A DNA stretch of 61,592 bases from an uncultured Clostridia bacterium (GTDB taxonomy: Bacteria; Bacillota; Clostridia; Christensenellales; Pumilibacteraceae). Positions 1-61,592 of the stretch are shown one piece after another. Location of the stretch: NCBI GenBank assembly GCA_947178255.1, contig CAMWXP010000005.1, positions 1 to 61,592 on the forward strand, read 5' to 3'. Both the position numbers and the translations under genes were made by a program. A model generated the notes under the pieces. The model searched no databases. It was not told where the DNA came from and worked only from the letters and a program-made list of their open reading frames with translations. Each line of letters starts with the position of its first letter. The first letter of the stretch is position 1.

Positions 1-1578
1 TAGACAAACTATACGGCGGCGTAGGTGTTCAAACGCAATTACCACCAGCCCGCCACAAGCACCCAATTTGAACCCAAGAGGAACAAATTGAGTGCTTTTT
101 CTATTTGTGCGGTATTCGCGGAGTTCGTTTAAGTCGCTTTTGTCTAACTTTACTTTTGTCGGCGTGTTCGGCGAAGTGTTGTAAAAGATATAAACGCAAT
201 CATCAAATAAAACCACGCGGTATATGAACGAGTTGAAAAACTCGTTCTTTTCTTCGCCGTTTTCGTATTGTTTCCGCGCAAAGTAATTTAAGAACGCTTT
301 TACTTTTTCGTAGTCGAGTGGCTGTATTTGACGAGCTTTTTCAACCGCAATCTTGCTTTCCAACTCGTCGTTTTGTCGTTCTAATTCAAGCAATTTCTCT
401 TTCGTGGACTTCGTAACTATGCCTGCCGCTATTGCCGAAAGAAAACCGTCGATTGCTTTCTGTGCTTGTTTTTGTTCCTTTTCAAGTAGTGCAAGCGTGT
501 CGGACTTTTGCAAACCTTCGTTAAACTTTTCGGTAACCGTAAGCGCAAGTTTGTCTATAACGCCCGATTGTAATACATACTCAACAGTCTTTCCGAAAAC
601 CAAATCTTCCAACTTCTCTTTGGTAATATTAGACTTATTGCATTGTTCTTTGTGTAGTTTACGGTTAAAGCACTTGTAGTAGTGGTACACCTTTCCCGTA
701 TGGCTTGTTCCGTCCTCGGCTGTCATAAGCGTACCGCAGTTGCCGCAAAACAGTTTTCCGCTAAGTATGTATTCGCTGTGTCCTTGAACTGCTTTTTGTT
801 TGTGCCGTTGATTGTCCATTATCCTATTGCAAACAGTAAAGGTTTGTTCGTCCACAATCGCAGGCACTATGTTGGTGTATGTAGTGCCGTTGCTTATAAC
901 CACGCCCATATACTTGCTGTTGCGGATTATCTTGGCAAAAGAGTTGACCGTGAACTTCGCGCCGGTTTTGTTGTGTATGCCCATTTCGTTTAAGCGGTTG
1001 ACTATGCTTTTCGCTTTCTCTCCGTTCTTGTAACGCTCGAACATATCTTTCACTATGGGCGCTTCAATCGGGTTAATAGTCCAACGCTTGTCCACGACGT
1101 CATAGCCGAATAACTTGTATCCGCCTATAAAGTAACCTTTACTCAAACTTTCTCTAATACCGCGCCGTACCTTTTGCGAAAGCTCGGCGGAGTAGTATTC
1201 TGCCATACTTTCAAGAACACCCTCGATAAGAATGCCGCTTGCATCTTCGGTTATATTTTCTTTTGCCGAGAGTACGCGCACGCCGTTTTTCTTTAACTTT
1301 GCCTTGTAGTTCGCACTGTCGTAACGGTTACGAGCAAAGCGGTCGAGTTGGTAGACAAGAACATAATCGAACGTCTTTTTCTTGCTGTCCTCAATCATTT
1401 GCAAAAAGTTGGGACGCTTGTCCGTCGTTCCAGTCAAGGCTCGGTCTATGTATTCTCCAACAATAAGTAAGTCGTGCCGCTTGGCGTAGTCATAGCATTC
1501 CCGAAGCTGACCTTCGATTGATTGTTCCGTTTGCGTGTGCGAACTGAATCTCGCATATATAACCGCTCGTTTATTCAT
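1..1578 (-). CDS. Large serine recombinase (partial, runs off left edge)
   Basis: The reading frame is open from an ATG at 1578 to the window edge, giving 526 codons without a stop. The N-terminus has the resolvase signature YARFSS, whose serine is the expected nucleophile, followed by SIEGQ and YQLDRFARNRY. A recombinase domain follows at about residues 160-260. A zinc-ribbon with CGNCG and two later cysteines spans about 280-335, and a charged coiled-coil tail follows. This order is that of large serine integrases, which integrate and excise elements at att sites. The SD AAAGGAGAAC lies just upstream of the ATG. The gene points out of the island, so its 3' end probably lies at the element boundary. 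I infer that it mobilised the 1-10.35 kb segment. Confidence 0.93.
   Translation of the reverse strand, partial: MNKRAVIYARFSSHTQTEQSIEGQLRECYDYAKRHDLLIVGEYIDRALTGTTDKRPNFLQMIEDSKKKTFDYVLVYQLDRFARNRYDSANYKAKLKKNGVRVLSAKENITEDASGILIEGVLESMAEYYSAELSQKVRRGIRESLSKGYFIGGYKLFGYDVVDKRWTINPIEAPIVKDMFERYKNGEKAKSIVNRLNEMGIHNKTGAKFTVNSFAKIIRNSKYMGVVISNGTTYTNIVPAIVDEQTFTVCNRIMDNQRHKQKAVQGHSEYILSGKLFCGNCGTLMTAEDGTSHTGKVYHYYKCFNRKLHKEQCNKSNITKEKLEDLVFGKTVEYVLQSGVIDKLALTVTEKFNEGLQKSDTLALLEKEQKQAQKAIDGFLSAIAAGIVTKSTKEKLLELERQNDELESKIAVEKARQIQPLDYEKVKAFLNYFARKQYENGEEKNEFFNSFIYRVVLFDDCVYIFYNTSPNTPTKVKLDKSDLNELREYRTNRKSTQFVPLGFKLGACGGLVVIAFEHLRRRIVCL
27..55. repeat. Left att-like half repeat (candidate attL)
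   Basis: The sequence is GTTCAAA, 14 variable bases, then GCCCGCCA. It lies in the 3' end of the recombinase frame. The same two blocks with the same 14-base gap recur at 10295-10323 in the same orientation. That encloses the recombinase and the whole defence operon. The match is only 15 of 29 positions, so the assignment is tentative. Confidence 0.35.
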
Positions 1579-1738
1579 TGTGTTCTCCTTTGCCGAATAC
1601 TCTTTCAGGGGATAAGATAGAAGTGTCGCCGTGTTGCTTCACATAGTCAAGCAAGATGTTTGCCAATATCGTTGCACTTGTTTCTATCTGTTCTTGTGTA
1701 ATTTCATAGTCTGTTTGTGTTGTTGTACCCGTAGTCAA
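1571..1738 (-). CDS. Small ORF overlapping the recombinase start (55 aa)
   Basis: This is a short frame read from a TTG at 1736-1738 whose TAA overlaps the recombinase ATG by 8 bases (CACAATGAATAA). Translational coupling of a small upstream ORF to a large serine recombinase is common in mobile elements. The peptide is acidic and helix-prone (EITQEQIETSATILANILLD). I see no recognised family. There is no clear SD before the TTG, so the start and even the coding status are uncertain. Its stop lies within the recombinase start region, and the spacing to the upstream RHH-like gene fits one leftward operon. Confidence 0.35.
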   Translation of the reverse strand: MTTGTTTQTDYEITQEQIETSATILANILLDYVKQHGDTSILSPERVFGKGEHNE

Positions 1739-1836
1739 ATCTACGGATGTAAAGTTTTTGCTAAAAATAATTTAGTCCCTTGTGGACGTCGAGCTATCCG
1801 TTTATTTTTCCTCGCTTCCCATCCATAAGGAAGAAG

Positions 1837-2103
1837 TTACTTTTTCTCCGATACGAAGAAATCGTCGTAGCCATCCATAGTCTTGGCAAGAGAAGTATCC
1901 GTTTCCGCTGCTTCGTCAATCAAAGCCTTAAAACCTGCTTCGATGAGTTGCACTTTGGTAAAACCGTACTTCGCCAAGAACTCGTTTATTTCTTCGGCAT
2001 ACTTTCGCGGTACGCTCGTACCCCAAATCATATACTTAGCTTTTCTTTCTTCCTTATGCTTTTCTTCATAACGCTTGTCTTTAATAGACCTGTCTGTTGC
2101 CAT
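1837..2103 (-). CDS. Ribbon-helix-helix-like small DNA-binding protein
   Basis: This 88-residue protein has a highly charged N-terminus, then a short strand (SVPRKYAEEINEFLAKYG) and two helices (TKVQLIEAGFKALIDEA). That order matches the Arc/MetJ/CopG or ParR fold: one strand for major-groove contact and two dimerising helices. The ATG at 2103 is preferred because GGAGGAAAG precedes it; an ATG at 2121 has no SD. It lies between the recombinase and a seven-unit repeat array at 2222-2690. I infer that it may bind that array or control excision. It could equally be an antitoxin-like repressor, but no toxin partner is visible. Confidence 0.6.
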   Translation of the reverse strand: MATDRSIKDKRYEEKHKEERKAKYMIWGTSVPRKYAEEINEFLAKYGFTKVQLIEAGFKALIDEAAETDTSLAKTMDGYDDFFVSEKK

Positions 2104-2221
2104 TGTTGTTCTTTCCTCCATAGGGTAAATATATAATCGTATATATACGACTGAATATATTTTACTCTATGCGGAGTTATTTGTCAAGAGTTTATCCGCT
2201 CATAATAGCACCTCCTTAAAA

Positions 2222-2690
2222 TATCTCTCTACTTAACCAAGCACACTTTTCTTCAAAACGTGGCGGTCTAAGTAGAAATTTCTTGAAATAATTTTTATAC
2301 CCCCTCATATAACCAAGCACATTTATCCCGAAAAGTACACGTTTAAGACAAAACTTTTTTAAGTCCCTCCATATATCCAAGGACACTTTTTTCAAAAAGT
2401 TCGGGGTCTAATGTAAAAATTTCTTCAAAATATTTTTCCCTCTACTTAACCAAGCACACTTTCTCGGAAAATATTTATTCGTGGACGAAAATTTCACAAA
2501 AAATCCCTTCACTTATCCTAGGACACTTATCTTGAAAAGTTGACGGTCTGACATCAAATTTCTTCAAATAATTCTTCATATCTCTCTATATATCCAAGGA
2601 CACTTTTTTGCATTTCACAACCAGAACACTTAAAATTTCTTTCGTACCCTTCCACGTAACCAAGGACACTTATACGCGGTTTTGCAACCA
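2222..2690. repeat. Seven-unit degenerate tandem array, alternating ~76/65 bp spacing
   Basis: A core reading AACCAAG(C/G)ACACTT begins (at its CC) at 2237, 2313, 2377, 2450, 2517, 2594 and 2660. Successive distances are 76, 64, 73, 67, 77 and 66 bp, so units alternate long and short and two units add to 140-143 bp. Spacers after cores 1, 3 and 5 resemble one another (TTCAAAA, then GGTCTAA-like, then AAATTTCTT). Spacers after cores 2, 4 and 6 form a second type. The spacing is not a multiple of three, so the array is not coding. No gene lies between 2104 and 3010. Confidence 0.8.
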
Positions 2691-2714
2691 CGAAGCATAA
2701 AAATATCTTAAAAA

Positions 2715-2765
2715 ATTTTGGGAAAGATGCTCTGTTTACAAGCAGGTAAAGAGTTTTCCCAAAAT
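2715..2765. other. Long stem-loop in the control region
   Basis: ATTTTGGGAAA pairs with TTTCCCAAAAT. Inside it a second stem pairs CTCTGTTTAC with GGTAAAGAG. The loop word CAAGCAGGTAAA (2739-2750) recurs as its exact reverse complement at 2902-2913. This is either a transcript hairpin or a protein-binding site. Confidence 0.6.
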
Positions 2766-2795
2766 CCGAATATTTTGAAAAACTGACATATGAAC

Positions 2796-2857
2796 AATCG
2801 GGATACCCGATTTTCTTTTGTGGACGAAAATAAAAAACAGAATCGGGTTTCCCGATT
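2796..2857. promoter_or_regulatory. Twin operator-like palindromes upstream of the helicase operon
   Basis: AATCGGGATACCCGATT (2796-2812) and AATCGGGTTTCCCGATT (2841-2857) are perfect 7-bp inverted repeats around a 3-base centre, with centres 45 bp apart. They lie 110-170 bp upstream of the helicase promoter. This is the arrangement of a dimeric repressor's paired operators. The cognate regulator is not identified; the RHH-like protein at 1837 is one candidate. Confidence 0.6.
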
Positions 2858-2889
2858 GCTGTCCGTTCAAAATAGATCAAAACTTGATT

Positions 2890-2934
2890 TTGGCTATTTT
2901 ATTTACCTGCTTGCAAAAAATAAACGATAGCCAA
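2890..2934. other. Inverted repeat just upstream of the helicase promoter
   Basis: TTGGCTAT at 2890-2897 is the reverse complement of ATAGCCAA at 2927-2934. The inverted copy of the 2739 loop word lies inside it. The arrangement could form a cruciform or an operator. Confidence 0.45.
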
Positions 2935-2963
2935 TATAAAACCTTACGTCATAAGTGTTTCTC

Positions 2964-2992
2964 TTGCGATTTCAAACAATTTATGTTATAAT
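2964..2992 (+). promoter_or_regulatory. Sigma-A-type promoter of the defence operon
   Basis: TTGCGA (2964-2969) and a perfect TATAAT (2987-2992) are separated by 17 bp. The predicted transcript starts near 3000, leaving a leader of about ten bases that contains GTGGAGTG before the TTG start. Confidence 0.75.
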
Positions 2993-3010
2993 GTTTTTGC
3001 AGTGGAGTGA

Positions 3011-6000
3011 TTGAATAACGTGATAAAATTTTCGGCAGGTTACAATTTTATAAATCCGAATTTTGTTATTCAAAATATGGATGAGCCTAAAGAATGGGCT
3101 AATCCAATTTTTGCCGTGCTTCACAACTTGCTTTTGCGTGGCTGTCCTACATTTCCATCGTTATATTTACGTCAAGAATTTGGTGTCACCGGCAGTACCA
3201 TAAATGATAAATATAGCCTTGATTTTGATAACTTGAATTGGGATAGTATAATACGAGGCGGAGACACATCTAATCCGGGCTTGTATTTTTATAGACACAT
3301 TTTGCCTAAATATGTTCCACTTGCTGGTTCTTTTATTCCTGAATTTCCGGTTAGCGAGATTCTTCAAAATAAAAGTGATGCGCGCTTTAGACAGGTAGAT
3401 TTTTATTCTCCTATATACAATACAGCCATAGAAATTGACGGTACACAACATAGTTATGGTGAACAGCAAGTTAAAGACATAACGCGAGATGAACTGTTTA
3501 AGCGTAATGGAATACAACTGATTAGAATCACTACAAGCGAATTGACTAATGAGTCGATAGTTAAAAATAAGTTAGCGGGAATTGAAAAAACTCGTCTTGA
3601 TTTTATCAAGACCAAGCTTTCACAAATGGATACGGCATACTGTAGTGCTATTAGATTGCAGCTATTGTTATTGTATCTTTATGCAACGGAGAAGATAGAA
3701 CTTTCAACCAATAAGCTGAATTTATACGTATTTGCTGATTTTAACACCTCGACTAATACCATTCAAGCTATATTAGATGACTTCTATATGTGGCTCAAAA
3801 ATATAGCAGCATTACAACATATTACCATAACAAAACCCGTCATAAATCTTACTATATGTAAATCCGAGCAAGAGCTTATACATAGCAAAGCACTCAAAGT
3901 AGATATATCGTTAACAAAAGTTTATAGTGCCCCGAAGGAAAGTGATGTGTACTACATTCGCAACGATTATTTTCCTTTTAGCAAGCAAGACGATATAGTG
4001 CAAAATACAAACGCAATTTCTAATGCATATGAGTCGCCAATCGTAAAACGAAATTATTATCGAGTGGCTTGTGCTTCAATTGCTTATGACGTAAGTATTG
4101 AAGAACATAAAAACAACTTGCTTTATCTATTACGAAATATATCGAATGGTTCATATAAAGATTTTCGCGCCAATCAATTACAAATTATTACAACGGCATT
4201 AAATTGCCGCAGTGTAATCGGTTTATTGCCTACGGGCGCAGGCAAATCGTTATGTTATCAAATCACTGCCCTTCTAATTCCGTCAATGACCATAGTTGTT
4301 GAGCCGCTTAAACTGTTAATGTTAGACCAATATGAGCACTTGTGCGATAATCTTGGCATAAATAACTCTACTTATATCGATTCATCACATACCGAACATT
4401 TAAGCTTGTTTACGCAAGAGCAATCGCTTATTACGTTAGTATCTCCCGAACGGTTTTTTAGCAAGAAATTTGCCGACTCCGTTTCAAGCCCTGAACATAA
4501 AGGACATATAGGTTTTATAGTTATAGACGAGGCACATTGTTTGTCGGAATGGGGACACGATTTCCGCACGTCATACTTATGCCTTTCCCACAATTTGGCA
4601 ACTATATTGCCGCCTGAAACATATTTGATGGCATTAACGGGCACAGCGTCTCCCAGTGCATTAAAAGATATTGAAAATGAGTTTTACTATTTCAAGCAAA
4701 AGGTCGTGCCTACAATTTCAGCGGAAACAATGCGGCGCGATAATCTTAATGTTGTAGTCAAAAGCTTTTCGGAACAATTCGATATGTACAACGCATTGTT
4801 CGATACTCTTTATAGAACATTAGCCGGCAGGGATAACAAAAAGACCCTCGTATTTACAAAGACTAAACGAGCTAGAACTAAAGACTTATGTGCATCCGCT
4901 TGTTTGTCTCTTTGTGAGCGGCTTTCTGAAGAATCAAAACAACTCACGAGCAAAAAAGTTGTAAATGTGTTTGCGGGCGGAGATGAAATATCGGATGATA
5001 AGAAAGAACGATTGCTTAACGATTTCAAAGGCGATACGGATTTGCGTGTTTTGGTAGCAACTAAAGCTTTTGGAATGGGCATTGACATTAACGATATAGC
5101 AAGAACTATACATTATGGCTTGCCTTCCTCAATAGAGGGGTTGTATCAGCAAATAGGTCGTGCCGGGCGTGATAGAGAACAGTTCACCCCTAAAAAGCCA
5201 GCGGAGTGCTACATATTTTTCAGAGAAGAAGATAAGAAATGGTATAATTACTTTTTCAACCGTTGCGGAGATAAAGAAACTACCATACAGCACGATATAA
5301 CTATTCAAGAAATATTAGATAATCAAGACAACTTAAAAGAGTTGAATACAAACTTCTTCTTCATACAAAACGCTAATCTCGATGTTGAAACGGAATTGAA
5401 AGTTGTAGAAAGACTTCTTAAAGGGATACGTATTCGCAATGAGCATAAAGCGGATTATGTTGATTGTGCGACGATGTGTGATGTGCTATTGCGAGATGTA
5501 AACGATACGCATCTAAACTCGTTGCTAATGCCAAAAGGCAAGCTAACATCAAATGCTACAATTATATTGGAAAGAGCATTATACAGACTGTTTTTGCTTG
5601 GCGAAATAGAAATGTGGAACGTGGTTTACGGCTCGGATGTAATAAATCCGACTTATACTAATTTGCGTTTAACCGAATATAGCGAAGATAATAAACTTGA
5701 AAGATTGAAAAAGCATATCGAGCGATATGACTCGCGTGCAGAGGTTTTACCGTCTATTAACACCTTTGAAGAGAGAGCTAAGGCACTATTGGAATGGTCG
5801 TATAAAACTTTTTTATTGGAACGCATAAAGTCAATGAAAACGCTGTATGATTGGTGTTTGGGTTTTTCCAAAAGCACAGAGTTTATGGACAGTATGGAGT
5901 TCTATTTTACGTGCGACCCATTGTATTTGAAATTAACAGAACAAATACTTGAGTTAACCGATTGGTATGCTCCCCTCCGTAGAAATCCACAAGAGACAAA

Positions 6001-6376
6001 AAAGAGTATTGCCCGACTTTTGGAGGCTTATGAAAATAGAGATCCATTAAATTATGTCTCGGGCATTACTAGATTGCGACTCGGTGAGTTTTCCGATAGT
6101 GATGGCGAACGCAGGCTTAATATGAGTTTCGGTGGTATCAAGCAAATGTCGGAACAAATGCGAATGGAGTTATTTGTAGAAACGTACAAATTTCTTGATT
6201 CAAATATCGCTGACACATTTGTTGAAAAATGGTTGCGCTATATTCCCGAAGATGCTCGAAAGATATACGACTATTCACGCAATCCCGCCGCGGAGAACTT
6301 CATAATAATAAATTTTGCCAATGACTTTATTAAAGTAAAGGAGAAACTGTATGATAGATTACACAAAAATGGATAA
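3011..6376 (+). CDS. RecQ-like helicase fused to an N-terminal VSR/DUF559-like nuclease
   Basis: This 1121-residue protein starts at TTG behind GGAG; a GTG at 3020 is an alternative start. Residues about 105-190 resemble the VSR/DUF559 endonuclease fold: EIDGTQHSYGEQQ, then RDELFKRNGIQLIRI. The helicase begins near residue 400 with Walker A PTGAGKSLCYQ. It continues with DEAH in VIDEAHCLSEWGHDFR (about 505), motif III LTGTASP (about 545) and motif VI QQIGRAGRDR (about 712), all RecQ-type. About 370 C-terminal residues are unrecognised, with no clear HRDC or zinc domain. It should unwind DNA with 3'-5' polarity, and the nuclease part could cut. It is first in an operon with a membrane-anchored peptide and an ABC-3C system, so I infer a defence role rather than general repair. 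Confidence 0.88.
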   Translation: MNNVIKFSAGYNFINPNFVIQNMDEPKEWANPIFAVLHNLLLRGCPTFPSLYLRQEFGVTGSTINDKYSLDFDNLNWDSIIRGGDTSNPGLYFYRHILPKYVPLAGSFIPEFPVSEILQNKSDARFRQVDFYSPIYNTAIEIDGTQHSYGEQQVKDITRDELFKRNGIQLIRITTSELTNESIVKNKLAGIEKTRLDFIKTKLSQMDTAYCSAIRLQLLLLYLYATEKIELSTNKLNLYVFADFNTSTNTIQAILDDFYMWLKNIAALQHITITKPVINLTICKSEQELIHSKALKVDISLTKVYSAPKESDVYYIRNDYFPFSKQDDIVQNTNAISNAYESPIVKRNYYRVACASIAYDVSIEEHKNNLLYLLRNISNGSYKDFRANQLQIITTALNCRSVIGLLPTGAGKSLCYQITALLIPSMTIVVEPLKLLMLDQYEHLCDNLGINNSTYIDSSHTEHLSLFTQEQSLITLVSPERFFSKKFADSVSSPEHKGHIGFIVIDEAHCLSEWGHDFRTSYLCLSHNLATILPPETYLMALTGTASPSALKDIENEFYYFKQKVVPTISAETMRRDNLNVVVKSFSEQFDMYNALFDTLYRTLAGRDNKKTLVFTKTKRARTKDLCASACLSLCERLSEESKQLTSKKVVNVFAGGDEISDDKKERLLNDFKGDTDLRVLVATKAFGMGIDINDIARTIHYGLPSSIEGLYQQIGRAGRDREQFTPKKPAECYIFFREEDKKWYNYFFNRCGDKETTIQHDITIQEILDNQDNLKELNTNFFFIQNANLDVETELKVVERLLKGIRIRNEHKADYVDCATMCDVLLRDVNDTHLNSLLMPKGKLTSNATIILERALYRLFLLGEIEMWNVVYGSDVINPTYTNLRLTEYSEDNKLERLKKHIERYDSRAEVLPSINTFEERAKALLEWSYKTFLLERIKSMKTLYDWCLGFSKSTEFMDSMEFYFTCDPLYLKLTEQILELTDWYAPLRRNPQETKKSIARLLEAYENRDPLNYVSGITRLRLGEFSDSDGERRLNMSFGGIKQMSEQMRMELFVETYKFLDSNIADTFVEKWLRYIPEDARKIYDYSRNPAAENFIIINFANDFIKVKEKLYDRLHKNG

Positions 6377-6656
6377 TGTAATCCAAAAGCTAGATAAGGG
6401 GGCTGATAGTGTTTTAGACTTGGCGCAAACTCAAGAGGATTTGCACAATGCTATCTCCGCTATGGAAAATACCGTTAATGCGATCAATTCCGTAAAAACG
6501 GAAATGAATAATCTTAAAATAGAAACAAATAATCGATTAGACGCGATTAAGCAACAACAAAACAAGCACAATAAGTTTATGAAAATTGGTGTTTTCATTG
6601 GTGTCGGTACAGCTATTATATCATGTTTGCTTTCAATCATAGCACTATGCATTTAG
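6351..6656 (+). CDS. Coiled-coil peptide with C-terminal membrane anchor
   Basis: This 101-residue protein overlaps the helicase gene by 26 bases, behind a strong SD (AAAGGAGAAACTGTATG). Residues 1-75 are a heptad-rich helix (MENTVNAINSVKTEMNNLKI) and the last 25 residues are one hydrophobic segment (IGVFIGVGTAIISCLLSIIA). It would sit in the membrane by its tail with the coiled coil in the cytoplasm. The tight overlap implies coupled synthesis with the helicase, so it may tether or oligomerise it, or act as the membrane effector of the system. No family is recognised. Confidence 0.8.
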   Translation: MIDYTKMDNVIQKLDKGADSVLDLAQTQEDLHNAISAMENTVNAINSVKTEMNNLKIETNNRLDAIKQQQNKHNKFMKIGVFIGVGTAIISCLLSIIALCI

Positions 6657-6701
6657 ACAAATAAAGGAAGCCTTATTGAGCTTTTACTATGGAGCGATAA
6701 A

Positions 6702-7046
6702 ATGACAGATTATTTATCTATTTTTGAACACTATAAAGACAGCAAAGAGATTAAGGATTTCATCGATGAAATAAAAAAGTTGAGATTGTATTATAATGCG
6801 CAACAGTTTGATGAAATGCAAAAGTATATCAATAGTTTAATGCAAAAGTATTGCGTGGAAACACTAGTATGGAATTCAGTTAATAATAATCCGCCAATAA
6901 CTTATCAGCAATCTTATGTAAACGCGGAAAATTTTTTAATGGCGCAAGGATTTAAAGTTTTATTCTCAAAAGGGACTGATGTCAAAAAGCATTTGTCTCA
7001 AGAAGAAATTAATTTTATAGAATCTATTATCAAGCTTATAGTGTAA
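6702..7046 (+). CDS. Uncharacterised 114-aa protein of the defence operon
   Basis: The gene starts 45 bases after the coiled-coil gene, with GGAGCG upstream of its ATG, and precedes the ABC-3C effector by 25 bases. The protein is acidic and mostly helical (FEHYKDSKEIKDFIDEIKKL). No membrane segment or catalytic motif is visible. Position alone suggests an accessory or specificity factor of either the helicase or the ABC-3C module. Family unknown. Confidence 0.75.
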   Translation: MTDYLSIFEHYKDSKEIKDFIDEIKKLRLYYNAQQFDEMQKYINSLMQKYCVETLVWNSVNNNPPITYQQSYVNAENFLMAQGFKVLFSKGTDVKKHLSQEEINFIESIIKLIV

Positions 7047-7071
7047 ACTCTACAATAATTAAGGAGAAGAA

Positions 7072-8151
7072 ATGGCTTTTGAAGATTTAAAATCGTTCCC
7101 TGTACCTCAAAAAATTATAGTCAAAGATATTGATGGGGACACACGAGTACCATATGAGCGCATTAAATCTTATGACGATAATGAGTACGAACTGTTCATA
7201 CGCGAATGGGTCGTGTCATTAAATGATCGGTTTCAGGTGCGTGGATTCGGAGGCGCTGGAGATAAAGGAAGAGATGTTGTAGCCAAAGACGCTCAGGGGA
7301 AATTTTATTATTATCAATGCAAACATTACGATCATCCATTAACCCCATCGGATGTATATTCTGAATTTGGTAAACTTGTTTATTATACTTTTGTTGGTGA
7401 AATTCCACTACCGTGTGAGTATTACTTATTGGCCTCTCAAGATATTGGAGTAAAATTAAGTGACTTAATAGACAATCCTCAAAAAATTAATAAAGCATTA
7501 TTAGATAATTGGCAAACTCATTGTCAAACGCGAATTTGTTCTACCCCAATACCATTGACTAGTGAATTAAAAAAGTATATAGAAGATTTTGATTTTGGCA
7601 TTATCAAAACCAAAACAATGATGGAAGTTGTTGCTGAACATAAAAAAACGGCTTTCCACGCCTTTCGTTTTGGCGGTGGGCTCACTGTTAATAGGAATCG
7701 CCCTATTTCTGTTCCGCAAAGCACACAAGAAATTGAGACAAATTATATTAAAAAGATATTACTTGCAATAGCGGAAAAAGAGAGAAAGGAAAGTCTTTCA
7801 TTAAGCGAAGTGGAAGAAAGTTTCCCGCAATATTTAGCGTCAATTAAAATGCAAAGAGAGCGATTCTTTTCCGCTGAAAATTTAAAGTTATTTACAAAAG
7901 AACATCTTCTAACCGATGAATATTTTATTGATCTTTGTAATGACATTTTTGATAGTATATACGATTATACAGAACAAACATTTTCTGACGGATATGAACG
8001 CATGAGCACGGTTTTATCCGAAGTAGCTAAGGTTGATTTACATCACAACTTATTAGTTAAATATGACCTAGTCAATCCTAGAGACCGACAAGGAGTTTGC
8101 CATCATTTAGCAAACGAAAGAGAGGATTTTGTATGGACAAACAAAAAATAG
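7072..8151 (+). CDS. ABC-3C effector: Mrr-like nuclease domain plus ABC-3C C-terminal domain
   Basis: This 359-residue protein has two parts. Residues about 35-130 form a restriction-endonuclease-like domain with GGAGDKGRDVVA and YYYQCKHY, the D...QxK pattern of Mrr-type nucleases. Residues about 220-359 match the C-terminal domain that marks effectors of ABC three-component conflict systems, including FSAENLKLFTKE, SDGYERM and the terminal PRDRQGVCHHLANE. SD AAGGAGAAG. In such systems the ATPase is thought to license the effector on sensing invasion. The next two genes supply the other two components, so the set is complete. It overlaps the next gene by 19 bases. Confidence 0.85.
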   Translation: MAFEDLKSFPVPQKIIVKDIDGDTRVPYERIKSYDDNEYELFIREWVVSLNDRFQVRGFGGAGDKGRDVVAKDAQGKFYYYQCKHYDHPLTPSDVYSEFGKLVYYTFVGEIPLPCEYYLLASQDIGVKLSDLIDNPQKINKALLDNWQTHCQTRICSTPIPLTSELKKYIEDFDFGIIKTKTMMEVVAEHKKTAFHAFRFGGGLTVNRNRPISVPQSTQEIETNYIKKILLAIAEKERKESLSLSEVEESFPQYLASIKMQRERFFSAENLKLFTKEHLLTDEYFIDLCNDIFDSIYDYTEQTFSDGYERMSTVLSEVAKVDLHHNLLVKYDLVNPRDRQGVCHHLANEREDFVWTNKK

Positions 8152-8450
8152 AGCTGTCTCAGCAAAGACTAATTTTGGAGCTGTCATTAATTTCAACTCT
8201 ATATAAAAGCGGCAGCAAATTATCCATTTTGCAAATTACAGGTATCCTGAATAATACTCGATATTCTAATGAGTTTATTCGTATGGCATTGCAAAATCTT
8301 GTTTCTTATGGGATTGCATCAGTTGAGTTCTATGAAAAGCAAAAAACATTATATCAAATCTCAAAATTTGGAAAGTATTTCTTTGAAAAGTTATTACAAG
8401 AAAATAGTAATATCAAAAAATTTTCAGATAGCATAGGAGTAAACTTATAA
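8133..8450 (+). CDS. ABC-3C middle component (winged-helix-like)
   Basis: This is a 105-residue helical protein. The ATG at 8133 is chosen because AGAGAGGA lies 8 bases upstream; an upstream frame start at 8097 would overlap the effector more deeply and has no SD. The pattern of helices followed by a LYQISKFGKYFFEKLLQE wing suits the small middle components of ABC-3C loci, which bridge ATPase and effector. It ends in TAATG, overlapping the ATPase start by one base. Confidence 0.78.
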   Translation: MDKQKIELSQQRLILELSLISTLYKSGSKLSILQITGILNNTRYSNEFIRMALQNLVSYGIASVEFYEKQKTLYQISKFGKYFFEKLLQENSNIKKFSDSIGVNL

Positions 8451-10237
8451 TGAAAAAGATGGTATTAACTAAATTAACTTTATCCGGACAAGGTAAACAA
8501 GATGCGTGTTTATCTTTTACGAATGGACTAAATGTGATATCTGGAGATTCTGACACTGGTAAAACATATGCTTTTCAATGTCTTGACTATATGTTGGGGA
8601 AAGAAACTCCACCCAAAGATATATTGGAAGCTCACGGGTATTCGATTATTACATTAGAATTTAAAGTAGAAAATGAATTCTATAGAATACAAAGAAAAAT
8701 TGGCGAGAATAAATTTACGGTATTTCATAATAACGACACTAGGACTTTATCATATAAGCATGATCCTTATAGTACAGAAAATCTTTCAAGATATCTATTA
8801 AGTATCCTATCTGAGAGCAAAGACAACCTTTATGTCCGCACAAACGCGCAGAAGAAAATTCGCACTCTTTCTTTTAGGGATATGGTGCATTTATGCTTAA
8901 TATCCGAGACAGATATTATTGCTGAAATTTCTGCATTTCAATCTATCCAATATACCGAAAAAACAGTTAGAAATTCCATTCTTAAATACATTATTACGGG
9001 ACAAGACGATTCGACTTTAAAAGCCGAAAAAAATACAACCGAAGAAACAATCCGAAGAGCAGGTGTAGTTCAATTTTTGGAGAGAAAGAAAACGGAGATA
9101 GAACAAGATATCGCGGTAATTGAAAATGATGAGCACTTTAAGTTTTATATTAATGACTCTACTTTAAATGATGCAATTATAAAAATACAATCGCTTCGCA
9201 AAGAAATAGCAAACACTCAACATGAGTTAACAAAACTTAATGCAGAAATAACTAATTTAAAGAAAGTATGCGTAGAAGATGAAGCTAGTATTTCGGAATT
9301 TGAAAAATTAGAAGAGCATTATGCGGCTGAGCAAAACAAAATAGACATGATATCTTCATATGAGGATTTTGTTTTGCAATTGCCACAAGTGGCCTGCCCT
9401 TTTTGTAAACAACCTATTGACCCTAAAACCCTTAGCGATGAAGATATAGAAGGATTATATGAATATTGGGCGGTAACTCAACAGGATCTACAGGAAAAAA
9501 GAACGGAATTGTTACGTTCCATTAAAGATGTAGAAGAACGTTTGAGAAATAGTCTTGCAAGATTGCAGGAGTTAACTAAACATAGAGATCGACTTAATTC
9601 TGATATAAAAAATAGAGAAGATGAAATAAAATCATTTAGTGAAAGCATTGCTCAAATGCGTGAACTTGATGAAATGAAGAATACACTAAAATTGCTAAGA
9701 AAAGAATTGTTATCAGTTGTCGCAAGTATAGAAGAATATAGTAAAAAGGTTTTTAAAGAAAAAGAAAATTTATCGATGGTTGATAGTAGTCAATATGAGA
9801 ACTATTGTAAAATTATATCCGATACATTAAAATGCTGGGGATTTGCAGAGAATCCACAAGTAAAGTTTGATCCTAATAATTTGGATTTAATCATAGATGG
9901 GAAATCAAGAGATACTTGGGGAAAAGGATATAGAGCATTCATCATGTCCGCAATGGCGGTTAGCTTGATGCGGTATTGTTCTCAGTATAATCGTTTACAT
10001 CCTGGATTTGTCATAATTGATTCCCCATTGGTATCATTAAAGGAACGTAAAAAGGACGAAAATAACAAATGGATTGATTTATATATGGAAAGAAAAATGA
10101 TTGCTGATATTTTAAATAAAGACTCACAAAATCAGGTTATTATTTTTGAAAATAAAGACTTAAAGTTCGACTTTGACTATAATTATATAGAGTACAATCA
10201 TGAAGGCGATACATTAAACGGATTTATCCCTAAATAG
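8450..10237 (+). CDS. ABC-3C SMC-like ATPase (DUF3732-type)
   Basis: This 595-residue protein has Walker A GDSDTGKT at about residues 32-39, then two coiled-coil stretches (about 200-300 and 345-440) around a CPFCKQP zinc hook near residue 315. Walker B with the following segment FVIIDSPLVSLKERK is near 518. This is the SMC/Rad50-like layout of DUF3732 ATPases from ABC-3C systems. The SD ATAGGAGT lies inside the preceding gene. The protein probably senses invading DNA or a repair intermediate. Last gene of the operon; a terminator follows about 100 bp on. Confidence 0.85.
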   Translation: MKKMVLTKLTLSGQGKQDACLSFTNGLNVISGDSDTGKTYAFQCLDYMLGKETPPKDILEAHGYSIITLEFKVENEFYRIQRKIGENKFTVFHNNDTRTLSYKHDPYSTENLSRYLLSILSESKDNLYVRTNAQKKIRTLSFRDMVHLCLISETDIIAEISAFQSIQYTEKTVRNSILKYIITGQDDSTLKAEKNTTEETIRRAGVVQFLERKKTEIEQDIAVIENDEHFKFYINDSTLNDAIIKIQSLRKEIANTQHELTKLNAEITNLKKVCVEDEASISEFEKLEEHYAAEQNKIDMISSYEDFVLQLPQVACPFCKQPIDPKTLSDEDIEGLYEYWAVTQQDLQEKRTELLRSIKDVEERLRNSLARLQELTKHRDRLNSDIKNREDEIKSFSESIAQMRELDEMKNTLKLLRKELLSVVASIEEYSKKVFKEKENLSMVDSSQYENYCKIISDTLKCWGFAENPQVKFDPNNLDLIIDGKSRDTWGKGYRAFIMSAMAVSLMRYCSQYNRLHPGFVIIDSPLVSLKERKKDENNKWIDLYMERKMIADILNKDSQNQVIIFENKDLKFDFDYNYIEYNHEGDTLNGFIPK

Positions 10238-10294
10238 TTCTATGTGCAGTATAAAACCGCACGTGTATCCCAAACTTCTCTTTATACATAAAAA

Positions 10295-10323
10295 GTTCAA
10301 ATTCGGGTGATGGCTGCCCGCCA
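10295..10323. repeat. Right att-like half repeat (candidate attR)
   Basis: GTTCAAA, 14 bases, GCCCGCCA: the same blocks and spacing as 27-55 at the other end of the recombinase-to-ATPase segment. The 14-base middles are unrelated. Confidence 0.35.
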
Positions 10324-10331
10324 ACGTAAGG

Positions 10332-10354
10332 CGCGCTCTAACGAGCGCGTTTTT
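10332..10354 (+). terminator. Intrinsic terminator of the defence operon
   Basis: A CGCGCTC / GAGCGCG stem with a TAAC loop is followed by TTTTT. It is nested in a wider CCGCCAACG / CGTTGGCGG inverted repeat (10319-10364). Confidence 0.75.
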
Positions 10355-10439
10355 GCGTTGGCGGAGGCGGAGAATAGGCAATGCGAAGTGCGCAAAGTAA
10401 AATAATTATATTTGATAAAGTTTAAATAAAACTATCAAT

Positions 10440-10720
10440 TATAAAAAATATCAAGATATTTTTGCCGCAAGTTCGCTAGGCGCTCGGCGGAACGCCGAAG
10501 CCCGCCCGCGCAGTCCGCGGGCAATCCCTCCGACATAAGCCCCCAATTTAAATCCACGCGAAACAAATCTAACACTTTGTTGCGATATTTACTCAGTTCG
10601 ATATATAGTTATAATTTAATCATACTTTTATCGGCGTTTGCGTTGACATGGGTAAAAAATATAAACGCGATAGCATATTTATTGTGGTATTCCAGCCATC
10701 CGATTTGTCATACCTTTTAA
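10440..10720 (-). pseudogene. Decayed 3' end of a second serine recombinase gene
   Basis: Bases 10538-10705 align with the 3' end of the recombinase at 55-225 on the same strand. AAGC.CCCAATTT.AA.CC and CTTTT.TCGGCG, then ATATAAACGC and the GTGGTAT-like end, are shared. In-frame stops interrupt the remnant. On the minus strand it continues into the GC-rich double hairpin (10471-10526) and then AAAAATATC/GATATTTTT, a possible terminator. No promoter, start or catalytic part survives. I infer an older integration at the same place. Confidence 0.7.
10471..10526 (+). repeat. GC-rich double-hairpin element, copy 1
   Basis: The element begins GTTCGCTAGGCGCTCGGCG, with stems CGGCG/CGCCG and CCCGCG/CGCGGG, and ends in GCAATCCC. 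Copies 2 and 3 are at 28002-28060 (inverted) and 43700-43757. Loops vary while stems are kept. Confidence 0.85.
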
Positions 10721-10755
10721 ATTAAATTGGTCATGTGCTAAACACAAACATGCGG

Positions 10756-10950
10756 CTATTGAACTATAACCACATAACTTTTTTGAGCACAATTAACATA
10801 TGGGCTGGAGTAAACAATTCTTTGTCCAATACCCCTATATTGTGCCGATAGCTCACCTACGGAACCGTTGAATAACTCATTATTGTTTTTATCCGTAACG
10901 ATTATATTCATTTGACAGTATAAATTTTGAATACTTTGATCTAATGTCAT
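10756..10950 (-). CDS. Small hypothetical protein (64 aa)
   Basis: The frame starts at an ATG preceded by AAAAGAGGGTAAA, a good SD. The peptide (MTLDQSIQNLYCQMNIIV) shows no signal peptide or membrane helix and resembles nothing I recognise. It lies alone between the recombinase remnant and the radical SAM gene, so it may be cargo of the older element or a fragment. Bases 10238-10755 otherwise contain only the terminator, the remnant and the GC element. Confidence 0.4.
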   Translation of the reverse strand: MTLDQSIQNLYCQMNIIVTDKNNNELFNGSVGELSAQYRGIGQRIVYSSPYVNCAQKSYVVIVQ

Positions 10951-10991
10951 TTTACCCTCTTTTCATTTTTTATTTAACCGAATGGCTGGAA

Positions 10992-11861
10992 TCAAAATAA
11001 CTTTAATTGCTCGAATTTCGGACCTTGCGGAAATTCGTGCAAGTACGCGAACAGTTTATTATTGTCGCAAATTATACTGGCTTCTTTACAGCGCTTTTCA
11101 AACAGCACTTGAAGCTGTGCGGCGTTGGGGCTCGCGACCTCGTACTTTCCGCCGTAGGTTCTTATGTACTTTTCCTTTAAGCCAACGAAATGCTTGTCGA
11201 GCTGTTCGTAAAAATATTCTCTATTCCCCTCGCGCAACGTCAAGCCCATTCCGAAGTTGATTATTCCGTACACGCCCGCATCCGCGCAATAGTCGATAAT
11301 CCCGTTTATATTTTGCTCGGTGTCGTTTATAAACGGCAGTATTGGACAAAGCCACACTATCGTCGGCACGCCGTGGCTTTGAAAAGTCTTTAACATTGCC
11401 ACTCGCTCGCTCGTCGTGCTTACGTTGGGCTCTATCTTTTTGCAAAGCACGTCGTCCGCCGTGGTCAACGTGGTTTGCACTACGAACTTGGTCTTTTCGT
11501 TTATCTTACAAATCAAATCGAGGTCGCGCAAAATTCTATCGGACTTGGTCTGCACGGTCATTCCGAAGCCGTACTTGTAAACAAGCTCCATCGCCCCGCG
11601 CGTATAATTCAACTTGCTTTCGAGCGGTATGTATGGGTCGGTCATCGCGCCCGTGCCAATCATGCATTTTTTGCGCTTGCGCCGCAGCGCATCTTCGAGC
11701 AGCTCGAGCGCATTACTCTTAACCTCAATATCCTCGAATTCGTGAGTAAAGCCGTAACACCGACTTCTCGAATCGCAATATATACAGCCGTGCGAACAGC
11801 CGCGGTAAACGTTCATACCGTTATTCGCCGACAATATTCCTTTGGCTTTTGTAAAATGCAC
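10992..11861 (-). CDS. Radical SAM protein, spore photoproduct lyase-like family
   Basis: This 289-residue protein has the cluster motif CSHGCIYC near residue 22, the CxxxCxxC that binds [4Fe-4S] and S-adenosylmethionine. GTGAMTDPYIPLE and VQTKSDRILRD follow, as in the SPL/Rv2578c group of radical SAM enzymes. These act on nucleic acids or unknown substrates; true spore photoproduct lyase is somewhat longer, so DNA repair is only a possibility. The gene is monocistronic and converges on nothing. A 60-bp gap separates it from tspO. Its last codons (KFEQLKLF) are just right of the small hypothetical gene. Confidence 0.85.
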   Translation of the reverse strand: MHFTKAKGILSANNGMNVYRGCSHGCIYCDSRSRCYGFTHEFEDIEVKSNALELLEDALRRKRKKCMIGTGAMTDPYIPLESKLNYTRGAMELVYKYGFGMTVQTKSDRILRDLDLICKINEKTKFVVQTTLTTADDVLCKKIEPNVSTTSERVAMLKTFQSHGVPTIVWLCPILPFINDTEQNINGIIDYCADAGVYGIINFGMGLTLREGNREYFYEQLDKHFVGLKEKYIRTYGGKYEVASPNAAQLQVLFEKRCKEASIICDNNKLFAYLHEFPQGPKFEQLKLF

Positions 11862-11924
11862 TTATCTAATAGCTCCGCTTAGTCTAAGTGCATTATACCA
11901 TATATTACAGACTTAGCACAAGCC

Positions 11925-12389
11925 CTAATTCAAAATCCACAGCGCCAAGTTGAGCGTTGTCGCAATGCTCAGCCAAATGGGATAAATAATCAAAATATAT
12001 CCGAAAAGTATTTTGGTTTTGAAAATATCGGCGAGCAACAAAAATCCCGCAATAAGGTTTAGCAGTATTACGATATCGCCCAATAATAATTGTTTTAGGG
12101 TGAAAAACACCAAACACCAAAGCACGTTTAACGCGCCGTTGATTATCATTAAAACCACGGTGGATTTGGGTATATCCCCGTTTTTCAGCCAAATAAAGTT
12201 GATAAAGGCAAAAGCTATATAGATAGCCGTCCACACGATTGGGATAACGATATTCGGCACCCACTGCGACGGTTTAATCAGCCCGTTAAACCAATCCATA
12301 CCGAGCCGCACGAATACGCTGCCCAAAACCGCTACCGATATTATCGCGGCAAACGAAATTATTATTTTTTTAGTTTGATTGTTTTTCAT
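11925..12389 (-). CDS. tspO: TspO/MBR family membrane protein
   Basis: This 154-residue protein has five hydrophobic segments, as the family requires. Family marks are PSQWVPNIVIPIVWTAIY in the first loop and second helix, NGALNVLWCLVFF in helix three, and YPIWLSIATTLNLALWILN at the C-terminus. TspO proteins bind porphyrins and cholesterol-like ligands and are linked to tetrapyrrole handling and stress; the transport role is unsettled. It reads away from the deaminase gene, which has its own promoter at 12470. Confidence 0.9.
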   Translation of the reverse strand: MKNNQTKKIIISFAAIISVAVLGSVFVRLGMDWFNGLIKPSQWVPNIVIPIVWTAIYIAFAFINFIWLKNGDIPKSTVVLMIINGALNVLWCLVFFTLKQLLLGDIVILLNLIAGFLLLADIFKTKILFGYILIIYPIWLSIATTLNLALWILN

Positions 12390-12469
12390 ATAATTAAATA
12401 TATTGAAATCCGCAAAAATTTATGCGCCCGCCGCCTTGGACGCCATGGACTTACGCATTAGCAATACAC

Positions 12470-12498
12470 TTGAAAAACGGCTTTGTTCATGATATAAT
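12470..12498 (+). promoter_or_regulatory. Promoter of the deaminase-GrpB pair
   Basis: TTGAAA and TATAAT are 17 bp apart. The leader carries ATAAGGAATAATCAAC before the ATG at 12536. Confidence 0.75.
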
Positions 12499-12535
12499 GA
12501 CACCGACAAATCTTAACATATAAGGAATAATCAAC

Positions 12536-12922
12536 ATGGATATTTGGGAAAAAATGTACAACGCCGCAAAAGCGGTGCAAGGCGCGCGCGCCATATCCCC
12601 CACTATCGAAGTGGGAAGCGTTGCGGCGGCGATACTGACAAAAAACGGAAATATTTATACCGGCATTTGCATCGACACGGCGTGCAGCCTCGGTATGTGC
12701 GCCGAGCGCAATGCGATTGCAAACATGCTTACCAACGGCGAAAACGAAATCGACAAGGTTGTGGCTATCGTCGAGAGCGGCTCGGTCGGCGCGCCCTGCG
12801 GCGCGTGCCGAGAATTTATGATGCAGCTTTCCAAGGGCAGCGGCAATATCGAAATACTGATGGACTACGCAACCCGTAAAACAGTCCGCTTGAAAGAACT
12901 GTTGCCAGATTGGTGGTGCTAA
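12536..12922 (+). CDS. Cytidine deaminase family protein (blasticidin-S-deaminase-like)
   Basis: At 128 residues it has the usual length for a CDA-fold enzyme. Zinc ligands and the proton-shuttle glutamate are visible in CAERNAIAN (about 59-67), and the two further cysteines in PCGACREFM (about 86-94). It hydrolyses the amino group of a cytosine-like ring. The GVSVAAAIL and MCAERNAI context resembles blasticidin-S deaminases more than housekeeping Cdd, so the substrate may be a nucleoside antibiotic or an unusual nucleoside. It is 10 bases upstream of the GrpB gene, probably in one transcript. Confidence 0.88.
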   Translation: MDIWEKMYNAAKAVQGARAISPTIEVGSVAAAILTKNGNIYTGICIDTACSLGMCAERNAIANMLTNGENEIDKVVAIVESGSVGAPCGACREFMMQLSKGSGNIEILMDYATRKTVRLKELLPDWWC

Positions 12923-12932
12923 GGAAAACTCT

Positions 12933-13478
12933 ATGAGCAAAAAACTTTCGGAGATGACCTTGGAAGAGCTGTGGCAGCTGTTCCCCATAATCTTGACCGA
13001 ACACACCCCGTGTTGGGCGGATTGGTACGCAGAGGAAGTGGCAACACTTAAAAGTATATTGCCGCCCGATACTGTTTACTGCCATATTGGCAGCACGGCG
13101 ATAAGCGGCATTATGGCAAAGCCGATAATCGATATTCTTATTGTGGTTGATTCGCTCGACCGAATGAAACAAGCGGCAAGCCTTTTGCAAAGCCACGGAT
13201 ATATAGTTATGTCATCCGCCGAAAGCCGAATATCGCTAAACAAGGGTTACACCGAAAACGGATTTGCCGACAAGGTTTTCCACTTGCATATACGCCTGAA
13301 AAACGATACCGACGAAATTTATTTTAGGGATTACCTAATCACCCACCCCGATATTGCCAAAGATTACGAGCAGTTAAAGCTGGGCCTGTGGAAGCAATAC
13401 GAGCATGCCCGCGACGGCTATACCGAAGCAAAATCGGAATTTGTAAAAAAATACACCGCGCTTGCAAAGCAAAAATAG
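12933..13478 (+). CDS. GrpB family (UPF0157) nucleotidyltransferase-fold protein
   Basis: This 181-residue protein contains the family pattern YCHIGSTAISGIMAKPIIDILIVVDS (about 49-74), which holds the GS..D-x-D core of the nucleotidyltransferase fold, and FHLHIRLKN and FRDYLITHPDIA later. Substrates of GrpB-like proteins are not known. The SD AAGGAAAAC lies between the deaminase stop and this ATG, so the two are cotranscribed. Nothing unusual in length. Confidence 0.88.
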   Translation: MSKKLSEMTLEELWQLFPIILTEHTPCWADWYAEEVATLKSILPPDTVYCHIGSTAISGIMAKPIIDILIVVDSLDRMKQAASLLQSHGYIVMSSAESRISLNKGYTENGFADKVFHLHIRLKNDTDEIYFRDYLITHPDIAKDYEQLKLGLWKQYEHARDGYTEAKSEFVKKYTALAKQK

Positions 13479-13533
13479 TCGAGATTTTTATTATTCTTTT
13501 GTTATATACTTTACTTACACTGTGAGGTAGAAA

Positions 13534-14406
13534 GTGCAAGAACAAATCGAAGCGGTGCAACGCATGCAGGAATATATCGCAGAGCATTTATCGGAAGACA
13601 TAACGCTTGCCGATTTAGCCAAGGCGGCAATGTTTTCGCCGTGGTATGCGCGGCGAATATTCCTCGAACATACAGGGCTCACACCGTCCGATTATATTCG
13701 GCGGCTGCGGCTCAAGCATTCGGCATTGCGGTTGCGCGACGAAAAGGTAAACGTTTCGGACGTGGCGCTCGACTTGGGATTCGGCAGTGTGGACGGATAC
13801 ACCCGCGCTTTTGCGCGCGAGTTCGGGTGCAATCCCAAGCAGTACGCCTTAAACCCTACCCCTCTTACCCTGTTCAATCCTTACGGCGTAAAATACAAGT
13901 ATATCGCAAGGAGCAACAAACCAATGCAAAACACAAAAAATATTTTTATCAAGGTCGTATTTAAACCCGAACGCAAGGTCATACTTAAACGCGGCAAAAC
14001 CGCCACCGAATACTGGACGTACTGCAATGAGGTCGGCTGTGACGTTTGGGGAACCCTTTCCAGCATTAAATCGATTAGCGGCGAGCCCGTATGTTTGTGG
14101 CTGCCCGACAAATATATCAAGGCGGGCACAAGCCAATACGTTCAGGGCGTGGAGGTTTCCGCCGAATATAAAGGCGCCGTTCCCGACGGGTTTGACATTA
14201 TCACCCTACCCGCCGCCACCTACCTTATGTTCCAAGGCGAACCGTTCGCCGAGGAGGATTTCGGCACAGCTATTCAAGAGGTGCAGGAAGCCATCAAAAA
14301 ATACGACCCGTCGACTATCGGCTACAAATGGGACAACCAAAACCCGCGCATTCAATTAGAGCCTATCGGCACGCGCGGATATATCGAGCTTTTGGCTGTC
14401 AAGTAA
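13534..14406 (+). CDS. AraC family regulator with GyrI-like effector-binding domain
   Basis: This 290-residue protein starts at GTG behind GAGGTAGAAA. Residues 1-110 hold the two AraC helix-turn-helix units (ITLADLAKAAMFSPWYARRIF and VSDVALDLGFGSVDGYTRAF). Residues about 125-290 form a GyrI/SRPBCC-like ligand pocket (DVWGTLSSIKSISGEPVCLW, GVEVSAEYKG). Relatives such as Rob/TipA/BltR types sense hydrophobic or cationic drugs. No obvious target is adjacent. A related stand-alone ligand domain is encoded at 43899. Confidence 0.9.
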   Translation: MQEQIEAVQRMQEYIAEHLSEDITLADLAKAAMFSPWYARRIFLEHTGLTPSDYIRRLRLKHSALRLRDEKVNVSDVALDLGFGSVDGYTRAFAREFGCNPKQYALNPTPLTLFNPYGVKYKYIARSNKPMQNTKNIFIKVVFKPERKVILKRGKTATEYWTYCNEVGCDVWGTLSSIKSISGEPVCLWLPDKYIKAGTSQYVQGVEVSAEYKGAVPDGFDIITLPAATYLMFQGEPFAEEDFGTAIQEVQEAIKKYDPSTIGYKWDNQNPRIQLEPIGTRGYIELLAVK

Positions 14407-14483
14407 TTTATTCACTCGCAATTTCCTCTATACAAAAGTCGTTGCAGTTATGCGGCGGCTTTTTGCATTGCCAAAATATGTTC

Positions 14484-14512
14484 TTGACAAACGCCTGTAC
14501 TTTTTATAAAAT
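14484..14512 (+). promoter_or_regulatory. Promoter giving a near-leaderless transcript
   Basis: TTGACA and TAAAAT are 17 bp apart. Only 9 bases separate the -10 box from the ATG at 14522, and there is no SD. Confidence 0.7.
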
Positions 14513-14521
14513 GAATATATC

Positions 14522-15058
14522 ATGGAAGAGCGCGAAATTACCGACAAAGAACTATACAAAAGAGTTAGGCGCGTATTAAAAGCGACGCGGGGTCAATATT
14601 GGCTTGTGCTGTTCGGCGGTGTATTGTTTACGATAGTCGGAGCGTTTTTAACGGTGGGGCTGCTATGTTCACTGAATTCGGCAATTGTACCTGCGCAAAT
14701 AATAATGTTTTCTATACTCGGCATTGCGTCGTTGGCGTTCGGCATACCGTTGACAATTTATGCGCTCAAACGGATAATTCCGTATTTTTGTGATTTGCAT
14801 GTACTTAAACACGGAACAGTTTCTACCGCGCGAATAGCGGGAAGCAATTCCATTACCATCCAAGGACACTATGCGTGGAGAAAGTCAAATTTCTATTCCT
14901 TTGACATTAGGTTTTACGACGAGAACGGCGAAAAACGTTACAAAACCTTGCATTACTACAATCAAACTCAATATAAATATATTCAAAAAATACGTACCGT
15001 CAAAATCAAGCACCTTGACGGGCGCGCGGTAATTATTGAGGATATGCCGGAAAAGTAG
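14522..15058 (+). CDS. Two-helix membrane protein of unknown function
   Basis: This 178-residue protein has a charged N-terminus, then hydrophobic segments at about 26-48 (WLVLFGGVLFTIVGAFLTVG) and 58-82. A soluble C-terminal part of about 95 residues is rich in beta strands (ITIQGHYAWRKSNFYSFDIR). The layout resembles DUF3592-like membrane proteins, but I would not assign it. Expression appears to come from the promoter at 14484 with almost no leader. It ends before a bidirectional terminator shared with the convergent gene. Confidence 0.75.
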   Translation: MEEREITDKELYKRVRRVLKATRGQYWLVLFGGVLFTIVGAFLTVGLLCSLNSAIVPAQIIMFSILGIASLAFGIPLTIYALKRIIPYFCDLHVLKHGTVSTARIAGSNSITIQGHYAWRKSNFYSFDIRFYDENGEKRYKTLHYYNQTQYKYIQKIRTVKIKHLDGRAVIIEDMPEK

Positions 15059-15080
15059 TAATTATCATTTGCAATAAAAA

Positions 15081-15108
15081 ACCGTCAATACTAATTTGTA
15101 TTGACGGT
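15081..15108. terminator. Bidirectional terminator
   Basis: ACCGTCAATAC / GTATTGACGGT, an 11-bp stem flanked by A- and T-runs, lies between convergent genes. Confidence 0.85.
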
Positions 15109-15133
15109 TTTTATTTATCAAAATTTATGGGAT

Positions 15134-17311
15134 TTAATCGTTATTTCTTACAAGCTTATAGCCCATTGCGGTAATCTCGCTGTACAGCCTATCGAGATCC
15201 ATATAGTCGTAAGCGTAGATTTTGCTTAAATCTTTCAGATCTGCGTTGTCCTTGTAATGTTTTTCGTCTAAAACCTCGTCGGGGTACAGTGTTTTATATT
15301 TGTACTCTATAAGCTCTTTCAGCCCATAGTATGTCGTAAGGCAAGCGTGCTGTCTAAGCGCGGTGTCCTTGTGCGGCATTGACTTGACGATATTTCCGTT
15401 TTTGTCTATCGACTCTACAACCTTGATATCCGATTTTTTCATTTGCTTGTAATCGTACAAAATATAAAGCGCGTTCCACCGAGAATGTTCTATAAATGCC
15501 AAAACATTGCTCGATTCGGTATTAAAGAAAAATGAATAGTCGTCGTAATGCGTTGCCCTGCCGCTATTTACGTAGTATTTATTGAACTCTTCTTCGGTTA
15601 TGCCCAAATCGTTTTCGTCGCGCTTTTTAACCATATCGAATCCCAAAAGGTTTAGCTTGAACGGCAAATTTAACGCGTGGTACAAATTCGAGTCCTGCTC
15701 GATATTCGGAAGCTCGCCCCACTTTTTGAGCATATAATCTTTTCTTTGCGGCTCGTCGAGACACTTGTTAAGAATACTGCTTTGCTGTAACGGCGATAAA
15801 TACTTATCCTCGTACACCTTTTTCAGCCATTCGGGCGGATTGGCAATACGGCTATACAGCAAATTGATTTTTTGCGCCAGCTCGGTTAAATCGTCGTTAA
15901 TTATATTTTCGTGAGTATAAAGCTCTTTTTCGTCGCCGAAATAGATAATTTTGTCGCTGAGCTCATTTAGCTTTTCGCTGTTACTATTCTTGGCTCTTAC
16001 AAAAATACGGTAATTATCGTTTTCGTCAAGCATCCGCATTATAGTTTGAGCATACGACGCGTCTTCCAAATCGGCGTCGAGCGATACGATAAAGTATGTA
16101 AAGCTATCCTTATGAACAAACGACCTGAACGCCTTTTTTGCGTCGACGGAATTGCTGTAAAGCTGATCTATATCCAACTTGCATATTTCATCCGGCTTGG
16201 GGAAATCGCAATCGGAAAACACTTCGTCAAACTCATACTGTATCCGCGAAAAAAATTCGTTGTGCAACGCCTGCTTATCACAATCGTAAATATGGTATTT
16301 TACGGGATGGGTAGCAAGCTTGCCTTTGTGTTCGTGCGCAAACTGAAACTGCATAGCGCACATTCTGAAAAGCTGATAGTTCACCTTGCCGAACCCGACA
16401 AACACTATATGTATATCCTTGTCGGGCTTTAAAGAGAAATTGTCGTTGTAGAATGAGCGCGGAATATATTTGGTTATAGGGTAATCCACTACGAACTTTC
16501 TTGCCATCAATTCATATTTACTGAATCCCGATATATATGTGTTTTTAATGTTATCGGCCTTGGCTATGAATTTTTGCTTGAGTATCTTCATTTCCTGTTG
16601 GTTTGCCTCAAGATATATCCTTATATCCACATCGCGGGGTAAACCTATAAACGCTTCGATTACGTTAGTATACGATTGGTTCGCGTCTTTGAAAACAATT
16701 ATATTATACGTGCCGTGCTTCAATTTCCGCGCCAGTTGTTTTGCGACCAACGGCATGTTCAAAACCGATATGCCCTGCTTGAGCAAACCGATAAATCTTT
16801 GATTGGAAACGTTAACGCCCAAAAGAACTGTGTTTTTTGTGTTTTTAATATACTGAATCGACGACTCGGTATCGCCTACCACAATATCACAGCCTTTGTG
16901 AAGACGGTACTTTACCTTGCAAAAATTGCCGATACGCTTGCTGAAAAAGCTCGCCACACTCAAAACCACCGTTATTCCGCCGATAATAAACGCCAGTACA
17001 AAATCGGCATAATACAGCGGGTACGCTGTGCAAATGGGCATCAACATCGATTTGACTACTTTGAACTTCATTACGTCCAACGACGTGTATATAAGCGAGA
17101 AGCAAGAGAAAAAGTCCATTTGCGAGCCGTTATACACTTCCGCCGTAACGTGCAGCAAATATATAATCAAAAACGTCGGCGCAAGATAAAACAAGTTGGT
17201 CTTGGTTATAAAATCGCCGTTACGTTTTATCGAACGCACCGCCGTCAGCACAATAACCGCCGCCATCAAAATAGACGCCAACAAATAAACTATCCCCAAT
17301 GCCAAATACAT
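15134..17311 (-). CDS. Membrane protein with two RCK/TrkA-N-like domains and a RyR-like tail
   Basis: This 725-residue protein is started at 17311, where AGGTGAAATT precedes ATG; an upstream ATG at 17359 lacks an SD. Three hydrophobic segments lie in the first 140 residues. A nucleotide-binding-like stretch follows (GCDIVVGDTESSIQYIK, then INVSNQR-like), and a second at about 310 (IHIVFVGFGKVNYQLFRMCA), both like RCK/TrkA-N Rossmann repeats. The C-terminus (FIEHSRWNALYILYDYK, RQHACLTTYYGL) resembles the RyR domain found in bacterial NAD-binding membrane proteins. A ligand-gated ion transport or second-messenger sensing role is inference. Monocistronic. Confidence 0.7.
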   Translation of the reverse strand: MYLALGIVYLLASILMAAVIVLTAVRSIKRNGDFITKTNLFYLAPTFLIIYLLHVTAEVYNGSQMDFFSCFSLIYTSLDVMKFKVVKSMLMPICTAYPLYYADFVLAFIIGGITVVLSVASFFSKRIGNFCKVKYRLHKGCDIVVGDTESSIQYIKNTKNTVLLGVNVSNQRFIGLLKQGISVLNMPLVAKQLARKLKHGTYNIIVFKDANQSYTNVIEAFIGLPRDVDIRIYLEANQQEMKILKQKFIAKADNIKNTYISGFSKYELMARKFVVDYPITKYIPRSFYNDNFSLKPDKDIHIVFVGFGKVNYQLFRMCAMQFQFAHEHKGKLATHPVKYHIYDCDKQALHNEFFSRIQYEFDEVFSDCDFPKPDEICKLDIDQLYSNSVDAKKAFRSFVHKDSFTYFIVSLDADLEDASYAQTIMRMLDENDNYRIFVRAKNSNSEKLNELSDKIIYFGDEKELYTHENIINDDLTELAQKINLLYSRIANPPEWLKKVYEDKYLSPLQQSSILNKCLDEPQRKDYMLKKWGELPNIEQDSNLYHALNLPFKLNLLGFDMVKKRDENDLGITEEEFNKYYVNSGRATHYDDYSFFFNTESSNVLAFIEHSRWNALYILYDYKQMKKSDIKVVESIDKNGNIVKSMPHKDTALRQHACLTTYYGLKELIEYKYKTLYPDEVLDEKHYKDNADLKDLSKIYAYDYMDLDRLYSEITAMGYKLVRNND

Positions 17312-17454
17312 AATTTCACCTGCCGAAATTAAAACACTTTTACATAAAAATTGTACCATATACTCCTATATTTTGCAAGCCTAATAAATAAACTTACTCC
17401 ATCGTTTGCGCCGACTAATTTAATCTTGCGGCAAATTAGACGCCATATTACAAA

Positions 17455-17483
17455 TTGACTTGCCCGCAACAATATGCTAAAAT
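17455..17483 (+). promoter_or_regulatory. Promoter giving a leaderless transcript
   Basis: TTGACT and TAAAAT are 17 bp apart. Six bases then lead to the ATG at 17490, which should therefore be at or next to +1. Confidence 0.75.
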
Positions 17484-17489
17484 ATTTTT

Positions 17490-18026
17490 ATGACTGTCGC
17501 CGACCTTAATATTGTCAATTACTGTCACCGCGGCTGCAAGCCGTTGCTTAACGTAATGCGTTTACCAAAAGCGCAAGCGTTTGCGCTTGCCGCAAAAATG
17601 GCGGAGCAAAACAAGAACACCACCGCGTTTTACAGGTTTGCCGATTTCCAAAACTATTACCCCGCGCGGCTCAAAACGGACAAGCTGTTGCGTGAACGCT
17701 TTATCGCGCTCGGCGGTAAACCGACACAGCAGCACCCGCTATCTTTTGTATTGAACGGGAGCGAATATTTGAACGCTTGGTTCGATAACGGCATATTCAC
17801 AAAATTTCCGCTATCTGTATTGGACGAGGATAGCGCAAGCTTCACCTACGGCGACAGTATGTCCACACTCGCAAAGCGCGGCGAAATAACCATGCTTACA
17901 AAAAGCATGCTGCTCAAAGAAATAGCCGATTTTAACGGAACGTTAGACGAATTTTTGGCAACCGTCGCAGAACAATACCGCTATATAGAAGTGCAGGTTT
18001 GGAACGACGATTGTTTGGGATTATAA
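17490..18026 (+). CDS. Uncharacterised 178-aa cytoplasmic protein
   Basis: The protein has NYCHRGCKPLLNVMRLP near its N-terminus, FYRFADFQNYYPARLK in the middle and FVLNGSEYLNAWFDNG later. These look like a conserved small family in Clostridia, but I know no function. No membrane segment or signal peptide is visible. The gene has no SD; the promoter at 17455 puts +1 at the start codon, so it is probably leaderless. An intrinsic terminator follows 14 bases after the stop. Confidence 0.75.
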   Translation: MTVADLNIVNYCHRGCKPLLNVMRLPKAQAFALAAKMAEQNKNTTAFYRFADFQNYYPARLKTDKLLRERFIALGGKPTQQHPLSFVLNGSEYLNAWFDNGIFTKFPLSVLDEDSASFTYGDSMSTLAKRGEITMLTKSMLLKEIADFNGTLDEFLATVAEQYRYIEVQVWNDDCLGL

Positions 18027-18040
18027 GTAAATTATATAAA

Positions 18041-18066
18041 AACGCCCATGTAGGGCGTTTTTTATT
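18041..18066. terminator. Bidirectional terminator
   Basis: An AACGCCC / GGGCGTT stem is followed by TTTTTATT. It lies between convergent genes. Confidence 0.85.
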
Positions 18067-18067
18067 G

Positions 18068-18808
18068 TCACCTTTTAACGCTGCGGATTTTTTCTATAAT
18101 TGCGACCGCAATTATTATCGCAACGATATAGCCGAGCAAATATAATATATGCGGATATATGCAGCTTGCACCCGCGGTTTGAAGCTCGCTCGCAATAAGC
18201 ACCGAATGCCCGAACGGTAGCAGATTTATAAATGTTCCAAACCCGCCGCCAAACAAGGAAATAGGCATAAACACTCCGCCAAAAATACCGGTGAGCGAAA
18301 TGAATATAGACGTAATCGGCCCCGTTTGCTTTTCGTTGCCGCTGAGAGCGCCTATCAAAATACCGATACTAACGTAAAGCGCCGCCGACGGTAAAAGGTA
18401 CACAATGCTCAACACGAAGTTGGCGTAGAACGGAAAGCCGAAACAAAGCGCAATCAAAAAGAACAAAACCGTTTGAACAAGCACCACGGGAAATGCCGAA
18501 ATAAAAAAGCTGATATAATACGCCGCCTTGCTAATCGGCGCAATGTTGATACGGTTTATAAACGAGCTGTTTTTGTCCGACGAAATTTGCAGCGCCACAA
18601 ACAAGCTTGTAAACGTAAAGCCGAAAACACATATTCCGCTCGCGTAATTTTTAATTTCGAAATTGGGCGGAACAAAATCCAAATTTGTAAAAATCAACTG
18701 CATAAGCAACAGCATTACCAGAGGAAAGCCCAAGCAAAAAACCAAGCTTAACGGCTCGCGCAGCATTTCCTTTATATTCCTTTGCGCCAAAGTCAAACAC
18801 TTTTTCAT
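18068..18808 (-). CDS. ABC-2 type transporter permease
   Basis: This 246-residue protein has six hydrophobic segments. The first lies at the N-terminus after an RNIKEMLREP cytoplasmic segment typical of ABC-2 permeases (LSLVFCLGFPLVMLLLMQLI), and the last ends before the terminal KIRSVKR. Its ATG overlaps the stop of the ATPase gene by 4 bases, so the two are coupled. Together they should form an exporter, for a drug, lipid or peptide. Third gene of the AbrB-ATPase-permease operon. Confidence 0.87.
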   Translation of the reverse strand: MKKCLTLAQRNIKEMLREPLSLVFCLGFPLVMLLLMQLIFTNLDFVPPNFEIKNYASGICVFGFTFTSLFVALQISSDKNSSFINRINIAPISKAAYYISFFISAFPVVLVQTVLFFLIALCFGFPFYANFVLSIVYLLPSAALYVSIGILIGALSGNEKQTGPITSIFISLTGIFGGVFMPISLFGGGFGTFINLLPFGHSVLIASELQTAGASCIYPHILYLLGYIVAIIIAVAIIEKIRSVKR

Positions 18809-19518
18809 TGTTCTTCCTCCGCCAAACTCAAAAAAGCATTTTCAAGAGTGTCCGTTTCGGTCATCTTTAAAATCTCGTCGCGCGTGCCGATAGCTTTCAT
18901 TTGCCCGCGACTGATTACGCCGATACGGTCAGCCAAAAACTCGACTTCCTCCAAATAGTGAGTGGTGAGTATTACGGTGCGATTGCTTTTCAGCTCGCTT
19001 ATTATATCCCACAACACTTTGCGCGACTTGACGTCCAGTCCGAGCGTAGGCTCGTCGAGGAACAGCACTTGGGGCTCGGTTATCATAGCGAGCGCAATGC
19101 TCACCCGCCTAACCTGTCCACCGCTCAACTTTTTACACCGAACGTTTTCTTTTTCGCGTAGCCCGAATTTTTCTATAATTCCGTCTATCTTGTCTTGCTT
19201 GTTTTCTATGCTGTACAGCGACGCCATAAAATAAAGATTTTCGCGCACGGTCAGGTTCTTTGCGACAGCGCTCTCCTGCGGTGAAATGTTTACGATTTTG
19301 CGCACGCTTTCACGGTCCTTAATAATATCAAATCCGTTTACCGTAACCGTGCCCGCCGTCGGCAAAAGCGAGGTGGACAAAATATTGATAAGCGTTGTCT
19401 TGCCCGCGCCGTTAAGCCCGAGCAGAGCAAAACACTCGTTATCATTAACTTCAAACGACACGTTGTCCAGTGCGACAAGCTTGCCGTAACGTTTGCTTAC
19501 AAGCCCAATCTTAATCAT
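18805..19518 (-). CDS. ABC transporter ATP-binding protein
   Basis: This 237-residue protein starts at 19518 (MIKIGLVSKRYG); a longer frame back to 19557 lies within the AbrB gene. Walker A is GLNGAGKTTLIN (about 40), the signature is LSGGQVRR (about 133), Walker B is VLFLDEPTLGLD (about 155) and the switch histidine is in TTHYLEE. It matches the DrrA/CcmA-like exporter ATPases. It partners the permease at 18068 and follows the AbrB-type regulator with an 8-base overlap. Confidence 0.92.
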   Translation of the reverse strand: MIKIGLVSKRYGKLVALDNVSFEVNDNECFALLGLNGAGKTTLINILSTSLLPTAGTVTVNGFDIIKDRESVRKIVNISPQESAVAKNLTVRENLYFMASLYSIENKQDKIDGIIEKFGLREKENVRCKKLSGGQVRRVSIALAMITEPQVLFLDEPTLGLDVKSRKVLWDIISELKSNRTVILTTHYLEEVEFLADRIGVISRGQMKAIGTRDEILKMTETDTLENAFLSLAEEEQ

Positions 19519-19729
19519 TTTCGCCGCCGTCCTTTGCCTTGAATATCGCTTCGGCAAATTTAAGGTAATCGTCGTACTTGGCTATGGCAATGCCGCGCTC
19601 GACGTCGCCCAAAAGTATAAGCGTGTCGCCTTCATTCAAACCGAAAACCTCACGCGCCTGCTTGGGAATAACAATCTGCCCCTTGCTCGTCATTTTGGTC
19701 GTCCATACGTATTTGCCCTGCTCACCCAT
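19511..19729 (-). CDS. AbrB/MazE/SpoVT family transition-state-type regulator
   Basis: This 72-residue protein carries the swapped-hairpin AbrB core (TSKGQIVIPKQAREVFGLNEGDTLILLGD, about residues 13-41). It binds DNA as a dimer or tetramer. SD AAGGAGTTAGC lies upstream of its ATG. It is the first gene of the exporter operon and probably autoregulates it, an arrangement often seen in Clostridia. The leader upstream contains a hairpin with a U-run (19829-19850), which could attenuate it. Confidence 0.88.
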   Translation of the reverse strand: MGEQGKYVWTTKMTSKGQIVIPKQAREVFGLNEGDTLILLGDVERGIAIAKYDDYLKFAEAIFKAKDGGEND

Positions 19730-19821
19730 AAGTGCTAACTCCTTTTTTGTATTTATGTCTTACTTTTCTTACTCGTCTTACCGAATAATACCACGCCGCG
19801 ACAGGAATGTCAATAGTATAA

Positions 19822-19900
19822 ACAAAAAGAGAGCAATTTTACTTGCTCTCTTGTGAGTAGGATTTATATATCACGGTCGGAAGGTACCCGACGCTCACAA
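19822..19900 (-). ncRNA. Structured leader or short RNA ending in a terminator
   Basis: Read on the minus strand, TTGTGAG pairs with CTCACAA about 40 bases later, enclosing a TCGG/CCGA hairpin around GTACCTT. Immediately after comes GAGAGCAA / TTGCTCTC and a T-run (terminator 19821-19850). It lies between the 19921 gene and the AbrB operon. It may be a riboswitch-like attenuator of the AbrB-exporter operon or simply the 3' end of the upstream transcript. No known class recognised. Confidence 0.4.
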
Positions 19901-19920
19901 TCGTTATTATACGCCGTTGA

Positions 19921-20265
19921 TTAGTGTTTGTCAAGTGAACCTTTAATCTCGTTGGCAAGCGCGAGTACGGCAAGCCACTCTTTGCTTGTGCGGACTGCCG
20001 ATACGTTCCACAAATCGGTACCCTCTAACGCTCTAAACGATTTTGACAAATTTACAGACAGCGCGTATATTTCTTGCGTTATATACTTAGCATCTAACAA
20101 GGCATCAAGCGTTTTGGGGTGTAAAAAGCTAATGCTGTCTGAATCGAATTCCTCGAATATATGGTAACCTATATCGTCGTCGCTGCTATCAAGCAAAAAC
20201 GTTCCGCAGTGACTTAACGTATCGCAGTATAACTCATACTTCTCTTGAACGGTTATTTCTTTCAT
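19921..20265 (-). CDS. Uncharacterised 114-aa protein
   Basis: Its ATG overlaps the TAA of the HAD phosphatase gene by one base (TAATG), so the two are translated together. The acidic protein (LDSSDDDIGYHIFEEFDSDS) is predicted helical, without signal or membrane segments. The family is not recognised; small acidic proteins of this kind include immunity-like and SMI1-like proteins, but I see no motif for either. A strong terminator lies about 70 bases downstream. Confidence 0.7.
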   Translation of the reverse strand: MKEITVQEKYELYCDTLSHCGTFLLDSSDDDIGYHIFEEFDSDSISFLHPKTLDALLDAKYITQEIYALSVNLSKSFRALEGTDLWNVSAVRTSKEWLAVLALANEIKGSLDKH

Positions 20266-20975
20266 TATAATTTAAGCGCCTTTAAAAATTCGACCAGCTC
20301 GCCGGCGTCGCCGTGCGGGAATACGGAAATATCCAAGTCGGGTTTGTTTATAAGGCAGTCGGTAATCAAAAACACTTTCATGCCGATTTTGGCGGCGGTC
20401 ATATCGTCCGACGTGTCGTTGCCTATCATAAGGCACTCCTCGGGATTAACGCCCAGCTCGGTTGCTATATCTATGTAGTATTCGGGGCGGGGTTTGCAAT
20501 ATCGGCTGTTTTCGTACGAGGTGATGAACGAAAAATCGTCGGGATTAACGCCCGCCCATTCGGCGCGCTTAGCCTGCGCTTCGATGGGGAATATCGGGTT
20601 GGTGGCAAGCACTACCGGCACACCGTGAGCCTTTGCTGCTTTTACCGCCATATTCGCCTTTTCGGTAAACCCGCAAAGCGATTTTATCTCGTCAAAGCCG
20701 TTAGCATAACACTCGTCGAATATCGGCTTTATCTCCGCCTTGCTTTGACCGAACTCCGCTTCGAACACCCGCCAAAAAACGTTCTCGTTGGTGTCCTCGC
20801 CTTTGTTTTTGAGCATGGCAACCGTGCCCTTCCACACGCAGTCTACAATGCGCTTGGGGTCATTGCCGTGTATTGCATGGCACTTTGCCAGCGCCTCGAA
20901 GTATTTGGCGGTAAACTCGTCTTGGTCGGACGGTAACAGCGTTCCGTCTAAATCGAATAAAATAGCTTTAAGCAT
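20265..20975 (-). CDS. HAD superfamily hydrolase (phosphoglycolate phosphatase-like)
   Basis: This 236-residue protein has motif I DLDGTLLPSD (about 7-16), with the nucleophile and acid aspartates, motif II VLATNP (about 120), the motif III lysine in SRYCKPRPEYY (about 158) and motif IV MIGNDTSDD (about 180). A helical cap lies between motifs I and II. It dephosphorylates a small sugar-phosphate-like substrate. It is coupled to the downstream 114-aa gene and follows the two membrane proteins at 21037 and 21806. Confidence 0.9.
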   Translation of the reverse strand: MLKAILFDLDGTLLPSDQDEFTAKYFEALAKCHAIHGNDPKRIVDCVWKGTVAMLKNKGEDTNENVFWRVFEAEFGQSKAEIKPIFDECYANGFDEIKSLCGFTEKANMAVKAAKAHGVPVVLATNPIFPIEAQAKRAEWAGVNPDDFSFITSYENSRYCKPRPEYYIDIATELGVNPEECLMIGNDTSDDMTAAKIGMKVFLITDCLINKPDLDISVFPHGDAGELVEFLKALKL

Positions 20976-21036
20976 AAGTATTTCCTCTAAGCAAAATTAT
21001 ACCATACCGCCCCGCCGCCCGCAAGCGAAAATTACT

Positions 21037-21771
21037 TTAATTATTATCGTTGTTTTGTTTGTTTTCAAACGCGGCTTTAAGCGTTCGGTACGTCAACAAG
21101 TACATGACAATATCAACTATTATACTTATAACAAGCGACGTTATGACGCTCGCCCATACCCCTGTCATATTTGTCGAAGGCTCATGCATAAGCAACTGTA
21201 TTTCAAATACAAGTGTAACAGTGCTTACAAACAAAATAATTATGCCGACGCTTACCGCAATATTTTTATGCTTGTCAAAACGAGAAGCGACGATACACGC
21301 AATAGGAATAATGTATAAAGTGACGGATACTATTAACGTATATAACAAAAACTCAATAAAATACGGCCATTCGGTTCGAAGCGACAAAAACATTTGGCCT
21401 ACCGATTTCCATGCAAAAGCGCATACGCAGGAAAGAAGCAAAAGAGCCGTGGCGAAAATAAAAATCAAGAACGCGCAAATTTTAGCCCAAAGCCATTGAT
21501 TAACCGATTGCAAATCACCGGCTTTTTCCAATTTCAAAGCAAGACTCTTGGAAAAAGATATGTATGCAATAGTTACGCCGCGCACTAAGAATGCAAACGC
21601 AACTATAATAAAAAAGCCGATAGCTACCATAGGACCGGTCGCTTCCACCTCGTTTCTATCGAACACCATGATTACACACGCGAGTGCGCTCATCACCACA
21701 ACCGCTATCGCATACGGCCACAAGCGGCGCATGTATTGTTTTAATTCATATAATAACTGTTTCCCGAACAT
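21037..21771 (-). CDS. Six-helix membrane protein, ABC-2 permease-like
   Basis: This 244-residue protein opens with FGKQLLYELKQYMRRLWPYA, the short cytoplasmic entry helix seen in ABC-2-type permeases. Six hydrophobic segments follow. No ATPase gene is adjacent, so if it is an ABC permease its ATPase is elsewhere. It sits 61 bases upstream of the HAD gene and 35 bases downstream of the 148-aa membrane protein gene, all on the same strand. Cargo cannot be inferred. Confidence 0.65.
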   Translation of the reverse strand: MFGKQLLYELKQYMRRLWPYAIAVVVMSALACVIMVFDRNEVEATGPMVAIGFFIIVAFAFLVRGVTIAYISFSKSLALKLEKAGDLQSVNQWLWAKICAFLIFIFATALLLLSCVCAFAWKSVGQMFLSLRTEWPYFIEFLLYTLIVSVTLYIIPIACIVASRFDKHKNIAVSVGIIILFVSTVTLVFEIQLLMHEPSTNMTGVWASVITSLVISIIVDIVMYLLTYRTLKAAFENKQNNDNN

Positions 21772-21805
21772 ATAGGTTACTGCTTTTGTGCGTAAATGTA
21801 GGCGT

Positions 21806-22252
21806 TTAATCCTCCGCCGAATTTAAAAGATAAACCGTTTCGCCGTCCTGTATATATGCCACCAATTTATTTATCAGCTTATAGGTCAGATGGTACGAAT
21901 ATATGCTGCGCGAATAATGCCCGTCTATTACGACGCGGTGCCCGCCGAAAAATATCGACGCATAAAACGACGCGTCGGTCACTTCCTCCAAATCGTCGTA
22001 AAGCACCTTGCTCGATTTGAGCAGCTTTTTAAAACGTTTATACGAGACTAAGTTATAAATCAAATGCGGCAAAAATATAACGACGGCGGCGCCGTATATC
22101 GGCAAAACAATCAATAAAAAGTTATCTATTTCCACGTCCGCGCACGCAAAATATATACCTACGATAGCGAATATCACGGTAAATAATATCAAAAACGTTA
22201 AAGCCGTCATTATTCTCCCGAAAAAGCTTTCGGACGTTATATCCCGCTTCAT
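21806..22252 (-). CDS. Two-helix membrane protein of unknown function
   Basis: This 148-residue protein has hydrophobic segments at about 14-35 and 42-65, then a soluble part (RFKKLLKSSKVLYDDLEEVTDAS, HRVVIDGHYSRSIYSYHLTY). The small-N, soluble-C layout with a basic linker resembles the 14522 protein. It has no recognised motif. SD GGAGGTG is present before its ATG. First gene of the possible 22252-to-19921 operon. Confidence 0.65.
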   Translation of the reverse strand: MKRDITSESFFGRIMTALTFLILFTVIFAIVGIYFACADVEIDNFLLIVLPIYGAAVVIFLPHLIYNLVSYKRFKKLLKSSKVLYDDLEEVTDASFYASIFFGGHRVVIDGHYSRSIYSYHLTYKLINKLVAYIQDGETVYLLNSAED

Positions 22253-22324
22253 TTTGCACCTCCCGCAACTTTAATCAAATTATATCACAAATAAAATGCC
22301 TTTGCAAGTACGGCACAACACAAA

Positions 22325-22352
22325 AGCCCGAACACGTATATGCGTTCGGGCT
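22325..22352. terminator. Bidirectional-looking terminator
   Basis: An AGCCCGAAC / GTTCGGGCT stem lies between A- and T-runs, just downstream of the 22387 gene. Confidence 0.85.
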
Positions 22353-22386
22353 TTTATGATCAAGCCGATAAATTGTAATATTTTTA

Positions 22387-22620
22387 TTAGCCTTCGTAAC
22401 GGTCGAGGTTGGCGCGAATCGCTTGGATAAGGCGCTTTTCCGCCGCGATTTTCGTGTCGCGCGCGACCTTGGTGCAAACGGAAGTGCTGTACAGCTTGGA
22501 CAAATCGTCCACAAGGTTTTTAAGGTGAACGGTGTCGAGGATTTTGACCGAGCCGCAAACCTCCTCCGCCGAGGCTTCCGAAGTGTTGGGGACAGTAGTG
22601 CCGAGTGTGTTCTTTTCCAT
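22387..22620 (-). CDS. Small hypothetical protein (77 aa)
   Basis: The ATG at 22620 has AAAGGAGATATATTTT before it; an earlier frame start at 22650 is ignored. The protein (ILDTVHLKNLVDDLSKLYS, then VARDTKIAAEKRLIQAIRANLDRY) is helical with a Ser/Thr/Glu-rich N-terminus and two cysteines. Unknown family. It stands alone with its own terminator. Confidence 0.6.
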   Translation of the reverse strand: MEKNTLGTTVPNTSEASAEEVCGSVKILDTVHLKNLVDDLSKLYSTSVCTKVARDTKIAAEKRLIQAIRANLDRYEG

Positions 22621-22779
22621 AAAATATATCTCCTTTAAATAAATTTCCACAAAATTATTGCGCTATAATGTATATGTCCTAAACACTCGTAAGTTGCATA
22701 TTTAATTAATAAATGCAAAAAAAGAAATATTGCTTGCGCAATATTTCTGTCTGCATATTTATTAGATTGATTAGTACAA

Positions 22780-23871
22780 TCAAATAAATTGTGTTACATT
22801 TCGAATATACTTATAAATCTTTTCGGGTTTAACGTTCGCGTTTTCCATATCGATGTTTCTTACCGAATAAATTAGATTCATCGGCATTACATTTTGCCGT
22901 ACCGAATATACGTAAGCGTTTAATATTTCCGCCGTGATTACCTCATACGGAAACGACAGCCCGTTAGTGCCCATTGCGCCTATTACCAGATTGGACGCTA
23001 TATCGCCAAGCTCCGCGCATTTGTTGAATACTTGAAGTATTATTATTCGAGAATCGATTCCTTCTACGTCGTCCAAATCTTTGCTGACGTAATACGATTT
23101 ACTTTTAACCGAATTACTGACTAACATCAATCTCACAGAACGCCCGTCCGGAATGGGAACTTTAATGTGAACTATGTCGCCGTACTGCATTGGCAAATCG
23201 GGTGACAAGTGTTTTAGCTGTGACATTTTTGCTTCGTTTATTTCTTTTTGCAAGAAGTCAATCGAAACATTATATTCGTCGTTTAAAAATTCACACACAT
23301 ACCGAAGAATACCTTTTTTCGACGATAATTTTAGCTGAGAAGTGCCGTCAATGCCCATTGCAAACACGGTCTTTTCAAGATCGACGGTATTGCTCTCAAT
23401 CAAATACTTCATGTTCTGCTGAAAATCGCCCTTAATCATGGTGAAATAATGCTTCTTGCTGATTTCGGCACTATAAATCCTTGCGTCCGCTTTTAACTCG
23501 TCTAATAATTCGGAAAAGTTTTCCTGTTCGAAGTCTACGGTTTTCGCTTGAACGTTTTGCAATAAATAATCGTACTCGTCTGTAAGCTCTACGCGTTGTT
23601 CGGCAATTGTTACAGGAAGTATCTTTTTGTTATACTTGATTGCCAAATTAACTTCCTTGGAAACATGAATTGAGCGTTGGCTTTCGTTTGTGAGTATCAA
23701 CAAAAAAGATTCACAGCTTTTAATCGCCTTGGTTATTTCGAAAGCAAAATTCTGTCCAAGTGAAACGTCCTCGGGCGCAATCCAAGTTTCTATATCGTTT
23801 GCTGCCAAAACTTCTTTCAGCTTTAATGCGTATTTATGATCGGGATCGGATTTATGACTTATAAATATCAT
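22780..23871 (-). CDS. TIR domain effector with macro-like C-terminal domain
   Basis: In this 363-residue protein, residues 1-115 are a TIR domain: IFISHKSDPDH at the start, WIAPEDVSLGQNFAFEI for the BB-loop region, and HVSKEVNLA with the likely NADase glutamate. The remainder has IVHIKVP, then VIGAMGTNGLSFPYEVITAEIL, which reads like the GTG loop and following helix of a macro-type ADP-ribose-binding fold. TIR enzymes degrade NAD or make cyclic ADP-ribose signals in bacterial immunity. It is 3 bases downstream of a cupin gene. A defence or NAD-signalling role is likely; the macro-like call is inference. Confidence 0.78.
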   Translation of the reverse strand: MIFISHKSDPDHKYALKLKEVLAANDIETWIAPEDVSLGQNFAFEITKAIKSCESFLLILTNESQRSIHVSKEVNLAIKYNKKILPVTIAEQRVELTDEYDYLLQNVQAKTVDFEQENFSELLDELKADARIYSAEISKKHYFTMIKGDFQQNMKYLIESNTVDLEKTVFAMGIDGTSQLKLSSKKGILRYVCEFLNDEYNVSIDFLQKEINEAKMSQLKHLSPDLPMQYGDIVHIKVPIPDGRSVRLMLVSNSVKSKSYYVSKDLDDVEGIDSRIIILQVFNKCAELGDIASNLVIGAMGTNGLSFPYEVITAEILNAYVYSVRQNVMPMNLIYSVRNIDMENANVKPEKIYKYIRNVTQFI

Positions 23872-23874
23872 GAC

Positions 23875-24303
23875 TTATTCAGCGTCGTACGGCGCCCTCC
23901 AACTTTCACCCCAACGGGTTACGGACATGTCTGCATCTATTAATACCTTATCGTTTCCGCCGGGCAGCTTTGAAAAAACAACGCGCGTACCCGCTTGCCC
24001 CTTGCAAACATACGACTCATTCGGATGTATAACAAACAAATCGCCCGACTCGAAAATCAGTTCTCTTTTCTCGTTGATAAGCAAAACCTTTAAACAACCT
24101 TCGATAACGTAATTGTATTCGTCGTTAAACGAATGCAAATGCGGCTTTTCGCAAGTGAATTCTTTATATTCGGTAATACCCATCTCGTAACTGTCCGTAT
24201 GTATAAAATCAGACTCTGTAGGTTGTTTAAGATTACCGCAAAGATATGTCCTATGCGCGTCGACAAGTCCTTTATCGATTTCCGCCTTTTTTAAAAATTC
24301 CAT
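23875..24303 (-). CDS. Cupin domain protein preceding the TIR gene
   Basis: This 142-residue protein starts at the ATG at 24303 behind GAGGG; a TTG 12 bases upstream is the other option. The metal-binding cupin motif shows as KPHLHSFNDEYNYVIEG (about 53-69), with two histidines and a glutamate, and the second motif as GDLFVIHPNESYVCKG. It could bind a metal and a small ligand or modify one. With only 3 bases to the TIR gene, the two are certainly cotranscribed, so it may sense a trigger, buffer the TIR, or make its ligand. Confidence 0.8.
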   Translation of the reverse strand: MEFLKKAEIDKGLVDAHRTYLCGNLKQPTESDFIHTDSYEMGITEYKEFTCEKPHLHSFNDEYNYVIEGCLKVLLINEKRELIFESGDLFVIHPNESYVCKGQAGTRVVFSKLPGGNDKVLIDADMSVTRWGESWRAPYDAE

Positions 24304-24588
24304 AATATCCCTCAATATCGTTTAGCTGAATTTTATCATAAAAAAGCGATTCTTTCAAGTGAATTTTGCAGTAATTACAGAAAACTCTAAATAATCGTCA
24401 AACACTTCAACATACGTAGAATAACACGACAAACTTACAGACATTAAGAAAAACAGTAAACAACAATAGAATGTAATTTCTATTGTTATGCGCAAACCGC
24501 ATTTCTTATTGCGCGCGATATTTTTCGGCAACAATCTTTTAGCTCGCCTTTTGAAAAATTTTTTTCGCCTTTCGCGTCCTTTCGGGTA

Positions 24589-24617
24589 TTGACAAATTAT
24601 ATTCGGCTTGCTACAAT
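24589..24617 (+). promoter_or_regulatory. Promoter of the SH3-NlpC lipoprotein gene
   Basis: TTGACA and TACAAT are 17 bp apart. The ATG is at 24652 with GGAGAAAACAA upstream. Confidence 0.8.
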
Positions 24618-24651
24618 GCAACTACAACACGCGAAACCGCGGAGAAAACAA

Positions 24652-25539
24652 ATGAAAACAAAAATAGTAACCATATTTACATGTGTAGCACTCGCACTTA
24701 CTTTGACAGGTTGCAGTGCGCCGCCGTCGGGACCAGAACCTACGCCGCCCGAAACGGGAACGACTATAACCACCACCCCGCCTACCGAGGGAACGACAAC
24801 ACCGCCTAATACGGAAACGCCCAAACCGACGGAAACTGAAACCCCGCCTAAAACAGAAGTAAGCGAACCGCCGCAAACATCGACGACACCGGAAGAAGTA
24901 ACAAATACGGACACCCTTCTTCGCTGCACGGCAAACAGCCTAAACGTGCGCAAGGGCGCGGGAACGTCGTACGCGATAGTAGGCACGCTCGACAAAGGCG
25001 ATATGGTAATGCCCGTAAGCAAAGCGGACGGCTGGTACAAGATTTGGTACTTGGGCGGAAGCGCTTACATATCGGCTTCGTACGTTGAGGAAGCAACGTT
25101 TATAAAAGCCAACGACAAAATCGAGCAAGTGATTGCCGAAGGCAAAAAGCTTCTCGGTATTCCGTACGTATACGGCGCGCAACGCTATCACTTTGGCAAC
25201 GGCTCGCTAAACTCCGCATATGACGGCAAAAGCTACGACTGCTCGTCGCTTATGCAATACATATTCAAAATCGGCGCTAACGTCAATCTTGCCATGACCT
25301 CGCGCGAGCAAAGCCTGCAAGGCAAAGAAATTTCACGGCAAGACATCCACCGCGGCGACCTGCTGTTCTTTACCAACGCGTCTAGGTTTAACAATACCGG
25401 GCTGGAACGCATAGGGCATGTGGCGCTTTATCTCGGCGAGAACATTATATTACATACCGCATCCGATCACGCCGTTATTGAGCCCATTAGCGCCACGCGC
25501 AGCAGCTACTTTATAACCGCCCGCCGCGTGATAGACTGA
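24652..25539 (+). CDS. SH3b-NlpC/P60 cell-wall endopeptidase lipoprotein
   Basis: This 295-residue protein has a lipoprotein signal ending LTLTGCS. A Pro/Thr/Glu-rich linker of about 60 residues spans the wall. A bacterial SH3 domain follows at about 83-140 (NSLNVRKGAGTSYAIVGTL), then an NlpC/P60 domain at about 160-295. Its catalytic cysteine is in YDCSSLMQYIF, the histidine in IGHVALYLG and the third residue in ILHTASDH. It should cleave gamma-D-glutamyl peptide bonds in peptidoglycan at the outer face. Own promoter at 24589 and terminator at 25544. Confidence 0.92.
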   Translation: MKTKIVTIFTCVALALTLTGCSAPPSGPEPTPPETGTTITTTPPTEGTTTPPNTETPKPTETETPPKTEVSEPPQTSTTPEEVTNTDTLLRCTANSLNVRKGAGTSYAIVGTLDKGDMVMPVSKADGWYKIWYLGGSAYISASYVEEATFIKANDKIEQVIAEGKKLLGIPYVYGAQRYHFGNGSLNSAYDGKSYDCSSLMQYIFKIGANVNLAMTSREQSLQGKEISRQDIHRGDLLFFTNASRFNNTGLERIGHVALYLGENIILHTASDHAVIEPISATRSSYFITARRVID

Positions 25540-25543
25540 TATT

Positions 25544-25575
25544 AAAAAAGCCATTCGCATAAAAATGGCTTTTTT
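25544..25575. terminator. Intrinsic terminator
   Basis: An AAAAAAGCCATT / AATGGCTTTTTT stem lies directly after the NlpC gene. Confidence 0.88.
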
Positions 25576-25605
25576 TCGTTTTAGCAATCGAAAACTAAAA
25601 AATTT

Positions 25606-25887
25606 TTATATTTTCAATAATTCGCTTGCCATTTCTATTATCCTGCGACCACTCAATCCGATTGTATTTCTATTCAATTTATTCTCACGCATACTTACGA
25701 TTTGCTTTAACCAATATTTATGATATGATTGAGTGTGCTTATATACAGATAGACGGTTTGAGCAAGTAGATACGTTTTTCCAATTAGTGTGCGCCTTATC
25801 TACTTTGTCGTACCAACTATACGAAACGAACCACGACGCGCTCATTGTGTTCAAGTACATGCCGCCGTCCAATAAAGCATAAGACAT
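25606..25887 (-). CDS. Small hypothetical protein (93 aa)
   Basis: It starts with AAAGGAGTAATAAATT before ATG, a convincing SD. The protein is basic and aromatic-rich (YLNTMSASWFVSYSWYDKVD, HKYWLKQIVSMRENKL), without a signal or membrane helix. No family recognised. It is followed by the terminator shared with the NlpC gene. Confidence 0.5.
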   Translation of the reverse strand: MSYALLDGGMYLNTMSASWFVSYSWYDKVDKAHTNWKNVSTCSNRLSVYKHTQSYHKYWLKQIVSMRENKLNRNTIGLSGRRIIEMASELLKI

Positions 25888-26034
25888 AATTTATTACTCC
25901 TTTATGAAATCGTATTGTACCGTATAAATTATATCACCGTCGTATCCTAAAAGTAATCCGTAAACTTTTTAAGTCAAAATCCGCGCACGCATAAAGTCGC
26001 ATTACGCTTCGTTTACTTACACAACTAATAAATA

Positions 26035-27438
26035 TTATTTTTCGGAATACTTTATACTGCCGATTTTATTCGCGCGCAAATCGGAATTCCATAAACCGTC
26101 GTTGGCGAATCGCACACTGTATAGCGGCGTTTCCGAAATAAATTCTCCACACAAGCGTAAATACACGTCGTACTTTCCGCTTTCCAAATTCAGTTGGGTA
26201 GAATATTCGAGTTTGGTATCGCCCGCAAAAGTGCCGACGAGCTTGGAAAAAACAACGTCCCCACTCTCGCCCGTTATAATAAGCTGAGCGTTTTTCTTTT
26301 TATTCAAATTCCCGAAGCCTACGTTTTGCAGCATCAATTCAATATTCAACTCGTCGAGTTTATTTGAATACTTAAACGTCGAATTTTTGAGCACGAACCG
26401 ATACCCCATGTGGTTTTGAATATAATCGAACGCGGTTTTGCCGTAATACAAACTATCCGTTCCGCAATCGCGCGTATAATAACTGTTTTTCCATTTATCG
26501 ATTACATTGTTGTTCCACTCGATATTCAGATAACTCAAATTTATTTTGTTCATTTCGTGCAAGCACGTTTCTATATTGTGCAGCGGACTGTCTGGTATAA
26601 CCACCTCGCCGCCGTACGGCAAGTGGTTTGTTTGCCTGCTCAAAAATTCGATATCCCGCGCTCTGTTCGTATAAGTCCCCAAATCGCTGTCCGAACCTAA
26701 ATACCCGTCGTTATACAGCCCGAGACGGTAAGCCGTTTCGTTTGCGCCGATTGTGTGATTTTCCGCATCGTTCGGAGTAATGCCAAGATAGTCGTAAATC
26801 ATTTTCGGGGTGCGGACAAGCACGGGTACGTTTGTCGCACTATCTAAAAACTTGTCGATAATCGGGGAAATATTTTGCGCGTTGGCAATCGCGCTGGAAT
26901 GCATCTCGCCCCACGGCCCGATTAAGCCCGCTTCTATCGCCGTAATCGTACTTTCATAACCGTTGAGAATAGGGCACACTTGTTCGATATGCCGCAAAAT
27001 ATTTTGCAACGAAGGCTCCTTATCTTTTGCGCCACCGTACGACGGATCGTAGGCAAATCGCACGACTGCGTTTTTATCTTGATTTTTAAGAAACGAAAGC
27101 AAATCGTTTAAACCGTCCAACGCCACGGGCGTGAGCGGTTTATCAGTATCGCCGTTTACCGCCGCCGAAAACGCGCTTATATCGATACGCAAATGATAAA
27201 GCTGCGTAGCGGCGTTAATTATATTGGCGTTGTACGACGCGCCATTTTCAGTCACGCGCACGTAAATCGGACGGTAAAACCCTTGATCGGGATTGTCGAT
27301 TTTTTCGGTGCTTTCCGCATAGTTTAATTGCTGAACGTAGCTTTTTGTGTTCGCCTTCGTCCCGCACGCCGAAAGGAACATGCACGCAAAAACGGCAACC
27401 AACACTATCAATGCTAAAATGTTTTTCTTAGTTTTCAT
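26035..27438 (-). CDS. DUF4874/DUF4832-type extracellular lipoprotein
   Basis: This 467-residue protein starts at MKTKKNIL (27438), chosen because the signal peptide and lipobox LSACG follow directly; the upstream frame to 27486 adds a non-signal stretch. The mature N-terminus has ENPDQGFYR-like DNPDQGFYRPIYV, typical of DUF4874. A TIM-barrel-like core (GLIGPWGEMHSS, LSYLNIEWNN) and a C-terminal DUF4832 beta domain (NVGFGNLNKKKNAQLIITGE) follow. The barrel with GEMHS resembles glycoside-hydrolase folds, so carbohydrate binding or cleavage is possible but unproven. Monocistronic. Confidence 0.78.
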   Translation of the reverse strand: MKTKKNILALIVLVAVFACMFLSACGTKANTKSYVQQLNYAESTEKIDNPDQGFYRPIYVRVTENGASYNANIINAATQLYHLRIDISAFSAAVNGDTDKPLTPVALDGLNDLLSFLKNQDKNAVVRFAYDPSYGGAKDKEPSLQNILRHIEQVCPILNGYESTITAIEAGLIGPWGEMHSSAIANAQNISPIIDKFLDSATNVPVLVRTPKMIYDYLGITPNDAENHTIGANETAYRLGLYNDGYLGSDSDLGTYTNRARDIEFLSRQTNHLPYGGEVVIPDSPLHNIETCLHEMNKINLSYLNIEWNNNVIDKWKNSYYTRDCGTDSLYYGKTAFDYIQNHMGYRFVLKNSTFKYSNKLDELNIELMLQNVGFGNLNKKKNAQLIITGESGDVVFSKLVGTFAGDTKLEYSTQLNLESGKYDVYLRLCGEFISETPLYSVRFANDGLWNSDLRANKIGSIKYSEK

Positions 27439-27539
27439 AAATACTATTTTAATCACTTTACCGATATATGTCAATAAAAAAGACACGCCGTAACGTGCCG
27501 TGTTGTTTAAGTTAACACTAAAAACATATAATGGATTTT

Positions 27540-27887
27540 TTATACGGTTTCAATTTGCGCCTTAATAAAAATTATTGAAATCGATAAATCATAAATATTT
27601 AATGCCCCGTTCTCTATTCTGCCGTCTTTGGCAAAAAACTTTATAATTTCTGTGTACTTTTCTTTCTCTTGCACAGAAAGCTCGCCACTATATACAACTT
27701 CGGCAAAGCAATCGAAATCGGCACAATCCAAAGCATTGCAAACCGTAAAGTAAACTTTTTTGCCTATTTGTTCGGCAAAGTTTTTAAGCTCTTTGATTTT
27801 TAAATCGAACTCATCAAGAGTAATATCGTGATATTCGCCGCAGGCTATATCATTTCTATAAACTTTTATAATAACAGTGTCTTTCAT
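27540..27887 (-). CDS. Uncharacterised 115-aa protein
   Basis: SD TTAGGAGCATTT precedes the ATG. The protein mixes strands and helices (VIIKVYRNDIACGEYHDITL, FAEQIGKKVYFTVCNALDCADFDCF) with five cysteines and no signal peptide. The family is unknown. It lies just left of the tRNA-Ala islet boundary. Confidence 0.55.
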   Translation of the reverse strand: MKDTVIIKVYRNDIACGEYHDITLDEFDLKIKELKNFAEQIGKKVYFTVCNALDCADFDCFAEVVYSGELSVQEKEKYTEIIKFFAKDGRIENGALNIYDLSISIIFIKAQIETV

Positions 27888-27995
27888 AAATGCTCCTAAC
27901 GCAATGATTTAATACTTTTATTATATCTTTTTTGCGAGTACACGTCAATAAAATCTAGCATAGTCATTGTGGTTCGACTATGCTTGAATTAGTTA

Positions 27996-28008
27996 AGATA
28001 GTGGGACT
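27996..28008. repeat. 13-bp duplicate of the tRNA-Ala 3' end (distal att repeat)
   Basis: AGATAGTGGGACT is identical to 29187-29199 inside the tRNA-Ala gene, in the same orientation. The two copies enclose the Mrr gene. Confidence 0.75.
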
Positions 28009-28060
28009 GCCCGCGGAAATCGCGGGCGGGCTTCGGCTACGCCGAGCGCCTAGCGAACTG
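28002..28060 (-). repeat. GC-rich double-hairpin element, copy 2
   Basis: This is the inverted copy of the element at 10471. On the minus strand it reads GTTCGCTAGGCGCTCGGCG, then a TAGCC arm and CCCGCGATTTCCGCGGG, then joins the tRNA-Ala 3'-end duplicate. Confidence 0.85.
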
Positions 28061-28111
28061 CGCAACAAGCTTAACGATACAATGTGTCAAATACGCACTG
28101 TATAAATATAT

Positions 28112-29119
28112 CTAAATATTATACACCGCCTCGTCAAACAAATAGCCGTCCTTATTGCTGCGCACTCCGTATGTAGTTCTTTTTGCCAAATCGAATAATT
28201 TGTTCGCGTCAATTCCGACACATTTGTCTATCGATAATAAAAATTGTTGCGCACTGGGATGGAACGTAGACGTAGTTACAAACATACCTTTTGTTCCGCC
28301 TTTTGCGCTTAACGCACCATAAAATTCTCTAACTTCCTTTTCGGTAATCTGCGCATTTCTACGACACTTCCCCTGTATCATAATTTTTTCCGTAAACCCA
28401 AGCTCGTCTACCGTATCGATTACAACATCTATTCCGCCGTCGTTGACACCTCCGACAATATCGCAATTTATAACATCTCTTCCCGTGAGTACAAAATACT
28501 TTTCAAGTAAGCTCGCTATAAATTTCTCGAAAAATTTTCCTCCGCAATCGCAAAGCCGTTCGATAAAAATATGTTCAAAAGTTTCTTCATTTACAGGGTG
28601 TTTCGGGTAAGTCTTTTTTGCTATTTGCGCAGCTAGCGAGTATTTGCCATCGTCCAAAATTACATTAGCGTCATCTACGAGCTTGCGCAATACATTTCCC
28701 GCTAATCCTTTTAAAGCGTTATCGTCATCAATCGTCGGTGTTTTATCTGTTTGAAAATATTTTTGCAAAGCAGTATATAAATCTTTCTTTGTATAAGCCC
28801 TTTTCCCTAAAAAATTCAGTATTGCGTTTCGGCATCTCTCTTCTTTTACTACTACTGCCTTTTCTTTTAAAAGAGAATAGTAATTGTTTGTTTTGACTAT
28901 TGTACCATTTGTAATCATATCTGTCAAAACAGTGCCTATGTAACTACGTATTTTATTACATTTTGAGTTACAGGATCGATTTTGCTTTTCTTTATCAGAA
29001 AAGCCATACATATCCAATACCCCTTCTATAACTTGCTTACGCGTCTCGGCCTTATTAAAAGAAAGATAATCTAAAATCGCAGCTAAAACTTTTTGTTTTT
29101 CTTCACTTGTAATTGCCAT
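28112..29119 (-). CDS. Mrr-like type IV restriction endonuclease
   Basis: This 335-residue protein starts at ATG 29119; the longer frame to 29230 runs through the tRNA gene and is rejected. Residues about 1-190 look like winged-helix repeats (VLAAILDYLSFNKAETRKQV). The C-terminal Mrr catalytic domain has FEKFIASLLEKYF, GGVNDGGIDVVIDTVDEL and MIQGKCRRN, the D...QxK nuclease motif, and GTKGMFVTTSTFHPSA. Such enzymes cut modified or foreign DNA. It is the only gene of a 1.2-kb islet between tRNA-Ala and a duplicated tRNA 3' end, so horizontal acquisition is likely. Confidence 0.87.
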   Translation of the reverse strand: MAITSEEKQKVLAAILDYLSFNKAETRKQVIEGVLDMYGFSDKEKQNRSCNSKCNKIRSYIGTVLTDMITNGTIVKTNNYYSLLKEKAVVVKEERCRNAILNFLGKRAYTKKDLYTALQKYFQTDKTPTIDDDNALKGLAGNVLRKLVDDANVILDDGKYSLAAQIAKKTYPKHPVNEETFEHIFIERLCDCGGKFFEKFIASLLEKYFVLTGRDVINCDIVGGVNDGGIDVVIDTVDELGFTEKIMIQGKCRRNAQITEKEVREFYGALSAKGGTKGMFVTTSTFHPSAQQFLLSIDKCVGIDANKLFDLAKRTTYGVRSNKDGYLFDEAVYNI

Positions 29120-29180
29120 ATTTTCCCCATTTGTTTCTAATATACAAAAACCTAAAACGAGCTTCGTTTTAGGTTTCGTT

Positions 29181-29256
29181 TGGTGGAGATAGTGGGACTC
29201 GAACCCATGACCTATGCGTTGCGAACGCATCGCTCTACCAACTGAGCTATATCCCC
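29181..29256 (-). tRNA. tRNA-Ala (anticodon CGC)
   Basis: A full cloverleaf is visible. The acceptor stem GGGGATA pairs with TATCTCC, the D arm is GCTC/GAGC, the anticodon stem is ATGCG/CGCAT with loop TTCGCAA, and the T arm is ATGGG TTCGAGT CCCAC. The 3' ACCA is encoded. Confidence 0.97.
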
Positions 29257-29348
29257 ATGAACAGTTTATAGTTTAGCACAACAAATTTCATTTGTAAAGT
29301 AAAATCGCGGGGATTTTTTCGGTTTTACTTTTTGCTCTTTCGCGCTCA

Positions 29349-30068
29349 CTAATGTATCTTTTTGCTCTTTCCGTCCGCTATTTCGTATGCGTCGCCGTAA
29401 AAATGTTTAGTGCCATCCTTATCTATTAATATATAGGAGTCGTTAGGCAAGCCTATCATTCTCTTTCCCATAGACATAGGCAAAATATAATCCTTGGCTA
29501 TGTCGAAGTCCTCGCACGGGAATTGGTAGCTGTCAGTCTGCCCGTCGTAGTGCGGAATAAGCAATTCGTCCACAATGCCCATGCCTGTCACCCACCGCGG
29601 GTCTTGTAGGTCGGCAAGCTCCTCGGGAAAATTCGGTACTGCCCTGCAAAGCCCCATCGACCCCGCTGATATGCCTATGACTATCTCGTCATAGTTCTCT
29701 AAAATATCCTTTAATCCTATCCGTTCGAAAAACTTGCACTGCCCCACGCATTTGCCGCCGCTTAGTATAATCAAATCCGCGCCCGAAACAATTTCGTTTG
29801 CGTTCTTTTCGTTGCGGCTGTCGAGCATGATATTTTGCTTAAAGCCCAGTCCCGTCAAGCGAAAGCTTTCGGAAACACAAGCGAGTTTTTCGTCGTTGTC
29901 CTCTGTATCGTCGGGATTGTTCGCAACAATGACAAGCCTATCCGTGCGCTTTAAATACTTGCGGATATTGGTGAGTATATTATTTTCATCGCCCAGCGCA
30001 ACGGGTACTCGCCCGCCGTTGTCGTCGTAGTAATGGGTGCGCAATAAGCTTGTCAAAAAAATAACCAT
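29349..30068 (-). CDS. Peptidase E-like protein (S51 family, class I glutamine amidotransferase fold)
   Basis: This 239-residue protein starts at ATG 30068 after AGGAGAAAAATT. The nucleophile elbow GISAGSMGL (about residue 133) with serine, LSGGKCVG before it and LIPHYDGQT after it match S51 dipeptidase E relatives, which cleave Asp-X dipeptides. Clostridial members are often annotated as type 1 glutamine amidotransferase-like. The active-site serine is present. The gene is divergent from the YcaQ-like gene across about 100 bp. Confidence 0.87.
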   Translation of the reverse strand: MVIFLTSLLRTHYYDDNGGRVPVALGDENNILTNIRKYLKRTDRLVIVANNPDDTEDNDEKLACVSESFRLTGLGFKQNIMLDSRNEKNANEIVSGADLIILSGGKCVGQCKFFERIGLKDILENYDEIVIGISAGSMGLCRAVPNFPEELADLQDPRWVTGMGIVDELLIPHYDGQTDSYQFPCEDFDIAKDYILPMSMGKRMIGLPNDSYILIDKDGTKHFYGDAYEIADGKSKKIH

Positions 30069-30139
30069 AATTTTTCTCCTGCCTAAATATTCTATCATAT
30101 TCGGCGCAAAATTTCAAGCTGAAAAATTTATATTTGCCG

Positions 30140-30168
30140 TTGCCTATAACTTTGGTTTATGGTACAAT
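30140..30168 (+). promoter_or_regulatory. Promoter giving a leaderless transcript
   Basis: TTGCCT and TACAAT are 17 bp apart, and the ATG at 30175 lies 6 bases past the -10 box. Confidence 0.7.
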
Positions 30169-30174
30169 GTTGAT

Positions 30175-31374
30175 ATGAGAGAAATCACGAAAGAGCAACT
30201 TCGAAATTTTTACATAAACTACCACTTCGGCGGGCTGTTCGACATTAGCGAGCAAGCGGCAATCGAAGGAATTTTCGACCGCATACAAACAGTTCAATTC
30301 GACCCGCTGAACGTTTGCGGGCGAAACGCCGAGCTCGTCTTGTTTTCGCGCAACCGTAACGTTACGCGCGAAACGCTGTATAACGCGCTTTACCGCAGCC
30401 GCGTACTTGTGGACGGCTGGGATAAGATGATGAGCATATTTCCGTCCGAATTCTTTCCGCATTTCTGTCATGTGCGCGAACAATCGGTTAAGCAATACGA
30501 ATGCTGGATGGCGTGGCGCAAGCAACAAGATTGCCATGCGTACATGGATGAGATTTACGCATACGTGCAAAACAACGGGCCCGTTCTCGTAACCGACATT
30601 CCATCCCCGAAAACGAACAACTGCAACTGGGGCCCGTCCAAGGTAGCAGGAGTATGCTGCGAATACCTGTGGAATGCCGGCAAGATTTCCGTGGCCGACA
30701 AAAAGGGCGTGGTAAAATACTACGACACAACTGACAAGCTGTTGGGCGACCTTTCCGCACAAATGGTGTTCGCCGACGAGCATGAGTTTTTGCTGTGGTA
30801 CGTTAAGCGCCGCATTGCCGCTGTCGGCGCGGTGTGGGATAAAAACGGCGGGGCTTGGCTCGGTTTATTCATAGAAAAGGGCGAAGGGCGCACTCCGATA
30901 ATAAACGAGCTTGTCGAGCGCGGCGAGATAATCCCCGTCCGCGTCGAGGGCGAAAAAGCGCCGTTCTATATTTGCCGCGAGGCGTTGCCGGTGTTGGACG
31001 CTCCGCCGCCCGCCGCCGACCGTGCAATACTGATCGCGCCGCTTGACAATATGATTTGGGACAGGAAGCTTGTCAAAAACATTTTCGGCTTCGATTATTC
31101 GTGGGAGGTATACGTTCCCGCCGCCAAGCGCAAATTCGGGTATTACGTATTGCCTATCGTTATAGGCAACCGCTTTGTCGGACGGTTAGAGCCTGCACAG
31201 TACAAGCCCAACGAAAAATTCACGATAAAAAACGTTTGGTGGGAAAACGGTTACTCACCCACCGACGGCGATATAGATATGATAGCCGCCGAGCTTGTTC
31301 GGCTTACCGACTTCCTCGGTGTGAAAGCAAACCCGAAAATAAATAAAATACTATCGCGCAAAACACACAAATGA
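30175..31374 (+). CDS. YcaQ-like winged-helix protein (DNA crosslink glycosylase family)
   Basis: This 399-residue protein begins MREITKEQLRNFYI at a leaderless start; a longer frame to 30037 crosses the promoter and is rejected. It has IQTVQFDPLNVCGRNAELVLFSR near 40, the YcaQ/AlkX-type signature, then winged-helix units and the terminal APLDNMIWDRKLVKNIFGFDY with RLEPAQYK. The family includes glycosylases that unhook interstrand crosslinks, though specific activity cannot be read from sequence. The Nudix gene follows 23 bases downstream. Confidence 0.85.
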   Translation: MREITKEQLRNFYINYHFGGLFDISEQAAIEGIFDRIQTVQFDPLNVCGRNAELVLFSRNRNVTRETLYNALYRSRVLVDGWDKMMSIFPSEFFPHFCHVREQSVKQYECWMAWRKQQDCHAYMDEIYAYVQNNGPVLVTDIPSPKTNNCNWGPSKVAGVCCEYLWNAGKISVADKKGVVKYYDTTDKLLGDLSAQMVFADEHEFLLWYVKRRIAAVGAVWDKNGGAWLGLFIEKGEGRTPIINELVERGEIIPVRVEGEKAPFYICREALPVLDAPPPAADRAILIAPLDNMIWDRKLVKNIFGFDYSWEVYVPAAKRKFGYYVLPIVIGNRFVGRLEPAQYKPNEKFTIKNVWWENGYSPTDGDIDMIAAELVRLTDFLGVKANPKINKILSRKTHK

Positions 31375-31397
31375 TAATTGTTTGGAGGGATTGAAAT

Positions 31398-31940
31398 ATG
31401 GAATTATTTGATTTATACGACGTAAACCGCAGACCTCTCGGCACAAAAATGATGCGCGGCGGCGTTCAGCCGAAGTGCGCGTACCGATTGGTCGTGCATA
31501 TTTGTATATTTTCGAGCGACGGCAAAATGCTGTGCCAGCGCCGTGTAAAAAGCAAAAAGGTTTTTCCTAACATGTGGGATTTATCGTGCGGCGGGTGCGT
31601 GGACAGCGGCGAAACCTCGATCCAAGGCGCAATACGCGAAACGCGCGAGGAATTGGGTTTGACCCTGCCCGCCGACATAACGCCGTCGCTTACCGTTTAC
31701 TTTAACTACGGTTTTGACGATGTTTTTTGCACAACGATGGACGTGAACGAAAAAGATATTGTCTTGCAGGAGTCCGAGGTTGCGGAGGTAAAGTGGCTGA
31801 CCGCCGAGCAAATAAAATCGATGATTGACGAAAAAACCTTTATCCCCTACGACAAGTCGTACATAGACTATTTGTTTTACTGCCAAAACCACCGCGGACT
31901 GACCGACAAGGAAACGCCGCTTAAAGGCGACAGAAAATAA
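31398..31940 (+). CDS. Nudix hydrolase
   Basis: This 180-residue protein has the complete Nudix box GG-x5-E-x7-REVREEL-like: GGCVDSGETSIQGAIRETREELG at about 62-84. It follows an N-terminal FDLYDVNRRPLGTKMMRG typical of IPP-isomerase-like/YfcD-type Nudix proteins. The probable substrate is a nucleoside or prenyl diphosphate. SD TGGAGGGATT precedes the ATG. Probably cotranscribed with the YcaQ-like gene. An AT-rich GAATTC-type repeat follows its stop. Confidence 0.9.
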   Translation: MELFDLYDVNRRPLGTKMMRGGVQPKCAYRLVVHICIFSSDGKMLCQRRVKSKKVFPNMWDLSCGGCVDSGETSIQGAIRETREELGLTLPADITPSLTVYFNYGFDDVFCTTMDVNEKDIVLQESEVAEVKWLTAEQIKSMIDEKTFIPYDKSYIDYLFYCQNHRGLTDKETPLKGDRK

Positions 31941-31942
31941 TG

Positions 31943-31974
31943 CGGAATTATGAATTCGGAATTCGGAATTATGG
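31943..31974. repeat. GAATTCGGAATT-type dispersed intergenic repeat
   Basis: Overlapping GGAATTATGAATTCGGAATT words lie here. Related copies are at 37313-37350, 41487-41513, 42689-42725, 42920-42954, 49262-49295 and 58404-58436, mostly next to stop codons. Confidence 0.75.
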
Positions 31975-32029
31975 GTAACCAAATCGCATAATTACCTCAT
32001 ACAATATAAAAAAGATACATCGATTTTTA

Positions 32030-32076
32030 CTACATATCTTCCGTCGTACCACGGCGATGATATGTAGTTTTTTATT
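32030..32076 (+). promoter_or_regulatory. Leader hairpin with T-run upstream of the DUF11 operon
   Basis: ACTACATATC / GATATGTAGT, with inner CGTCG/CGGCG, is followed by TTTTTTATT, 20 bases before the ATG and just before AAAGGAGG. It is a terminator-like attenuator or an mRNA-stabilising stem. Confidence 0.6.
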
Positions 32077-32095
32077 ATACAAAGGAGGTATTTAT

Positions 32096-33799
32096 ATGCC
32101 TTTTGTTCAACGGTATTCGGACGTGAAAAAGGGCGGGATCGTTTTTACCGGCAACACGCTGGGACTGAGCAAAGCGTCCAACCAGAACGCGCCCGGGACG
32201 CTCGGCTCGATTGGCGCGTTCACAAGTCTGAACACGGCGTTGCAGGTGGGAATGTTCCCTGCAGGCACCACGCTCGACTACACGCAAAACGGGTCGCGTG
32301 CAATCCTAAACATGCCCGCTGGCTCGACGGTGCTGTACGCCGAGCTGGTGTGGGGCGGACTGTTTCGCTCGTCGGTCAACAACATTTCGGCGGTGACAAA
32401 CAACAGCATAACCTTTACCACACCGAACGGAACGTTCACCGTAGCGCCCGACCCCGCGACTGCGCAAAACTTTAACATTCCCGCAAACGACATAACCGTC
32501 GGGTTTTACGTGCGCTCGGCAAACGTGACTTCGCTCGTTCAAGCCGCATTGTCGGGCACTTATGCCGTTCAAGGGGTTCCCGCGCTAATCGAGGCTTTGG
32601 ACAACCGCACCGCCGACACCAACCATGCGGGGTGGACGCTCGCGGTCGCGTACGAAAACGCTTCGCTCCCCTTGCGCAACATGACGGTGTGGAGCGGCGG
32701 CAACGTGGTATCGCCCAACACGGGCAGCACTACAATAACCGTGTCCGACTTTCTCACGCCCGAGGTGCAGCCTATAACGGGCAAGCTGTTTGTTTCGGCG
32801 CAGGAGGGCGACGCGGTGCTGACCGGCGACCGCATGCTTTTCGGGCAAAGCATAGCGACGCTCGCTCCGCTGTCCGGCGCGAACAACCCGCAAAGCAACT
32901 TTTTCGCATCGCAAATAAACAATGAAAACGGCACGCTCGACACGAGCGGCACATTCGGCAACCGCAACGCAAATGCCGCCGCCGGCACAAACACTTCCGC
33001 TTGCCGTCAAGGCTGGGACATAACCGCCGTCGACGTTTCGCCGCTTCTCGCCGCCGCCCAGACGGGCGCGGTCATTAGATTCACCAGCGACGGCGACTTG
33101 TACGTGCCCAATGCGCTTGCGCTGCAAATAGACAGCACGGGCGCAAACCCCGTAATAACCAAGTCCGCCGACAAAACGTATGCCGAGGTGGGCGAACAAA
33201 TAACGTACACCCTCGACATTCAAAACACCGGCGCGGTCAGTGCGCTTAACGTGACGGTAAACGACATGCTTCCGCTAGAGACGGCGCTTGTGCCAAACTC
33301 CGTCACCGTGGACGGCGTTCCGTATGCGGGTGCACTCCCCGTAGTAATCGCAGAGATTGCGCCCGACCAAACTGTAAGCATTTCGTTTAAGGTGACGGTA
33401 AATGCGCTCCCCGCCGTCAATCCCGTGTTCAACATTGCGCGCGCCGACTACGAGTTCTTTCCGTTCGCGGGCTATCCCGCCACCAGCTTTTCCAACTCCA
33501 ACCCCGTTGCCGTATATATCATTTCTCGGCAAATGACCAACGTGAAAAGCGTTGACAAGACGTTCGCCGTTGCTGGCGATATACTGACCTACACTTCGGT
33601 CATAAAAAACACTGGCAGCGTGCCCGTAACCGACGTTGTATTTAAGGATAGTATCCCCGTCGGCACGACTTTTGTAAACGGCTCGGTGACGATAGACGGC
33701 GTGAGCTACCCCGCATATAACCCGCAAGTAGGCTTTTTCGCGGCTAACTTGACCCCGCAGGCAAGCGTTACCGTCACCTTCCAAGTGCAAGTAAACTAA
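32096..33799 (+). CDS. DUF11 repeat surface protein, large
   Basis: This 567-residue protein sits behind a very strong SD, AAAGGAGGTATTTAT. There is no signal peptide: the N-terminus is MPFVQRYSDVKKGGIVFTGN. Residues about 1-345 are a beta-rich domain with STVLYAELVWGG and GWTLAVAYEN. Two DUF11 units follow (about 350-450 with NPVITKSADKTYAEVGEQIT; 470-567 with NVKSVDKTFAVAGDILTYTS). Proteins of this type in Bacillota are linked to outer spore or cell surfaces. High GC and Thr/Asn/Ala-rich composition differ from neighbours. First gene of a three-gene operon. Confidence 0.82.
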   Translation: MPFVQRYSDVKKGGIVFTGNTLGLSKASNQNAPGTLGSIGAFTSLNTALQVGMFPAGTTLDYTQNGSRAILNMPAGSTVLYAELVWGGLFRSSVNNISAVTNNSITFTTPNGTFTVAPDPATAQNFNIPANDITVGFYVRSANVTSLVQAALSGTYAVQGVPALIEALDNRTADTNHAGWTLAVAYENASLPLRNMTVWSGGNVVSPNTGSTTITVSDFLTPEVQPITGKLFVSAQEGDAVLTGDRMLFGQSIATLAPLSGANNPQSNFFASQINNENGTLDTSGTFGNRNANAAAGTNTSACRQGWDITAVDVSPLLAAAQTGAVIRFTSDGDLYVPNALALQIDSTGANPVITKSADKTYAEVGEQITYTLDIQNTGAVSALNVTVNDMLPLETALVPNSVTVDGVPYAGALPVVIAEIAPDQTVSISFKVTVNALPAVNPVFNIARADYEFFPFAGYPATSFSNSNPVAVYIISRQMTNVKSVDKTFAVAGDILTYTSVIKNTGSVPVTDVVFKDSIPVGTTFVNGSVTIDGVSYPAYNPQVGFFAANLTPQASVTVTFQVQVN

Positions 33800-33828
33800 C
33801 AAACAAATTACCAAAGGAGAAAAATATC

Positions 33829-34602
33829 ATGATAATACCCAATCAGTCAAACGTTGCGTTCAACTACGTTTTGCCCGACGGTCAAACGATTGCCGCCGAG
33901 CTGGACAGCAATATCGTCAATACGGAAATACTGACCTACTCCGTACCCAAAATCAAGAGCGGCGACAAAACGTTTATGCAAGAGGGCGAAACCTCCGTTC
34001 ACACCGTCGTCATCACCAACAATTCCACCACCACGCTTTTAAACATGTCGCTTAAAGACAATATGTCTCCCGGCGCGACGTACGTTGCGGGCAGCGTTAC
34101 CGTCAACGGCGTATCGCAACCGACGTACGACCCGATAGCGGGCTTCATATTGCCCGACCTCGCCGTGGGCGCTTCGGTGACGGTAACATACACCATACAG
34201 GCCAACAACCCCATGACGCAGTCGCCCGTTACCGACTACGCCACGCTCAATTACAGCGTGAACGACCCGACGCGCAGCATTGTGAACTTTTCGGAAAACA
34301 CCAACACCGTGTCGGTGCAGATTATTTCCAACCGCATAACCAACGTGAAAAGCGTGGATAAAGCTTTCGCCGTTGCGGGCGACACACTGCACTACACGTC
34401 GGTTATCACCAACACCGGCTCGCTGTTAAAGAGCGACCTTGTGTTTACCGATCCTATTCCCGTCGGCACTACGTTCACGGCCGGCAGTGTAAAAATAAAC
34501 GGCGCGGCGTTCCCCGCCTACGACCCGCAAGCGGGATTCGCTCTACCTGACCTTGCCGTGGGCGCAGCGGTCACAGTGGAATTCGACGTTACGGTGAACT
34601 GA
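33829..34602 (+). CDS. DUF11 repeat protein, small
   Basis: The 257-residue protein follows 30 bases after the first DUF11 gene, with AAAGGAGAAAAATATC as SD. Two DUF11 units (KSGDKTFMQEGETSVHTVVI and NVKSVDKAFAVAGDTLHYTS) repeat the C-terminal unit of the larger protein almost word for word, so the pair arose by duplication. No signal peptide. Its TGA is one base from the start of the cysteine-rich peptide gene. Confidence 0.82.
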   Translation: MIIPNQSNVAFNYVLPDGQTIAAELDSNIVNTEILTYSVPKIKSGDKTFMQEGETSVHTVVITNNSTTTLLNMSLKDNMSPGATYVAGSVTVNGVSQPTYDPIAGFILPDLAVGASVTVTYTIQANNPMTQSPVTDYATLNYSVNDPTRSIVNFSENTNTVSVQIISNRITNVKSVDKAFAVAGDTLHYTSVITNTGSLLKSDLVFTDPIPVGTTFTAGSVKINGAAFPAYDPQAGFALPDLAVGAAVTVEFDVTVN

Positions 34603-34603
34603 C

Positions 34604-34825
34604 ATGGCAGAAATAATCAATATTTCAAACGTGACCGATTTGAGCGGCAATCCGCCCATCATCACGCCGAGCAATCCGGTAACGACGGTAATAAACGACC
34701 CGCCGCCCATGCCGCCGTGCTACTGTTGCTGTTGCTGCGAATGCGACTGCTGTTGCGATTGCCATTGTTGTTGTCGTAAATATTGCTGTAACTGCCGTCG
34801 TTGCTGTTATTGCCGTTGTAAATAA
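34604..34825 (+). CDS. Cysteine-rich small protein (21 Cys in the last 35 residues)
   Basis: This 73-residue protein has an ordinary N-terminal half ending in PPPMPP, then a tail with runs such as CYCCCCCECDCCCDCHCCC and five arginines. One base separates its ATG from the DUF11 stop, so it is translationally coupled. The tail could crosslink by disulfides or bind metal. Its linkage to DUF11 proteins suggests a cross-linked surface or spore layer. Known spore-coat CotX/CotZ-type and CXC-rich peptides are analogies only. TGC and TGT codons alternate, so simple slippage expansion alone is unlikely. Confidence 0.8.
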   Translation: MAEIINISNVTDLSGNPPIITPSNPVTTVINDPPPMPPCYCCCCCECDCCCDCHCCCRKYCCNCRRCCYCRCK

Positions 34826-34844
34826 AAGCTGTATTATTAATCCG

Positions 34845-34879
34845 CAAAAGCGGCAGGCCGTATGGGTTTGCCGCTTTTG
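34845..34879. terminator. Hairpin after the cysteine-rich gene
   Basis: CAAAAGCGGCA pairs with TGCCGCTTTTG, 20 bases past the stop. Only a weak T-run follows. Confidence 0.55.
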
Positions 34880-34923
34880 AATATTTATAAGGGGCAACAC
34901 GTTCGATAATTTTCCGTTCGTTC

Positions 34924-34953
34924 TTGACTTATTATATAATACTATGTTATACT
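34924..34953 (+). promoter_or_regulatory. Promoter giving a leaderless transcript
   Basis: TTGACT and TATACT are 18 bp apart, with 7 bases to the ATG at 34961. Confidence 0.7.
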
Positions 34954-34960
34954 TGTTTTA

Positions 34961-37276
34961 ATGGAAGCCGAAAGACTTGATATAGATAAAACCTTGGCGT
35001 ATCTTACGCGCGAGGAAAAACTGAGGATGCTGTCGGGCGACGGCATGTGGCACACGTTCGGTACGGGCGAGCTGCCGCGGCTTAGAATGTCCGACGGGCC
35101 TAACGGGCTGCGTATGACGGGCGGTGCGGGCATGTCCGTCGCCGTGCCCGCTACCTGCTTTCCCACGCCCTGCATGCTTGCCAACAGCTGGGACGCAGCG
35201 TTGTGTTACAGCGTGGGCGCGGCTATCGGCAGAGAAGCGACAGCCCTGGGCGTAAACGTTTTGCTCGCGCCCGCGATCAATATTAAACGCAATCCACTCG
35301 GCGGGCGAAACTTCGAGTATCTGTCCGAAGACCCCCTGCTCGCCGGCGAGCTTGGCAAAGCAATCGTCGCGGGCGTTCAGTCCACCGGCGTTGGCGCGTG
35401 CGTTAAGCATTTTGCCGCCAACAGTCAGGAATCGTTGCGCATGTATTCCGATTCTATCGTCGACGAACGGGCGCTGCATGAGATATACCTTAAACCGTTC
35501 GAAATAGCGATGCAAGTCCAACCCGCCGCCGTAATGTGCGCATACAACAGGCTTAACGGCGCATACTGCTCGGAAAACGAGTTCCTATTAAAAACTATTT
35601 TGCGCGACGGTTGGAAGTACGACGGCGTTGTGCTCTCCGACTGGGGCGCGGTGCACGACCGCGCAAAAGCGCTTAAAGCGGGGCTCGATCTTGCAATGCC
35701 TTGCGCCGACGACGAATATTATAACTCGCTTGTTGCCGCTTTGGACAGCGGCGAAATAACCGAGCAAGACGTTGATACTGCGCTTGCCCGAATACTTAGG
35801 CTTATAGACGACAGGTACTTGGAGCCGTACGGTGATATTGACAGCGAAATGCACGAGCGCGTAGCGTACAACGCCGCCGCCGCGAGCCTTGTCCTGCTCA
35901 AAAACGAAAACGAAATGTTGCCGCTTACCAAAAACTTGAAGGTGGCGGTTTGCGGTGATTACTTTATTTCCGCACCCATTCAGGGCGGCGGAAGTTCCCA
36001 CGTAACAGCCATAAAAGACATTACGCCGCTGAGTGCGTTTGTGCAACGCGCGATCGAAGTGAAATATATCGATGATTATTCGGACGCGGTGGGGCAAACG
36101 GAAGGCTACGACGCCGTTGTCGTATTCGCCGGTCAACCCGCGCCCACCGAGAGCGTCGACCGCCAAACGCTATCCTTACCCGCCGAGCAGGACGAGCTTA
36201 TAACCGAGCTGACCGCCGCGGGGCGCGACGTCGTAGTTGTGCTTTGCTCCGCGGGCCCCGTGCTTATGCCGTGGATCAACCGCGTGCAAGCGGTGCTGTA
36301 CGCCGGACTTAACGGCGAGTGCGGCGCGCTTGCCGCCGTGGACGCGCTGTACGGCCGAATCAATCCGTGCGGCAGACTTGCCGAAACATTTCCCCTTACC
36401 CAAGAGAATTTCGGCGACGACTTCGGCGGAAGCCGAGCGGTGTACCGCGAAAGCATTTTTGTAGGCTACCGCTATTACGACAGCGTGGAAAAGCCGGTGC
36501 TGTTCCCGTTCGGGCATGGGTTAACCTTTTGCAACGTGCAGTACGACGACGTTCACGTAAAACGGCGTGACGACGACGGTTTTGACGTTACGGTAACTCT
36601 TACCAACCTATCGGCACGCGACGCATACGAAACGGTGCAGGTGTACATATCCGACCGAACAGGCCGAATAATTTGCGCCAAAAAACAGCTTGCAGGCTAT
36701 GCCAAGGTGTTTGTGGAAGGTCAAACAACGACCACTGCCACCGTACGGCTGAATAAAAGCGCTTTTGAATTTTTCAATGCGCAAGCGAATGCTTTTGATA
36801 TATGCGACGGCGAATACAAAATTATAGTGGCGGCATCGGCGACAGATATTAAACGAGAAGTTTCCGTCAAGGTAAACGGAAACTTTTTCGGGCGCGAAGC
36901 CACGCAGTACATCAAGCCCAACCTCACCGAAATTACCGACGCGGAATTCGAACGCATTTACGGCGCGCCGCTCCCCGCAGTATCCGAGCGCCCTAAGCGC
37001 GGAAGTTTTACTCTCGACTGCTGCGTGGACGATATAAAAGACACGTTTATAGGAAAAATAGTAAAGCGCATTGTTATGCGCCGAGCAAAGGCCGCAGGCG
37101 CAGTCGGGTCTGTCGAACACAAAGCGTTTATAGCCTCGGCAATGTTCACTCCGCTGTATGCGGTAAGCGCAATGTCGGACGGCGACATGCCCATATCCAC
37201 CGCCAAAGGCATAGTGGAAATGGCTAACGGGCACTTTTTTAAAGGGCTTAAAACAATATTAAAAAAGAACAAGTGA
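34961..37276 (+). CDS. Glycoside hydrolase family 3 beta-glucosidase-like enzyme
   Basis: This 771-residue protein has the N-terminal TIM barrel with SDGPNGLRMTGG, NIKRNPLGGRNFEYLSEDP, KHFAANSQE, and the nucleophile aspartate in VVLSDWGAVHD (about 227). The second alpha/beta domain spans about 310-510 (GGGSSHVTAI, GRLAETFPLT). A fibronectin-III-like end follows (FPFGHGLTF, VTLTNLSARDAYETVQVYI), and then a unique 120-residue tail. There is no signal peptide, so it probably acts on imported oligosaccharides. Leaderless promoter at 34924. The exact sugar is not predictable. Confidence 0.92.
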   Translation: MEAERLDIDKTLAYLTREEKLRMLSGDGMWHTFGTGELPRLRMSDGPNGLRMTGGAGMSVAVPATCFPTPCMLANSWDAALCYSVGAAIGREATALGVNVLLAPAINIKRNPLGGRNFEYLSEDPLLAGELGKAIVAGVQSTGVGACVKHFAANSQESLRMYSDSIVDERALHEIYLKPFEIAMQVQPAAVMCAYNRLNGAYCSENEFLLKTILRDGWKYDGVVLSDWGAVHDRAKALKAGLDLAMPCADDEYYNSLVAALDSGEITEQDVDTALARILRLIDDRYLEPYGDIDSEMHERVAYNAAAASLVLLKNENEMLPLTKNLKVAVCGDYFISAPIQGGGSSHVTAIKDITPLSAFVQRAIEVKYIDDYSDAVGQTEGYDAVVVFAGQPAPTESVDRQTLSLPAEQDELITELTAAGRDVVVVLCSAGPVLMPWINRVQAVLYAGLNGECGALAAVDALYGRINPCGRLAETFPLTQENFGDDFGGSRAVYRESIFVGYRYYDSVEKPVLFPFGHGLTFCNVQYDDVHVKRRDDDGFDVTVTLTNLSARDAYETVQVYISDRTGRIICAKKQLAGYAKVFVEGQTTTTATVRLNKSAFEFFNAQANAFDICDGEYKIIVAASATDIKREVSVKVNGNFFGREATQYIKPNLTEITDAEFERIYGAPLPAVSERPKRGSFTLDCCVDDIKDTFIGKIVKRIVMRRAKAAGAVGSVEHKAFIASAMFTPLYAVSAMSDGDMPISTAKGIVEMANGHFFKGLKTILKKNK

Positions 37277-37361
37277 GCTTTGATTATTTCAAAAAGCTCA
37301 CTTTATATTTTCCTTAATTCCGAATTCATAATTCATAATTTCGAATTATCCGAGGTGCAAA

Positions 37362-38657
37362 TTGTCCAAACTGGAAGTATTTGAATACATAGAGCAAGCC
37401 GCAAAAGTGCTTGACGACAACTTGGTGGGATTTTCACACGCCGCCGACAAGCTGACCGAATACCTTACGTCCAAGTTCGGCGACATCGACGCGACTATCG
37501 GCGTTACCTCGCGCATAAAGACGCGCGACAGCCTGAAAGAAAAAATATTGCGCAACAATCTTTACCGCAAGACCTCCGCCGAACGGTTGGTGTTCGAAAT
37601 GCACGATATTATAGGCGTAAAGATAGAATGTCGGTTCTTTAAGGACGAGGCGTTTTTGTTCGATCGCCTGCGGGAAGTGTTTTGCGTGGACTTGGGCGAC
37701 GGTATGTTTTGCCCCGAAGGCAAAAAGACGATACGGTTAAACCTCGGCTCGCCCCAGCCCGAATACCAAAAGAACGGCTATGCCATTTACCGCATTGACG
37801 GCAACGTAGTATACGGCAACGAAAAGTACAACTTCGAGCTTCAAATAAAATCGCTGGTCAACAGTTTTTGGTCGGAAATCGAGCACAAACTCATTTATAA
37901 AAACAACAGGCTCAATCAGTTCGACAACCTGATGAAGCAAATGCTCAACTACACGCATGAAAGCTTGTCCGGCATAGACCACCAGCTCAATCTTATTTTC
38001 AACCGTCTATCCGGCAACGCCATAGTCAATCAGCAAGAGCAGCTGAAAAACATGCTCGCGCTCGGGCTTAACGAAGTATTCACCACCATTGTCAAGGCGA
38101 ACACGGGAATATCTGTCGGCATTACCGAATACACCGACGCCATTGTGGAATACCTGACCACCGCCTCGACGTATACAAACGACATGGTCGGCGAATCGTT
38201 TTTGAAAACAATGACCGAAAAAATAACCGACGTAGCTTACGGCGACGGCAATGCGCCAGACCGCGCGCGCAACATTATGTTCAGCGACGACAACTACGGC
38301 GGACTGTTTGTGGCGCTAATGAAATGGATGCGCGAATTGGATTACAACAAAATTTCTATCGGCGAGGACATAACGCTGTCCGCCAAGCTGGACGGCACGT
38401 ACGACGAGGTTGCCAAGCTGTTTTTGCGCGATATAAATAACGACTTCTACCTGAACACATTTTTCCATATCTACTTCGCCTTGGAGCGCGGCACCGACGA
38501 CGAGGATTTTTCGGACTACATACGCTACTACACCGACGCGATAATGGCAGGCAAAACGCAGCACCAAATATACCGCACCCTCGCCCGCCTATCCGAGCTG
38601 CCCGCCAACAAACTACCCCTGCTCGACACAATGCAAATGCTGAAAAATATTGTGTAA
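37362..38657 (+). CDS. RelA/SpoT-domain nucleotidyltransferase (stand-alone synthetase-like)
   Basis: This 431-residue protein starts at TTG behind GAGGTG; no ATG lies nearby. Residues about 40-210 match the RelA_SpoT synthetase fold: RIKTRDSLKEKI, DIIGVKIECRF, NGYAIYRIDG, and FELQIKSLVNSFWSEIEHKLIY. No HD hydrolase domain is present. The 220-residue C-terminal part is helical and unlike the TGS/ACT region of long RelA. It could be a small-alarmone-synthetase relative making (p)ppGpp or pppApp, or a toxSAS-type enzyme. No antitoxin is visible. Monocistronic with a strong terminator. Confidence 0.82.
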   Translation: MSKLEVFEYIEQAAKVLDDNLVGFSHAADKLTEYLTSKFGDIDATIGVTSRIKTRDSLKEKILRNNLYRKTSAERLVFEMHDIIGVKIECRFFKDEAFLFDRLREVFCVDLGDGMFCPEGKKTIRLNLGSPQPEYQKNGYAIYRIDGNVVYGNEKYNFELQIKSLVNSFWSEIEHKLIYKNNRLNQFDNLMKQMLNYTHESLSGIDHQLNLIFNRLSGNAIVNQQEQLKNMLALGLNEVFTTIVKANTGISVGITEYTDAIVEYLTTASTYTNDMVGESFLKTMTEKITDVAYGDGNAPDRARNIMFSDDNYGGLFVALMKWMRELDYNKISIGEDITLSAKLDGTYDEVAKLFLRDINNDFYLNTFFHIYFALERGTDDEDFSDYIRYYTDAIMAGKTQHQIYRTLARLSELPANKLPLLDTMQMLKNIV

Positions 38658-38704
38658 TGCAGAATTAAGAATGTAGAATGATATTAAAAATAGCAATAGC
38701 AAAA

Positions 38705-38737
38705 AGCCCGCTAACCTCGTAATCAAGTTAGTGGGCT
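38705..38737. terminator. Intrinsic terminator
   Basis: An AGCCCGCTAAC / GTTAGTGGGCT stem is followed by TTTTTTT. It is shared with the convergent lipoprotein gene. Confidence 0.88.
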
Positions 38738-38779
38738 TTTTTTATTTTGCTCATTGTAACGATAAATTGAAGTTAGAAA

Positions 38780-39211
38780 CTAAACCGAAACTTTAACAAC
38801 CTTAATTCCAGCCGCCTTTATTGCTTTTGTTGTTCCGCAATATACAATATTTCCAAACTTTTCGTCGTTTTCTATTTTAACCAGCGTATCGTAGTTCGTA
38901 CATTTCTCATTCAAAACTTCGTACACCGTATCACAACGCCAAGAATCGGTCACCCTAACAAAATAGATATAATCATTACCTTTGACTGCTTTTATTAATG
39001 TGCCGTTAACAATCGAGCTAAACGTTTCAAAAAATTCATGATAATTTAAATCGTCACACACTTCCACGGTATAACCGTTATTTCTAAGATTGGTTTTCAT
39101 TTCCTCGTTAGTAGGATAATAAGTGCCGTTTATGCCATCATCACATGCGGTCAACGTTAAAGCCACAACAGCCATTAAGCAAGCCATTATTGTTATAAAT
39201 GCTTTTTTCAT
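38780..39211 (-). CDS. Small lipoprotein of unknown function
   Basis: This 143-residue protein starts at 39211 with GGAGGC 9 bases before. The signal peptide MKKAFITIMACLMAVVALTL ends in the lipobox LTACDD. The mature part (NGYTVEVCDDLNYHEFFETF, YIYFVRVTDSW) has four cysteines after the lipid-attached one and no family I recognise. Exported and membrane-anchored. Confidence 0.78.
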   Translation of the reverse strand: MKKAFITIMACLMAVVALTLTACDDGINGTYYPTNEEMKTNLRNNGYTVEVCDDLNYHEFFETFSSIVNGTLIKAVKGNDYIYFVRVTDSWRCDTVYEVLNEKCTNYDTLVKIENDEKFGNIVYCGTTKAIKAAGIKVVKVSV

Positions 39212-39263
39212 TGAGAACAAGCCTCCGCTAAATTACTGTTTATCGTAGTAACATGGCAACACG

Positions 39264-39923
39264 CTATTTTGCTTCGGATTCGCTTGTGCTTTCCGTCGGC
39301 GCGGAAATAAGCTCGGCGTCCTTTAACGTCACGTGCGTAATTTGCCTTGCGGCGACAGCCGCGCCTAACGAAGCAAGACAAACGAAAAACTCACCCAAGC
39401 CCCAGCCGTCAAAGCGTATGCACACAAACGAAAGCTGGAACGCCGCCATTACCGCAGTTAACGCCATGTACAATTCCTGTCCGAAATACGCGCGGTTTTT
39501 AAAACCGTTTTTGGGCGCGAACTCTGCGGTTATGCGCTTGGTTATCTTGTACCTTATTTGGTTCATTACCATCAGCCAAATAGAGGCGATAAAAATTACG
39601 AATAAAAGCACCACGTAAAACAACCCGTACGAGGCTATGTTGTTGCTTACGTACATTGCGCCCGCCTGCTCCGGAAAAGTCAAGGCAATCATTTGCAGCA
39701 TGAACGCCAAAATTGTAAGCGAAGTACGAATCAGCGACATTGTCGCCAACCGTTTTTCGTCCTTATCTACATAGTAATACGCACCCGAATATTTGGGCAT
39801 TTTTTGTTTTTCGCTCTTTTCGACGTTTTGTCCGTCTTGCTCCGCCGCCTCTTGCTGCTGCGGCTGTTCGGGAGCTTTATCGTCCACCTTGACGTATTCG
39901 GATTTATCGTGCGGGTTTTTCAC
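39264..39923 (-). CDS. Four-helix membrane protein with charged N-terminal region
   Basis: I place the start at GTG 39923, which overlaps the upstream TGA as GTGA and suggests coupling; a TTG at 39941 is the alternative. The 219-residue protein has a Gln/Glu/Lys-rich cytoplasmic stretch of about 55 residues and then four hydrophobic segments (SLIRTSLTILAFMLQMIALT, YGLFYVVLLFVIFIASIWLM, and two more). Unknown family. Last gene of the dnaN-to-39264 leftward cluster. Confidence 0.65.
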   Translation of the reverse strand: MKNPHDKSEYVKVDDKAPEQPQQQEAAEQDGQNVEKSEKQKMPKYSGAYYYVDKDEKRLATMSLIRTSLTILAFMLQMIALTFPEQAGAMYVSNNIASYGLFYVVLLFVIFIASIWLMVMNQIRYKITKRITAEFAPKNGFKNRAYFGQELYMALTAVMAAFQLSFVCIRFDGWGLGEFFVCLASLGAAVAARQITHVTLKDAELISAPTESTSESEAK

Positions 39924-40339
39924 TTTGCCAACGACTTCCAAAAGTTATATTCTTTGCGGTTGCCCTTGGACTTGTAGTATGCGGCAAGCGCGGCGCAAGC
40001 GGATTTGACCCCGCTTTCGGCAAGCTCTTCCAGCTCGCGCATGGCGGTGTATTCGTCCACGTCGAGGTTCATAATGGCAATCTTGACGGCGCAGTCCATC
40101 AGTCCGCCTTTTGCGCCAGTCTTGTAATAGTGCCGCGCGCGCTCCATATCGCCGAGCGCGTGGTATTTATCGCCCAACACTTCGGACGCGTCCGGATTAC
40201 CCAGCTGTGCGGCAAGCACGATATACTTATCCGCTTCCGCAGGATTGGTCGCGCGGATATATTTGGCGTAAACGTACATGGCAATCGGATCGTCCTTTGC
40301 CACGCGTTCCTTTAATTGCGAAAGTTCTTTTTCGGTCAT
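39920..40339 (-). CDS. Sel1-like repeat protein
   Basis: This 139-residue protein is built of short helical pairs of Sel1/TPR type (AMYVYAKYIRATNPAEADKY, LGNPDASEVLGDKYHALGDM, ARHYYKTGAKGGLMDCAVKI, SACAALAAYYKSKGN). Such repeats mediate protein contacts. SD AAGGAAAT. Cotranscribed with the membrane protein that overlaps its stop codon, so it may be that protein's cytoplasmic partner. Confidence 0.8.
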   Translation of the reverse strand: MTEKELSQLKERVAKDDPIAMYVYAKYIRATNPAEADKYIVLAAQLGNPDASEVLGDKYHALGDMERARHYYKTGAKGGLMDCAVKIAIMNLDVDEYTAMRELEELAESGVKSACAALAAYYKSKGNRKEYNFWKSLAK

Positions 40340-40345
40340 ATTTCC

Positions 40346-41470
40346 TTACCGGGCGGAAACGAGGGTTGTCGCGTACTCTTCCGTAGCCGAAGCCGCCGCC
40401 TTCAAAAGCGGTAAATACATAGCTACAAGCGCGCCGCCCAGCGCCGCCGCAGCTTTATTTCCATGCTTGACGCCGCCTATTTTATCGTAAATCGGTTTGA
40501 ATGCGGCAAGGTCGGTGGAAAGTGCCGTGCCTTTTTCGAGTACGGACATAAGCGGTGTGCAGTCCTTGGTGCGAACAACGCCGCACGCGGCAAGCGCGTC
40601 GCCACCCAAAATGAACTCATCCTTATTCATCTCGCCCGCAAATACCACGTAATAGGTAACGCCGTTTGTGTTGTCCGCCGCTACTACGCAAGGAGTGCCA
40701 TGCTCGGCGGCGGCTTTTATAACGGCGCACACTTCGCGCTGAACCGCGTTTTTGGCAATGCCGTTAAAGCTGAGCGCAGGGACGGGATAGTCCAAAAGCG
40801 CAATCTTTGTCGCGCCGTCCGCAAGCTGCTTTTTTGCCTTGGCGGCGGTAAGCGCGGAAGCCGCGCAGCACATGTAGTCTGCGCCCTCGCCTATACGCGC
40901 AGCAATCGTGCCGCCGTACTCCGAAGCGTAAGCGCCCAGTCTGCGCACTATATCATCGGACAAAATATCGGGATTTTGAAGAGTGGCAATGCGGTTGCCC
41001 ACGGCAACAGGCGTGTACAAAAGCTGTTCGCCGCCGACGTTGAGCGCCGCGCCGACCGCGGGCGAAATATTATCGGCGTTGTAGCACGTATATCCGTTTT
41101 CGCCTACCGCGGCGTTCGTCGATACCGCGTTGTAGCCGCTCGCGTACAGGTCGAACAAAAACGCAAAGCCTTTGTCCGCGCCACGCGCAAGCTTGTTTTC
41201 CAAGTAGTAATTTATAGTACGCGGCATGGGGAACAAAACGTCCGCCACCGCTTCCTTATCGGCCTTAGGCGCCGCCGCGGCAAGCTCGTTCAAAAGCTCG
41301 GCAAATGTAGCGTCTCCGTACTCCGCGTCCTCGTCGAGCTTAGGCTCGGCAAGCCCGCACAAAGTTGCAAGGCGGTTGAGCGTATACGTTTGGTCGAGCG
41401 GGTCGAGCAAAAGATTGTCTATCGCGTAAGCGGTAAGCTTGTTGATTATGCTGTTGATATCGGTTTTCAT
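40346..41470 (-). CDS. Protein with GalT class II-like N-terminus, function uncertain
   Basis: This 374-residue protein has an N-terminal segment (NKLTAYAIDNLLLDPLDQTY, LNRLATLCGL, FPMPRTINYYLENKL, KGFAFLFDLYASGYNAV) that follows the N-terminal domain of class II galactose-1-phosphate uridylyltransferase. The expected catalytic region is replaced by an Ala-rich alpha/beta part (LLYTPVAVGNRIATLQNP, GVTYYVVFAGEMNKDEFILG) that I cannot place. It may be a divergent or repurposed GalT relative. The galE gene is 3.5 kb away. It lies 6 bases upstream of the Sel1 gene in the dnaN cluster. Confidence 0.5.
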   Translation of the reverse strand: MKTDINSIINKLTAYAIDNLLLDPLDQTYTLNRLATLCGLAEPKLDEDAEYGDATFAELLNELAAAAPKADKEAVADVLFPMPRTINYYLENKLARGADKGFAFLFDLYASGYNAVSTNAAVGENGYTCYNADNISPAVGAALNVGGEQLLYTPVAVGNRIATLQNPDILSDDIVRRLGAYASEYGGTIAARIGEGADYMCCAASALTAAKAKKQLADGATKIALLDYPVPALSFNGIAKNAVQREVCAVIKAAAEHGTPCVVAADNTNGVTYYVVFAGEMNKDEFILGGDALAACGVVRTKDCTPLMSVLEKGTALSTDLAAFKPIYDKIGGVKHGNKAAAALGGALVAMYLPLLKAAASATEEYATTLVSAR

Positions 41471-41515
41471 AATTTATATCCTTTTTAATTCCGAATTCAC
41501 CATTCCGAATTATTA

Positions 41516-42619
41516 TTAAATGCTTCTTACAGGCAGTACCAAGTAGATATAGTTCTCGTTGTCGCCTACGGGCGATACAACGCACACCGAAGTCGAGTTG
41601 GTCAGGTTAAGCACAACCGTTTCGCATGTCATGCAGTGCAAAAATTCGGTGAAGTAACGCGCGTTGAACGATATGGCAAGGTCGGTACCGTCGGTGTTGA
41701 CGGGAATGTTTTCCTCGACGTTGCCCGCCTCACTGTGCGAGCTGACCGTCATATTGGTTTGGGAAATGTCGAAGCGTACAAGATTGTTGTTCTTTTCCGA
41801 ACGCGCCATAAGCACCGCGCGGTCGATAGCGTCCTCGAAAAACGCCTTTGGAATGTACACCTGCGTGTCGAAGTGCTGCGGTATGATTTGGCGGTAGTTG
41901 ACAAACGAGCCGTCGATAAGCCGCGTCGTAATGGTAGTGGCGTCTATTTGCACCATGAGATAGTTTTTGTGCAGGTACAGCTTGACGGGATCGTCGTTGT
42001 CGGGAAGCAAACGCGAAATTTCCATGACTGCGCGTACCGGAACGGTAATGCTTGTCGTAGCCGTAGTGGAAATAAGCGGCTTTACGCACTTGGCGAGCCG
42101 ATAGCCGTCGGTGGTAACGGCAACAACGTTTTCCTCGGTGATTTCGAGCAGCACGCCTTTAAGCGTGGGGTGCGAGTCGTCCGTGCATACCGAAAACGCG
42201 ACTTTGCCAACCAAATCTTTAAGGTCGGAGCTTTTAAGCTCGAAGTGCTGCGTGTCCTCGATGCGGTTGACTTCGGGGAACTGCTCGGCAGGATAGCAAC
42301 CGAATTCGCCTTCGCTGCGCTCGTAGTCTATTTTCAAGCGCGATTGATTGGCGGTAAGGACAATGTTTTGCGACGTCAGCTTTTTAACGAAGTCGCCGAA
42401 CAGCTTGCCGGGAACAACCGCTTCGCCCGCTTCGATAATGCTGGCGCGAATCATATGTTCAATAGACAATTCAAGGTCGGTCGCCGTTACGATAAGCGTG
42501 CCGTCCTCCGCCACCAAGCGTATGCCCTCCAATACCGGATTGGTCGAGCGCGCAGGCACCGCCTTGATAACCTTTGCGACCGCGTCGCACAAATCATTGC
42601 CGTTACATTCGATTTTCAT
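41516..42619 (-). CDS. dnaN: DNA polymerase III beta subunit (sliding clamp)
   Basis: At 367 residues it is the normal clamp length, with three clamp domains: MKIECNGNDLCDAV, LELSIEHMIRASI and PGKLFGDFVKKL in domain I; FSVCTDDSHPTLKGVLLEI in domain II; and ending YLVLPVRSI, the canonical VLPxR end. It encircles DNA and tethers the polymerase. SD AGGAGTAAACAA. Unusually, dnaA is not upstream; a DtxR-type regulator and tRNA-Thr occupy that side. Confidence 0.96.
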   Translation of the reverse strand: MKIECNGNDLCDAVAKVIKAVPARSTNPVLEGIRLVAEDGTLIVTATDLELSIEHMIRASIIEAGEAVVPGKLFGDFVKKLTSQNIVLTANQSRLKIDYERSEGEFGCYPAEQFPEVNRIEDTQHFELKSSDLKDLVGKVAFSVCTDDSHPTLKGVLLEITEENVVAVTTDGYRLAKCVKPLISTTATTSITVPVRAVMEISRLLPDNDDPVKLYLHKNYLMVQIDATTITTRLIDGSFVNYRQIIPQHFDTQVYIPKAFFEDAIDRAVLMARSEKNNNLVRFDISQTNMTVSSHSEAGNVEENIPVNTDGTDLAISFNARYFTEFLHCMTCETVVLNLTNSTSVCVVSPVGDNENYIYLVLPVRSI

Positions 42620-42742
42620 TTGTTTACTCCTGTCGATATTTTTCTATTCTATATTATACAGCAGCCGAAAACAAAAGTCAATGTTATTTAATTCAGAATT
42701 AAGAATTAAGAATGCAGAATTTAGCATGAACAGCCACACAAC

Positions 42743-42893
42743 TATGCGGCGGTTCGCCTAGATTTCTCCGCTTCGGTCGAAATAATGGGAGTAAGAGCTG
42801 AACTATTCTTTCTATTGCAAAGTAATTAAGAATAGACAACTCAAACTACCCATCACCCCGAGCGTAGTCGAGGGGGTCTAGGCGAAGCCGCAC
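42743..42893. repeat. Long modular palindromic element, copy 1
   Basis: The outer arms are TATGCGGCGGTTCGCCTAG and CTAGGCGAAGCCGCA. The left inner module is ATTTCTCCGCTTCGGTCGAA; the right inner module is CCCCGAGCGTAGTCGAGGGG. Copies 2 and 3 are at 48701 and 59202. Bases 42620-43020 otherwise hold GAATTC-type repeats only. Confidence 0.8.
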
Positions 42894-43021
42894 AATTTTA
42901 AATCTAATCCTTATTCTCATTTCCGAATTCATAATTCCGAATTCCGAATTGGAATAAATCCCTTTACATTACGGTAAAAAAATGATAAGATATATATACA
43001 TTATATAATAAAGGTTTGGAA

Positions 43022-43387
43022 ATGAAAGACCACGAATCGGAAGAAATGTATCTTGAAACCATACTTGTCCTGAAAGGCGAACGCCCCGCAGTGCGGTCTA
43101 TCGACATTGCGGAAAAATTGGGCTACGCCAAATCCAGCGTATCGCGCGGAGTGAGCTTACTTCAAGACCGCGGCTATATCCGCGTGGGCGACGACGGTTT
43201 TATAGATTTTACCGACAAGGGCGAACAAAAAGCCAACGCCATTTACGAGCGGCACAATATTCTAACCAAATTCTTTATGAACATCGGCGCGGACGAAGAA
43301 CTTGCCGAATCCAACGCCTGCCGCATAGAACACGTAATCGACGACACGATTTTCGAGCTGATAAAGAACAAAGTAAACAACGACTAA
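43022..43387 (+). CDS. DtxR/MntR family metal-dependent regulator
   Basis: This 121-residue protein starts at ATG 43022 behind AAAGG; a TTG at 43016 is less likely. It has ESEEMYLETILVLKGE, the helix-turn-helix RSIDIAEKLGYAKSSVSRGVSLL, then NAIYERHNILTKFFMNIGA and ACRIEHVIDDTIFE, the metal-binding and dimerisation segment. It is short, lacking the SH3-like third domain, as in MntR. It probably represses manganese or iron uptake genes elsewhere. Upstream, TATATAATA lies close to the start. Confidence 0.9.
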   Translation: MKDHESEEMYLETILVLKGERPAVRSIDIAEKLGYAKSSVSRGVSLLQDRGYIRVGDDGFIDFTDKGEQKANAIYERHNILTKFFMNIGADEELAESNACRIEHVIDDTIFELIKNKVNND

Positions 43388-43484
43388 AAATCTTTACTAA
43401 AAAGATTGACAACGATAAACCAATATTGTATAATAGTCAAGCTTGCAAGATAACAATAAAAAGCAAGTAAACTATTTATAATAT

Positions 43485-43560
43485 GCTGTTATGGCTCAGT
43501 CGGTAGAGCACCACCTTGGTAAGGTGGAGGTCCCGGGTTCGAATCCCGGTAACAGCTCCA
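43485..43560 (+). tRNA. tRNA-Thr (anticodon GGT)
   Basis: The acceptor stem GCTGTTA pairs with TAACAGC, the anticodon stem is CCACC/GGTGG with loop TTGGTAA, and the T arm is CCGGG TTCGAAT CCCGG. The 3' TCCA is encoded. Confidence 0.97.
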
Positions 43561-43594
43561 ACAAAACAGCACCCATTACAGGGTGCTGTTTTGT
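43561..43594 (+). terminator. Terminator of tRNA-Thr
   Basis: ACAAAACAGCACCC pairs with GGGTGCTGTTTTGT, a 14-bp stem directly after the tRNA. Confidence 0.8.
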
Positions 43595-43699
43595 TGTGTG
43601 CTGTACCGGATTCGACGCGCCACATTATTAGCAAATATATATTGCTAACACTAAATTAAACAATATTCTATAATAAATTGTATCGTAATTTGGCGTGAA

Positions 43700-43763
43700 G
43701 TTCGCTAGGCGCTCGGCGTTCCGCCGAAGCCCGCCCGCGCAGTCCGCGGGCAATCCCGGTAAC
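43700..43763 (+). repeat. GC-rich double-hairpin element, copy 3, with 12-bp tRNA-Thr duplicate
   Basis: The element GTTCGCTAGGCGCTCGGCG...CGCGGGC is fused to AATCCCGGTAAC (43752-43763), which repeats 43542-43553 of tRNA-Thr. The 210 bp between the repeats carry the tRNA terminator and no gene. Confidence 0.82.
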
Positions 43764-43898
43764 TCATTCCCCATCGTGAGTGTTTTTTATTTGCTATTAT
43801 GAGCAGCACGGCGAAGATAATAAAATCTTTTCTTGATTTATTATTACTGTTGTGATATAATGCGCTTACGATAAACAGTAATTTATAGGTGTATTAAT

Positions 43899-44420
43899 AT
43901 GTTTGAAAGAATAATTCAACTTCCTGAAAAAAGATATTTAGGCTTTGGAATTATGATGCCATGGGAAAATAATTTAGAAATGCAGTTTGGTTTATGGAAA
44001 AAAGTTGTTTCCTCTCAATTAATTAAAAAACTTAAAGCGTTGAGCGGAAGTGAGCAAGTCGTGGGCATTTTCTGTTATAGATGTGATGCCGAAAATCATA
44101 CTTTTTCTTATCATATAGCGTGCGAAAATAAAAATAACGCTGTAAATACTGAATTTGAGGATTTAAAAATAAAGGGAGGAACGTTTGCAGTATTTAAAAA
44201 TGAGTGCAATAATCATTCCAACGTGTTCAAATCCTATAACGATTTATGTGATGAAGTTTGGGGTCAATGGCTACCGAACTCCGAATATACTTCTCTGATT
44301 GAGTTAGAAACATTGGGCTGTGTCGAAGGGTATGCGTCAATCGAGCTTTTCCACCCCGATAATCCGACAATTATTCCGTATCAGTTGGAAATGCTGCTGC
44401 CCGTCAGTAAAAATTCATAA
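43899..44420 (+). CDS. Stand-alone GyrI-like effector-binding protein
   Basis: This 173-residue protein has LPEKRYLGFGIMMPWEN at the N-terminus and NIFKSYNDLCDEVWGQWLPN with ELFHPDNPTIIPYQLEMLLPV at the C-terminus. This is the order of the GyrI/SRPBCC-like ligand domain of AraC and MerR drug sensors, without a DNA-binding part. It would bind a hydrophobic or cationic ligand or a protein partner. SD ATAGGTGTATTAAT. It lies just right of the tRNA-Thr insert and may be cargo or old chromosome. Confidence 0.72.
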   Translation: MFERIIQLPEKRYLGFGIMMPWENNLEMQFGLWKKVVSSQLIKKLKALSGSEQVVGIFCYRCDAENHTFSYHIACENKNNAVNTEFEDLKIKGGTFAVFKNECNNHSNVFKSYNDLCDEVWGQWLPNSEYTSLIELETLGCVEGYASIELFHPDNPTIIPYQLEMLLPVSKNS

Positions 44421-44476
44421 ATTCTAATATTGATATAATATTTATTATAAAAAATATCAAATATACCGCAAACAAT

Positions 44477-44511
44477 AACGGCATTTATATCTCGGTGATA
44501 TAAATGCCGTT
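44477..44511. terminator. Bidirectional terminator
   Basis: AACGGCATTTATATC pairs with GATATAAATGCCGTT, a 15-bp stem between convergent genes. Confidence 0.87.
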
Positions 44512-44514
44512 TTA

Positions 44515-45018
44515 CTATTTCAATTTATAATACTGTTTGCCCCAGTTTTCGAAATTCCACTCGTCGCTGTACTCGTTGCATTCGTAATCTATATAATATA
44601 TTATCCCGTTCATAAGTACGAAGTTTGTCGGGTAATAGTCTATATTCAGTCCAGCGGGGTACAGCTTGTCGCACATATCGGTTATTTGCTTTATATGCTC
44701 TTTTGTCAGCTCGCCACGCTCGATAATATCGGAAATAACGTCGCCTTCTATATATTCTTTGAGCAGTCGCTCGCCGCTTTCGTCGTACTCTATAAGTCGC
44801 GGCATGGGCAATCCTAATTTACTAAGCCGCTCGTAATCGTGCAATTCGGCTTGCAATTTATCCCCGAAAGTATAATATTCGCATGGCTCGTGATGAATTT
44901 GTTTAAGAACATAGCGATTTTGCCCGTCGGTCACCAAGTACGAATATCCGCCTTTGCCCTTACCCAAAAGCTTTATCGCCTCGTAAGGCTTTCCGTTGAC
45001 TTCGATTTTTTCCGCCAT
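44515..45018 (-). CDS. Small protein-kinase-fold protein
   Basis: At 167 residues it is shorter than a full kinase. It has a glycine-rich loop GKGKGGYSYLV, the lysine in YVLKQIH, a helix-C-like glutamate, the hinge KEYIEGDVI, and a catalytic-like NIDYYPTNFVLMNGIIYYIDYECNEY with Asp and Asn, then Asp-Tyr-Glu in place of DFG. It resembles minimal bacterial APH/RIO-like kinases. Substrate unknown. SD AAAGAGGCGGC. It converges on the ligand-domain gene. Confidence 0.75.
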   Translation of the reverse strand: MAEKIEVNGKPYEAIKLLGKGKGGYSYLVTDGQNRYVLKQIHHEPCEYYTFGDKLQAELHDYERLSKLGLPMPRLIEYDESGERLLKEYIEGDVISDIIERGELTKEHIKQITDMCDKLYPAGLNIDYYPTNFVLMNGIIYYIDYECNEYSDEWNFENWGKQYYKLK

Positions 45019-45041
45019 AGCGCCGCCTCTTTACAGATTGT

Positions 45042-46055
45042 TTAACTTTTATAACCTTTCGGGTTTTTGGATTGCCAATTCCACAGCGACGCGCACATAT
45101 CGTCCAAATCGAGCTTTGCTTCCCAGCCTAGCTCACGTTTTGCCTTACTCGGATCGCCGTAGTATGCGGGCAAATCCCCCGGGCGGCGGGGCTTTACGGC
45201 ATACGGAAGCTTTTTGCCGCACGCACGCTCGAACGCATGAAGGACTTCCATAACGCTGCTGCCCTTACCCGTGCCGAGGTTGTAAACGTACACGCCCGAT
45301 TTTTTTACCTTATCAATCGCCGCAACGTGTCCCTTTGCCAAGTCTACCACGTGAATATAATCGCGCACGCCCGTTCCGTCGGGAGTTTCGTAATCGTCGC
45401 CGAACACGCCCAGCTCCTTCAACTCGCCTATTGCCACCTTAGCTATATACGGCGTAAGGTTGTTGGGAATACCTGCGGGATCCTCGCCGATAAGTCCGCT
45501 TTCGTGCGCGCCGACGGGATTGAAGTAACGCAACAGTATAACCGTCCATTCGTTATCCGAATTGTACACGTCACGCAGCATTACCTCTTGAAAATATTTG
45601 CTCGTTCCGTACGGGTTGGTAGTGTTGCCCACTTCGTGCGCCTCGTCGTAAGGCAAATATTTAGGTTCGCCGTACACCGTAGCCGACGACGAAAACACTA
45701 TTTTTTTGCAACCGTGGTTGCGCATAACGTCCAAAAGCGCCAATGTGGAAATAAGATTGTTGTCGTAATATTCGATAGGCTTGGCGCACGACTCGCCCAC
45801 AGCCTTCAATCCGGCAAAGTGTATTACGCTGTCTATTTTATTTTCGTCGAATATTTTGTTCATTACGGCTTTGTCGCGCATGTCGCCCTCGTACAGCTTT
45901 ACGGTTTTACCCGTAATTTTTTGCACGCGGTTGACGCTCTCGCTTGTAGAATTGCAAAAGTTATCCACAACCACGACGTCGTGTCCCGAATTTAACAGCT
46001 CAACGCAAGTGTGCGATCCTATATATCCCGCGCCGCCGGTAACCAAAATTGCCAT
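45042..46055 (-). CDS. galE: UDP-glucose 4-epimerase
   Basis: At 337 residues it has the normal GalE length. The NAD-binding motif GGAGYIGSHTCVEL opens the protein. SSSATVYGEP and the catalytic YGTSKYFQE (Tyr-x-x-x-Lys, about 149-153) follow, and GVRDYIHVVDLAKGH with FNLGTG-like VYNLGTGKGSSV complete the extended SDR pattern. It interconverts UDP-glucose and UDP-galactose. SD TAGGAGCGT. Monocistronic. Confidence 0.95.
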   Translation of the reverse strand: MAILVTGGAGYIGSHTCVELLNSGHDVVVVDNFCNSTSESVNRVQKITGKTVKLYEGDMRDKAVMNKIFDENKIDSVIHFAGLKAVGESCAKPIEYYDNNLISTLALLDVMRNHGCKKIVFSSSATVYGEPKYLPYDEAHEVGNTTNPYGTSKYFQEVMLRDVYNSDNEWTVILLRYFNPVGAHESGLIGEDPAGIPNNLTPYIAKVAIGELKELGVFGDDYETPDGTGVRDYIHVVDLAKGHVAAIDKVKKSGVYVYNLGTGKGSSVMEVLHAFERACGKKLPYAVKPRRPGDLPAYYGDPSKAKRELGWEAKLDLDDMCASLWNWQSKNPKGYKS

Positions 46056-46229
46056 AATACGCTCCTAAATATCATTATTAAATAGATTATAACCGAAATA
46101 AATGCGGAAATCAAGCATTGCCGATATATTTGCATTCGTAATATAATAAATTTGACCAAACTCATTGTAATTTTAATTTTCGTGTGGTATAATTTATCAA
46201 ACTTAACCAAAATTAATTACGGAGCAATT

Positions 46230-46760
46230 ATGAACATTTGGCACGATATCGACAAAGACAGAATAACCGAAACGCATTTTGACGCGCTTATCGAGATTCC
46301 TAAGGGCTGTAAGGCAAAATACGAGTTGGACAAGCAGACCGGATTACTGCGGCTGGACAGAATACTTTATACCTCCACCGTCTACCCCGCCAATTACGGA
46401 TTTATCCCGCGCACGCTCGCCGAGGACGGCGATCCGCTGGACGTGCTGGTGCTGTGCAACGAATCTATATTCCCAATGACGCTTATTACGTGCGAGCCTA
46501 TCGGCGTTATTAAGATGATTGACGACGGCGCACTCGACGAAAAAATAATAGCCGTCCCCGTTGCCGATCCGACGTATAAGGATTTTAACAATATTCACGA
46601 GCTTCCCCAGCACATATTCGACGAAATGATGCACTTTTTCGAGGTGTACAAGGTGTTGGAGCACAAAACTACCACGGTAAAAGAAATTGCACACAAAAAA
46701 CACGCAATAGAAATAATTAAAAAATGTATTGATAATTACAATAAAAAATATAAAAATTAA
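46230..46760 (+). CDS. ppa: Inorganic pyrophosphatase (family I)
   Basis: This 176-residue protein has [17 protein letters not shown] at the start, [24 protein letters not shown] with the metal-binding aspartates (about 52-75), and [12 protein letters not shown]. The ATG at 46230 has CGGAGCAATT upstream; a longer frame from 46152 is not supported. It hydrolyses pyrophosphate from polymerisation reactions. A terminator hairpin lies at 46827. Confidence 0.95.
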
Positions 46761-46826
46761 TTAAATAATTTAATTTTATATTTATTTTAATTATTATTAA
46801 TTTTTACAAATAAATAAAATATATTT

Positions 46827-46868
46827 AACTGCGCATTATCGAAATTATCCGAAAATGCGCAGTTTTTG
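46827..46868 (+). terminator. Terminator of ppa
   Basis: An AACTGCGCATT / AATGCGCAGTT stem is followed by TTTGTTATTT. The stretch 46758-46828 is almost pure A/T. Confidence 0.8.
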
Positions 46869-46993
46869 TTATTTTTGACAGCAAAATATCGATTTTTTGC
46901 GGTTTTTCATATTTTTAGTAATATTTGACTATACAATTTTTGTCACTCCGAGCGAAGCGTAGAATAAAAATATTATTTAATTAATTTAATATT

Positions 46994-48004
46994 TTATTTA
47001 TTTTTAATATTTAAAATTAATTTAATTATTCCGCAAATAATTCCGCCTGTGGGAAATGCAACCCATGCGGGATGCCAATAATTACCTATAAATCCCAACA
47101 ATAAAAATACCGCCGTTGCCGTAAGCATGACCGCGCCGCAAATGGCGCCCGTAATTTTATCCCCTTGCGTGGGGTGTTGTTCCCTCGCGGTCTGTCGGTT
47201 GTACTCACCTACCGAAATCTTGCTGCGCTGTATACCCAAGTATACAAGTCCGCCTACTATAAAAGCCAGCACCGCCAAAAACGCCGAAGTCACGTAACAA
47301 GTAGCCATATCCTCATTAATAGTTATTATGATTTGCGTACCTATAAGCGAAGTCATTACTATCAAGTACACAACGTCCATGAGAATACCCGACACAAGCG
47401 CCGCCATCTTTGCGGCAAACCCGCTGATTTCACTCGGCGCAATCGGTTCCGCTATAATCGGGTGATTCTTTTTAAAGCTTTCGTTACGCTGTCCGAAAAA
47501 CACAAGCAGGAATGCCGCCGCGGCAATAAACAATATAACTGCGACGCCGCCCATTATGCTTGTAATTTCCGCAGCTGCTCCACTTAATATAAACGAATAA
47601 CCGCTGAGCGCAACGCACGCGGCGACGCCCAAAATTATCAGCAGCACTCCAATCGCTATCCCGCGCGAAAATTTGTTGATATGATTTTCGTAAATTGAAT
47701 AGTCGGTCGCTGCATTGGCTTCGTTTTCGTCTGCGTCTGAACTTTGCGAGATTCTATCTATATTATTATTGTCATTACTGTTGCCGGCATCGATAGCGCC
47801 TTCCGTCAAATCTGTTCGCATCAATCCGTCGAGCGACACGGAAAACAAATCGCAAAGAGCAATAAGCTTGTCCGTTTCCGGATAGGCCTCGCCCGTTTCC
47901 CACTTCGATACCGACTGGCGGGACACGTTCAATTTTTCCGCCAAATCCTCTTGCGTGATTTTTTCGCGCTTTCTAAGGTACTGCAAATTTTTTGCTATAT
48001 ACAT
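46994..48004 (-). CDS. XRE-family regulator fused to a four-helix membrane domain
   Basis: This 336-residue protein starts at ATG 48004 after GGAGGATGAC. Residues 1-65 are a helix-turn-helix (LRKREKITQEDLAEKLNVSRQSVSKWETGEAYP). A polar linker rich in Asn/Asp follows (NSNDNNNIDRISQSSDADEN), then at least five hydrophobic segments (GVLLIILGVAACVALSGYSF and others). It is a membrane-bound one-component regulator that could read envelope state. No partner gene is adjacent. Confidence 0.82.
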   Translation of the reverse strand: MYIAKNLQYLRKREKITQEDLAEKLNVSRQSVSKWETGEAYPETDKLIALCDLFSVSLDGLMRTDLTEGAIDAGNSNDNNNIDRISQSSDADENEANAATDYSIYENHINKFSRGIAIGVLLIILGVAACVALSGYSFILSGAAAEITSIMGGVAVILFIAAAAFLLVFFGQRNESFKKNHPIIAEPIAPSEISGFAAKMAALVSGILMDVVYLIVMTSLIGTQIIITINEDMATCYVTSAFLAVLAFIVGGLVYLGIQRSKISVGEYNRQTAREQHPTQGDKITGAICGAVMLTATAVFLLLGFIGNYWHPAWVAFPTGGIICGIIKLILNIKNK

Positions 48005-48273
48005 GTCATCCTCCACATGTAATCAATTAATAATATTGTAAAGTAGCACAGACTAAACTTCAACCAATTTTTATTTGCAATATTATTATTTTGCGCAACT
48101 TGCGGTTGCATTTGGAATTTTCAAAAATTTTTGTCGAATTTTCCGCCAAAAAAATCATGCATTCTGTATAAAACCGCCGTAGCCGCACAAACTATAAATG
48201 CGTAACCGCATAAGCGATTGCCTATATGACGAACGCATATGCATGTAATACTTAAAGGAGGAAAAGGATTACA

Positions 48274-48420
48274 ATGGCTAACACCAAAAAGACTGCTACA
48301 AAAAAGAGCACTTGCTGCGGATCGAAAAAGTCTGATAGCAGCGCACAGTCGAGTTCTGTCACGAAGAGCACCAAAACGACTGCCCGCACTCAAAGCAAAA
48401 AGTCTAACAACGTAAAGTAA
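48274..48420 (+). CDS. Lysine-rich 48-aa basic protein with a Cys pair
   Basis: A strong SD (AAAGGAGGAAAAGG) precedes ATG. The peptide MANTKKTATKKSTCCGSKKS continues as a Ser/Thr/Lys-rich tail ending NNVK. It has almost no hydrophobic residues, so it is disordered and could bind nucleic acid like histone-H1-type tails. No family is recognised. The very strong SD suggests high expression. A large inverted repeat follows. Confidence 0.65.
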   Translation: MANTKKTATKKSTCCGSKKSDSSAQSSSVTKSTKTTARTQSKKSNNVK

Positions 48421-48452
48421 TTATTCTCTCAAGACAAAATTACATTTTACGC

Positions 48453-48494
48453 AACCGAAAATGTCGAGCATATACGCTCGGCATTTTCGGTTGT
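48453..48494. terminator. Large hairpin after the basic-peptide gene
   Basis: CAACCGAAAATG and CATTTTCGGTTG pair, with an inner CGAGC/GCTCG stem. No clear T-run follows. Confidence 0.55.
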
Positions 48495-48576
48495 GGCAAA
48501 ATCGAGTAAATTTACCCGTCGGAAATAATATCGGGCAAAAAATGCCGCCGACATTTTTCGTCATTTTTCTTGATTT

Positions 48577-48595
48577 ACTAAACCGACGGTTTAGT
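48577..48595. repeat. ACTAAACCG palindromic repeat, copy 1
   Basis: ACTAAACCGACGGTTTAGT is a perfect palindrome around one base. Related copies are at 48957-48975 and, inverted, at 59078-59096, each next to a GGGTAT-type word. Confidence 0.7.
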
Positions 48596-48700
48596 GTAAC
48601 GGTCGGGTATGCGAAATTTTGCTTACTCGGAAAATTTTTCCGAATGAGAACGGCGATTATAATGCAGAATTTAGAATTAGTGATAGTAATGCCAAACTTG

Positions 48701-48843
48701 TATGCGGCGGATCGCCTAGATCCCTCGACGTTGCTCGGGATGATGAGAGTATAAGCATGACTATTCTTTATATAGAACGATAAACTCTAACATACCATCC
48801 ATCATTTCGACCGAAGCGGAGAAATCTAGGCGAACCGCCGCAC
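48701..48843. repeat. Long modular palindromic element, copy 2
   Basis: The outer arms are TATGCGGCGGATCGCCTAG and CTAGGCGAACCGCCGCAC. The left inner module is ATCCCTCGACGTTGCTCGGG; the right one is TTCGACCGAAGCGGAGAAAT. Bases 48421-49290 contain only repeats. Confidence 0.8.
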
Positions 48844-48956
48844 GGTTGCTTAGTCTTTACCATCAATTCATCAAGTCACATTTTTGCTCAATCAAAGGTA
48901 TTTTCAAGTTCGGCGAAAAATTATCGGCGTCGAGTAATTTTTTAAAAATCCTTATT

Positions 48957-48975
48957 TACTAAACCGTCGGTTTTG
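48957..48975. repeat. ACTAAACCG palindromic repeat, copy 2
   Basis: ACTAAACCGTCGGTTTTG is followed by GATACGGTAGGGTAT, matching copy 1's downstream GTAACGGTCGGGTAT. Confidence 0.65.
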
Positions 48976-49084
48976 CGATACGGTAGGGTATATGAATAAT
49001 TATCTTCAATTTTGCGAAATTGCAAATAAAACCGCCGATTGATTATAATTAAATAATACAATCGTTATGCTCATACTAAAATAA

Positions 49085-49185
49085 GGTTGAGACTCTTCGC
49101 GTTGCTCAGAGTGACAAAAGAAATAGATTGTTTGTCGATTGGACAAATTCTTTTGTCACTCCGAACGCAGTGAGGAGTCTCAACC
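49085..49185. repeat. 101-bp inverted repeat
   Basis: GGTTGAGACTC...CAGAGTGACAAAAGAA pairs with TTCTTTTGTCACTC...GAGTCTCAACC. A solo half (TTTGTCACTCCGAGCGAAGC) lies at 46938-46964. Confidence 0.8.
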
Positions 49186-49290
49186 ATAATGCGACATAGC
49201 CGCCATCAATTATTTATATCGAAGTATGGGGTAGGAGTGCCACGAAATACAGTTCAGTTATATTCCGAATTCATAATTCCGAATTCCAAA

Positions 49291-50742
49291 TTATATCAGG
49301 CACCGTACTACGCGCAATGCGCTGTACAGCCAATACTGAAACTTCTTTTTAGCCGGAACATCGTGAGCTTCAACTGTCTCGCTCGGCAGATACTCGTTGT
49401 TATTGCCGACTTGCAGGCTGTTGGCAATAAACGTTTCATTAATATATTCTGTCAGCACAGCGTTAAAGTCCTCGGAATCGATTACAAGCACGCTTTCGGT
49501 ATCGACATGGGCGCTGCGTTCGTCAAAGTTGAACGATCCGATTACGCTGTATCTATCGTCAAACGAGGCCACTTTGGCGTGCAGTTGGTTTTCTTCCTGA
49601 AATTCAAGCAGCGTAATATTGGAATCCAAATACTTATCCCTATTATAATAGTAGTCCGCAAAGCCTACGTTTCTGGAATTATACAGCGAATTAGTTATCA
49701 ATATGAATTGGTCGTTACGCTCCGACGCGCGCCGTAAACGGTTGATTTTGTCTTTTTCCAGTAGGGTATACGGCGTAATCAATATCGATTTTTCGGAGCT
49801 TTCCATCAAATTGTATAACGCTTGCATAATGACAGGCGCTTTTTTGGTCGAGCTTATTGGGTTGCTAAGATACGTAATTTTATCTACCGGCACGCCCAAA
49901 GCCTTGTAATCCATATCTATTTGCGCAAATTCGCTGTTTTGGTAAAAGTCCAAATACTCGCTCTCGAACCTGCTTTTTGCCGAAAAATCGCGTTTTTTGC
50001 GCTTTTCGCGCTTTGTCAAGTCGCTACCTAACATTTTATTAAAGTATCTTTGCGCCTGTCCTACGCTGCCATCCGCGCCGCTGTTGGTTACAAGCACTTC
50101 CATATCGTAATTATATAGATACGCCGACGTGCCCATATTTGCTCCGCCAACAATCATTTTGTCACCGTCCACTATTAACACCTTGTCGTGCATAATGGTA
50201 GCCAGCCCCGCAGGATCGAATATATTTATTTTATTAAAATAATATAATTCAATATTGTTATGATTATATATTATATTTGCAATTCCGTCCGAAACATAAC
50301 CGGCGAGCTTGCCCATTTTGCCGTCCTGAATAATGCGAACTTTAACGCCGCGCTCGGCTGCGCGGACAAGCGCGGTATAAAAATAGTCGGAGTACGCGCT
50401 TTGGGATGCAAAATAAACCATAAAATCTATACTCTCTTGAGCATCCTCTATCAATCGCAGCCTGCGGCAAAACGAGCTTTCGCTTGTCGGTAATAGCAGT
50501 GCACGTTCTTTTTGTTCAATAGGGGAGTCCTTGCTTTGCTCACTCGCGGAGAATGCCTGTCTTGTAAGCACGATATTTTGCGACGAACTAATTTCTATCG
50601 TGGCCATGTACGGTGCGATAACGGCTATTACGTACCAAAGCACAGCTGCAAGCAAGTAAAACACGACGGTTTTAATCACGTACCCGACGCGCATATGCGT
50701 TTCGTATAAAGCAATCGCTTTTTTCTTATACAGTGTTTTCAT
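49291..50742 (-). CDS. Phospholipase D family protein, cardiolipin synthase-like
   Basis: This 483-residue protein starts at 50742. One N-terminal membrane segment (VIKTVVFYLLAAVLWYVIAV) is followed by two PLD repeats. The first is HDKVLIVDGDKMIVGGANMG (about 190-210) and the second QLHAKVASFDDRYSVIGSFN (about 390-410), each with the HxK(x)nD core. Two such motifs make one active site. It should transfer phosphatidyl groups, as in ClsA-type cardiolipin synthesis, at the membrane. A TATAAT lies 12 bases before the start, so the leader is very short. Confidence 0.88.
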   Translation of the reverse strand: MKTLYKKKAIALYETHMRVGYVIKTVVFYLLAAVLWYVIAVIAPYMATIEISSSQNIVLTRQAFSASEQSKDSPIEQKERALLLPTSESSFCRRLRLIEDAQESIDFMVYFASQSAYSDYFYTALVRAAERGVKVRIIQDGKMGKLAGYVSDGIANIIYNHNNIELYYFNKINIFDPAGLATIMHDKVLIVDGDKMIVGGANMGTSAYLYNYDMEVLVTNSGADGSVGQAQRYFNKMLGSDLTKREKRKKRDFSAKSRFESEYLDFYQNSEFAQIDMDYKALGVPVDKITYLSNPISSTKKAPVIMQALYNLMESSEKSILITPYTLLEKDKINRLRRASERNDQFILITNSLYNSRNVGFADYYYNRDKYLDSNITLLEFQEENQLHAKVASFDDRYSVIGSFNFDERSAHVDTESVLVIDSEDFNAVLTEYINETFIANSLQVGNNNEYLPSETVEAHDVPAKKKFQYWLYSALRVVRCLI

Positions 50743-50873
50743 TACGATAATCACATTATACCATACTCAAAATCAAAAATCTACTCTTTGCTTAAAAAAC
50801 GAATAAATTCATCTGTTTAAATCTTATCTTGCTTGCCAACAATTAAATTATCCAACAAACATCGGAGGTCATA

Positions 50874-52133
50874 ATGAATCCATTTAACGAGAAATCCTAC
50901 AAAATCGACAAGTGCGTAAGCGATTGGCGAAAGATTTACCCCACCGCTTACGACAAAAACGAAACCGACGCCTACACCAAAGTGCGCACTATTCTGCTTA
51001 ACGGCGCGGAATTCGAGGAAAACTGGTTTATGCATCAGCTGTCACGCCACACGACGGACAACAACCTTCGCCGCGACGTCGCATTTCTTCGCCGACTCGA
51101 ACAGCAACAGCAAAAACGTATATCATTCTTTAAGCCCAAAGACGAAACTATGCTGGAAACAACAATATCCTACGAGCAGCTCGCCGTCGATTTGACCGCC
51201 GTACTCGCTCAAACAGAAAAAAACAAGTACGTTAAGGCCGCGCTTGACTTTGCGCTTTTGGAGGACTTCGATCACCTTTACAGGTTCAGCGACCTTTTGG
51301 AAATGGAGCAGGGGATTAAGGGTGAAAAGCTGGTAGGCAGCTATACCGAAATTATGCCCGGGCGCCCGACTATATCCGAACACCGACACCCGTTTGACGA
51401 CGTGCGCCGTCCTATTCCGGCAAACGCGCCGCTCGCCACAAAGCTGCACACCATGATAATAACCGCCGCCGAGCAACAGACTATGAACTTTTATATGAAC
51501 CTCGGCACGTTCTACGCCGCATCTGACGTCGGTCGCAGGCTATTCCTCGAAATCGGTATGATAGAGGAGCAGCACGTAACGCAATACGAATCGCTTATGG
51601 ATTCTACCGCAACGTGGCTTGAATGCCTGCTTATGCACGAATACTGCGAATGCTACTTGTATTATTCCGCCATGAGCGAGGAAACGGACGCCGTAGCCAA
51701 AAAGATTTGGACGCTGCACTTCGAGCAAGAGCTGGCGCATTTGCATTACGCCGCCGATCTCCTTAAAAAGTACGAGGGCAAAGAATGGGCGCAGGTTATC
51801 CCCAACGCCGAATTCCCCACGTTGCTCACTTTTAACGACAACTGCGAAAAGAATAAGCATTACGTGCGTAACGTGCTTAAAAACACCGTAAACAACACGG
51901 CGGTATTGGAGGAATACACCGATATAACCAACGTGCCCGACGATTACGAGTATTTCCGCTACAACTCCACTGTTAATAAAACGCCGTCGTCGGTCGCCAG
52001 CCACAAGGTTATAGACAACTATATTACCGAATTCGGACAAGACTACCGCTTTACAGTCGCAGAACACCCCGTAAAGGCACTGCGCAACAGAAAAGAGGAC
52101 AACGTCGACTTAGGTCGCAAAAAACAGCCGTAA
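50874..52133 (+). CDS. Ferritin-like fold protein of unknown function
   Basis: This 419-residue protein lies behind CGGAGGTCATA. Its core is a helical region with carboxylate/histidine pairs spaced as in ferritin-like di-iron proteins: LEDFDHLYRFSDLLEME, ITAAEQQTMNFYMNLG, EIGMIEEQHVTQYESLMDS, and HFEQELAHLHYAADLL. It could bind two metal ions and handle oxygen or peroxide. Long N- and C-terminal extensions are unplaced. Monocistronic with a strong terminator; it converges on parB. Confidence 0.75.
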   Translation: MNPFNEKSYKIDKCVSDWRKIYPTAYDKNETDAYTKVRTILLNGAEFEENWFMHQLSRHTTDNNLRRDVAFLRRLEQQQQKRISFFKPKDETMLETTISYEQLAVDLTAVLAQTEKNKYVKAALDFALLEDFDHLYRFSDLLEMEQGIKGEKLVGSYTEIMPGRPTISEHRHPFDDVRRPIPANAPLATKLHTMIITAAEQQTMNFYMNLGTFYAASDVGRRLFLEIGMIEEQHVTQYESLMDSTATWLECLLMHEYCECYLYYSAMSEETDAVAKKIWTLHFEQELAHLHYAADLLKKYEGKEWAQVIPNAEFPTLLTFNDNCEKNKHYVRNVLKNTVNNTAVLEEYTDITNVPDDYEYFRYNSTVNKTPSSVASHKVIDNYITEFGQDYRFTVAEHPVKALRNRKEDNVDLGRKKQP

Positions 52134-52160
52134 CAGCTACCTTATAAACTATTATTTAAA

Positions 52161-52200
52161 CAATCAAAATACGCCACTATTATGTGGCGTATTTTGATTG
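52161..52200. terminator. Bidirectional terminator next to parS
   Basis: A 17-bp perfect stem, CAATCAAAATACGCCAC / GTGGCGTATTTTGATTG, is followed by TTTCTA. It ends 10 bases before the first parS. Confidence 0.88.
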
Positions 52201-52209
52201 TTTCTATTT

Positions 52210-52225
52210 TGTTTCACGTGAAACA
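52210..52225. promoter_or_regulatory. parS site 1
   Basis: TGTTTCACGTGAAACA, the fully palindromic consensus ParB-binding centromere. Confidence 0.96.
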
Positions 52226-52246
52226 CTATTTTACCGACTATTGGAT

Positions 52247-52262
52247 TGTTTCACGTGGAACA
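52247..52262. promoter_or_regulatory. parS site 2
   Basis: TGTTTCACGTGGAACA, 37 bp from site 1. Confidence 0.95.
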
Positions 52263-52286
52263 TTTGCTTTTTGACGGATATAAAAA

Positions 52287-52302
52287 TGTTTCACGTGGAA
52301 CA
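52287..52302. promoter_or_regulatory. parS site 3
   Basis: TGTTTCACGTGGAACA, 40 bp from site 2 and directly adjoining the parB stop codon. Confidence 0.95.
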
Positions 52303-53184
52303 TTAATCTTTGTTATAATTGCTTTCCAAGTAGGCGAGCATACTCTCGATACGGCTCAAATCGTCGGGGGTATAGTAGTCTATAAATATGCGTCCCTTAT
52401 TATCGTTGCCCAAAAGCGATACTTTTGTGCCGAAAGTGCGTTGCATGCGTACTACCATATCGCGCAATTCGAGGCTTTGTTTGGTAGCGTCGGGTTTCTT
52501 TTTGGGATTTAATGTGTTTTTAACCAGTTTTTCAAAGTCGCGCACGCTCATTCTGTCGCCGCGAGCCTTTTGCGCAAGGTCCCACTGTAATTCGCTATCC
52601 GCTACAGTCACAAGGCAGCGGGCATGTCCTGCCGAAAGCTGACCGCTTTCCACCATTTTTTGCACGGCGTCAGTCAAATCCATAAGGCGGAGCAGGTTGG
52701 CTACCGTCGGACGAGCTTTACCTATGCGCTCGGCAGCTTCCTCTTGCGTGTAGCCGTAGTCGTCCATCAATTTTTTTATGGCGCGGGCTACTTCCATAGG
52801 ATTCAAGTCCTCGCGCTGGATGTTTTCTATCAAGGACAGCTCGTCAATCTGCACCTGCGTGTATTCGCGTACACACACCGGTACGGACACAAGACCTGCG
52901 GCGGTGGCTGCACGGTAGCGGCGTTCGCCTGCGATAATCATATATTTGCCGTCGGGCTTAGGTGTGACGATAAGCGGTGTTATTACGCCGTGGGTTTTAA
53001 TGCTTTCCACCAATGCGGAAAGTGCGTCGTCGTTAAACTGTTTGCGCGGCTGATCTACATTCGGCTCGATATTGGATAGCAACATTTCCGACGTTTCGAC
53101 CGAATTTATAACCGATTCTTCCTCGATATCGCTGAGCAGTGCGCCCAGGCCGCGCCCAAGTCCGCCTTTTCTAATAGGTGTCAT
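52303..53184 (-). CDS. parB: Chromosome partitioning protein ParB
   Basis: This 293-residue protein starts at ATG 53184 behind GGAGGTCATTACT. The N-terminus RKGGLGRGLGALLSD is typical. The CTP-binding fold has IEPNVDQPRKQFND and AGERRYRAATAAGL (box II); the helix-turn-helix is TQEEAAERIGKARPTVANLLRL. A C-terminal dimerisation part ends the protein. It loads at the three parS sites just past its own stop codon and spreads as a clamp. No parA/soj gene is next to it; the upstream gene is divergent and unrelated. Confidence 0.96.
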   Translation of the reverse strand: MTPIRKGGLGRGLGALLSDIEEESVINSVETSEMLLSNIEPNVDQPRKQFNDDALSALVESIKTHGVITPLIVTPKPDGKYMIIAGERRYRAATAAGLVSVPVCVREYTQVQIDELSLIENIQREDLNPMEVARAIKKLMDDYGYTQEEAAERIGKARPTVANLLRLMDLTDAVQKMVESGQLSAGHARCLVTVADSELQWDLAQKARGDRMSVRDFEKLVKNTLNPKKKPDATKQSLELRDMVVRMQRTFGTKVSLLGNDNKGRIFIDYYTPDDLSRIESMLAYLESNYNKD

Positions 53185-53325
53185 AGTAATGACCTCCGTG
53201 TATGTTTTTTTATTATCAATATTATATACGTACATTAAAACATTGTCAAGCAAATAGGTAAATTATGGTAGCGCTATGCAAAAATTTCGGCAAAATATAT
53301 ATGTAGACGCACTGCCCGTCTATAC

Positions 53326-53354
53326 TTGACAAACAATGCTATATGATATATAAT
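53326..53354 (+). promoter_or_regulatory. Promoter upstream of the lepB-rsmG cluster
   Basis: TTGACA and TATAAT are 17 bp apart. It probably drives 53385 through rsmG. Confidence 0.8.
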
Positions 53355-53384
53355 AAAGGGCAGTATTATCTTGGAGTGTGTACG

Positions 53385-54956
53385 GTGGATATTACAAGCC
53401 CCATCAATCTATGGAAAAACTACGACGTTTTGGCGCTTCCGCTCAATAAGTCGGCGCTTTCCCAAAAAACCGAAAACGGCTTTACCGTCAAAGAGTATTA
53501 TTTTGACGGGTATACTACCGTGGACGGACGAACGCGCACATACATTAAGATTTACGAGCGCGAGGACGCTAAGGGCGTAGTGTTGTACCTTGCGGACAAA
53601 ACCGCAAAGCCCGACGAGGAACTGCTTGCAAAACTGCACGAAAACGGATATACGGTGGCAGTTTTGGATTACCTGGGCAAATCCGACCGCGAGCGGTATA
53701 CGCTTTATCCCAAATCGCTGGAAGCGTGCAATCTTGACGGAGTAGAGGAGTTTTCAATACCCGACGACGCAACCAGTAACTGGTACATTTGGACTTGTAT
53801 TTCGCGCCGCGCAATAAAGCTGCTCCAAGAACTGTACGGCGAAACGCATATTTTTGCGCTTGGCGTAGGGCTGGGCGGGTGCACGGTGTACAAGCTGGCT
53901 GCGTTCAACGACGGACTTACTGCGTGCGCAACGCTGCTTAATATCATCCCCAACGTAGTAGGTGAGGGCAACTCGCTGATAAACTACCGCGCGTCGCTGG
54001 ATAACAGCGCATACGCTTCGATTTGCGAAATACCTATGTTTATGGCGATTTCGTCCAACGACGCGGACGGTTCGCTCGACGACATGGCGGAGCTTGCAAA
54101 AAACACGGCGTCGCTGAAACACTTCCGAATAGTGGAGCGCGCGTTGACAGGCGGGATAAAAGCGGCGTACGATAACCTTTTTGAGTTTTTCGACGATCGC
54201 GCAAACGACGTTCAATGCGAGCCGATACCGCAAATATCCCCGTCAAATTCCGAAAAGAATCTTTACATCAATATTGCGATAGACAATCCTGCGGAAGTTG
54301 AGCGTAATATACAGGTAAAGCTGTACGTATCATTTTGCATAGAGGACGCGCCGTACCGCAACTGGATGACCATACCCATTATCAGCTTAGGTAATGACAA
54401 CTATATGGCAAAAATCAACGTTTGCCAGGATAACAGACCGATTTATGCCTTTGCTAACGTAATTTACGACGGAAAAACCGTTCGCTCATCCAACTTGCTC
54501 GGCATAATACCTAAATCACTCGGTGTACAGGCAAAGCCGGGCGTAAGCCATAGAAAGATTTACGACGGCAGTATGGGCGAGGATTGCTGGACAACACGCG
54601 ACGGTAGCTCGGTAATGCAAGTAAAAGGATTATACGACATAGACGGCGTAACCAGCAAGAGCGGGTCGCTCATGACGTTCAAGCTGGGCGATCCGTTGTT
54701 CAGCGTGCCGCCCGACACTTTGTTGCAGCTAATGCTGTGCGGCGAACCTCAAACAGTAACCGTTTCCGTCAGCGACGAAACAAACAAGTACGAATGTACC
54801 GTTAATATAAATAACGATAGCGATTGGCACAAATTTTCGCTTTCGCATATGAATTTTAAGGGTTCGGCAGGTATGCTTGCCAACTGGTCGAACATATTGG
54901 TATTGGAATTTACTTCGGATAAACAATTTGTATTGGGCTCGGTGATTTGGGTATAA
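53385..54956 (+). CDS. Alpha/beta-hydrolase-fold protein lacking the nucleophile serine
   Basis: This 523-residue protein starts at GTG 53385 with GGAG 8 bases upstream; an ATG at 53343 lies inside the promoter. Residues about 55-270 follow an alpha/beta-hydrolase order (GVVLYLADK, YTVAVLDYLGKS, HIFALGVGLGGCTVYKLA, IPMFMAISSND). The elbow reads GVGLG where GxSxG is expected, so it is probably not a serine esterase. The C-terminal 230 residues are beta-rich (a carbohydrate-binding-like shape). No signal peptide. It sits 4 bases upstream of lepB. Confidence 0.6.
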   Translation: MDITSPINLWKNYDVLALPLNKSALSQKTENGFTVKEYYFDGYTTVDGRTRTYIKIYEREDAKGVVLYLADKTAKPDEELLAKLHENGYTVAVLDYLGKSDRERYTLYPKSLEACNLDGVEEFSIPDDATSNWYIWTCISRRAIKLLQELYGETHIFALGVGLGGCTVYKLAAFNDGLTACATLLNIIPNVVGEGNSLINYRASLDNSAYASICEIPMFMAISSNDADGSLDDMAELAKNTASLKHFRIVERALTGGIKAAYDNLFEFFDDRANDVQCEPIPQISPSNSEKNLYINIAIDNPAEVERNIQVKLYVSFCIEDAPYRNWMTIPIISLGNDNYMAKINVCQDNRPIYAFANVIYDGKTVRSSNLLGIIPKSLGVQAKPGVSHRKIYDGSMGEDCWTTRDGSSVMQVKGLYDIDGVTSKSGSLMTFKLGDPLFSVPPDTLLQLMLCGEPQTVTVSVSDETNKYECTVNINNDSDWHKFSLSHMNFKGSAGMLANWSNILVLEFTSDKQFVLGSVIWV

Positions 54957-54960
54957 AATT

Positions 54961-55626
54961 ATGAACTTTATCGGCACCGGCGAACTGCTGTTTACCAGAA
55001 AGAAGCAGTCATATGTTTTAACTTTGATTGTTGTTTTTATTTTGCTTGCCTTTTTGATATTTTTCTATTTCTTTTCGTTTGTACCGATAGAGGGCGAAAG
55101 TATGGAAAATACCATATTCGACAAGCAGTATTGCCTTGCGCAACGAAAATGCAACACCATTCGCCGCGGCGATATCGTTATAATAGAAGTTGCCGACGAG
55201 GATGGCAAAAACAACCACGACATTGTAAAACGCGTGATCGGTGTTTCAGGCGATAAACTGATATTTATGCACAGCGAGGACAGCCGTTACGTGGACGTAT
55301 ATATTTGCAAAAACGGCGAAAATCATTTCAGCAAAGTAAACGAACCGTATATAAAAGAACCAATGAAGTATGTTAATATGAACTTTAACAAAAAGTATTT
55401 TGACGATGACGTAATTATGCGGTACGACCCCAACCTTACAACCTACAACATTGATAATACGCTCGATTCGGATACTTATGATAGAGTCATCAAATCTACG
55501 ATTATAATACCCGACGGAAACGTTTTCTTTTTGGGCGACAACCGCAACGTGTCCCGCGATTCAAGGTACTACGGCACCCGCCCGCTCTCCCAAATCAAGT
55601 ACAAAGTGCTATCAGTTATATATTGA
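54961..55626 (+). CDS. lepB: Signal peptidase I
   Basis: This 221-residue protein has one N-terminal membrane segment (VLTLIVVFILLAFLIFFYFF). The catalytic serine is in VPIEGESMENT (Ser47), the general-base lysine in DIVKRVIG (Lys90), and the C-terminal box is LGDNRNVSRDSRYYG. It removes signal peptides outside the membrane. An insert of about 60 residues between the lysine and the last box is larger than in short Gram-positive enzymes. Cotranscribed with the preceding and following genes. Confidence 0.95.
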   Translation: MNFIGTGELLFTRKKQSYVLTLIVVFILLAFLIFFYFFSFVPIEGESMENTIFDKQYCLAQRKCNTIRRGDIVIIEVADEDGKNNHDIVKRVIGVSGDKLIFMHSEDSRYVDVYICKNGENHFSKVNEPYIKEPMKYVNMNFNKKYFDDDVIMRYDPNLTTYNIDNTLDSDTYDRVIKSTIIIPDGNVFFLGDNRNVSRDSRYYGTRPLSQIKYKVLSVIY

Positions 55627-55645
55627 TAACTAAATAGGAATAATT

Positions 55646-56287
55646 ATGACTGATTTAATAAATAAAGAATACGGAAAAAAGGTATTTTCGGACTTTTTGC
55701 TCGAAAACTTTTCGGACGGAACCTTAATAAACAAGTTCGAAGCGCTGACAAAACTGTACTTCGAGGTCAATTCGGTTATAAACATTTCGGCTATCCGCAC
55801 CGAAAGCGACGTATATATCAAACACTATTTGGACAGTATTTATCCGTACAAATACTTTTCGGGGCGGTGCTGCGACGTCGGTTGCGGCGGCGGGTTTCCC
55901 TGCCTACCGCTGGCCATTGTCACCGGATTGGAGTTTGTCGGGCTGGACAGCATAGGCAAAAAGCTGACGCTTATCAACCGCTGCGTTAAGGAAATGGGGC
56001 TAAACAACATAACCGCCGTACATTCTCGGGCAGAGGATTTGGCAAAACAAGGCGAGTTATTCGATACGGTAAGCGCGAGAGCTGTGTCCGACGTAGACAA
56101 AACGTTGTCGTACTGCGCTCCGCTCGCCAAAAAAGGCGGAAAAATAGTTTTGTACAAAACTCAAAACGATAATCCTGCACTAAACTCCACACAAGCAAAG
56201 GTTAAAGTAAGGCTTATAGAATCCAAAGACTACACACTTTTAAACACCGATATTCAAAGACGAGTATTTATCTACGAGAAGTTGTAG
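55646..56287 (+). CDS. rsmG: 16S rRNA (guanine-527-N7) methyltransferase RsmG
   Basis: This 213-residue protein has INISAIRTESDVYIKHYLDS, then the SAM-binding CCDVGCGGGFPCLPLAI and VSARAVSDVDKTLSYCAPL, all RsmG marks. It methylates G527 of 16S rRNA. SD ATAGGAATAATT. As in many bacteria it lies close to mnmE and parB near the replication origin. Confidence 0.95.
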   Translation: MTDLINKEYGKKVFSDFLLENFSDGTLINKFEALTKLYFEVNSVINISAIRTESDVYIKHYLDSIYPYKYFSGRCCDVGCGGGFPCLPLAIVTGLEFVGLDSIGKKLTLINRCVKEMGLNNITAVHSRAEDLAKQGELFDTVSARAVSDVDKTLSYCAPLAKKGGKIVLYKTQNDNPALNSTQAKVKVRLIESKDYTLLNTDIQRRVFIYEKL

Positions 56288-56574
56288 TAGTTGAGTTTAT
56301 ATATTATTTATTAGTAGTTATATATAGTAGGTGCACAACAAATGTGCATAACCTACGACTTCCACAAGATATGGTGGAAAATAGTCAAAAGACCGACAAA
56401 AGGTAGAAAAGCTTATTATTAAATATGTGTACAAAAATGCACATAAGTAGGCTTAGATTTACACATAACGTTGTGCAAAACATTATGCAAAGCTAAAAAA
56501 TGTCAGAAAAAGCCACAAAAAACGGAAGTAAATCATAACAAAAACCACACTTTTCCACAAAGTTATAATAAATT
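56288..56574. other. Candidate oriC: AT-rich gap with DnaA-box-like motifs
   Basis: The 287-bp gap is AT-rich and holds a perfect TGTGCATAA (56343-56351, the complement of TTATGCACA). Single-mismatch forms are TGTGTACAA (56426-56434), TGTGCAAAA (56472-56480), TTATGCAAA (56483-56491) and TTTTCCACA (56551-56559). A mnmE promoter (TATAAT at 56564) may overlap. parS sites 4 kb away and dnaN 14 kb away fit an origin region. Confidence 0.5.
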
Positions 56575-57909
56575 ATGAACGCTTTAAACAACAATAACGA
56601 CATTATAACCGCGCTTGCAACGCCAAACGGCAAGTCGGCGGTGGCGATAATAAGGGTAAGCGGCAAAGGCTGTACCGAGCTTTTGAATGCGTTTTTGGAA
56701 AAGCCGCTAAAAGTGGGAAGGCTGTGCGTTAATAAGTTTAAAAGCGGAAGTTTCACCGAAAACCTGATGGCGGTAGCGTACAAAGCGCCCAAATCGTATA
56801 CCGGCGAGGACATTGTGGAGCTTTTTCCGCACGGTAATCCGGTAATTTGCGATATAATTATAAAGACTTTACTTAATAGCGGTGCACGCCTGGCCGAACG
56901 CGGCGAATTTACCAAGCGCGCGTTTTTGAACGGAAAGCTCGATTTGATGCAGTGTGAGGCTTTGGCCGATATTATAGACGCGCAAACGGCCGAACAGCTC
57001 GATTACGGCAACAAACGGTACTTTGGCGGGTTCAAATCGCTTGAACAGGTACAGCAATTACTGAAAAATGCGCTCAGCTCAATAGAGGCAGTGCTGCATT
57101 ACAGCGACGAAATGGAGCAAAACGAGGTAGACGGCGCGGAAGTATGCGCAGTTTTGGCGTCTGTGAACAGCGCGGCGGCTATGCTGGAAAAGGAAATCGC
57201 AGGCTTTGCGGGCGGAAAAATAATAAACGACGGGTTTAAAGTAGCCCTTATCGGCGCGCCCAATGCCGGAAAATCGACGCTACTCAACGCATTGGTGGGC
57301 AGCGACCGCGCCATAGTCACCCCCATTGCCGGCACGACGCGCGACACAATAGACGGCGATTACGTGTATAACGGCCGCAAATTTACCGTAACCGACACGG
57401 CGGGGCTCAACACCGATACCGACGATCAAGTGGAAAAAATAGGTATAGAGCGCGCGCTTGCCGCCGCAAAAGACGCTGATACGGTGGTTTGGGTGACCGA
57501 CGATAGGCAAATTGCGGTAGACGAAAGTGCGTTTTCGCGGTTTGTAACGGTAAAAAACAAGTGTGACGACCAAAAAGATGTGGGAAAAGACTACAACCAA
57601 GCGTACGACGGGCAATCGATACGCATAAGCGCCAAGCAAAACATAAATATCACTGCGCTAAAACAAAAGCTTTATGACTTGTGCCCCAATGATTTCGGGT
57701 CGGTTTGTAACCACCGCCAGTACGATTGTGTTAAACGCTGTTTAGACAGCCTTAACGCGGTCAAAACCGAGGCCAAAAAGGCGGAAGGACTGGAAATTGT
57801 AGCGGCGCTGCTATACGAAGCGTACTCTGCAATAGCCGAGCTTTACGGCGAGCAGGCGGACGAAAGCATAATATCCACCGTTTTTGAAAGGTTTTGTGTA
57901 GGAAAATAG
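56575..57909 (+). CDS. mnmE: tRNA modification GTPase MnmE
   Basis: This 444-residue protein has an N-terminal folate-binding part with ATPNGKSAVAIIRVSGKG and FTKRAFLNGKLDLMQ. The G domain has GAPNAGKSTLLNAL (G1, about 224), TPIAGTTRDTIDG (G2) and DTAGLNTDTD (G3). The C-terminal motif is FCVGK, with the conserved cysteine. With MnmG it makes the cmnm5 modification of wobble uridine. No SD; a TATAAT ends 5 bases before ATG. MnmG is not in the window. Confidence 0.96.
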   Translation: MNALNNNNDIITALATPNGKSAVAIIRVSGKGCTELLNAFLEKPLKVGRLCVNKFKSGSFTENLMAVAYKAPKSYTGEDIVELFPHGNPVICDIIIKTLLNSGARLAERGEFTKRAFLNGKLDLMQCEALADIIDAQTAEQLDYGNKRYFGGFKSLEQVQQLLKNALSSIEAVLHYSDEMEQNEVDGAEVCAVLASVNSAAAMLEKEIAGFAGGKIINDGFKVALIGAPNAGKSTLLNALVGSDRAIVTPIAGTTRDTIDGDYVYNGRKFTVTDTAGLNTDTDDQVEKIGIERALAAAKDADTVVWVTDDRQIAVDESAFSRFVTVKNKCDDQKDVGKDYNQAYDGQSIRISAKQNINITALKQKLYDLCPNDFGSVCNHRQYDCVKRCLDSLNAVKTEAKKAEGLEIVAALLYEAYSAIAELYGEQADESIISTVFERFCVGK

Positions 57910-57910
57910 T

Positions 57911-58405
57911 ATGAAAAGCAAAGTTGAAAGAAAGAATACTAAAAAATCCGAGCCGAAAACGACGGTGAAAGTTGTTGCTATCAACAAAAAAGCGGCGTTC
58001 GATTACTTTTTTGTTGAAACCTTCGAGGCGGGTATAGCTTTGGAGGGATCGGAAGTAAAGTCGGTAAAGGCGGGCGACGTATCGCTGCGCGACAGCTTTT
58101 GCTTTATGGAAAAGGGCAACCTCGAGCTCAAAAACTGCCGTATAACGCCGTACAAGAACGTGGGCGCATTCGCTCCAGACCCTACTCGGACGCGCAGACT
58201 GTTGTTGCATAAGACCCAAATACAACGGCTGGCGTCCAAGGCGGCGGAAAAGGGCTTTACTATCGTCCCGGTTAAAATGTATATGAAAGGGAGATTCGTC
58301 AAGGTGGAGATAGCTTTAGCAAAGGGTAAAAAGAATTTCGAAAAGAAAAACGTAATTAAAGAACGCGATATCAACAGGACTGCACAAAGAGAAATATTCG
58401 GTTAA
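57911..58405 (+). CDS. smpB: SsrA-binding protein SmpB
   Basis: This 164-residue protein has the family core FVETFEAGIALEGSEVKSV, LRDSFCFMEKGNLELKNCRI, KTQIQRLASKAAEKGFTIVPV and the C-terminal KKNVIKERDINRTAQREI. It delivers tmRNA to stalled ribosomes. The N-terminus is about 15 residues longer than usual and basic. The SD AGGAAAATAGT lies within the end of mnmE, one base separating the genes. No tmRNA gene was recognised in this window. Confidence 0.96.
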   Translation: MKSKVERKNTKKSEPKTTVKVVAINKKAAFDYFFVETFEAGIALEGSEVKSVKAGDVSLRDSFCFMEKGNLELKNCRITPYKNVGAFAPDPTRTRRLLLHKTQIQRLASKAAEKGFTIVPVKMYMKGRFVKVEIALAKGKKNFEKKNVIKERDINRTAQREIFG

Positions 58406-58436
58406 TTCGGAATTTGGAATTATGAATTCGGAATTG
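58404..58436. repeat. GAATTCGGAATT-type repeat after smpB
   Basis: TTCGGAATTTGGAATTATG and GAATTCGGAATT directly follow the stop codon, as after the Nudix and PLD genes. Confidence 0.7.
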
Positions 58437-58588
58437 ATGATAGCTCAGGCAGTACAATATTGTTATAAAATAAACATCATTTGGCGGTTTTATACAGAAT
58501 TTTTACAAAAAATCGATACAAAATCGCGGGAAAATTATTTAAATTAGTTCAATTTTTCCGAATAAGAACGCTAAATAACGTATGAAAC

Positions 58589-58617
58589 TTGACACAATCG
58601 GCGAAATTTAGTATAAT
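58589..58617 (+). promoter_or_regulatory. Promoter of the acidic-tail membrane protein gene
   Basis: TTGACA and TATAAT are 17 bp apart, and GAGAGG precedes the ATG at 58643. Confidence 0.8.
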
Positions 58618-58642
58618 CTAACAAAAGAGAGGGTTATTAACC

Positions 58643-58918
58643 ATGCTTCAATATTTATGTAATGCTTTTAACGATCCGTCCAATCCGTGGTACTACGTGA
58701 TAGGATTGCTGTTTTTACTCGCCATATTCGGTGCGCTTGCCGTGTACGTCATTTTCAGCGGAAAAAAGAAGCCGGACGAGCAAAAGAAGGATGAGCAATC
58801 GGAAAATACCGACAAAGCTCAAACAAACGCCGAACAAGCGGGCGAATCCGAAACGAGCGAAACGAATGGGGACGTAACCGATACCGTAAGCGACAAGCAA
58901 GAGCAGAGCGACAAATAA
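58643..58918 (+). CDS. Single-helix membrane protein with acidic disordered tail
   Basis: This 91-residue protein has a hydrophobic segment at about 17-39 (WYYVIGLLFLLAIFGALAVY), then KKK and a tail of Glu/Asp/Gln/Ser/Thr (EQKKDEQSENTDKAQTNAEQ). It is probably inserted with the tail in the cytoplasm by the positive-inside rule. The layout recalls small YajC- or preprotein-translocase-associated proteins, but no motif supports that. Strong own promoter. Confidence 0.7.
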   Translation: MLQYLCNAFNDPSNPWYYVIGLLFLLAIFGALAVYVIFSGKKKPDEQKKDEQSENTDKAQTNAEQAGESETSETNGDVTDTVSDKQEQSDK

Positions 58919-59077
58919 TATTGTAAAAATCAATCGTCGACAACGTCGGCGATTTTTTGTTGCGCAAAATTCATGATAAAAATCCTGATGGGTAAAAACG
59001 TTGCAGACAAAAAATCAAGACGGTTTTACTCGGCGCGGCAGTCGGCGAACGCATGAATTTCAATACCCTCGCGCTCG

Positions 59078-59096
59078 ACTAAACCGTCGGTTTAGC
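59078..59096. repeat. ACTAAACCG palindromic repeat, copy 3 (inverted)
   Basis: ACTAAACCGTCGGTTTAGC, with ATACCC upstream and AAATCAGGATTTTT downstream, mirrors copies 1 and 2. Confidence 0.65.
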
Positions 59097-59201
59097 AAAT
59101 CAGGATTTTTGAGTGTTCCACGCGGCGTTTAAATCGCGTTGCGGACAAGCTATGAACATCATTTTGAGTAAAAATGTAGATAAGTAATAATATGTAGCCA
59201 C

Positions 59202-59330
59202 TATGCGGCGGTTCGCCTAGTCCTCTCCGCGTTGGTCTGGGTGATGGGGGTAAAGGCTTAACAAGTATCCCCATCATTTCGACCGAAGCGAGCGCAGCGA
59301 ACGAAGCGGAGAAATCTAGGCGTAGCCGCA
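59202..59330. repeat. Long modular palindromic element, copy 3
   Basis: TATGCGGCGGTTCGCCTAG at one end and CTAGGCGTAGCCGCA at the other. The right inner module contains a duplicated GAAGCGAGCGCAGCGAACGA stretch. Bases 58919-59353 hold no gene. Confidence 0.8.
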
Positions 59331-59353
59331 CCATTACTTTGAGCTAATACGAT

Positions 59354-59382
59354 TTGACGGAATGTACGCAATGTAGTATAAT
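59354..59382 (+). promoter_or_regulatory. Promoter of the DUF2207-like pair
   Basis: TTGACG and TATAAT are 17 bp apart. It precedes the ATG at 59456. Confidence 0.75.
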
Positions 59383-59455
59383 GATTATATCATTATCGGC
59401 GGTGCGGTTAGGCGCGCAAGCAAAAATAGACAAAAAAGGAAAAGCAAAATCGGTT

Positions 59456-60502
59456 ATGGCATTTTTGTCAAGCAACAATTCAATAATATACAACGGTTTT
59501 GCCGCAGGTATATACGGCTGCGTCGGGATTATACTTTTGCTTGCGCTAATTTTCGGACTGCGGGCAAAGCGAAACGTAAAAAAGGAAGTTGTTACAAAAT
59601 TGCCCGACGGTTTTTCGCCGCTCGACGTTCAGCGTATATTTATCGGCAAGACTTATCCCAGGCGACTGACCGCCGCGCTTATTACGCACTGGGCGCAAAT
59701 GGGATATATAAAGGTTAAATATTTATCGAAGCACACAGTACGGCTGACTAAAATAAAGGATATGCCCATGCACTTCGATAAGGACGCCGTGTTTTTCGAC
59801 CGCGGCACGTACGTGCGCGAGCGCGAGCTGTTTAAAGCGGCTATGAAAAAAGCCGCCGGCGGCAAGCCGATAAACATTCACATGCCGCTCGTGACAAAAG
59901 ATACGGCTAAAAATATATCGCAAATGTTTGCCGCGAGGGAAGACGAGGGCGTGTATTCGTCCATGCACTATACGTTGAAGGTAATAACTTTTGCGCTTTC
60001 CATACTGCCGTTGTTGCTTTCCGCAATACTGTTCGGCGCGCTCACCGGAAACTATATGCTGATCATGATGTTTTTTATGGCGGTGATCGGGCTTATAGTT
60101 TTGATATTCGTAAGGGGAATGCCCATTATTTTCAAAGCCGTTTGGTGCGGGATGTGGTTGGGAGCGTCGGTCGGCGGGTCGCTCGGCATATGGATAGGCT
60201 CGGGCGTGAACGATTATTTGGGCGTCATCTACGTAGCGGCGGCAATATTGTTTGTCGGTCCGATCGTGCTCATTCGGTTTGTCGACTACCGCGAAAAGAT
60301 AAATCTGTCCGATTATTCCGATTTGACCAATTACAAAAAGTATTTATTAAAGGCTTCTGCCGACGAGGTCGGCGACGATTACTATAACGCGCTGCCGTTT
60401 TTGCACACGTTCAATATTAAATGGATAGTTGGGCGCAGATATAAAGATCTGCCGCCGCCCAAGTGGTACAGCAACGATCCCGATAGAGAGGTCCTGCTAT
60501 GA
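59456..60502 (+). CDS. DUF2207-like membrane protein, first paralogue
   Basis: This 348-residue protein starts at ATG 59456, after AAAAAGGAAAAGC; frames starting at 59354 would begin inside the promoter. One membrane segment (GIYGCVGIILLLALIFGLRA) leads to KLPDGFSPLDVQRIFIGKTYPRRLTAALITHWAQMGYI. This is the winged-helix-like cytoplasmic domain at the end of DUF2207 proteins. Four further hydrophobic segments follow, then a soluble end (LPPPKWYSN). The usual extracytoplasmic beta domain of DUF2207 is missing. Its stop overlaps the next gene by 4 bases. Confidence 0.75.
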   Translation: MAFLSSNNSIIYNGFAAGIYGCVGIILLLALIFGLRAKRNVKKEVVTKLPDGFSPLDVQRIFIGKTYPRRLTAALITHWAQMGYIKVKYLSKHTVRLTKIKDMPMHFDKDAVFFDRGTYVRERELFKAAMKKAAGGKPINIHMPLVTKDTAKNISQMFAAREDEGVYSSMHYTLKVITFALSILPLLLSAILFGALTGNYMLIMMFFMAVIGLIVLIFVRGMPIIFKAVWCGMWLGASVGGSLGIWIGSGVNDYLGVIYVAAAILFVGPIVLIRFVDYREKINLSDYSDLTNYKKYLLKASADEVGDDYYNALPFLHTFNIKWIVGRRYKDLPPPKWYSNDPDREVLL

Positions 60503-61542
60503 AGCTTTGGTTATTTGTAATTTGCGTAATTATTTCCGCAGCGGCGGTTTTGTCGGCGGCAGTGCCGGTTATAATCGGCAAGCTCAAACTGAAACGCGCG
60601 TTAAAGCCGATAGAATTCTACCCGCCGCGCGGCTATTCGCCCATAGACGTAATGGGCAAATATTATTCGCATCGGCTGAGAGCGCACGAAATAATAAATC
60701 CGCTCATGCTGTATTGGGCGGCGCGCGGATTTGTAAAAATCGAAGAGGACTGCAAACGCGGACTTAAAATAACGAAGCTGAAAGATATCGAGCCAAACGC
60801 CGACGAAGACCAAATGACCAATCAAATGAAGAATAACTTCAAGATAGAAAAGGAGTTTTTCGACGGTCTGTTCGAGGCGAGCATAGAATTTTACACGCTT
60901 GCCGCACCTTCGTCCGTAAAGGACGTTAATAAAAAGCTGATGGACAGCTGCAAGGAAAAGGCGGAAAAAAGACGAAATTCAAGGACAAAGAAGCTTTCCG
61001 CACTCGCTTTGGTCTGGGCGGAAGTCTCGATTATATTAATAACTATAATAAATGCGGTTGTATTCGGCGGGGGCGGAATGTATGCAATGATGCTTTTCCC
61101 GATTATCGCAGTGATATTGATCAAGGCAATACCCAACGACGAGCCGATTGCGACAATGATAAAATACCCGTTTATCTGCGCATGGGGCGGGGTTCCGTTC
61201 GGCGCATTTTTGTCCTTTGCGCCGCTAGACAGCGCGATAACGTTAAGCATAGGCATGGCGGCGTCGGTCGCAACCGTCGTATTATCCCAGTATATCGACA
61301 TTCGCTCGGAAAGGGACATAGCGATTTACGGCAGAATAAGCGCGTTTAAACAATTTTTACTTGACGCCGAAAAAGACCAGTTGGAAACATTAATAGAAGA
61401 AAATCCAAATTATTATTTCGATATTTTACCGTATTGCTATATATTAAAAATTACAAAAATATTAAAATCAAAATTCGACGCCGTAACAACCGACGGCCCC
61501 AGTTGGTACCTCGGCGAGCTGCGCGACACACTTATGTTCTAA
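60499..61542 (+). CDS. DUF2207-like membrane protein, second paralogue
   Basis: The 347-residue protein has the same plan as its neighbour: a membrane segment (WLFVICVIISAAAVLSAAVP), YPPRGYSPIDVMGKYYSHRLRAHEIINPLMLYWAARGFV, further membrane segments, and PSWYLGELRD near the end. The ATGA overlap makes it translationally coupled. The pair probably forms a heteromeric membrane complex. Function unknown. Terminator at 61547. Confidence 0.75.
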   Translation: MKLWLFVICVIISAAAVLSAAVPVIIGKLKLKRALKPIEFYPPRGYSPIDVMGKYYSHRLRAHEIINPLMLYWAARGFVKIEEDCKRGLKITKLKDIEPNADEDQMTNQMKNNFKIEKEFFDGLFEASIEFYTLAAPSSVKDVNKKLMDSCKEKAEKRRNSRTKKLSALALVWAEVSIILITIINAVVFGGGGMYAMMLFPIIAVILIKAIPNDEPIATMIKYPFICAWGGVPFGAFLSFAPLDSAITLSIGMAASVATVVLSQYIDIRSERDIAIYGRISAFKQFLLDAEKDQLETLIEENPNYYFDILPYCYILKITKILKSKFDAVTTDGPSWYLGELRDTLMF

Positions 61543-61546
61543 ACGG

Positions 61547-61580
61547 AAAATGCACAAAAACGCCCGTTTTTGTGCATTTT
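61547..61580 (+). terminator. Intrinsic terminator
   Basis: AAAATGCACAAAAACG pairs with CGTTTTTGTGCATTTT, a 16-bp stem with a T-run. Confidence 0.88.
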
Positions 61581-61592
61581 TTATGCCAAAAT

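Follow-up and report, generated by a model that had tools for sequence, protein, structure and literature searches.

In the window (the whole 61,592-nucleotide stretch of DNA from an uncultured Clostridia bacterium that was analysed), the first two genes of a six-gene locus encode a nuclease-helicase and a small coiled-coil protein. Comparison of sequences and gene neighbourhoods at other loci has shown these two genes to be a conserved pair, independent of the genes that follow. We estimate at about one in two the probability that the pair is a self-contained two-gene defence system, which would act as a membrane-tethered nuclease-helicase that cuts DNA. The locus as a whole, with all six genes on the forward strand, consists of three independent modules, i.e., the helicase and coiled-coil pair, a gene for a 114-aa protein, and a Lamassu system.

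The first gene (positions 3011 to 6376) encodes a protein of 1121 aa when read from a TTG codon, combining a Vsr/DUF559-type nuclease with a RecQ-like helicase. The GTG at 3020 (1118 aa) is probably the real start and is favoured over the TTG because homologues, by inspection, begin with MIQLSANY, MKYSASY or MLKYSANY. The RecQ-like core (residues 381-753; 4151 to 5269) matches solved RecQ helicases and has the helicase motifs TGAGKS408, DEAHC506 and GRAGRD716 intact. Its match to the RecQ_fam model (E 5e-62, 210.1 bits) lies slightly below the cut-off of 219.8, while the score against the RecQ equivalog model, 217 bits, falls short of the required 640.2. The mostly helical C-terminal region (5270 to 6373), with a model of pLDDT 69 and pTM 0.49, did not clearly resemble any known fold.

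The N-terminus of the helicase is, by sequence and by model, a nuclease of the Vsr/DUF559 type (residues 87-196; 3269 to 3598). DUF559 matches residues 129-181 with 21.7 bits, against a Pfam cut-off of 20.6; the homologues in L029, L087 and L122 pass this cut-off as well, and the one in L023 stays below it (16.9 bits). Residues D130, E141, D143, H147, D156 and R159 are invariant in an alignment of 10 sequences. The predicted fold is closest to I-Bth0305I (3r3p; Z 10.5, rmsd 2.5 over 94 residues), followed by 3hrl (Z 9.5) and Vsr itself (1cw0; Z 9.2). Foldseek alone gave nothing below E 0.001 for this model, of which the confidence is middling (pLDDT 67). The first-pass annotation had proposed a nuclease at this position and had named a missing nuclease fold as evidence against its view; the score above cut-off, the invariant motif and the predicted resemblance to Vsr bear the proposal out.

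The second gene (6351 to 6656) shares its first 26 bp with the end of the helicase gene and encodes the helicase partner, a 101-aa coiled-coil protein with a predicted C-terminal membrane anchor. The hydrophobic tail, a predicted transmembrane helix encoded at 6582 to 6653 (left edge approximate), runs to the last residue and has a Kyte-Doolittle value of 2.53 over 19 residues. According to a simple score of our own, the heptad signal has a p of 0.025 against 200 shuffles; the same score is weak in two partners of nuclease-free helicases (L090, p 0.035; L091, p 0.065). The L023 partner is the only one that the 101-aa protein matches directly in sequence (E 6e-11), and the coil sequences of the partners are too divergent to be aligned confidently as a single family. 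Weak matches of the coil proteins to Pfam, PADLOC, NCBIfam and PHROGs models appear to be driven by the coil and were disregarded.

An adjacent coil gene was found at 14 of 14 different nuclease-RecQ loci. It has a sole, C-terminal predicted anchor in 13 of them, and the helicase and coil genes overlap in 11. An anchored coil partner was seen at none of 20 ordinary RecQ loci, beside none of 7 other helicase ORFs and at none of 20 other viral matches, of which L038 and L047 run off the contig end and L051, L054 and L055 have a frame without Walker A. The background frequency of such an ending is 7 in 1075 unrelated ORFs of 90-320 aa. The first-pass annotation had stated that the lack of a conserved partner would count against the 101-aa gene, and the coil neighbour at every locus shows the opposite. 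Neither Lamassu genes nor a 114-aa gene are present at any of the 13 other pair loci, which agrees with its suggestion that a helicase-nuclease-membrane unit can exist without ABC-3C. The annotation had also suggested that this unit may be undescribed; a search of a collection of open-access papers found no description of the pair.

These counts concern loci found via the helicase and not via the coil. L034 and L036 escaped the nuclease pattern used at first; the looser one behind the counts was set after they had been viewed. L029, L030, L179, L180 and the remaining enterobacterial copies enter the counts as a single lineage. The plasmid records examined were H2, H6 and H9, taken from the best 20 of 248 matches, and a further search contributed H59, H60, H70, H71 and H79 from the best 40 of 44. 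H70, an ordinary RecQ with a neighbour on the opposite strand, is in no count, and R. marinus DSM 4252 (H61) was also left out. A phylum search with a profile of the whole helicase was swamped by ordinary RecQ and served as a source of long frames and controls only. In 55 further viral loci (L124-L178), no RecQ-like helicase was found.

In a tree of 47 rows, from which L226 and one of the two L222 helicase ORFs were left out (motif cut or key repeated), the nuclease helicases cluster together (99/97). Related helicases without the nuclease keep an anchored partner; five of these come from species of one genus, where the partner could have a resident function. Some relatives deviate from the usual layout. 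In L196 (Thermus), a transposase stands between the helicase and the coil-anchor gene, and L221 has a 192-aa coil ORF with a tail value of 1.76, below the threshold of 2.1, and is labelled 'none' in the tree. L033, a long branch, has a coil partner without any anchor; the membrane is therefore not always needed. Three neighbouring proteins have no PHROGs match, and the presence of its contig in IMG/VR is the sole ground for calling this relative viral.

Taken together, we infer a contact between helicase and coil, a location at the membrane in the cell, a DNA target and a role in defence. With its C-terminal helix as the anchor, the coiled-coil partner would keep the nuclease-helicase at the cytoplasmic face of the cell membrane. 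The helicase would probably load where DNA seems foreign or damaged, such as at the ends, gaps and forks of phage or plasmid DNA. Such DNA would come from an incoming or replicating phage or plasmid, and the Vsr/DUF559-type nuclease may nick or degrade what is bound.

Alternatively, the anchored coil itself could be the effector: the nuclease-helicase would sense phage DNA, after which the coil would oligomerise and kill the infected cell by membrane damage. Defence systems often use small membrane effectors, and the retention of the partner where the nuclease is absent fits this explanation. It is nevertheless unlikely in view of the partners themselves. Their hydrophobic tails are plain, placed like an anchor at or near the C-terminus and mostly preceded by basic residues, and no conserved polar or charged residue is visible in them by inspection. 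Moreover, the coil-plus-anchor design is kept at lengths that vary from 101 to 292 aa, and the L033 partner has no tail at all.

The pair also resembles RqlHI / PsyrTA, in which one operon encodes both an accessory RecQ-like helicase and a small partner. According to the available text of PMC4670107, RqlH alone is genotoxic, RqlI counteracts it, and the toxicity maps to the PRTase domain of RqlH. By analogy, the window pair could be a toxin-antitoxin system, with a toxic helicase restrained by the coil as the DprA-like RqlI restrains the RecQ-like RqlH. Enterobacterial relatives of the pair lend this some weight, as they have an upstream DprA like that of ShosA and a helicase with an N-terminal HAD and PRTase-like extension. 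However, these relatives possess DprA and the coil protein together, and the coil is therefore not simply an antitoxin. In addition, the window helicase carries a Vsr/DUF559 nuclease instead of the PRTase to which the toxicity of RqlH maps, with no PRTase match in Pfam or NCBIfam, and no DprA match exists among window genes 2-6. Its partner is an anchored coiled coil, of which the available part of PMC4670107 makes no mention for RqlHI. We consider the toxin-antitoxin explanation quite unlikely. The label PsyrT was rejected for the window helicase, in view of these missing PRTase and DprA matches.

Other known systems share single features with the pair. The PADLOC model PDLC02868 for DpdF, from the 7-deazaguanine system Dpd, fits the enterobacterial helicase over nearly the full length of the model (E 3e-112) and also matches the window helicase, in the core. 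The latter reaches 126 bits against an NCBI cut-off of 550 and no Dpd model matches window genes 2-6; the DpdF label was rejected on these grounds. Hachiman (HamAB) is comparable in its two-gene layout of helicase sensor and nuclease, the helicase monitoring DNA integrity according to the part of PMC12278908 that was available. In the window, in contrast, a Vsr-type nuclease forms part of the helicase protein itself, whose partner is a coil with a membrane anchor. HamA and HamB are not among the best 25 of 34 PADLOC families for the window helicase. ZorA of Zorya combines a coil with a membrane part and acts with helicase or nuclease partners. Two partner proteins give weak, coil-driven matches to ZorA models, but the partners have a single tail anchor and no motor domain was matched in them.

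Hosts of the pair include Bacillota, Pseudomonadota, Bacteroidota and Rhodothermota, and it occurs on viral contigs as well. In a search of 101 genomes, the window's own was the only one to yield the full-length form, and at class level 2 of 391 genomes had it, the window's own included; the enterobacterial form is present in 7 of 5426 E. coli genomes. At other loci, the pair lies next to type III RM, to type I RM with MZA, to type I RM, or to a retron-type reverse transcriptase with a WYL regulator. Prophage-type neighbours are a phage head gene and an integrase in L122 and a terminase in L036, and a relic adjoins CBASS and type I RM in one and the same genome. A role in defence is most likely, because of these restriction, MZA, retron-type, CBASS (for the relic) and prophage neighbours and the patchy distribution.

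The same data bear on a further possibility, namely that the protein is a membrane-associated helicase for DNA repair or recombination that stands beside defence genes by chance. The nuclease-free forms with their partner in five sampled species of one genus would suit such a role, as would L023, where the pair stands alone beside what read as ordinary chromosomal genes. Yet the nuclease form is rare and patchy and keeps company with defence and prophage genes, copies interrupted by insertion sequences occur, and the GC content is low (34.5% for the six genes versus 45.4% for window positions 11001-61592). A repair or recombination role of this kind is thus improbable.

Beyond the window, and a little short of even odds, the pair may represent a widespread, unnamed immune family. 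Its core would be a RecQ-like helicase and a tail-anchored coil, with lineage-specific exchangeable parts and with surveillance and cutting at the site of entry. Candidate parts are the Vsr-type nuclease of the window, a topoisomerase-type zinc ribbon, HAD and PRTase together with DprA, and a retron-type reverse transcriptase. Helicase-nuclease defences have mostly been described as soluble machines that survey DNA. A helicase-nuclease that is consistently accompanied by a membrane anchor of its own would therefore be arranged in a new way; if the pair works as proposed, the tether would bring the surveillance and cutting of DNA to the point where foreign DNA enters. The pair would also account for genes of widely different bacteria whose only annotation is 'RecQ family ATP-dependent DNA helicase' or 'DEAD/DEAH box helicase', with a 'hypothetical protein' next in line, and it would illustrate how defence genes may arise when exchangeable parts are added to a fixed core.

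The third gene (6702 to 7046) encodes the 114-aa accessory protein and is, judging from where its homologues lie, a separate small passenger. Besides the protein itself, eight clear homologues (E <1e-13), all in relatives, were found in 201 genomes; five further matches, weak and partial and within long frames, did not enter the count, and plasmids and viral contigs contained none. It is consequently no unique orphan. Within the stretches read, the eight loci have neither the helicase nor Lamassu, and several adjoin restriction-type genes; gene lists exist for 8 of the 11 stretches with homologues, and L111 and L113 begin at a contig end, with the upstream side unseen. The first-pass annotation had counted this gene in with the helicase unit and had regarded uniqueness without a partner as evidence to the contrary. 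The gene proves not to be unique, but it has no fixed partner. Helicase, coil and 114-aa protein do lie on the same strand with short gaps in the window, which would suit a single three-gene system. Nevertheless, such a system is hardly credible: none of the 13 other pair loci has a member of the 114-aa family, and eight members lie elsewhere, in settings that lack the helicase.

Genes 4-6 are, on the basis of their sequence matches, a Lamassu (ABC-3C) system, to which genes 1-3 are unrelated; the available part of PMC10586767 was used for comparison. LmuA (7072 to 8151) has an Mrr-like N-terminus with the motifs GDKGRDV63 and QCK82, where Mrr_cat scores 19 bits, under its cut-off of 21, and an ABC-3C domain of type CTD6 (E 6.7e-29); the PADLOC LmuA model matches with E 2.4e-84. 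LmuB (8450 to 10237) is an SMC-like ATPase with Walker A at 32, CPFC at 316 and a Walker B-like VIIDSP at 521, and is matched by PADLOC across the whole protein (E 5e-120). The small middle gene (8133 to 8450; 105 aa) has no convincing family match and is called LmuC by position and size only. With this reservation for the middle component, the three genes are the complete ABC-3C system that had been recognised earlier. No LmuB relatives were found in viral contigs, and the 13 kb read around two Lamassu homologues on plasmids lack a relative of the helicase. Lamassu would add another layer of defence, independent of the pair, to a segment that is probably mobile and carries both. The earlier view that the pair is stacked on ABC-3C holds as a description of placement, but a functional link has no support.

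Pair, 114-aa gene and Lamassu are found separately, and one six-gene system, or one system made of the first three genes, was rejected for that reason. All six ORFs lie where the first-pass annotation had placed them, with the overlap of helicase and coil genes that it gave and with gaps below 50 bp, i.e., 45 bp between the coil and 114-aa genes (6656-6702) and 25 bp between the 114-aa and LmuA genes (7046-7072). Downstream, LmuA overlaps the middle gene, which shares 1 base with LmuB. A single transcription unit is plausible. The promoter proposed at 2964 to 2992 (TTGCGA-17-TATAAT, forward strand) is a fair, TG-extended match at 10 of 12 positions, but alone it is not beyond chance, as such matches occur here near chance frequency (41 versus 32.7, sd 5.5, in shuffles). 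At the terminator proposed at 10332-10354 a strong hairpin does exist (10316 to 10370, forward strand; MFE -38.4 kcal/mol), but it is absent from the terminator list of the sequence scan and lies inside a dispersed repeat, with partial copies elsewhere in the genome and in two relatives from the genus. Upstream of the helicase are short ORFs and, on the reverse strand at 1 to 1578, the gene of a large serine recombinase that runs off the contig start and suggests a mobile element.

A RecQ-like core occupies residues 381-753 of the helicase encoded at 3011-6376 on the forward strand, and residues 129-181 match DUF559 above the Pfam cut-off. Ten aligned helicases all share D130, E141, D143, H147, D156 and R159. 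When residues 1-380 were modeled (predicted structure, pLDDT 67), the best alignments were Vsr-type nucleases, i.e., I-Bth0305I (Z 10.5, rmsd 2.5, 94 residues), 3hrl (Z 9.5, rmsd 2.8, 92 residues), Vsr (Z 9.2, rmsd 2.2, 96 residues) and a further one at Z 8.7; two mitoribosomal proteins (Z 8.0) and TnsA (Z 7.0) followed. Foldseek alone gave nothing below E 0.001 for this model, and the nuclease is assigned because sequence, motif and predicted fold are taken jointly. The first-pass annotation, which had placed a nuclease at this N-terminus, is thereby borne out, and its positions for the six ORFs at 3011-10237 are unchanged.

The helicase is followed by a gene for a 101-aa coiled-coil protein (6351-6656), and sequence comparison identifies the two as a real, conserved gene pair. 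The Clostridia relative L023 encodes a full-length helicase with 56% identity and then, in an overlapping gene, a 205-aa protein that matches the 101-aa protein at its start and in its tail (E 6e-11); the 13.9 kb read there holds no Lamassu gene. Nuclease-RecQ genes are also present in genomes of the class or phylum (L086, L087, L088, L089), on plasmids of enterobacteria, Salinibacter ruber, Rhodothermus marinus and Haliscomenobacter hydrossis, and on viral contigs (L033, L034, L036, L122). Across the 14 different loci, the window included, a coil gene always adjoins the helicase gene, overlapping it in 11, and 13 of the partners carry a predicted C-terminal anchor. All 14 partners show a heptad signal above shuffles (p 0.03 or less, by a simple heptad score of our own). 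The loci were collected by helicase searches, never by the coil. No such anchored neighbor turned up in three control sets, namely 20 ordinary RecQ genes, 7 other helicase ORFs and 20 further viral matches (two with frames running off the contig end, three without Walker A), and a sole C-terminal anchor occurs in 7 of 1075 unrelated ORFs of 90-320 aa. Fisher's exact test of 13/14 against 0/20 gives 1.5e-8, related loci being not fully independent. No description of the pair was found in the open-access literature or in the Pfam, PADLOC and NCBIfam profile libraries searched.

Helicases of ~860-1230 aa lacking the nuclease motif have the partner as well, in six of eight loci by the strict rule, five of the eight coming from species of one genus. 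In the remaining two, the partner lies past a transposase gene (Thermus, L196:6888-7988) or falls barely under the hydropathy threshold. The partner therefore seems to go with the helicase rather than with the nuclease. A tree built from 47 helicase cores groups the 14 nuclease forms together (99/97) and the eight nuclease-free forms together (88/73), the latter beside the remaining RecQ genes. Nuclease-free RecQ with a coil-anchor partner, sampled in five species of a single genus and in one further genome (L090, L091, L218-L221), is possibly a resident function. Other N-termini vary further. The L087 helicase has a topoisomerase-type zinc ribbon, and the enterobacterial protein a HAD domain and a ShosT-like PRTase, with a ShosA-like DprA upstream. 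This arrangement (L029:5863-11986 and relatives on enterobacterial plasmids and chromosomes), in which DprA precedes a 1558-aa HAD, PRTase-like, nuclease and RecQ fusion and then a coil-anchor gene, is a hybrid of ShosTA-like parts and the pair.

Domains, motifs, pairing and the coil-plus-anchor design are backed by sequence; from these, we infer as the most likely mode of action that the N-terminus of the coil protein would bind the helicase and its tail would anchor the complex, the helicase would recognize foreign or damaged DNA, and the nuclease would cut it. Alternatively, the anchored coil protein could itself be the killing component. Partner tails are plain, with no evident shared polar residue, most are preceded by basic residues, and the length from tail to N-terminus varies, which favors a tether over a pore. 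Not every form has both anchor and nuclease: the coil protein of the pair at L033:7995-11911 (206-kb IMG/VR contig) has no membrane tail, and other forms have no nuclease. Two further rivals are a repair helicase and a toxin-antitoxin pair like RqlHI (PMC4670107).

The first-pass annotation had grouped genes 1-3 as a possible undescribed helicase-nuclease-membrane defense system stacked on ABC-3C. The helicase and coil gene stand as a conserved pair, whereas the 114-aa gene (6702-7046) drops out as a component, being an unrelated small gene between pair and Lamassu. Relatives of the 114-aa protein, LmuA, the middle gene and LmuB are missing from the stretches read at the 13 other nuclease-pair loci, where helicase and coil occur without ABC-3C, and at the eight nuclease-free loci. 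A search of 200 other genomes gave eight clear homologues of the 114-aa protein, and none of the eight stretches around them contains anything related to the helicase, LmuA, the middle gene or LmuB. Neighbors of the homologues include a ResIII helicase (L114), a type IIG-like enzyme (L116) and, named by sequence inspection, a DNA methyltransferase-like gene (L112) and a recombinase (L118). In this family (6702-7046, L111-L118), several members end in a tail like FIESxIKPME, and two long proteins (L116, L117) have a similar one.

Genes 4-6 are assigned to Lamassu, a family that takes in ABC-3C according to PMC10586767, in agreement with the earlier ABC-3C call. LmuB (8450-10237) and LmuA (7072-8151) match PADLOC at E 5e-120 and E 2.4e-84, LmuA matches Pfam CTD6 (E 6.7e-29), and all motifs sought in both are present; the middle gene (8133-8450) is a putative LmuC by position only. 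LmuA matches 143 plasmid records, and has no homologue among 200 other relatives' genomes; in the two plasmid loci read, no relative of the helicase is present. The window's Lamassu is an ordinary system with the pair stacked on top.

Defense genes recur around the pair: type III RM ahead of it in L086, type I RM and MZA on either side in two E. coli chromosomes, type I RM nearby on a Raoultella plasmid, and HerA in L088. In L034:4567-11841, the genes for a retron-type reverse transcriptase (upstream of the helicase), a 241-aa protein without assignment, the nuclease-RecQ and the anchored coil apparently form one operon, and a WYL regulator lies close by. L122 carries a phage head gene and an integrase, and L036 a terminase. 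In a search of 101 genomes of relatives, one carries the full-length helicase, and in the class sample 2 of 391 do, the own genome being counted both times. Helicases closely related to the enterobacterial copy occur in 7 of 5426 E. coli genomes, and in two of these the match is interrupted by an insertion sequence. The window's own genome has a 68-nt relic of the helicase 5′ end (88% identity; L024:3240-3307, contig C27), with CBASS genes (2TM effector, cyclase) on one side and a type I RM operon on the other, and therefore probably once had a second copy. The window's island is low in GC, with a serine recombinase on its left, and similarity to relatives picks up again at 10994. A hairpin-bearing repeat at 10318-10433 has partial copies in the same genome and two genus relatives. 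Upstream of the helicase, two near-identical palindromes, AATCGGG...CCCGATT (2796-2812 and 2841-2857), are possible operator or recombination sites.

Follow-up and report, generated by a model that had tools for sequence, protein, structure and literature searches.

How could two DUF11 proteins and a short cysteine-rich protein, encoded side by side in an uncultured gut bacterium, belong to one structure? To our knowledge, the DUF11 domain is widespread and has no known function, and hardly any work has been done on the spore surfaces of gut Clostridia that remain uncultured. The operon considered here, which consists of two DUF11 genes (gene 1 and gene 2) and a Cys-rich gene (gene 3), lies in a window of 61,592 nucleotides, the window being the whole stretch of DNA that was analysed. 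Its gene borders, natural fusions and the Cys tail suggest a way in which DUF11 proteins could be linked both with one another and with a spore. We propose, with a probability of about 60%, that the three products form a spore-surface assembly in which subunits complete each other by strand complementation and a disulfide-forming tail serves as anchor.

Organization and conservation of the operon

The initial annotation had described two DUF11 genes followed, one base past a stop, by a 73-aa Cys-rich protein, with a strong Shine-Dalgarno sequence and a leader hairpin ahead of the operon and signal peptides absent from the two DUF11 proteins. The ORFs are present as described, as are the Shine-Dalgarno sequence (AAAGGAGG) and the hairpin (Table 1), and no N-terminal hydrophobic segment was found in the three products, the highest Kyte-Doolittle mean of any 15-mer within the first 45 residues being 0.57-0.69. 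Gene 1 and gene 2 products both matched DUF11 in Pfam (PF01345, E=5e-17 and E=1.4e-15), with scores of 62.7 and 58.1 bits against a gathering score of 24.6, and they also matched the NCBIfam family B_ant_repeat. They contain 1 and 0 cysteines, respectively. As for the neighbouring genes, no connection to the operon is evident for the peptidase S51, AlkZ-like, NUDIX and GH3 genes.

Table 1. Positions of the operon features and of nearby genes in the window
Feature	Window position	Residues	Strand	Detail or basis
Mrr-type restriction endonuclease	28112-29230		-	Mrr_cat E=3.3e-20
Peptidase S51, neighbour	29349-30098		-	
AlkZ-like DNA glycosylase, neighbour	30037-31374		+	
NUDIX hydrolase, neighbour	31398-31940		+	
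sigmaK/sigmaE-like promoter	31977-32006		+	AAC(C) -35 at 31977-31980; -10 CATACAATA at 31998-32006
5' leader hairpin	32030-32067		+	Outer stem CTACATAT/ATATGTAG, inner stem, then U-tract
Gene 1 Shine-Dalgarno AGGAGG	32083-32088		+	Sequence
Gene 1	32096-33799		+	ORF, 567 aa
Gene 1 head domain		1-346	+	43-48% identity to Priestia plasmid proteins
Gene 1 complete DUF11		about 354-480	+	Pfam DUF11, NCBIfam B_ant_repeat
Gene 1 second DUF11 core, last hairpin absent		about 484-567	+	Pfam DUF11, NCBIfam B_ant_repeat
Gene 2	33829-34602		+	ORF, 257 aa
Gene 2 donor-like N-terminal hairpin (NQSNVAFNYVLPDG...DSNIVNTEI)	33829-33936	1-36	+	hhalign against gene 3 N-terminus
Gene 2 complete DUF11 and second core without last hairpin		after hairpin	+	Pfam DUF11
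Gene 2/gene 3 junction TGA-C-ATG	34600-34606		+	1 nt between stop and start
Gene 3	34604-34825		+	ORF, 73 aa
Gene 3 hairpin		2-30	+	Sequence
Gene 3 proline spacer PPPMPP		between hairpin and Cys tail	+	Sequence
Cys-rich tail	34718-34822		+	21 Cys in 35 residues; 8-27 Cys across 30 loci
GH3 glycosidase, neighbour	34961-37276		+	

The gene 3 tail had been noted for 21 cysteines in 35 residues, and indeed all 21 of the protein's cysteines fall in its last 35 residues, while other ORFs of the window have at most 9 in any 35. Comparison with the closest relative (G012) revealed 8 synonymous and no nonsynonymous changes in the first 34 codons, followed by a tail whose sequence changes freely with its Cys richness kept. 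Judged from these codon changes, the N-terminus of gene 3 is under purifying selection, and translation of the gene is supported by conservation together with synonymous substitution. A pseudo-ORF arising from TGY repeats was considered and ruled out by shuffles, in which runs of five TGY codons have an expected count of 0.00, by frame conservation and by the synonymous substitutions.

When 84,980 species genomes were searched using an alignment of gene 2, 38 loci were found, each of which comes from Clostridia or related bacteria that are uncultured or metagenome-assembled. A Cys-rich ORF with 8-27 cysteines lies directly 3' of gene 2 in 30 of the 38, so that the objection raised with the initial annotation, namely that the Cys-rich frame might not be conserved, fails, and the three-gene synteny that it had suggested looking for is confirmed, with the set occurring in addition in fused or reduced forms. 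Gene 2 relatives were present in 34 of 396 sampled genomes of the host's order, and matches in the wider class were weak. Two loci, L042 (10860-12133, minus strand) and L043 (7487-9597, minus strand), encode proteins of 123-124 aa made of a hairpin and a DUF11 core near Cys-rich ORFs, which look like a distant or reduced version within the same family.

DUF11 domains at the gene borders

By profile alignment, the gene borders split DUF11 domains, a new finding that the initial annotation had missed. For gene 2, in the window and in relatives, the DUF11 match at the C-terminus ends at position 84 of the 114 of the Pfam profile. In a natural fusion of gene 2 and gene 3 found in genome G013 (a single locus listed as L038, L075 and L091), which forms one ORF of 336 aa, the match extends across the former border to position 105 of 114. 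Moreover, a profile of the gene 3 N-terminus, built without the fused protein, matches that protein at residues 260-289 (E=3e-10), and the N-termini of gene 2 and gene 3 match each other (hhalign, E=7e-5), with a common NxSxV...SNxVxT pattern whose columns are at least 90% conserved. By hhalign, nothing convincing was found between the gene 3 hairpin and gene 1, nor between the gene 2 N-terminal hairpin and gene 1 or the remainder of gene 2. Considering both the truncated DUF11 match and the homology of the N-termini, gene 2 and gene 3 each open with the kind of hairpin that is missing from the preceding protein. Other fusions join further parts: gene 1 and gene 2 are fused in L098, with gene 3 separate, and a single ORF of 641 aa in L106 encodes the head, DUF11, the hairpin and the Cys tail. 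On the strength of these natural fusions, we argue that the parts meet within one assembly.

To our reading, the assembly would work as follows. The gene 1 and gene 2 proteins both end in an Ig-like DUF11 domain without its final beta-hairpin, and the N-terminal hairpin of the next protein would complete it, giving a head-to-tail strand complementation in the order gene1::gene2::gene3. Gene 1 carries the head and gene 2 would act as an extension, while gene 3 would close the chain, its proline spacer and Cys tail anchoring the whole through disulfides to a Cys-rich coat or exosporium. Strand complementation between the subunits is, as a matter of judgement, reasonably probable.

AlphaFold was run on the naturally fused gene 2::gene 3 relative with 35 aligned sequences. 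Results showed a well-predicted region at residues 1-258 (pLDDT about 92), in which the gene 2 N-terminal hairpin has strands at 2-14 and 20-33, followed by an unfolded gene 3 part (pLDDT about 30) for which the alignment has no other rows; without alignment the pLDDT was 40. As the gene 3 part is unfolded in the model, strand donation is something that we infer. Searches by sequence found no solved relatives, and a Foldseek search against the PDB yielded nothing beyond generic matches (Ig-like folds, integrins, adhesins and pilins), with TM below 0.5.

An alternative arrangement would be one in which the products are spore-coating proteins, each circularly permuted so that its N-terminal hairpin completes its own C-terminal DUF11 core, with Cys cross-linking maintained and no interlocking of subunits. 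The high confidence of the gene 2 N-terminal hairpin within a single AlphaFold chain would agree with it, as would the short L042 and L043 proteins, which look like a hairpin with one DUF11 core. However, gene 3 has a hairpin without a DUF11 core and directly follows a core lacking one, and fusions restore DUF11 across gene borders, so we regard self-completion as unlikely.

Promoter and leader hairpin

Upstream of the operon, an AAC-N15-18-CATA motif occurs in 20 of 27 loci versus 3.1 in dinucleotide shuffles (maximum 9), and the longer form AC-N15-18-CATANNNTA occurs in 15 of 27 versus 0.97 (maximum 4). The published sigmaK consensus is mACm-N16-CATA-N3-TA (PMC5749712). With a spacer of 18 nt after AAC, that is AACC-N17-CATACAATA, the window promoter is close to this consensus and by its sequence sigmaK-like, while CATATAAT may be readable as a sigmaA element instead.

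The initial annotation had offered two outcomes for this locus, a disulfide-hardened surface or spore layer and a metal-binding coat, and it is the former that finds support. It agrees with the sigmaK-like promoter, with the lack of export signals, with a Priestia homologue among endospore appendage genes (see below) and with the presence of SpoIVA in the host genome. SpoIVA was found in 20 of 23 operon-bearing genomes tested; since 336 of 398 sampled genomes of the phylum (84%) also encode it, this co-occurrence is uninformative and leaves sporulation plausible. We propose that the operon product would be a spore-surface (coat or exosporium) appendage or adhesin, made by the mother cell late in sporulation, and a spore-surface location is, again as a judgement, quite likely. 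Many envelope proteins contain DUF11 (PMC5749712), which would also be compatible with a vegetative cell-surface or S-layer-type protein instead of a spore protein; considering that signal peptides and hydrophobic segments are absent and that the promoter is sigmaK-like, we find this improbable.

The leader hairpin is conserved together with the operon. The exact leader motif precedes it in some 20 related loci, most often at 54-81 nt from the ATG, with a near-invariant outer stem and an inner stem that is variable yet paired. In the alignment 94% of cells are paired and 5 pairs show double changes, and the covariation score exceeds those of all 500 shuffles, which ignore relatedness, and of all slid controls. 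The hairpin is present in a single copy in the host genome. Among 190 genomes of the order, matches of the leader with its U-tract precede the operon or, in G234, an apparent gene 1 remnant, and two further matches of this search look like chance. The G234 case (L143, G234:C62) has the hairpin and U-tract followed by an apparent gene 1 fragment, and looks like a decayed copy of the operon. No Rfam family matches the hairpin; our guess is that it stabilises the mRNA near its 5' end.

Relation to known spore appendages

Stronger than SpoIVA as a link to spores is the homology of the gene 1 head to Priestia plasmid proteins (43-48% identity). In Priestia megaterium, the protein WP_047933945.1 is encoded on plasmid pPmC-142-6 among three S-ENA endospore appendage genes. 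Like the operon, this protein has a head and DUF11 core (47.7% identity over aligned pieces), then a hairpin with SNxVxTVI and a Cys tail; unlike the operon, it is a single polypeptide with few tail cysteines and has S-ENA genes around it. On another Priestia plasmid, pBM-Cp-1-3, the head adjoins genes of DUF4183, the F-ENA family (PMC11952670). The S-ENA and F-ENA are fibres formed on the spore surface at the time of sporulation and joined by beta-strand augmentation and disulfides; an N-terminal linker of Ena1C with Pro and Cys has been proposed to attach to the coat, and F-Anchor-3 contains DUF11 domains (PMC12921279, PMC11952670). The operon itself is free of Enas and DUF4183 domains, and none were found in the host genome. 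Pfam searches found Enas (PF13157) absent from the three operon proteins, and it was not found in 25 genomes, a search run without a positive control genome. The Priestia S-ENA proteins are picked up by the model. DUF4183 (PF13799) was likewise not found in the operon or in the operon-bearing genomes searched. As neither family was found in operon-bearing genomes, the operon product would be a different assembly.

Two loci deserve mention in this context. At L135 (NZ_CP069612.1, 2607-5896), a P. megaterium plasmid has, about 20 nt past one S-ENA gene and with two more adjoining, a gene for a DUF11 head protein that also carries the hairpin and a Cys tail. We single out this protein as a candidate tip or anchor protein of S-ENA; according to PMC12921279, the proteins that make up the S-ENA tip fibrillae are unidentified. 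At L137 (NZ_CP058265.1, 3518-13341), DUF4183 and collagen-DUF4183 genes adjoin the gene of a giant 'tandem-95 repeat' protein, which shares this head domain.

The ribbon-like spore appendages of Clostridium taeniosporum are encoded by a cluster (CRD1, CRD2, P29a, P29b, GP85 and CL2) with DUF11 proteins and sigmaK-type promoters (PMC5749712). CRD1 (564 aa) and P29 (269 aa) can be likened by size and DUF11 content to the 567 and 257 aa of gene 1 and gene 2, and a tandem operon with sigmaK-type promoters (sigmaK-like here) is common to both systems. On the contrary, collagen-like proteins belong to the C. taeniosporum cluster and are missing from the operon, while a Cys-rich protein and DUF11 domains split across genes are features of the operon not described for that cluster. 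Cys-rich proteins also cross-link the exosporium, as in CsxA, ExsY and CdeC (PMC7333573), which share with the operon a disulfide cross-linked spore-surface assembly, for the operon a proposal; gene 3 differs in having its cysteines limited to a short tail on a DUF11 hairpin, and by Pfam and NCBIfam (E<=1) it is not a member of the CsxA, ExsY, CotY or CdeC families. By analogy, chaperone-usher pili are also built from Ig-like subunits that lack a strand, which the N-terminus of the following subunit supplies, but the operon products have no signal peptide, would donate a two-strand hairpin instead of a single strand and would probably assemble usher-free in the mother-cell cytoplasm.

A more detailed version of the strand-complementation model would be a Gram-positive spore fibre based on donor-hairpin exchange between split DUF11 domains, with a gene 2 shaft of variable length, gene 1 as tip adhesin, gene 3 as terminator and Cys anchor, and control by the leader hairpin. 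The gene 2 protein, in which an unoccupied donor hairpin is combined with an open acceptor core, would polymerise into this shaft, and we consider this version tentative and rather doubtful. Counting against the proposed spore-surface assembly as such, gene 2 paralogues without a Cys partner occur in L077, L079, L081 and L083 (257 aa, partial in L083), the first three preceded by the same leader hairpin as the operon.

As for the metal-binding coat, the Cys tail would be a metallothionein-like metal-binding or thiol-buffer module with the DUF11 proteins as its scaffold, for which the Cys density and the His and Asp/Glu residues interspersed in the window tail could speak. However, the gene 3 product has no match in Pfam or NCBIfam at E<=1 (in Pfam, none of metallothioneins), its cysteines drift in number from 8 to 27 and in spacing across the 30 loci with no fixed motif, and the DUF11 proteins to which the tail is joined are structural and have appendage-linked homologues; the claim is thus unsupported, and we hold this reading to be very improbable.

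Returning to the three separate proteins of the proposed assembly, most relatives have a gap of 1 nt between gene 2 and gene 3 (TGA-T-ATG or TGA-C-ATG), and others have TAA-ATG (gap 0), an overlapping ATGA, or gaps of 14 and 16, some with their own Shine-Dalgarno sequence. That gene 2 and gene 3 encode one protein by programmed +1 frameshifting at UGA-C/U, as the UGA-N-AUG in the +1 frame of most relatives and the gap-free alignment of the shifted reading to the fused relative L075 could suggest, is hardly credible and was rejected on the grounds that the frame of the junction varies from one species to another, no single frameshift explaining the gaps of 0, 14 and 16, the overlaps and the separate Shine-Dalgarno sequences. 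Proximity alone is conserved at these junctions, which as a sequence pattern fits coupling of gene 2 and gene 3 by termination-reinitiation.
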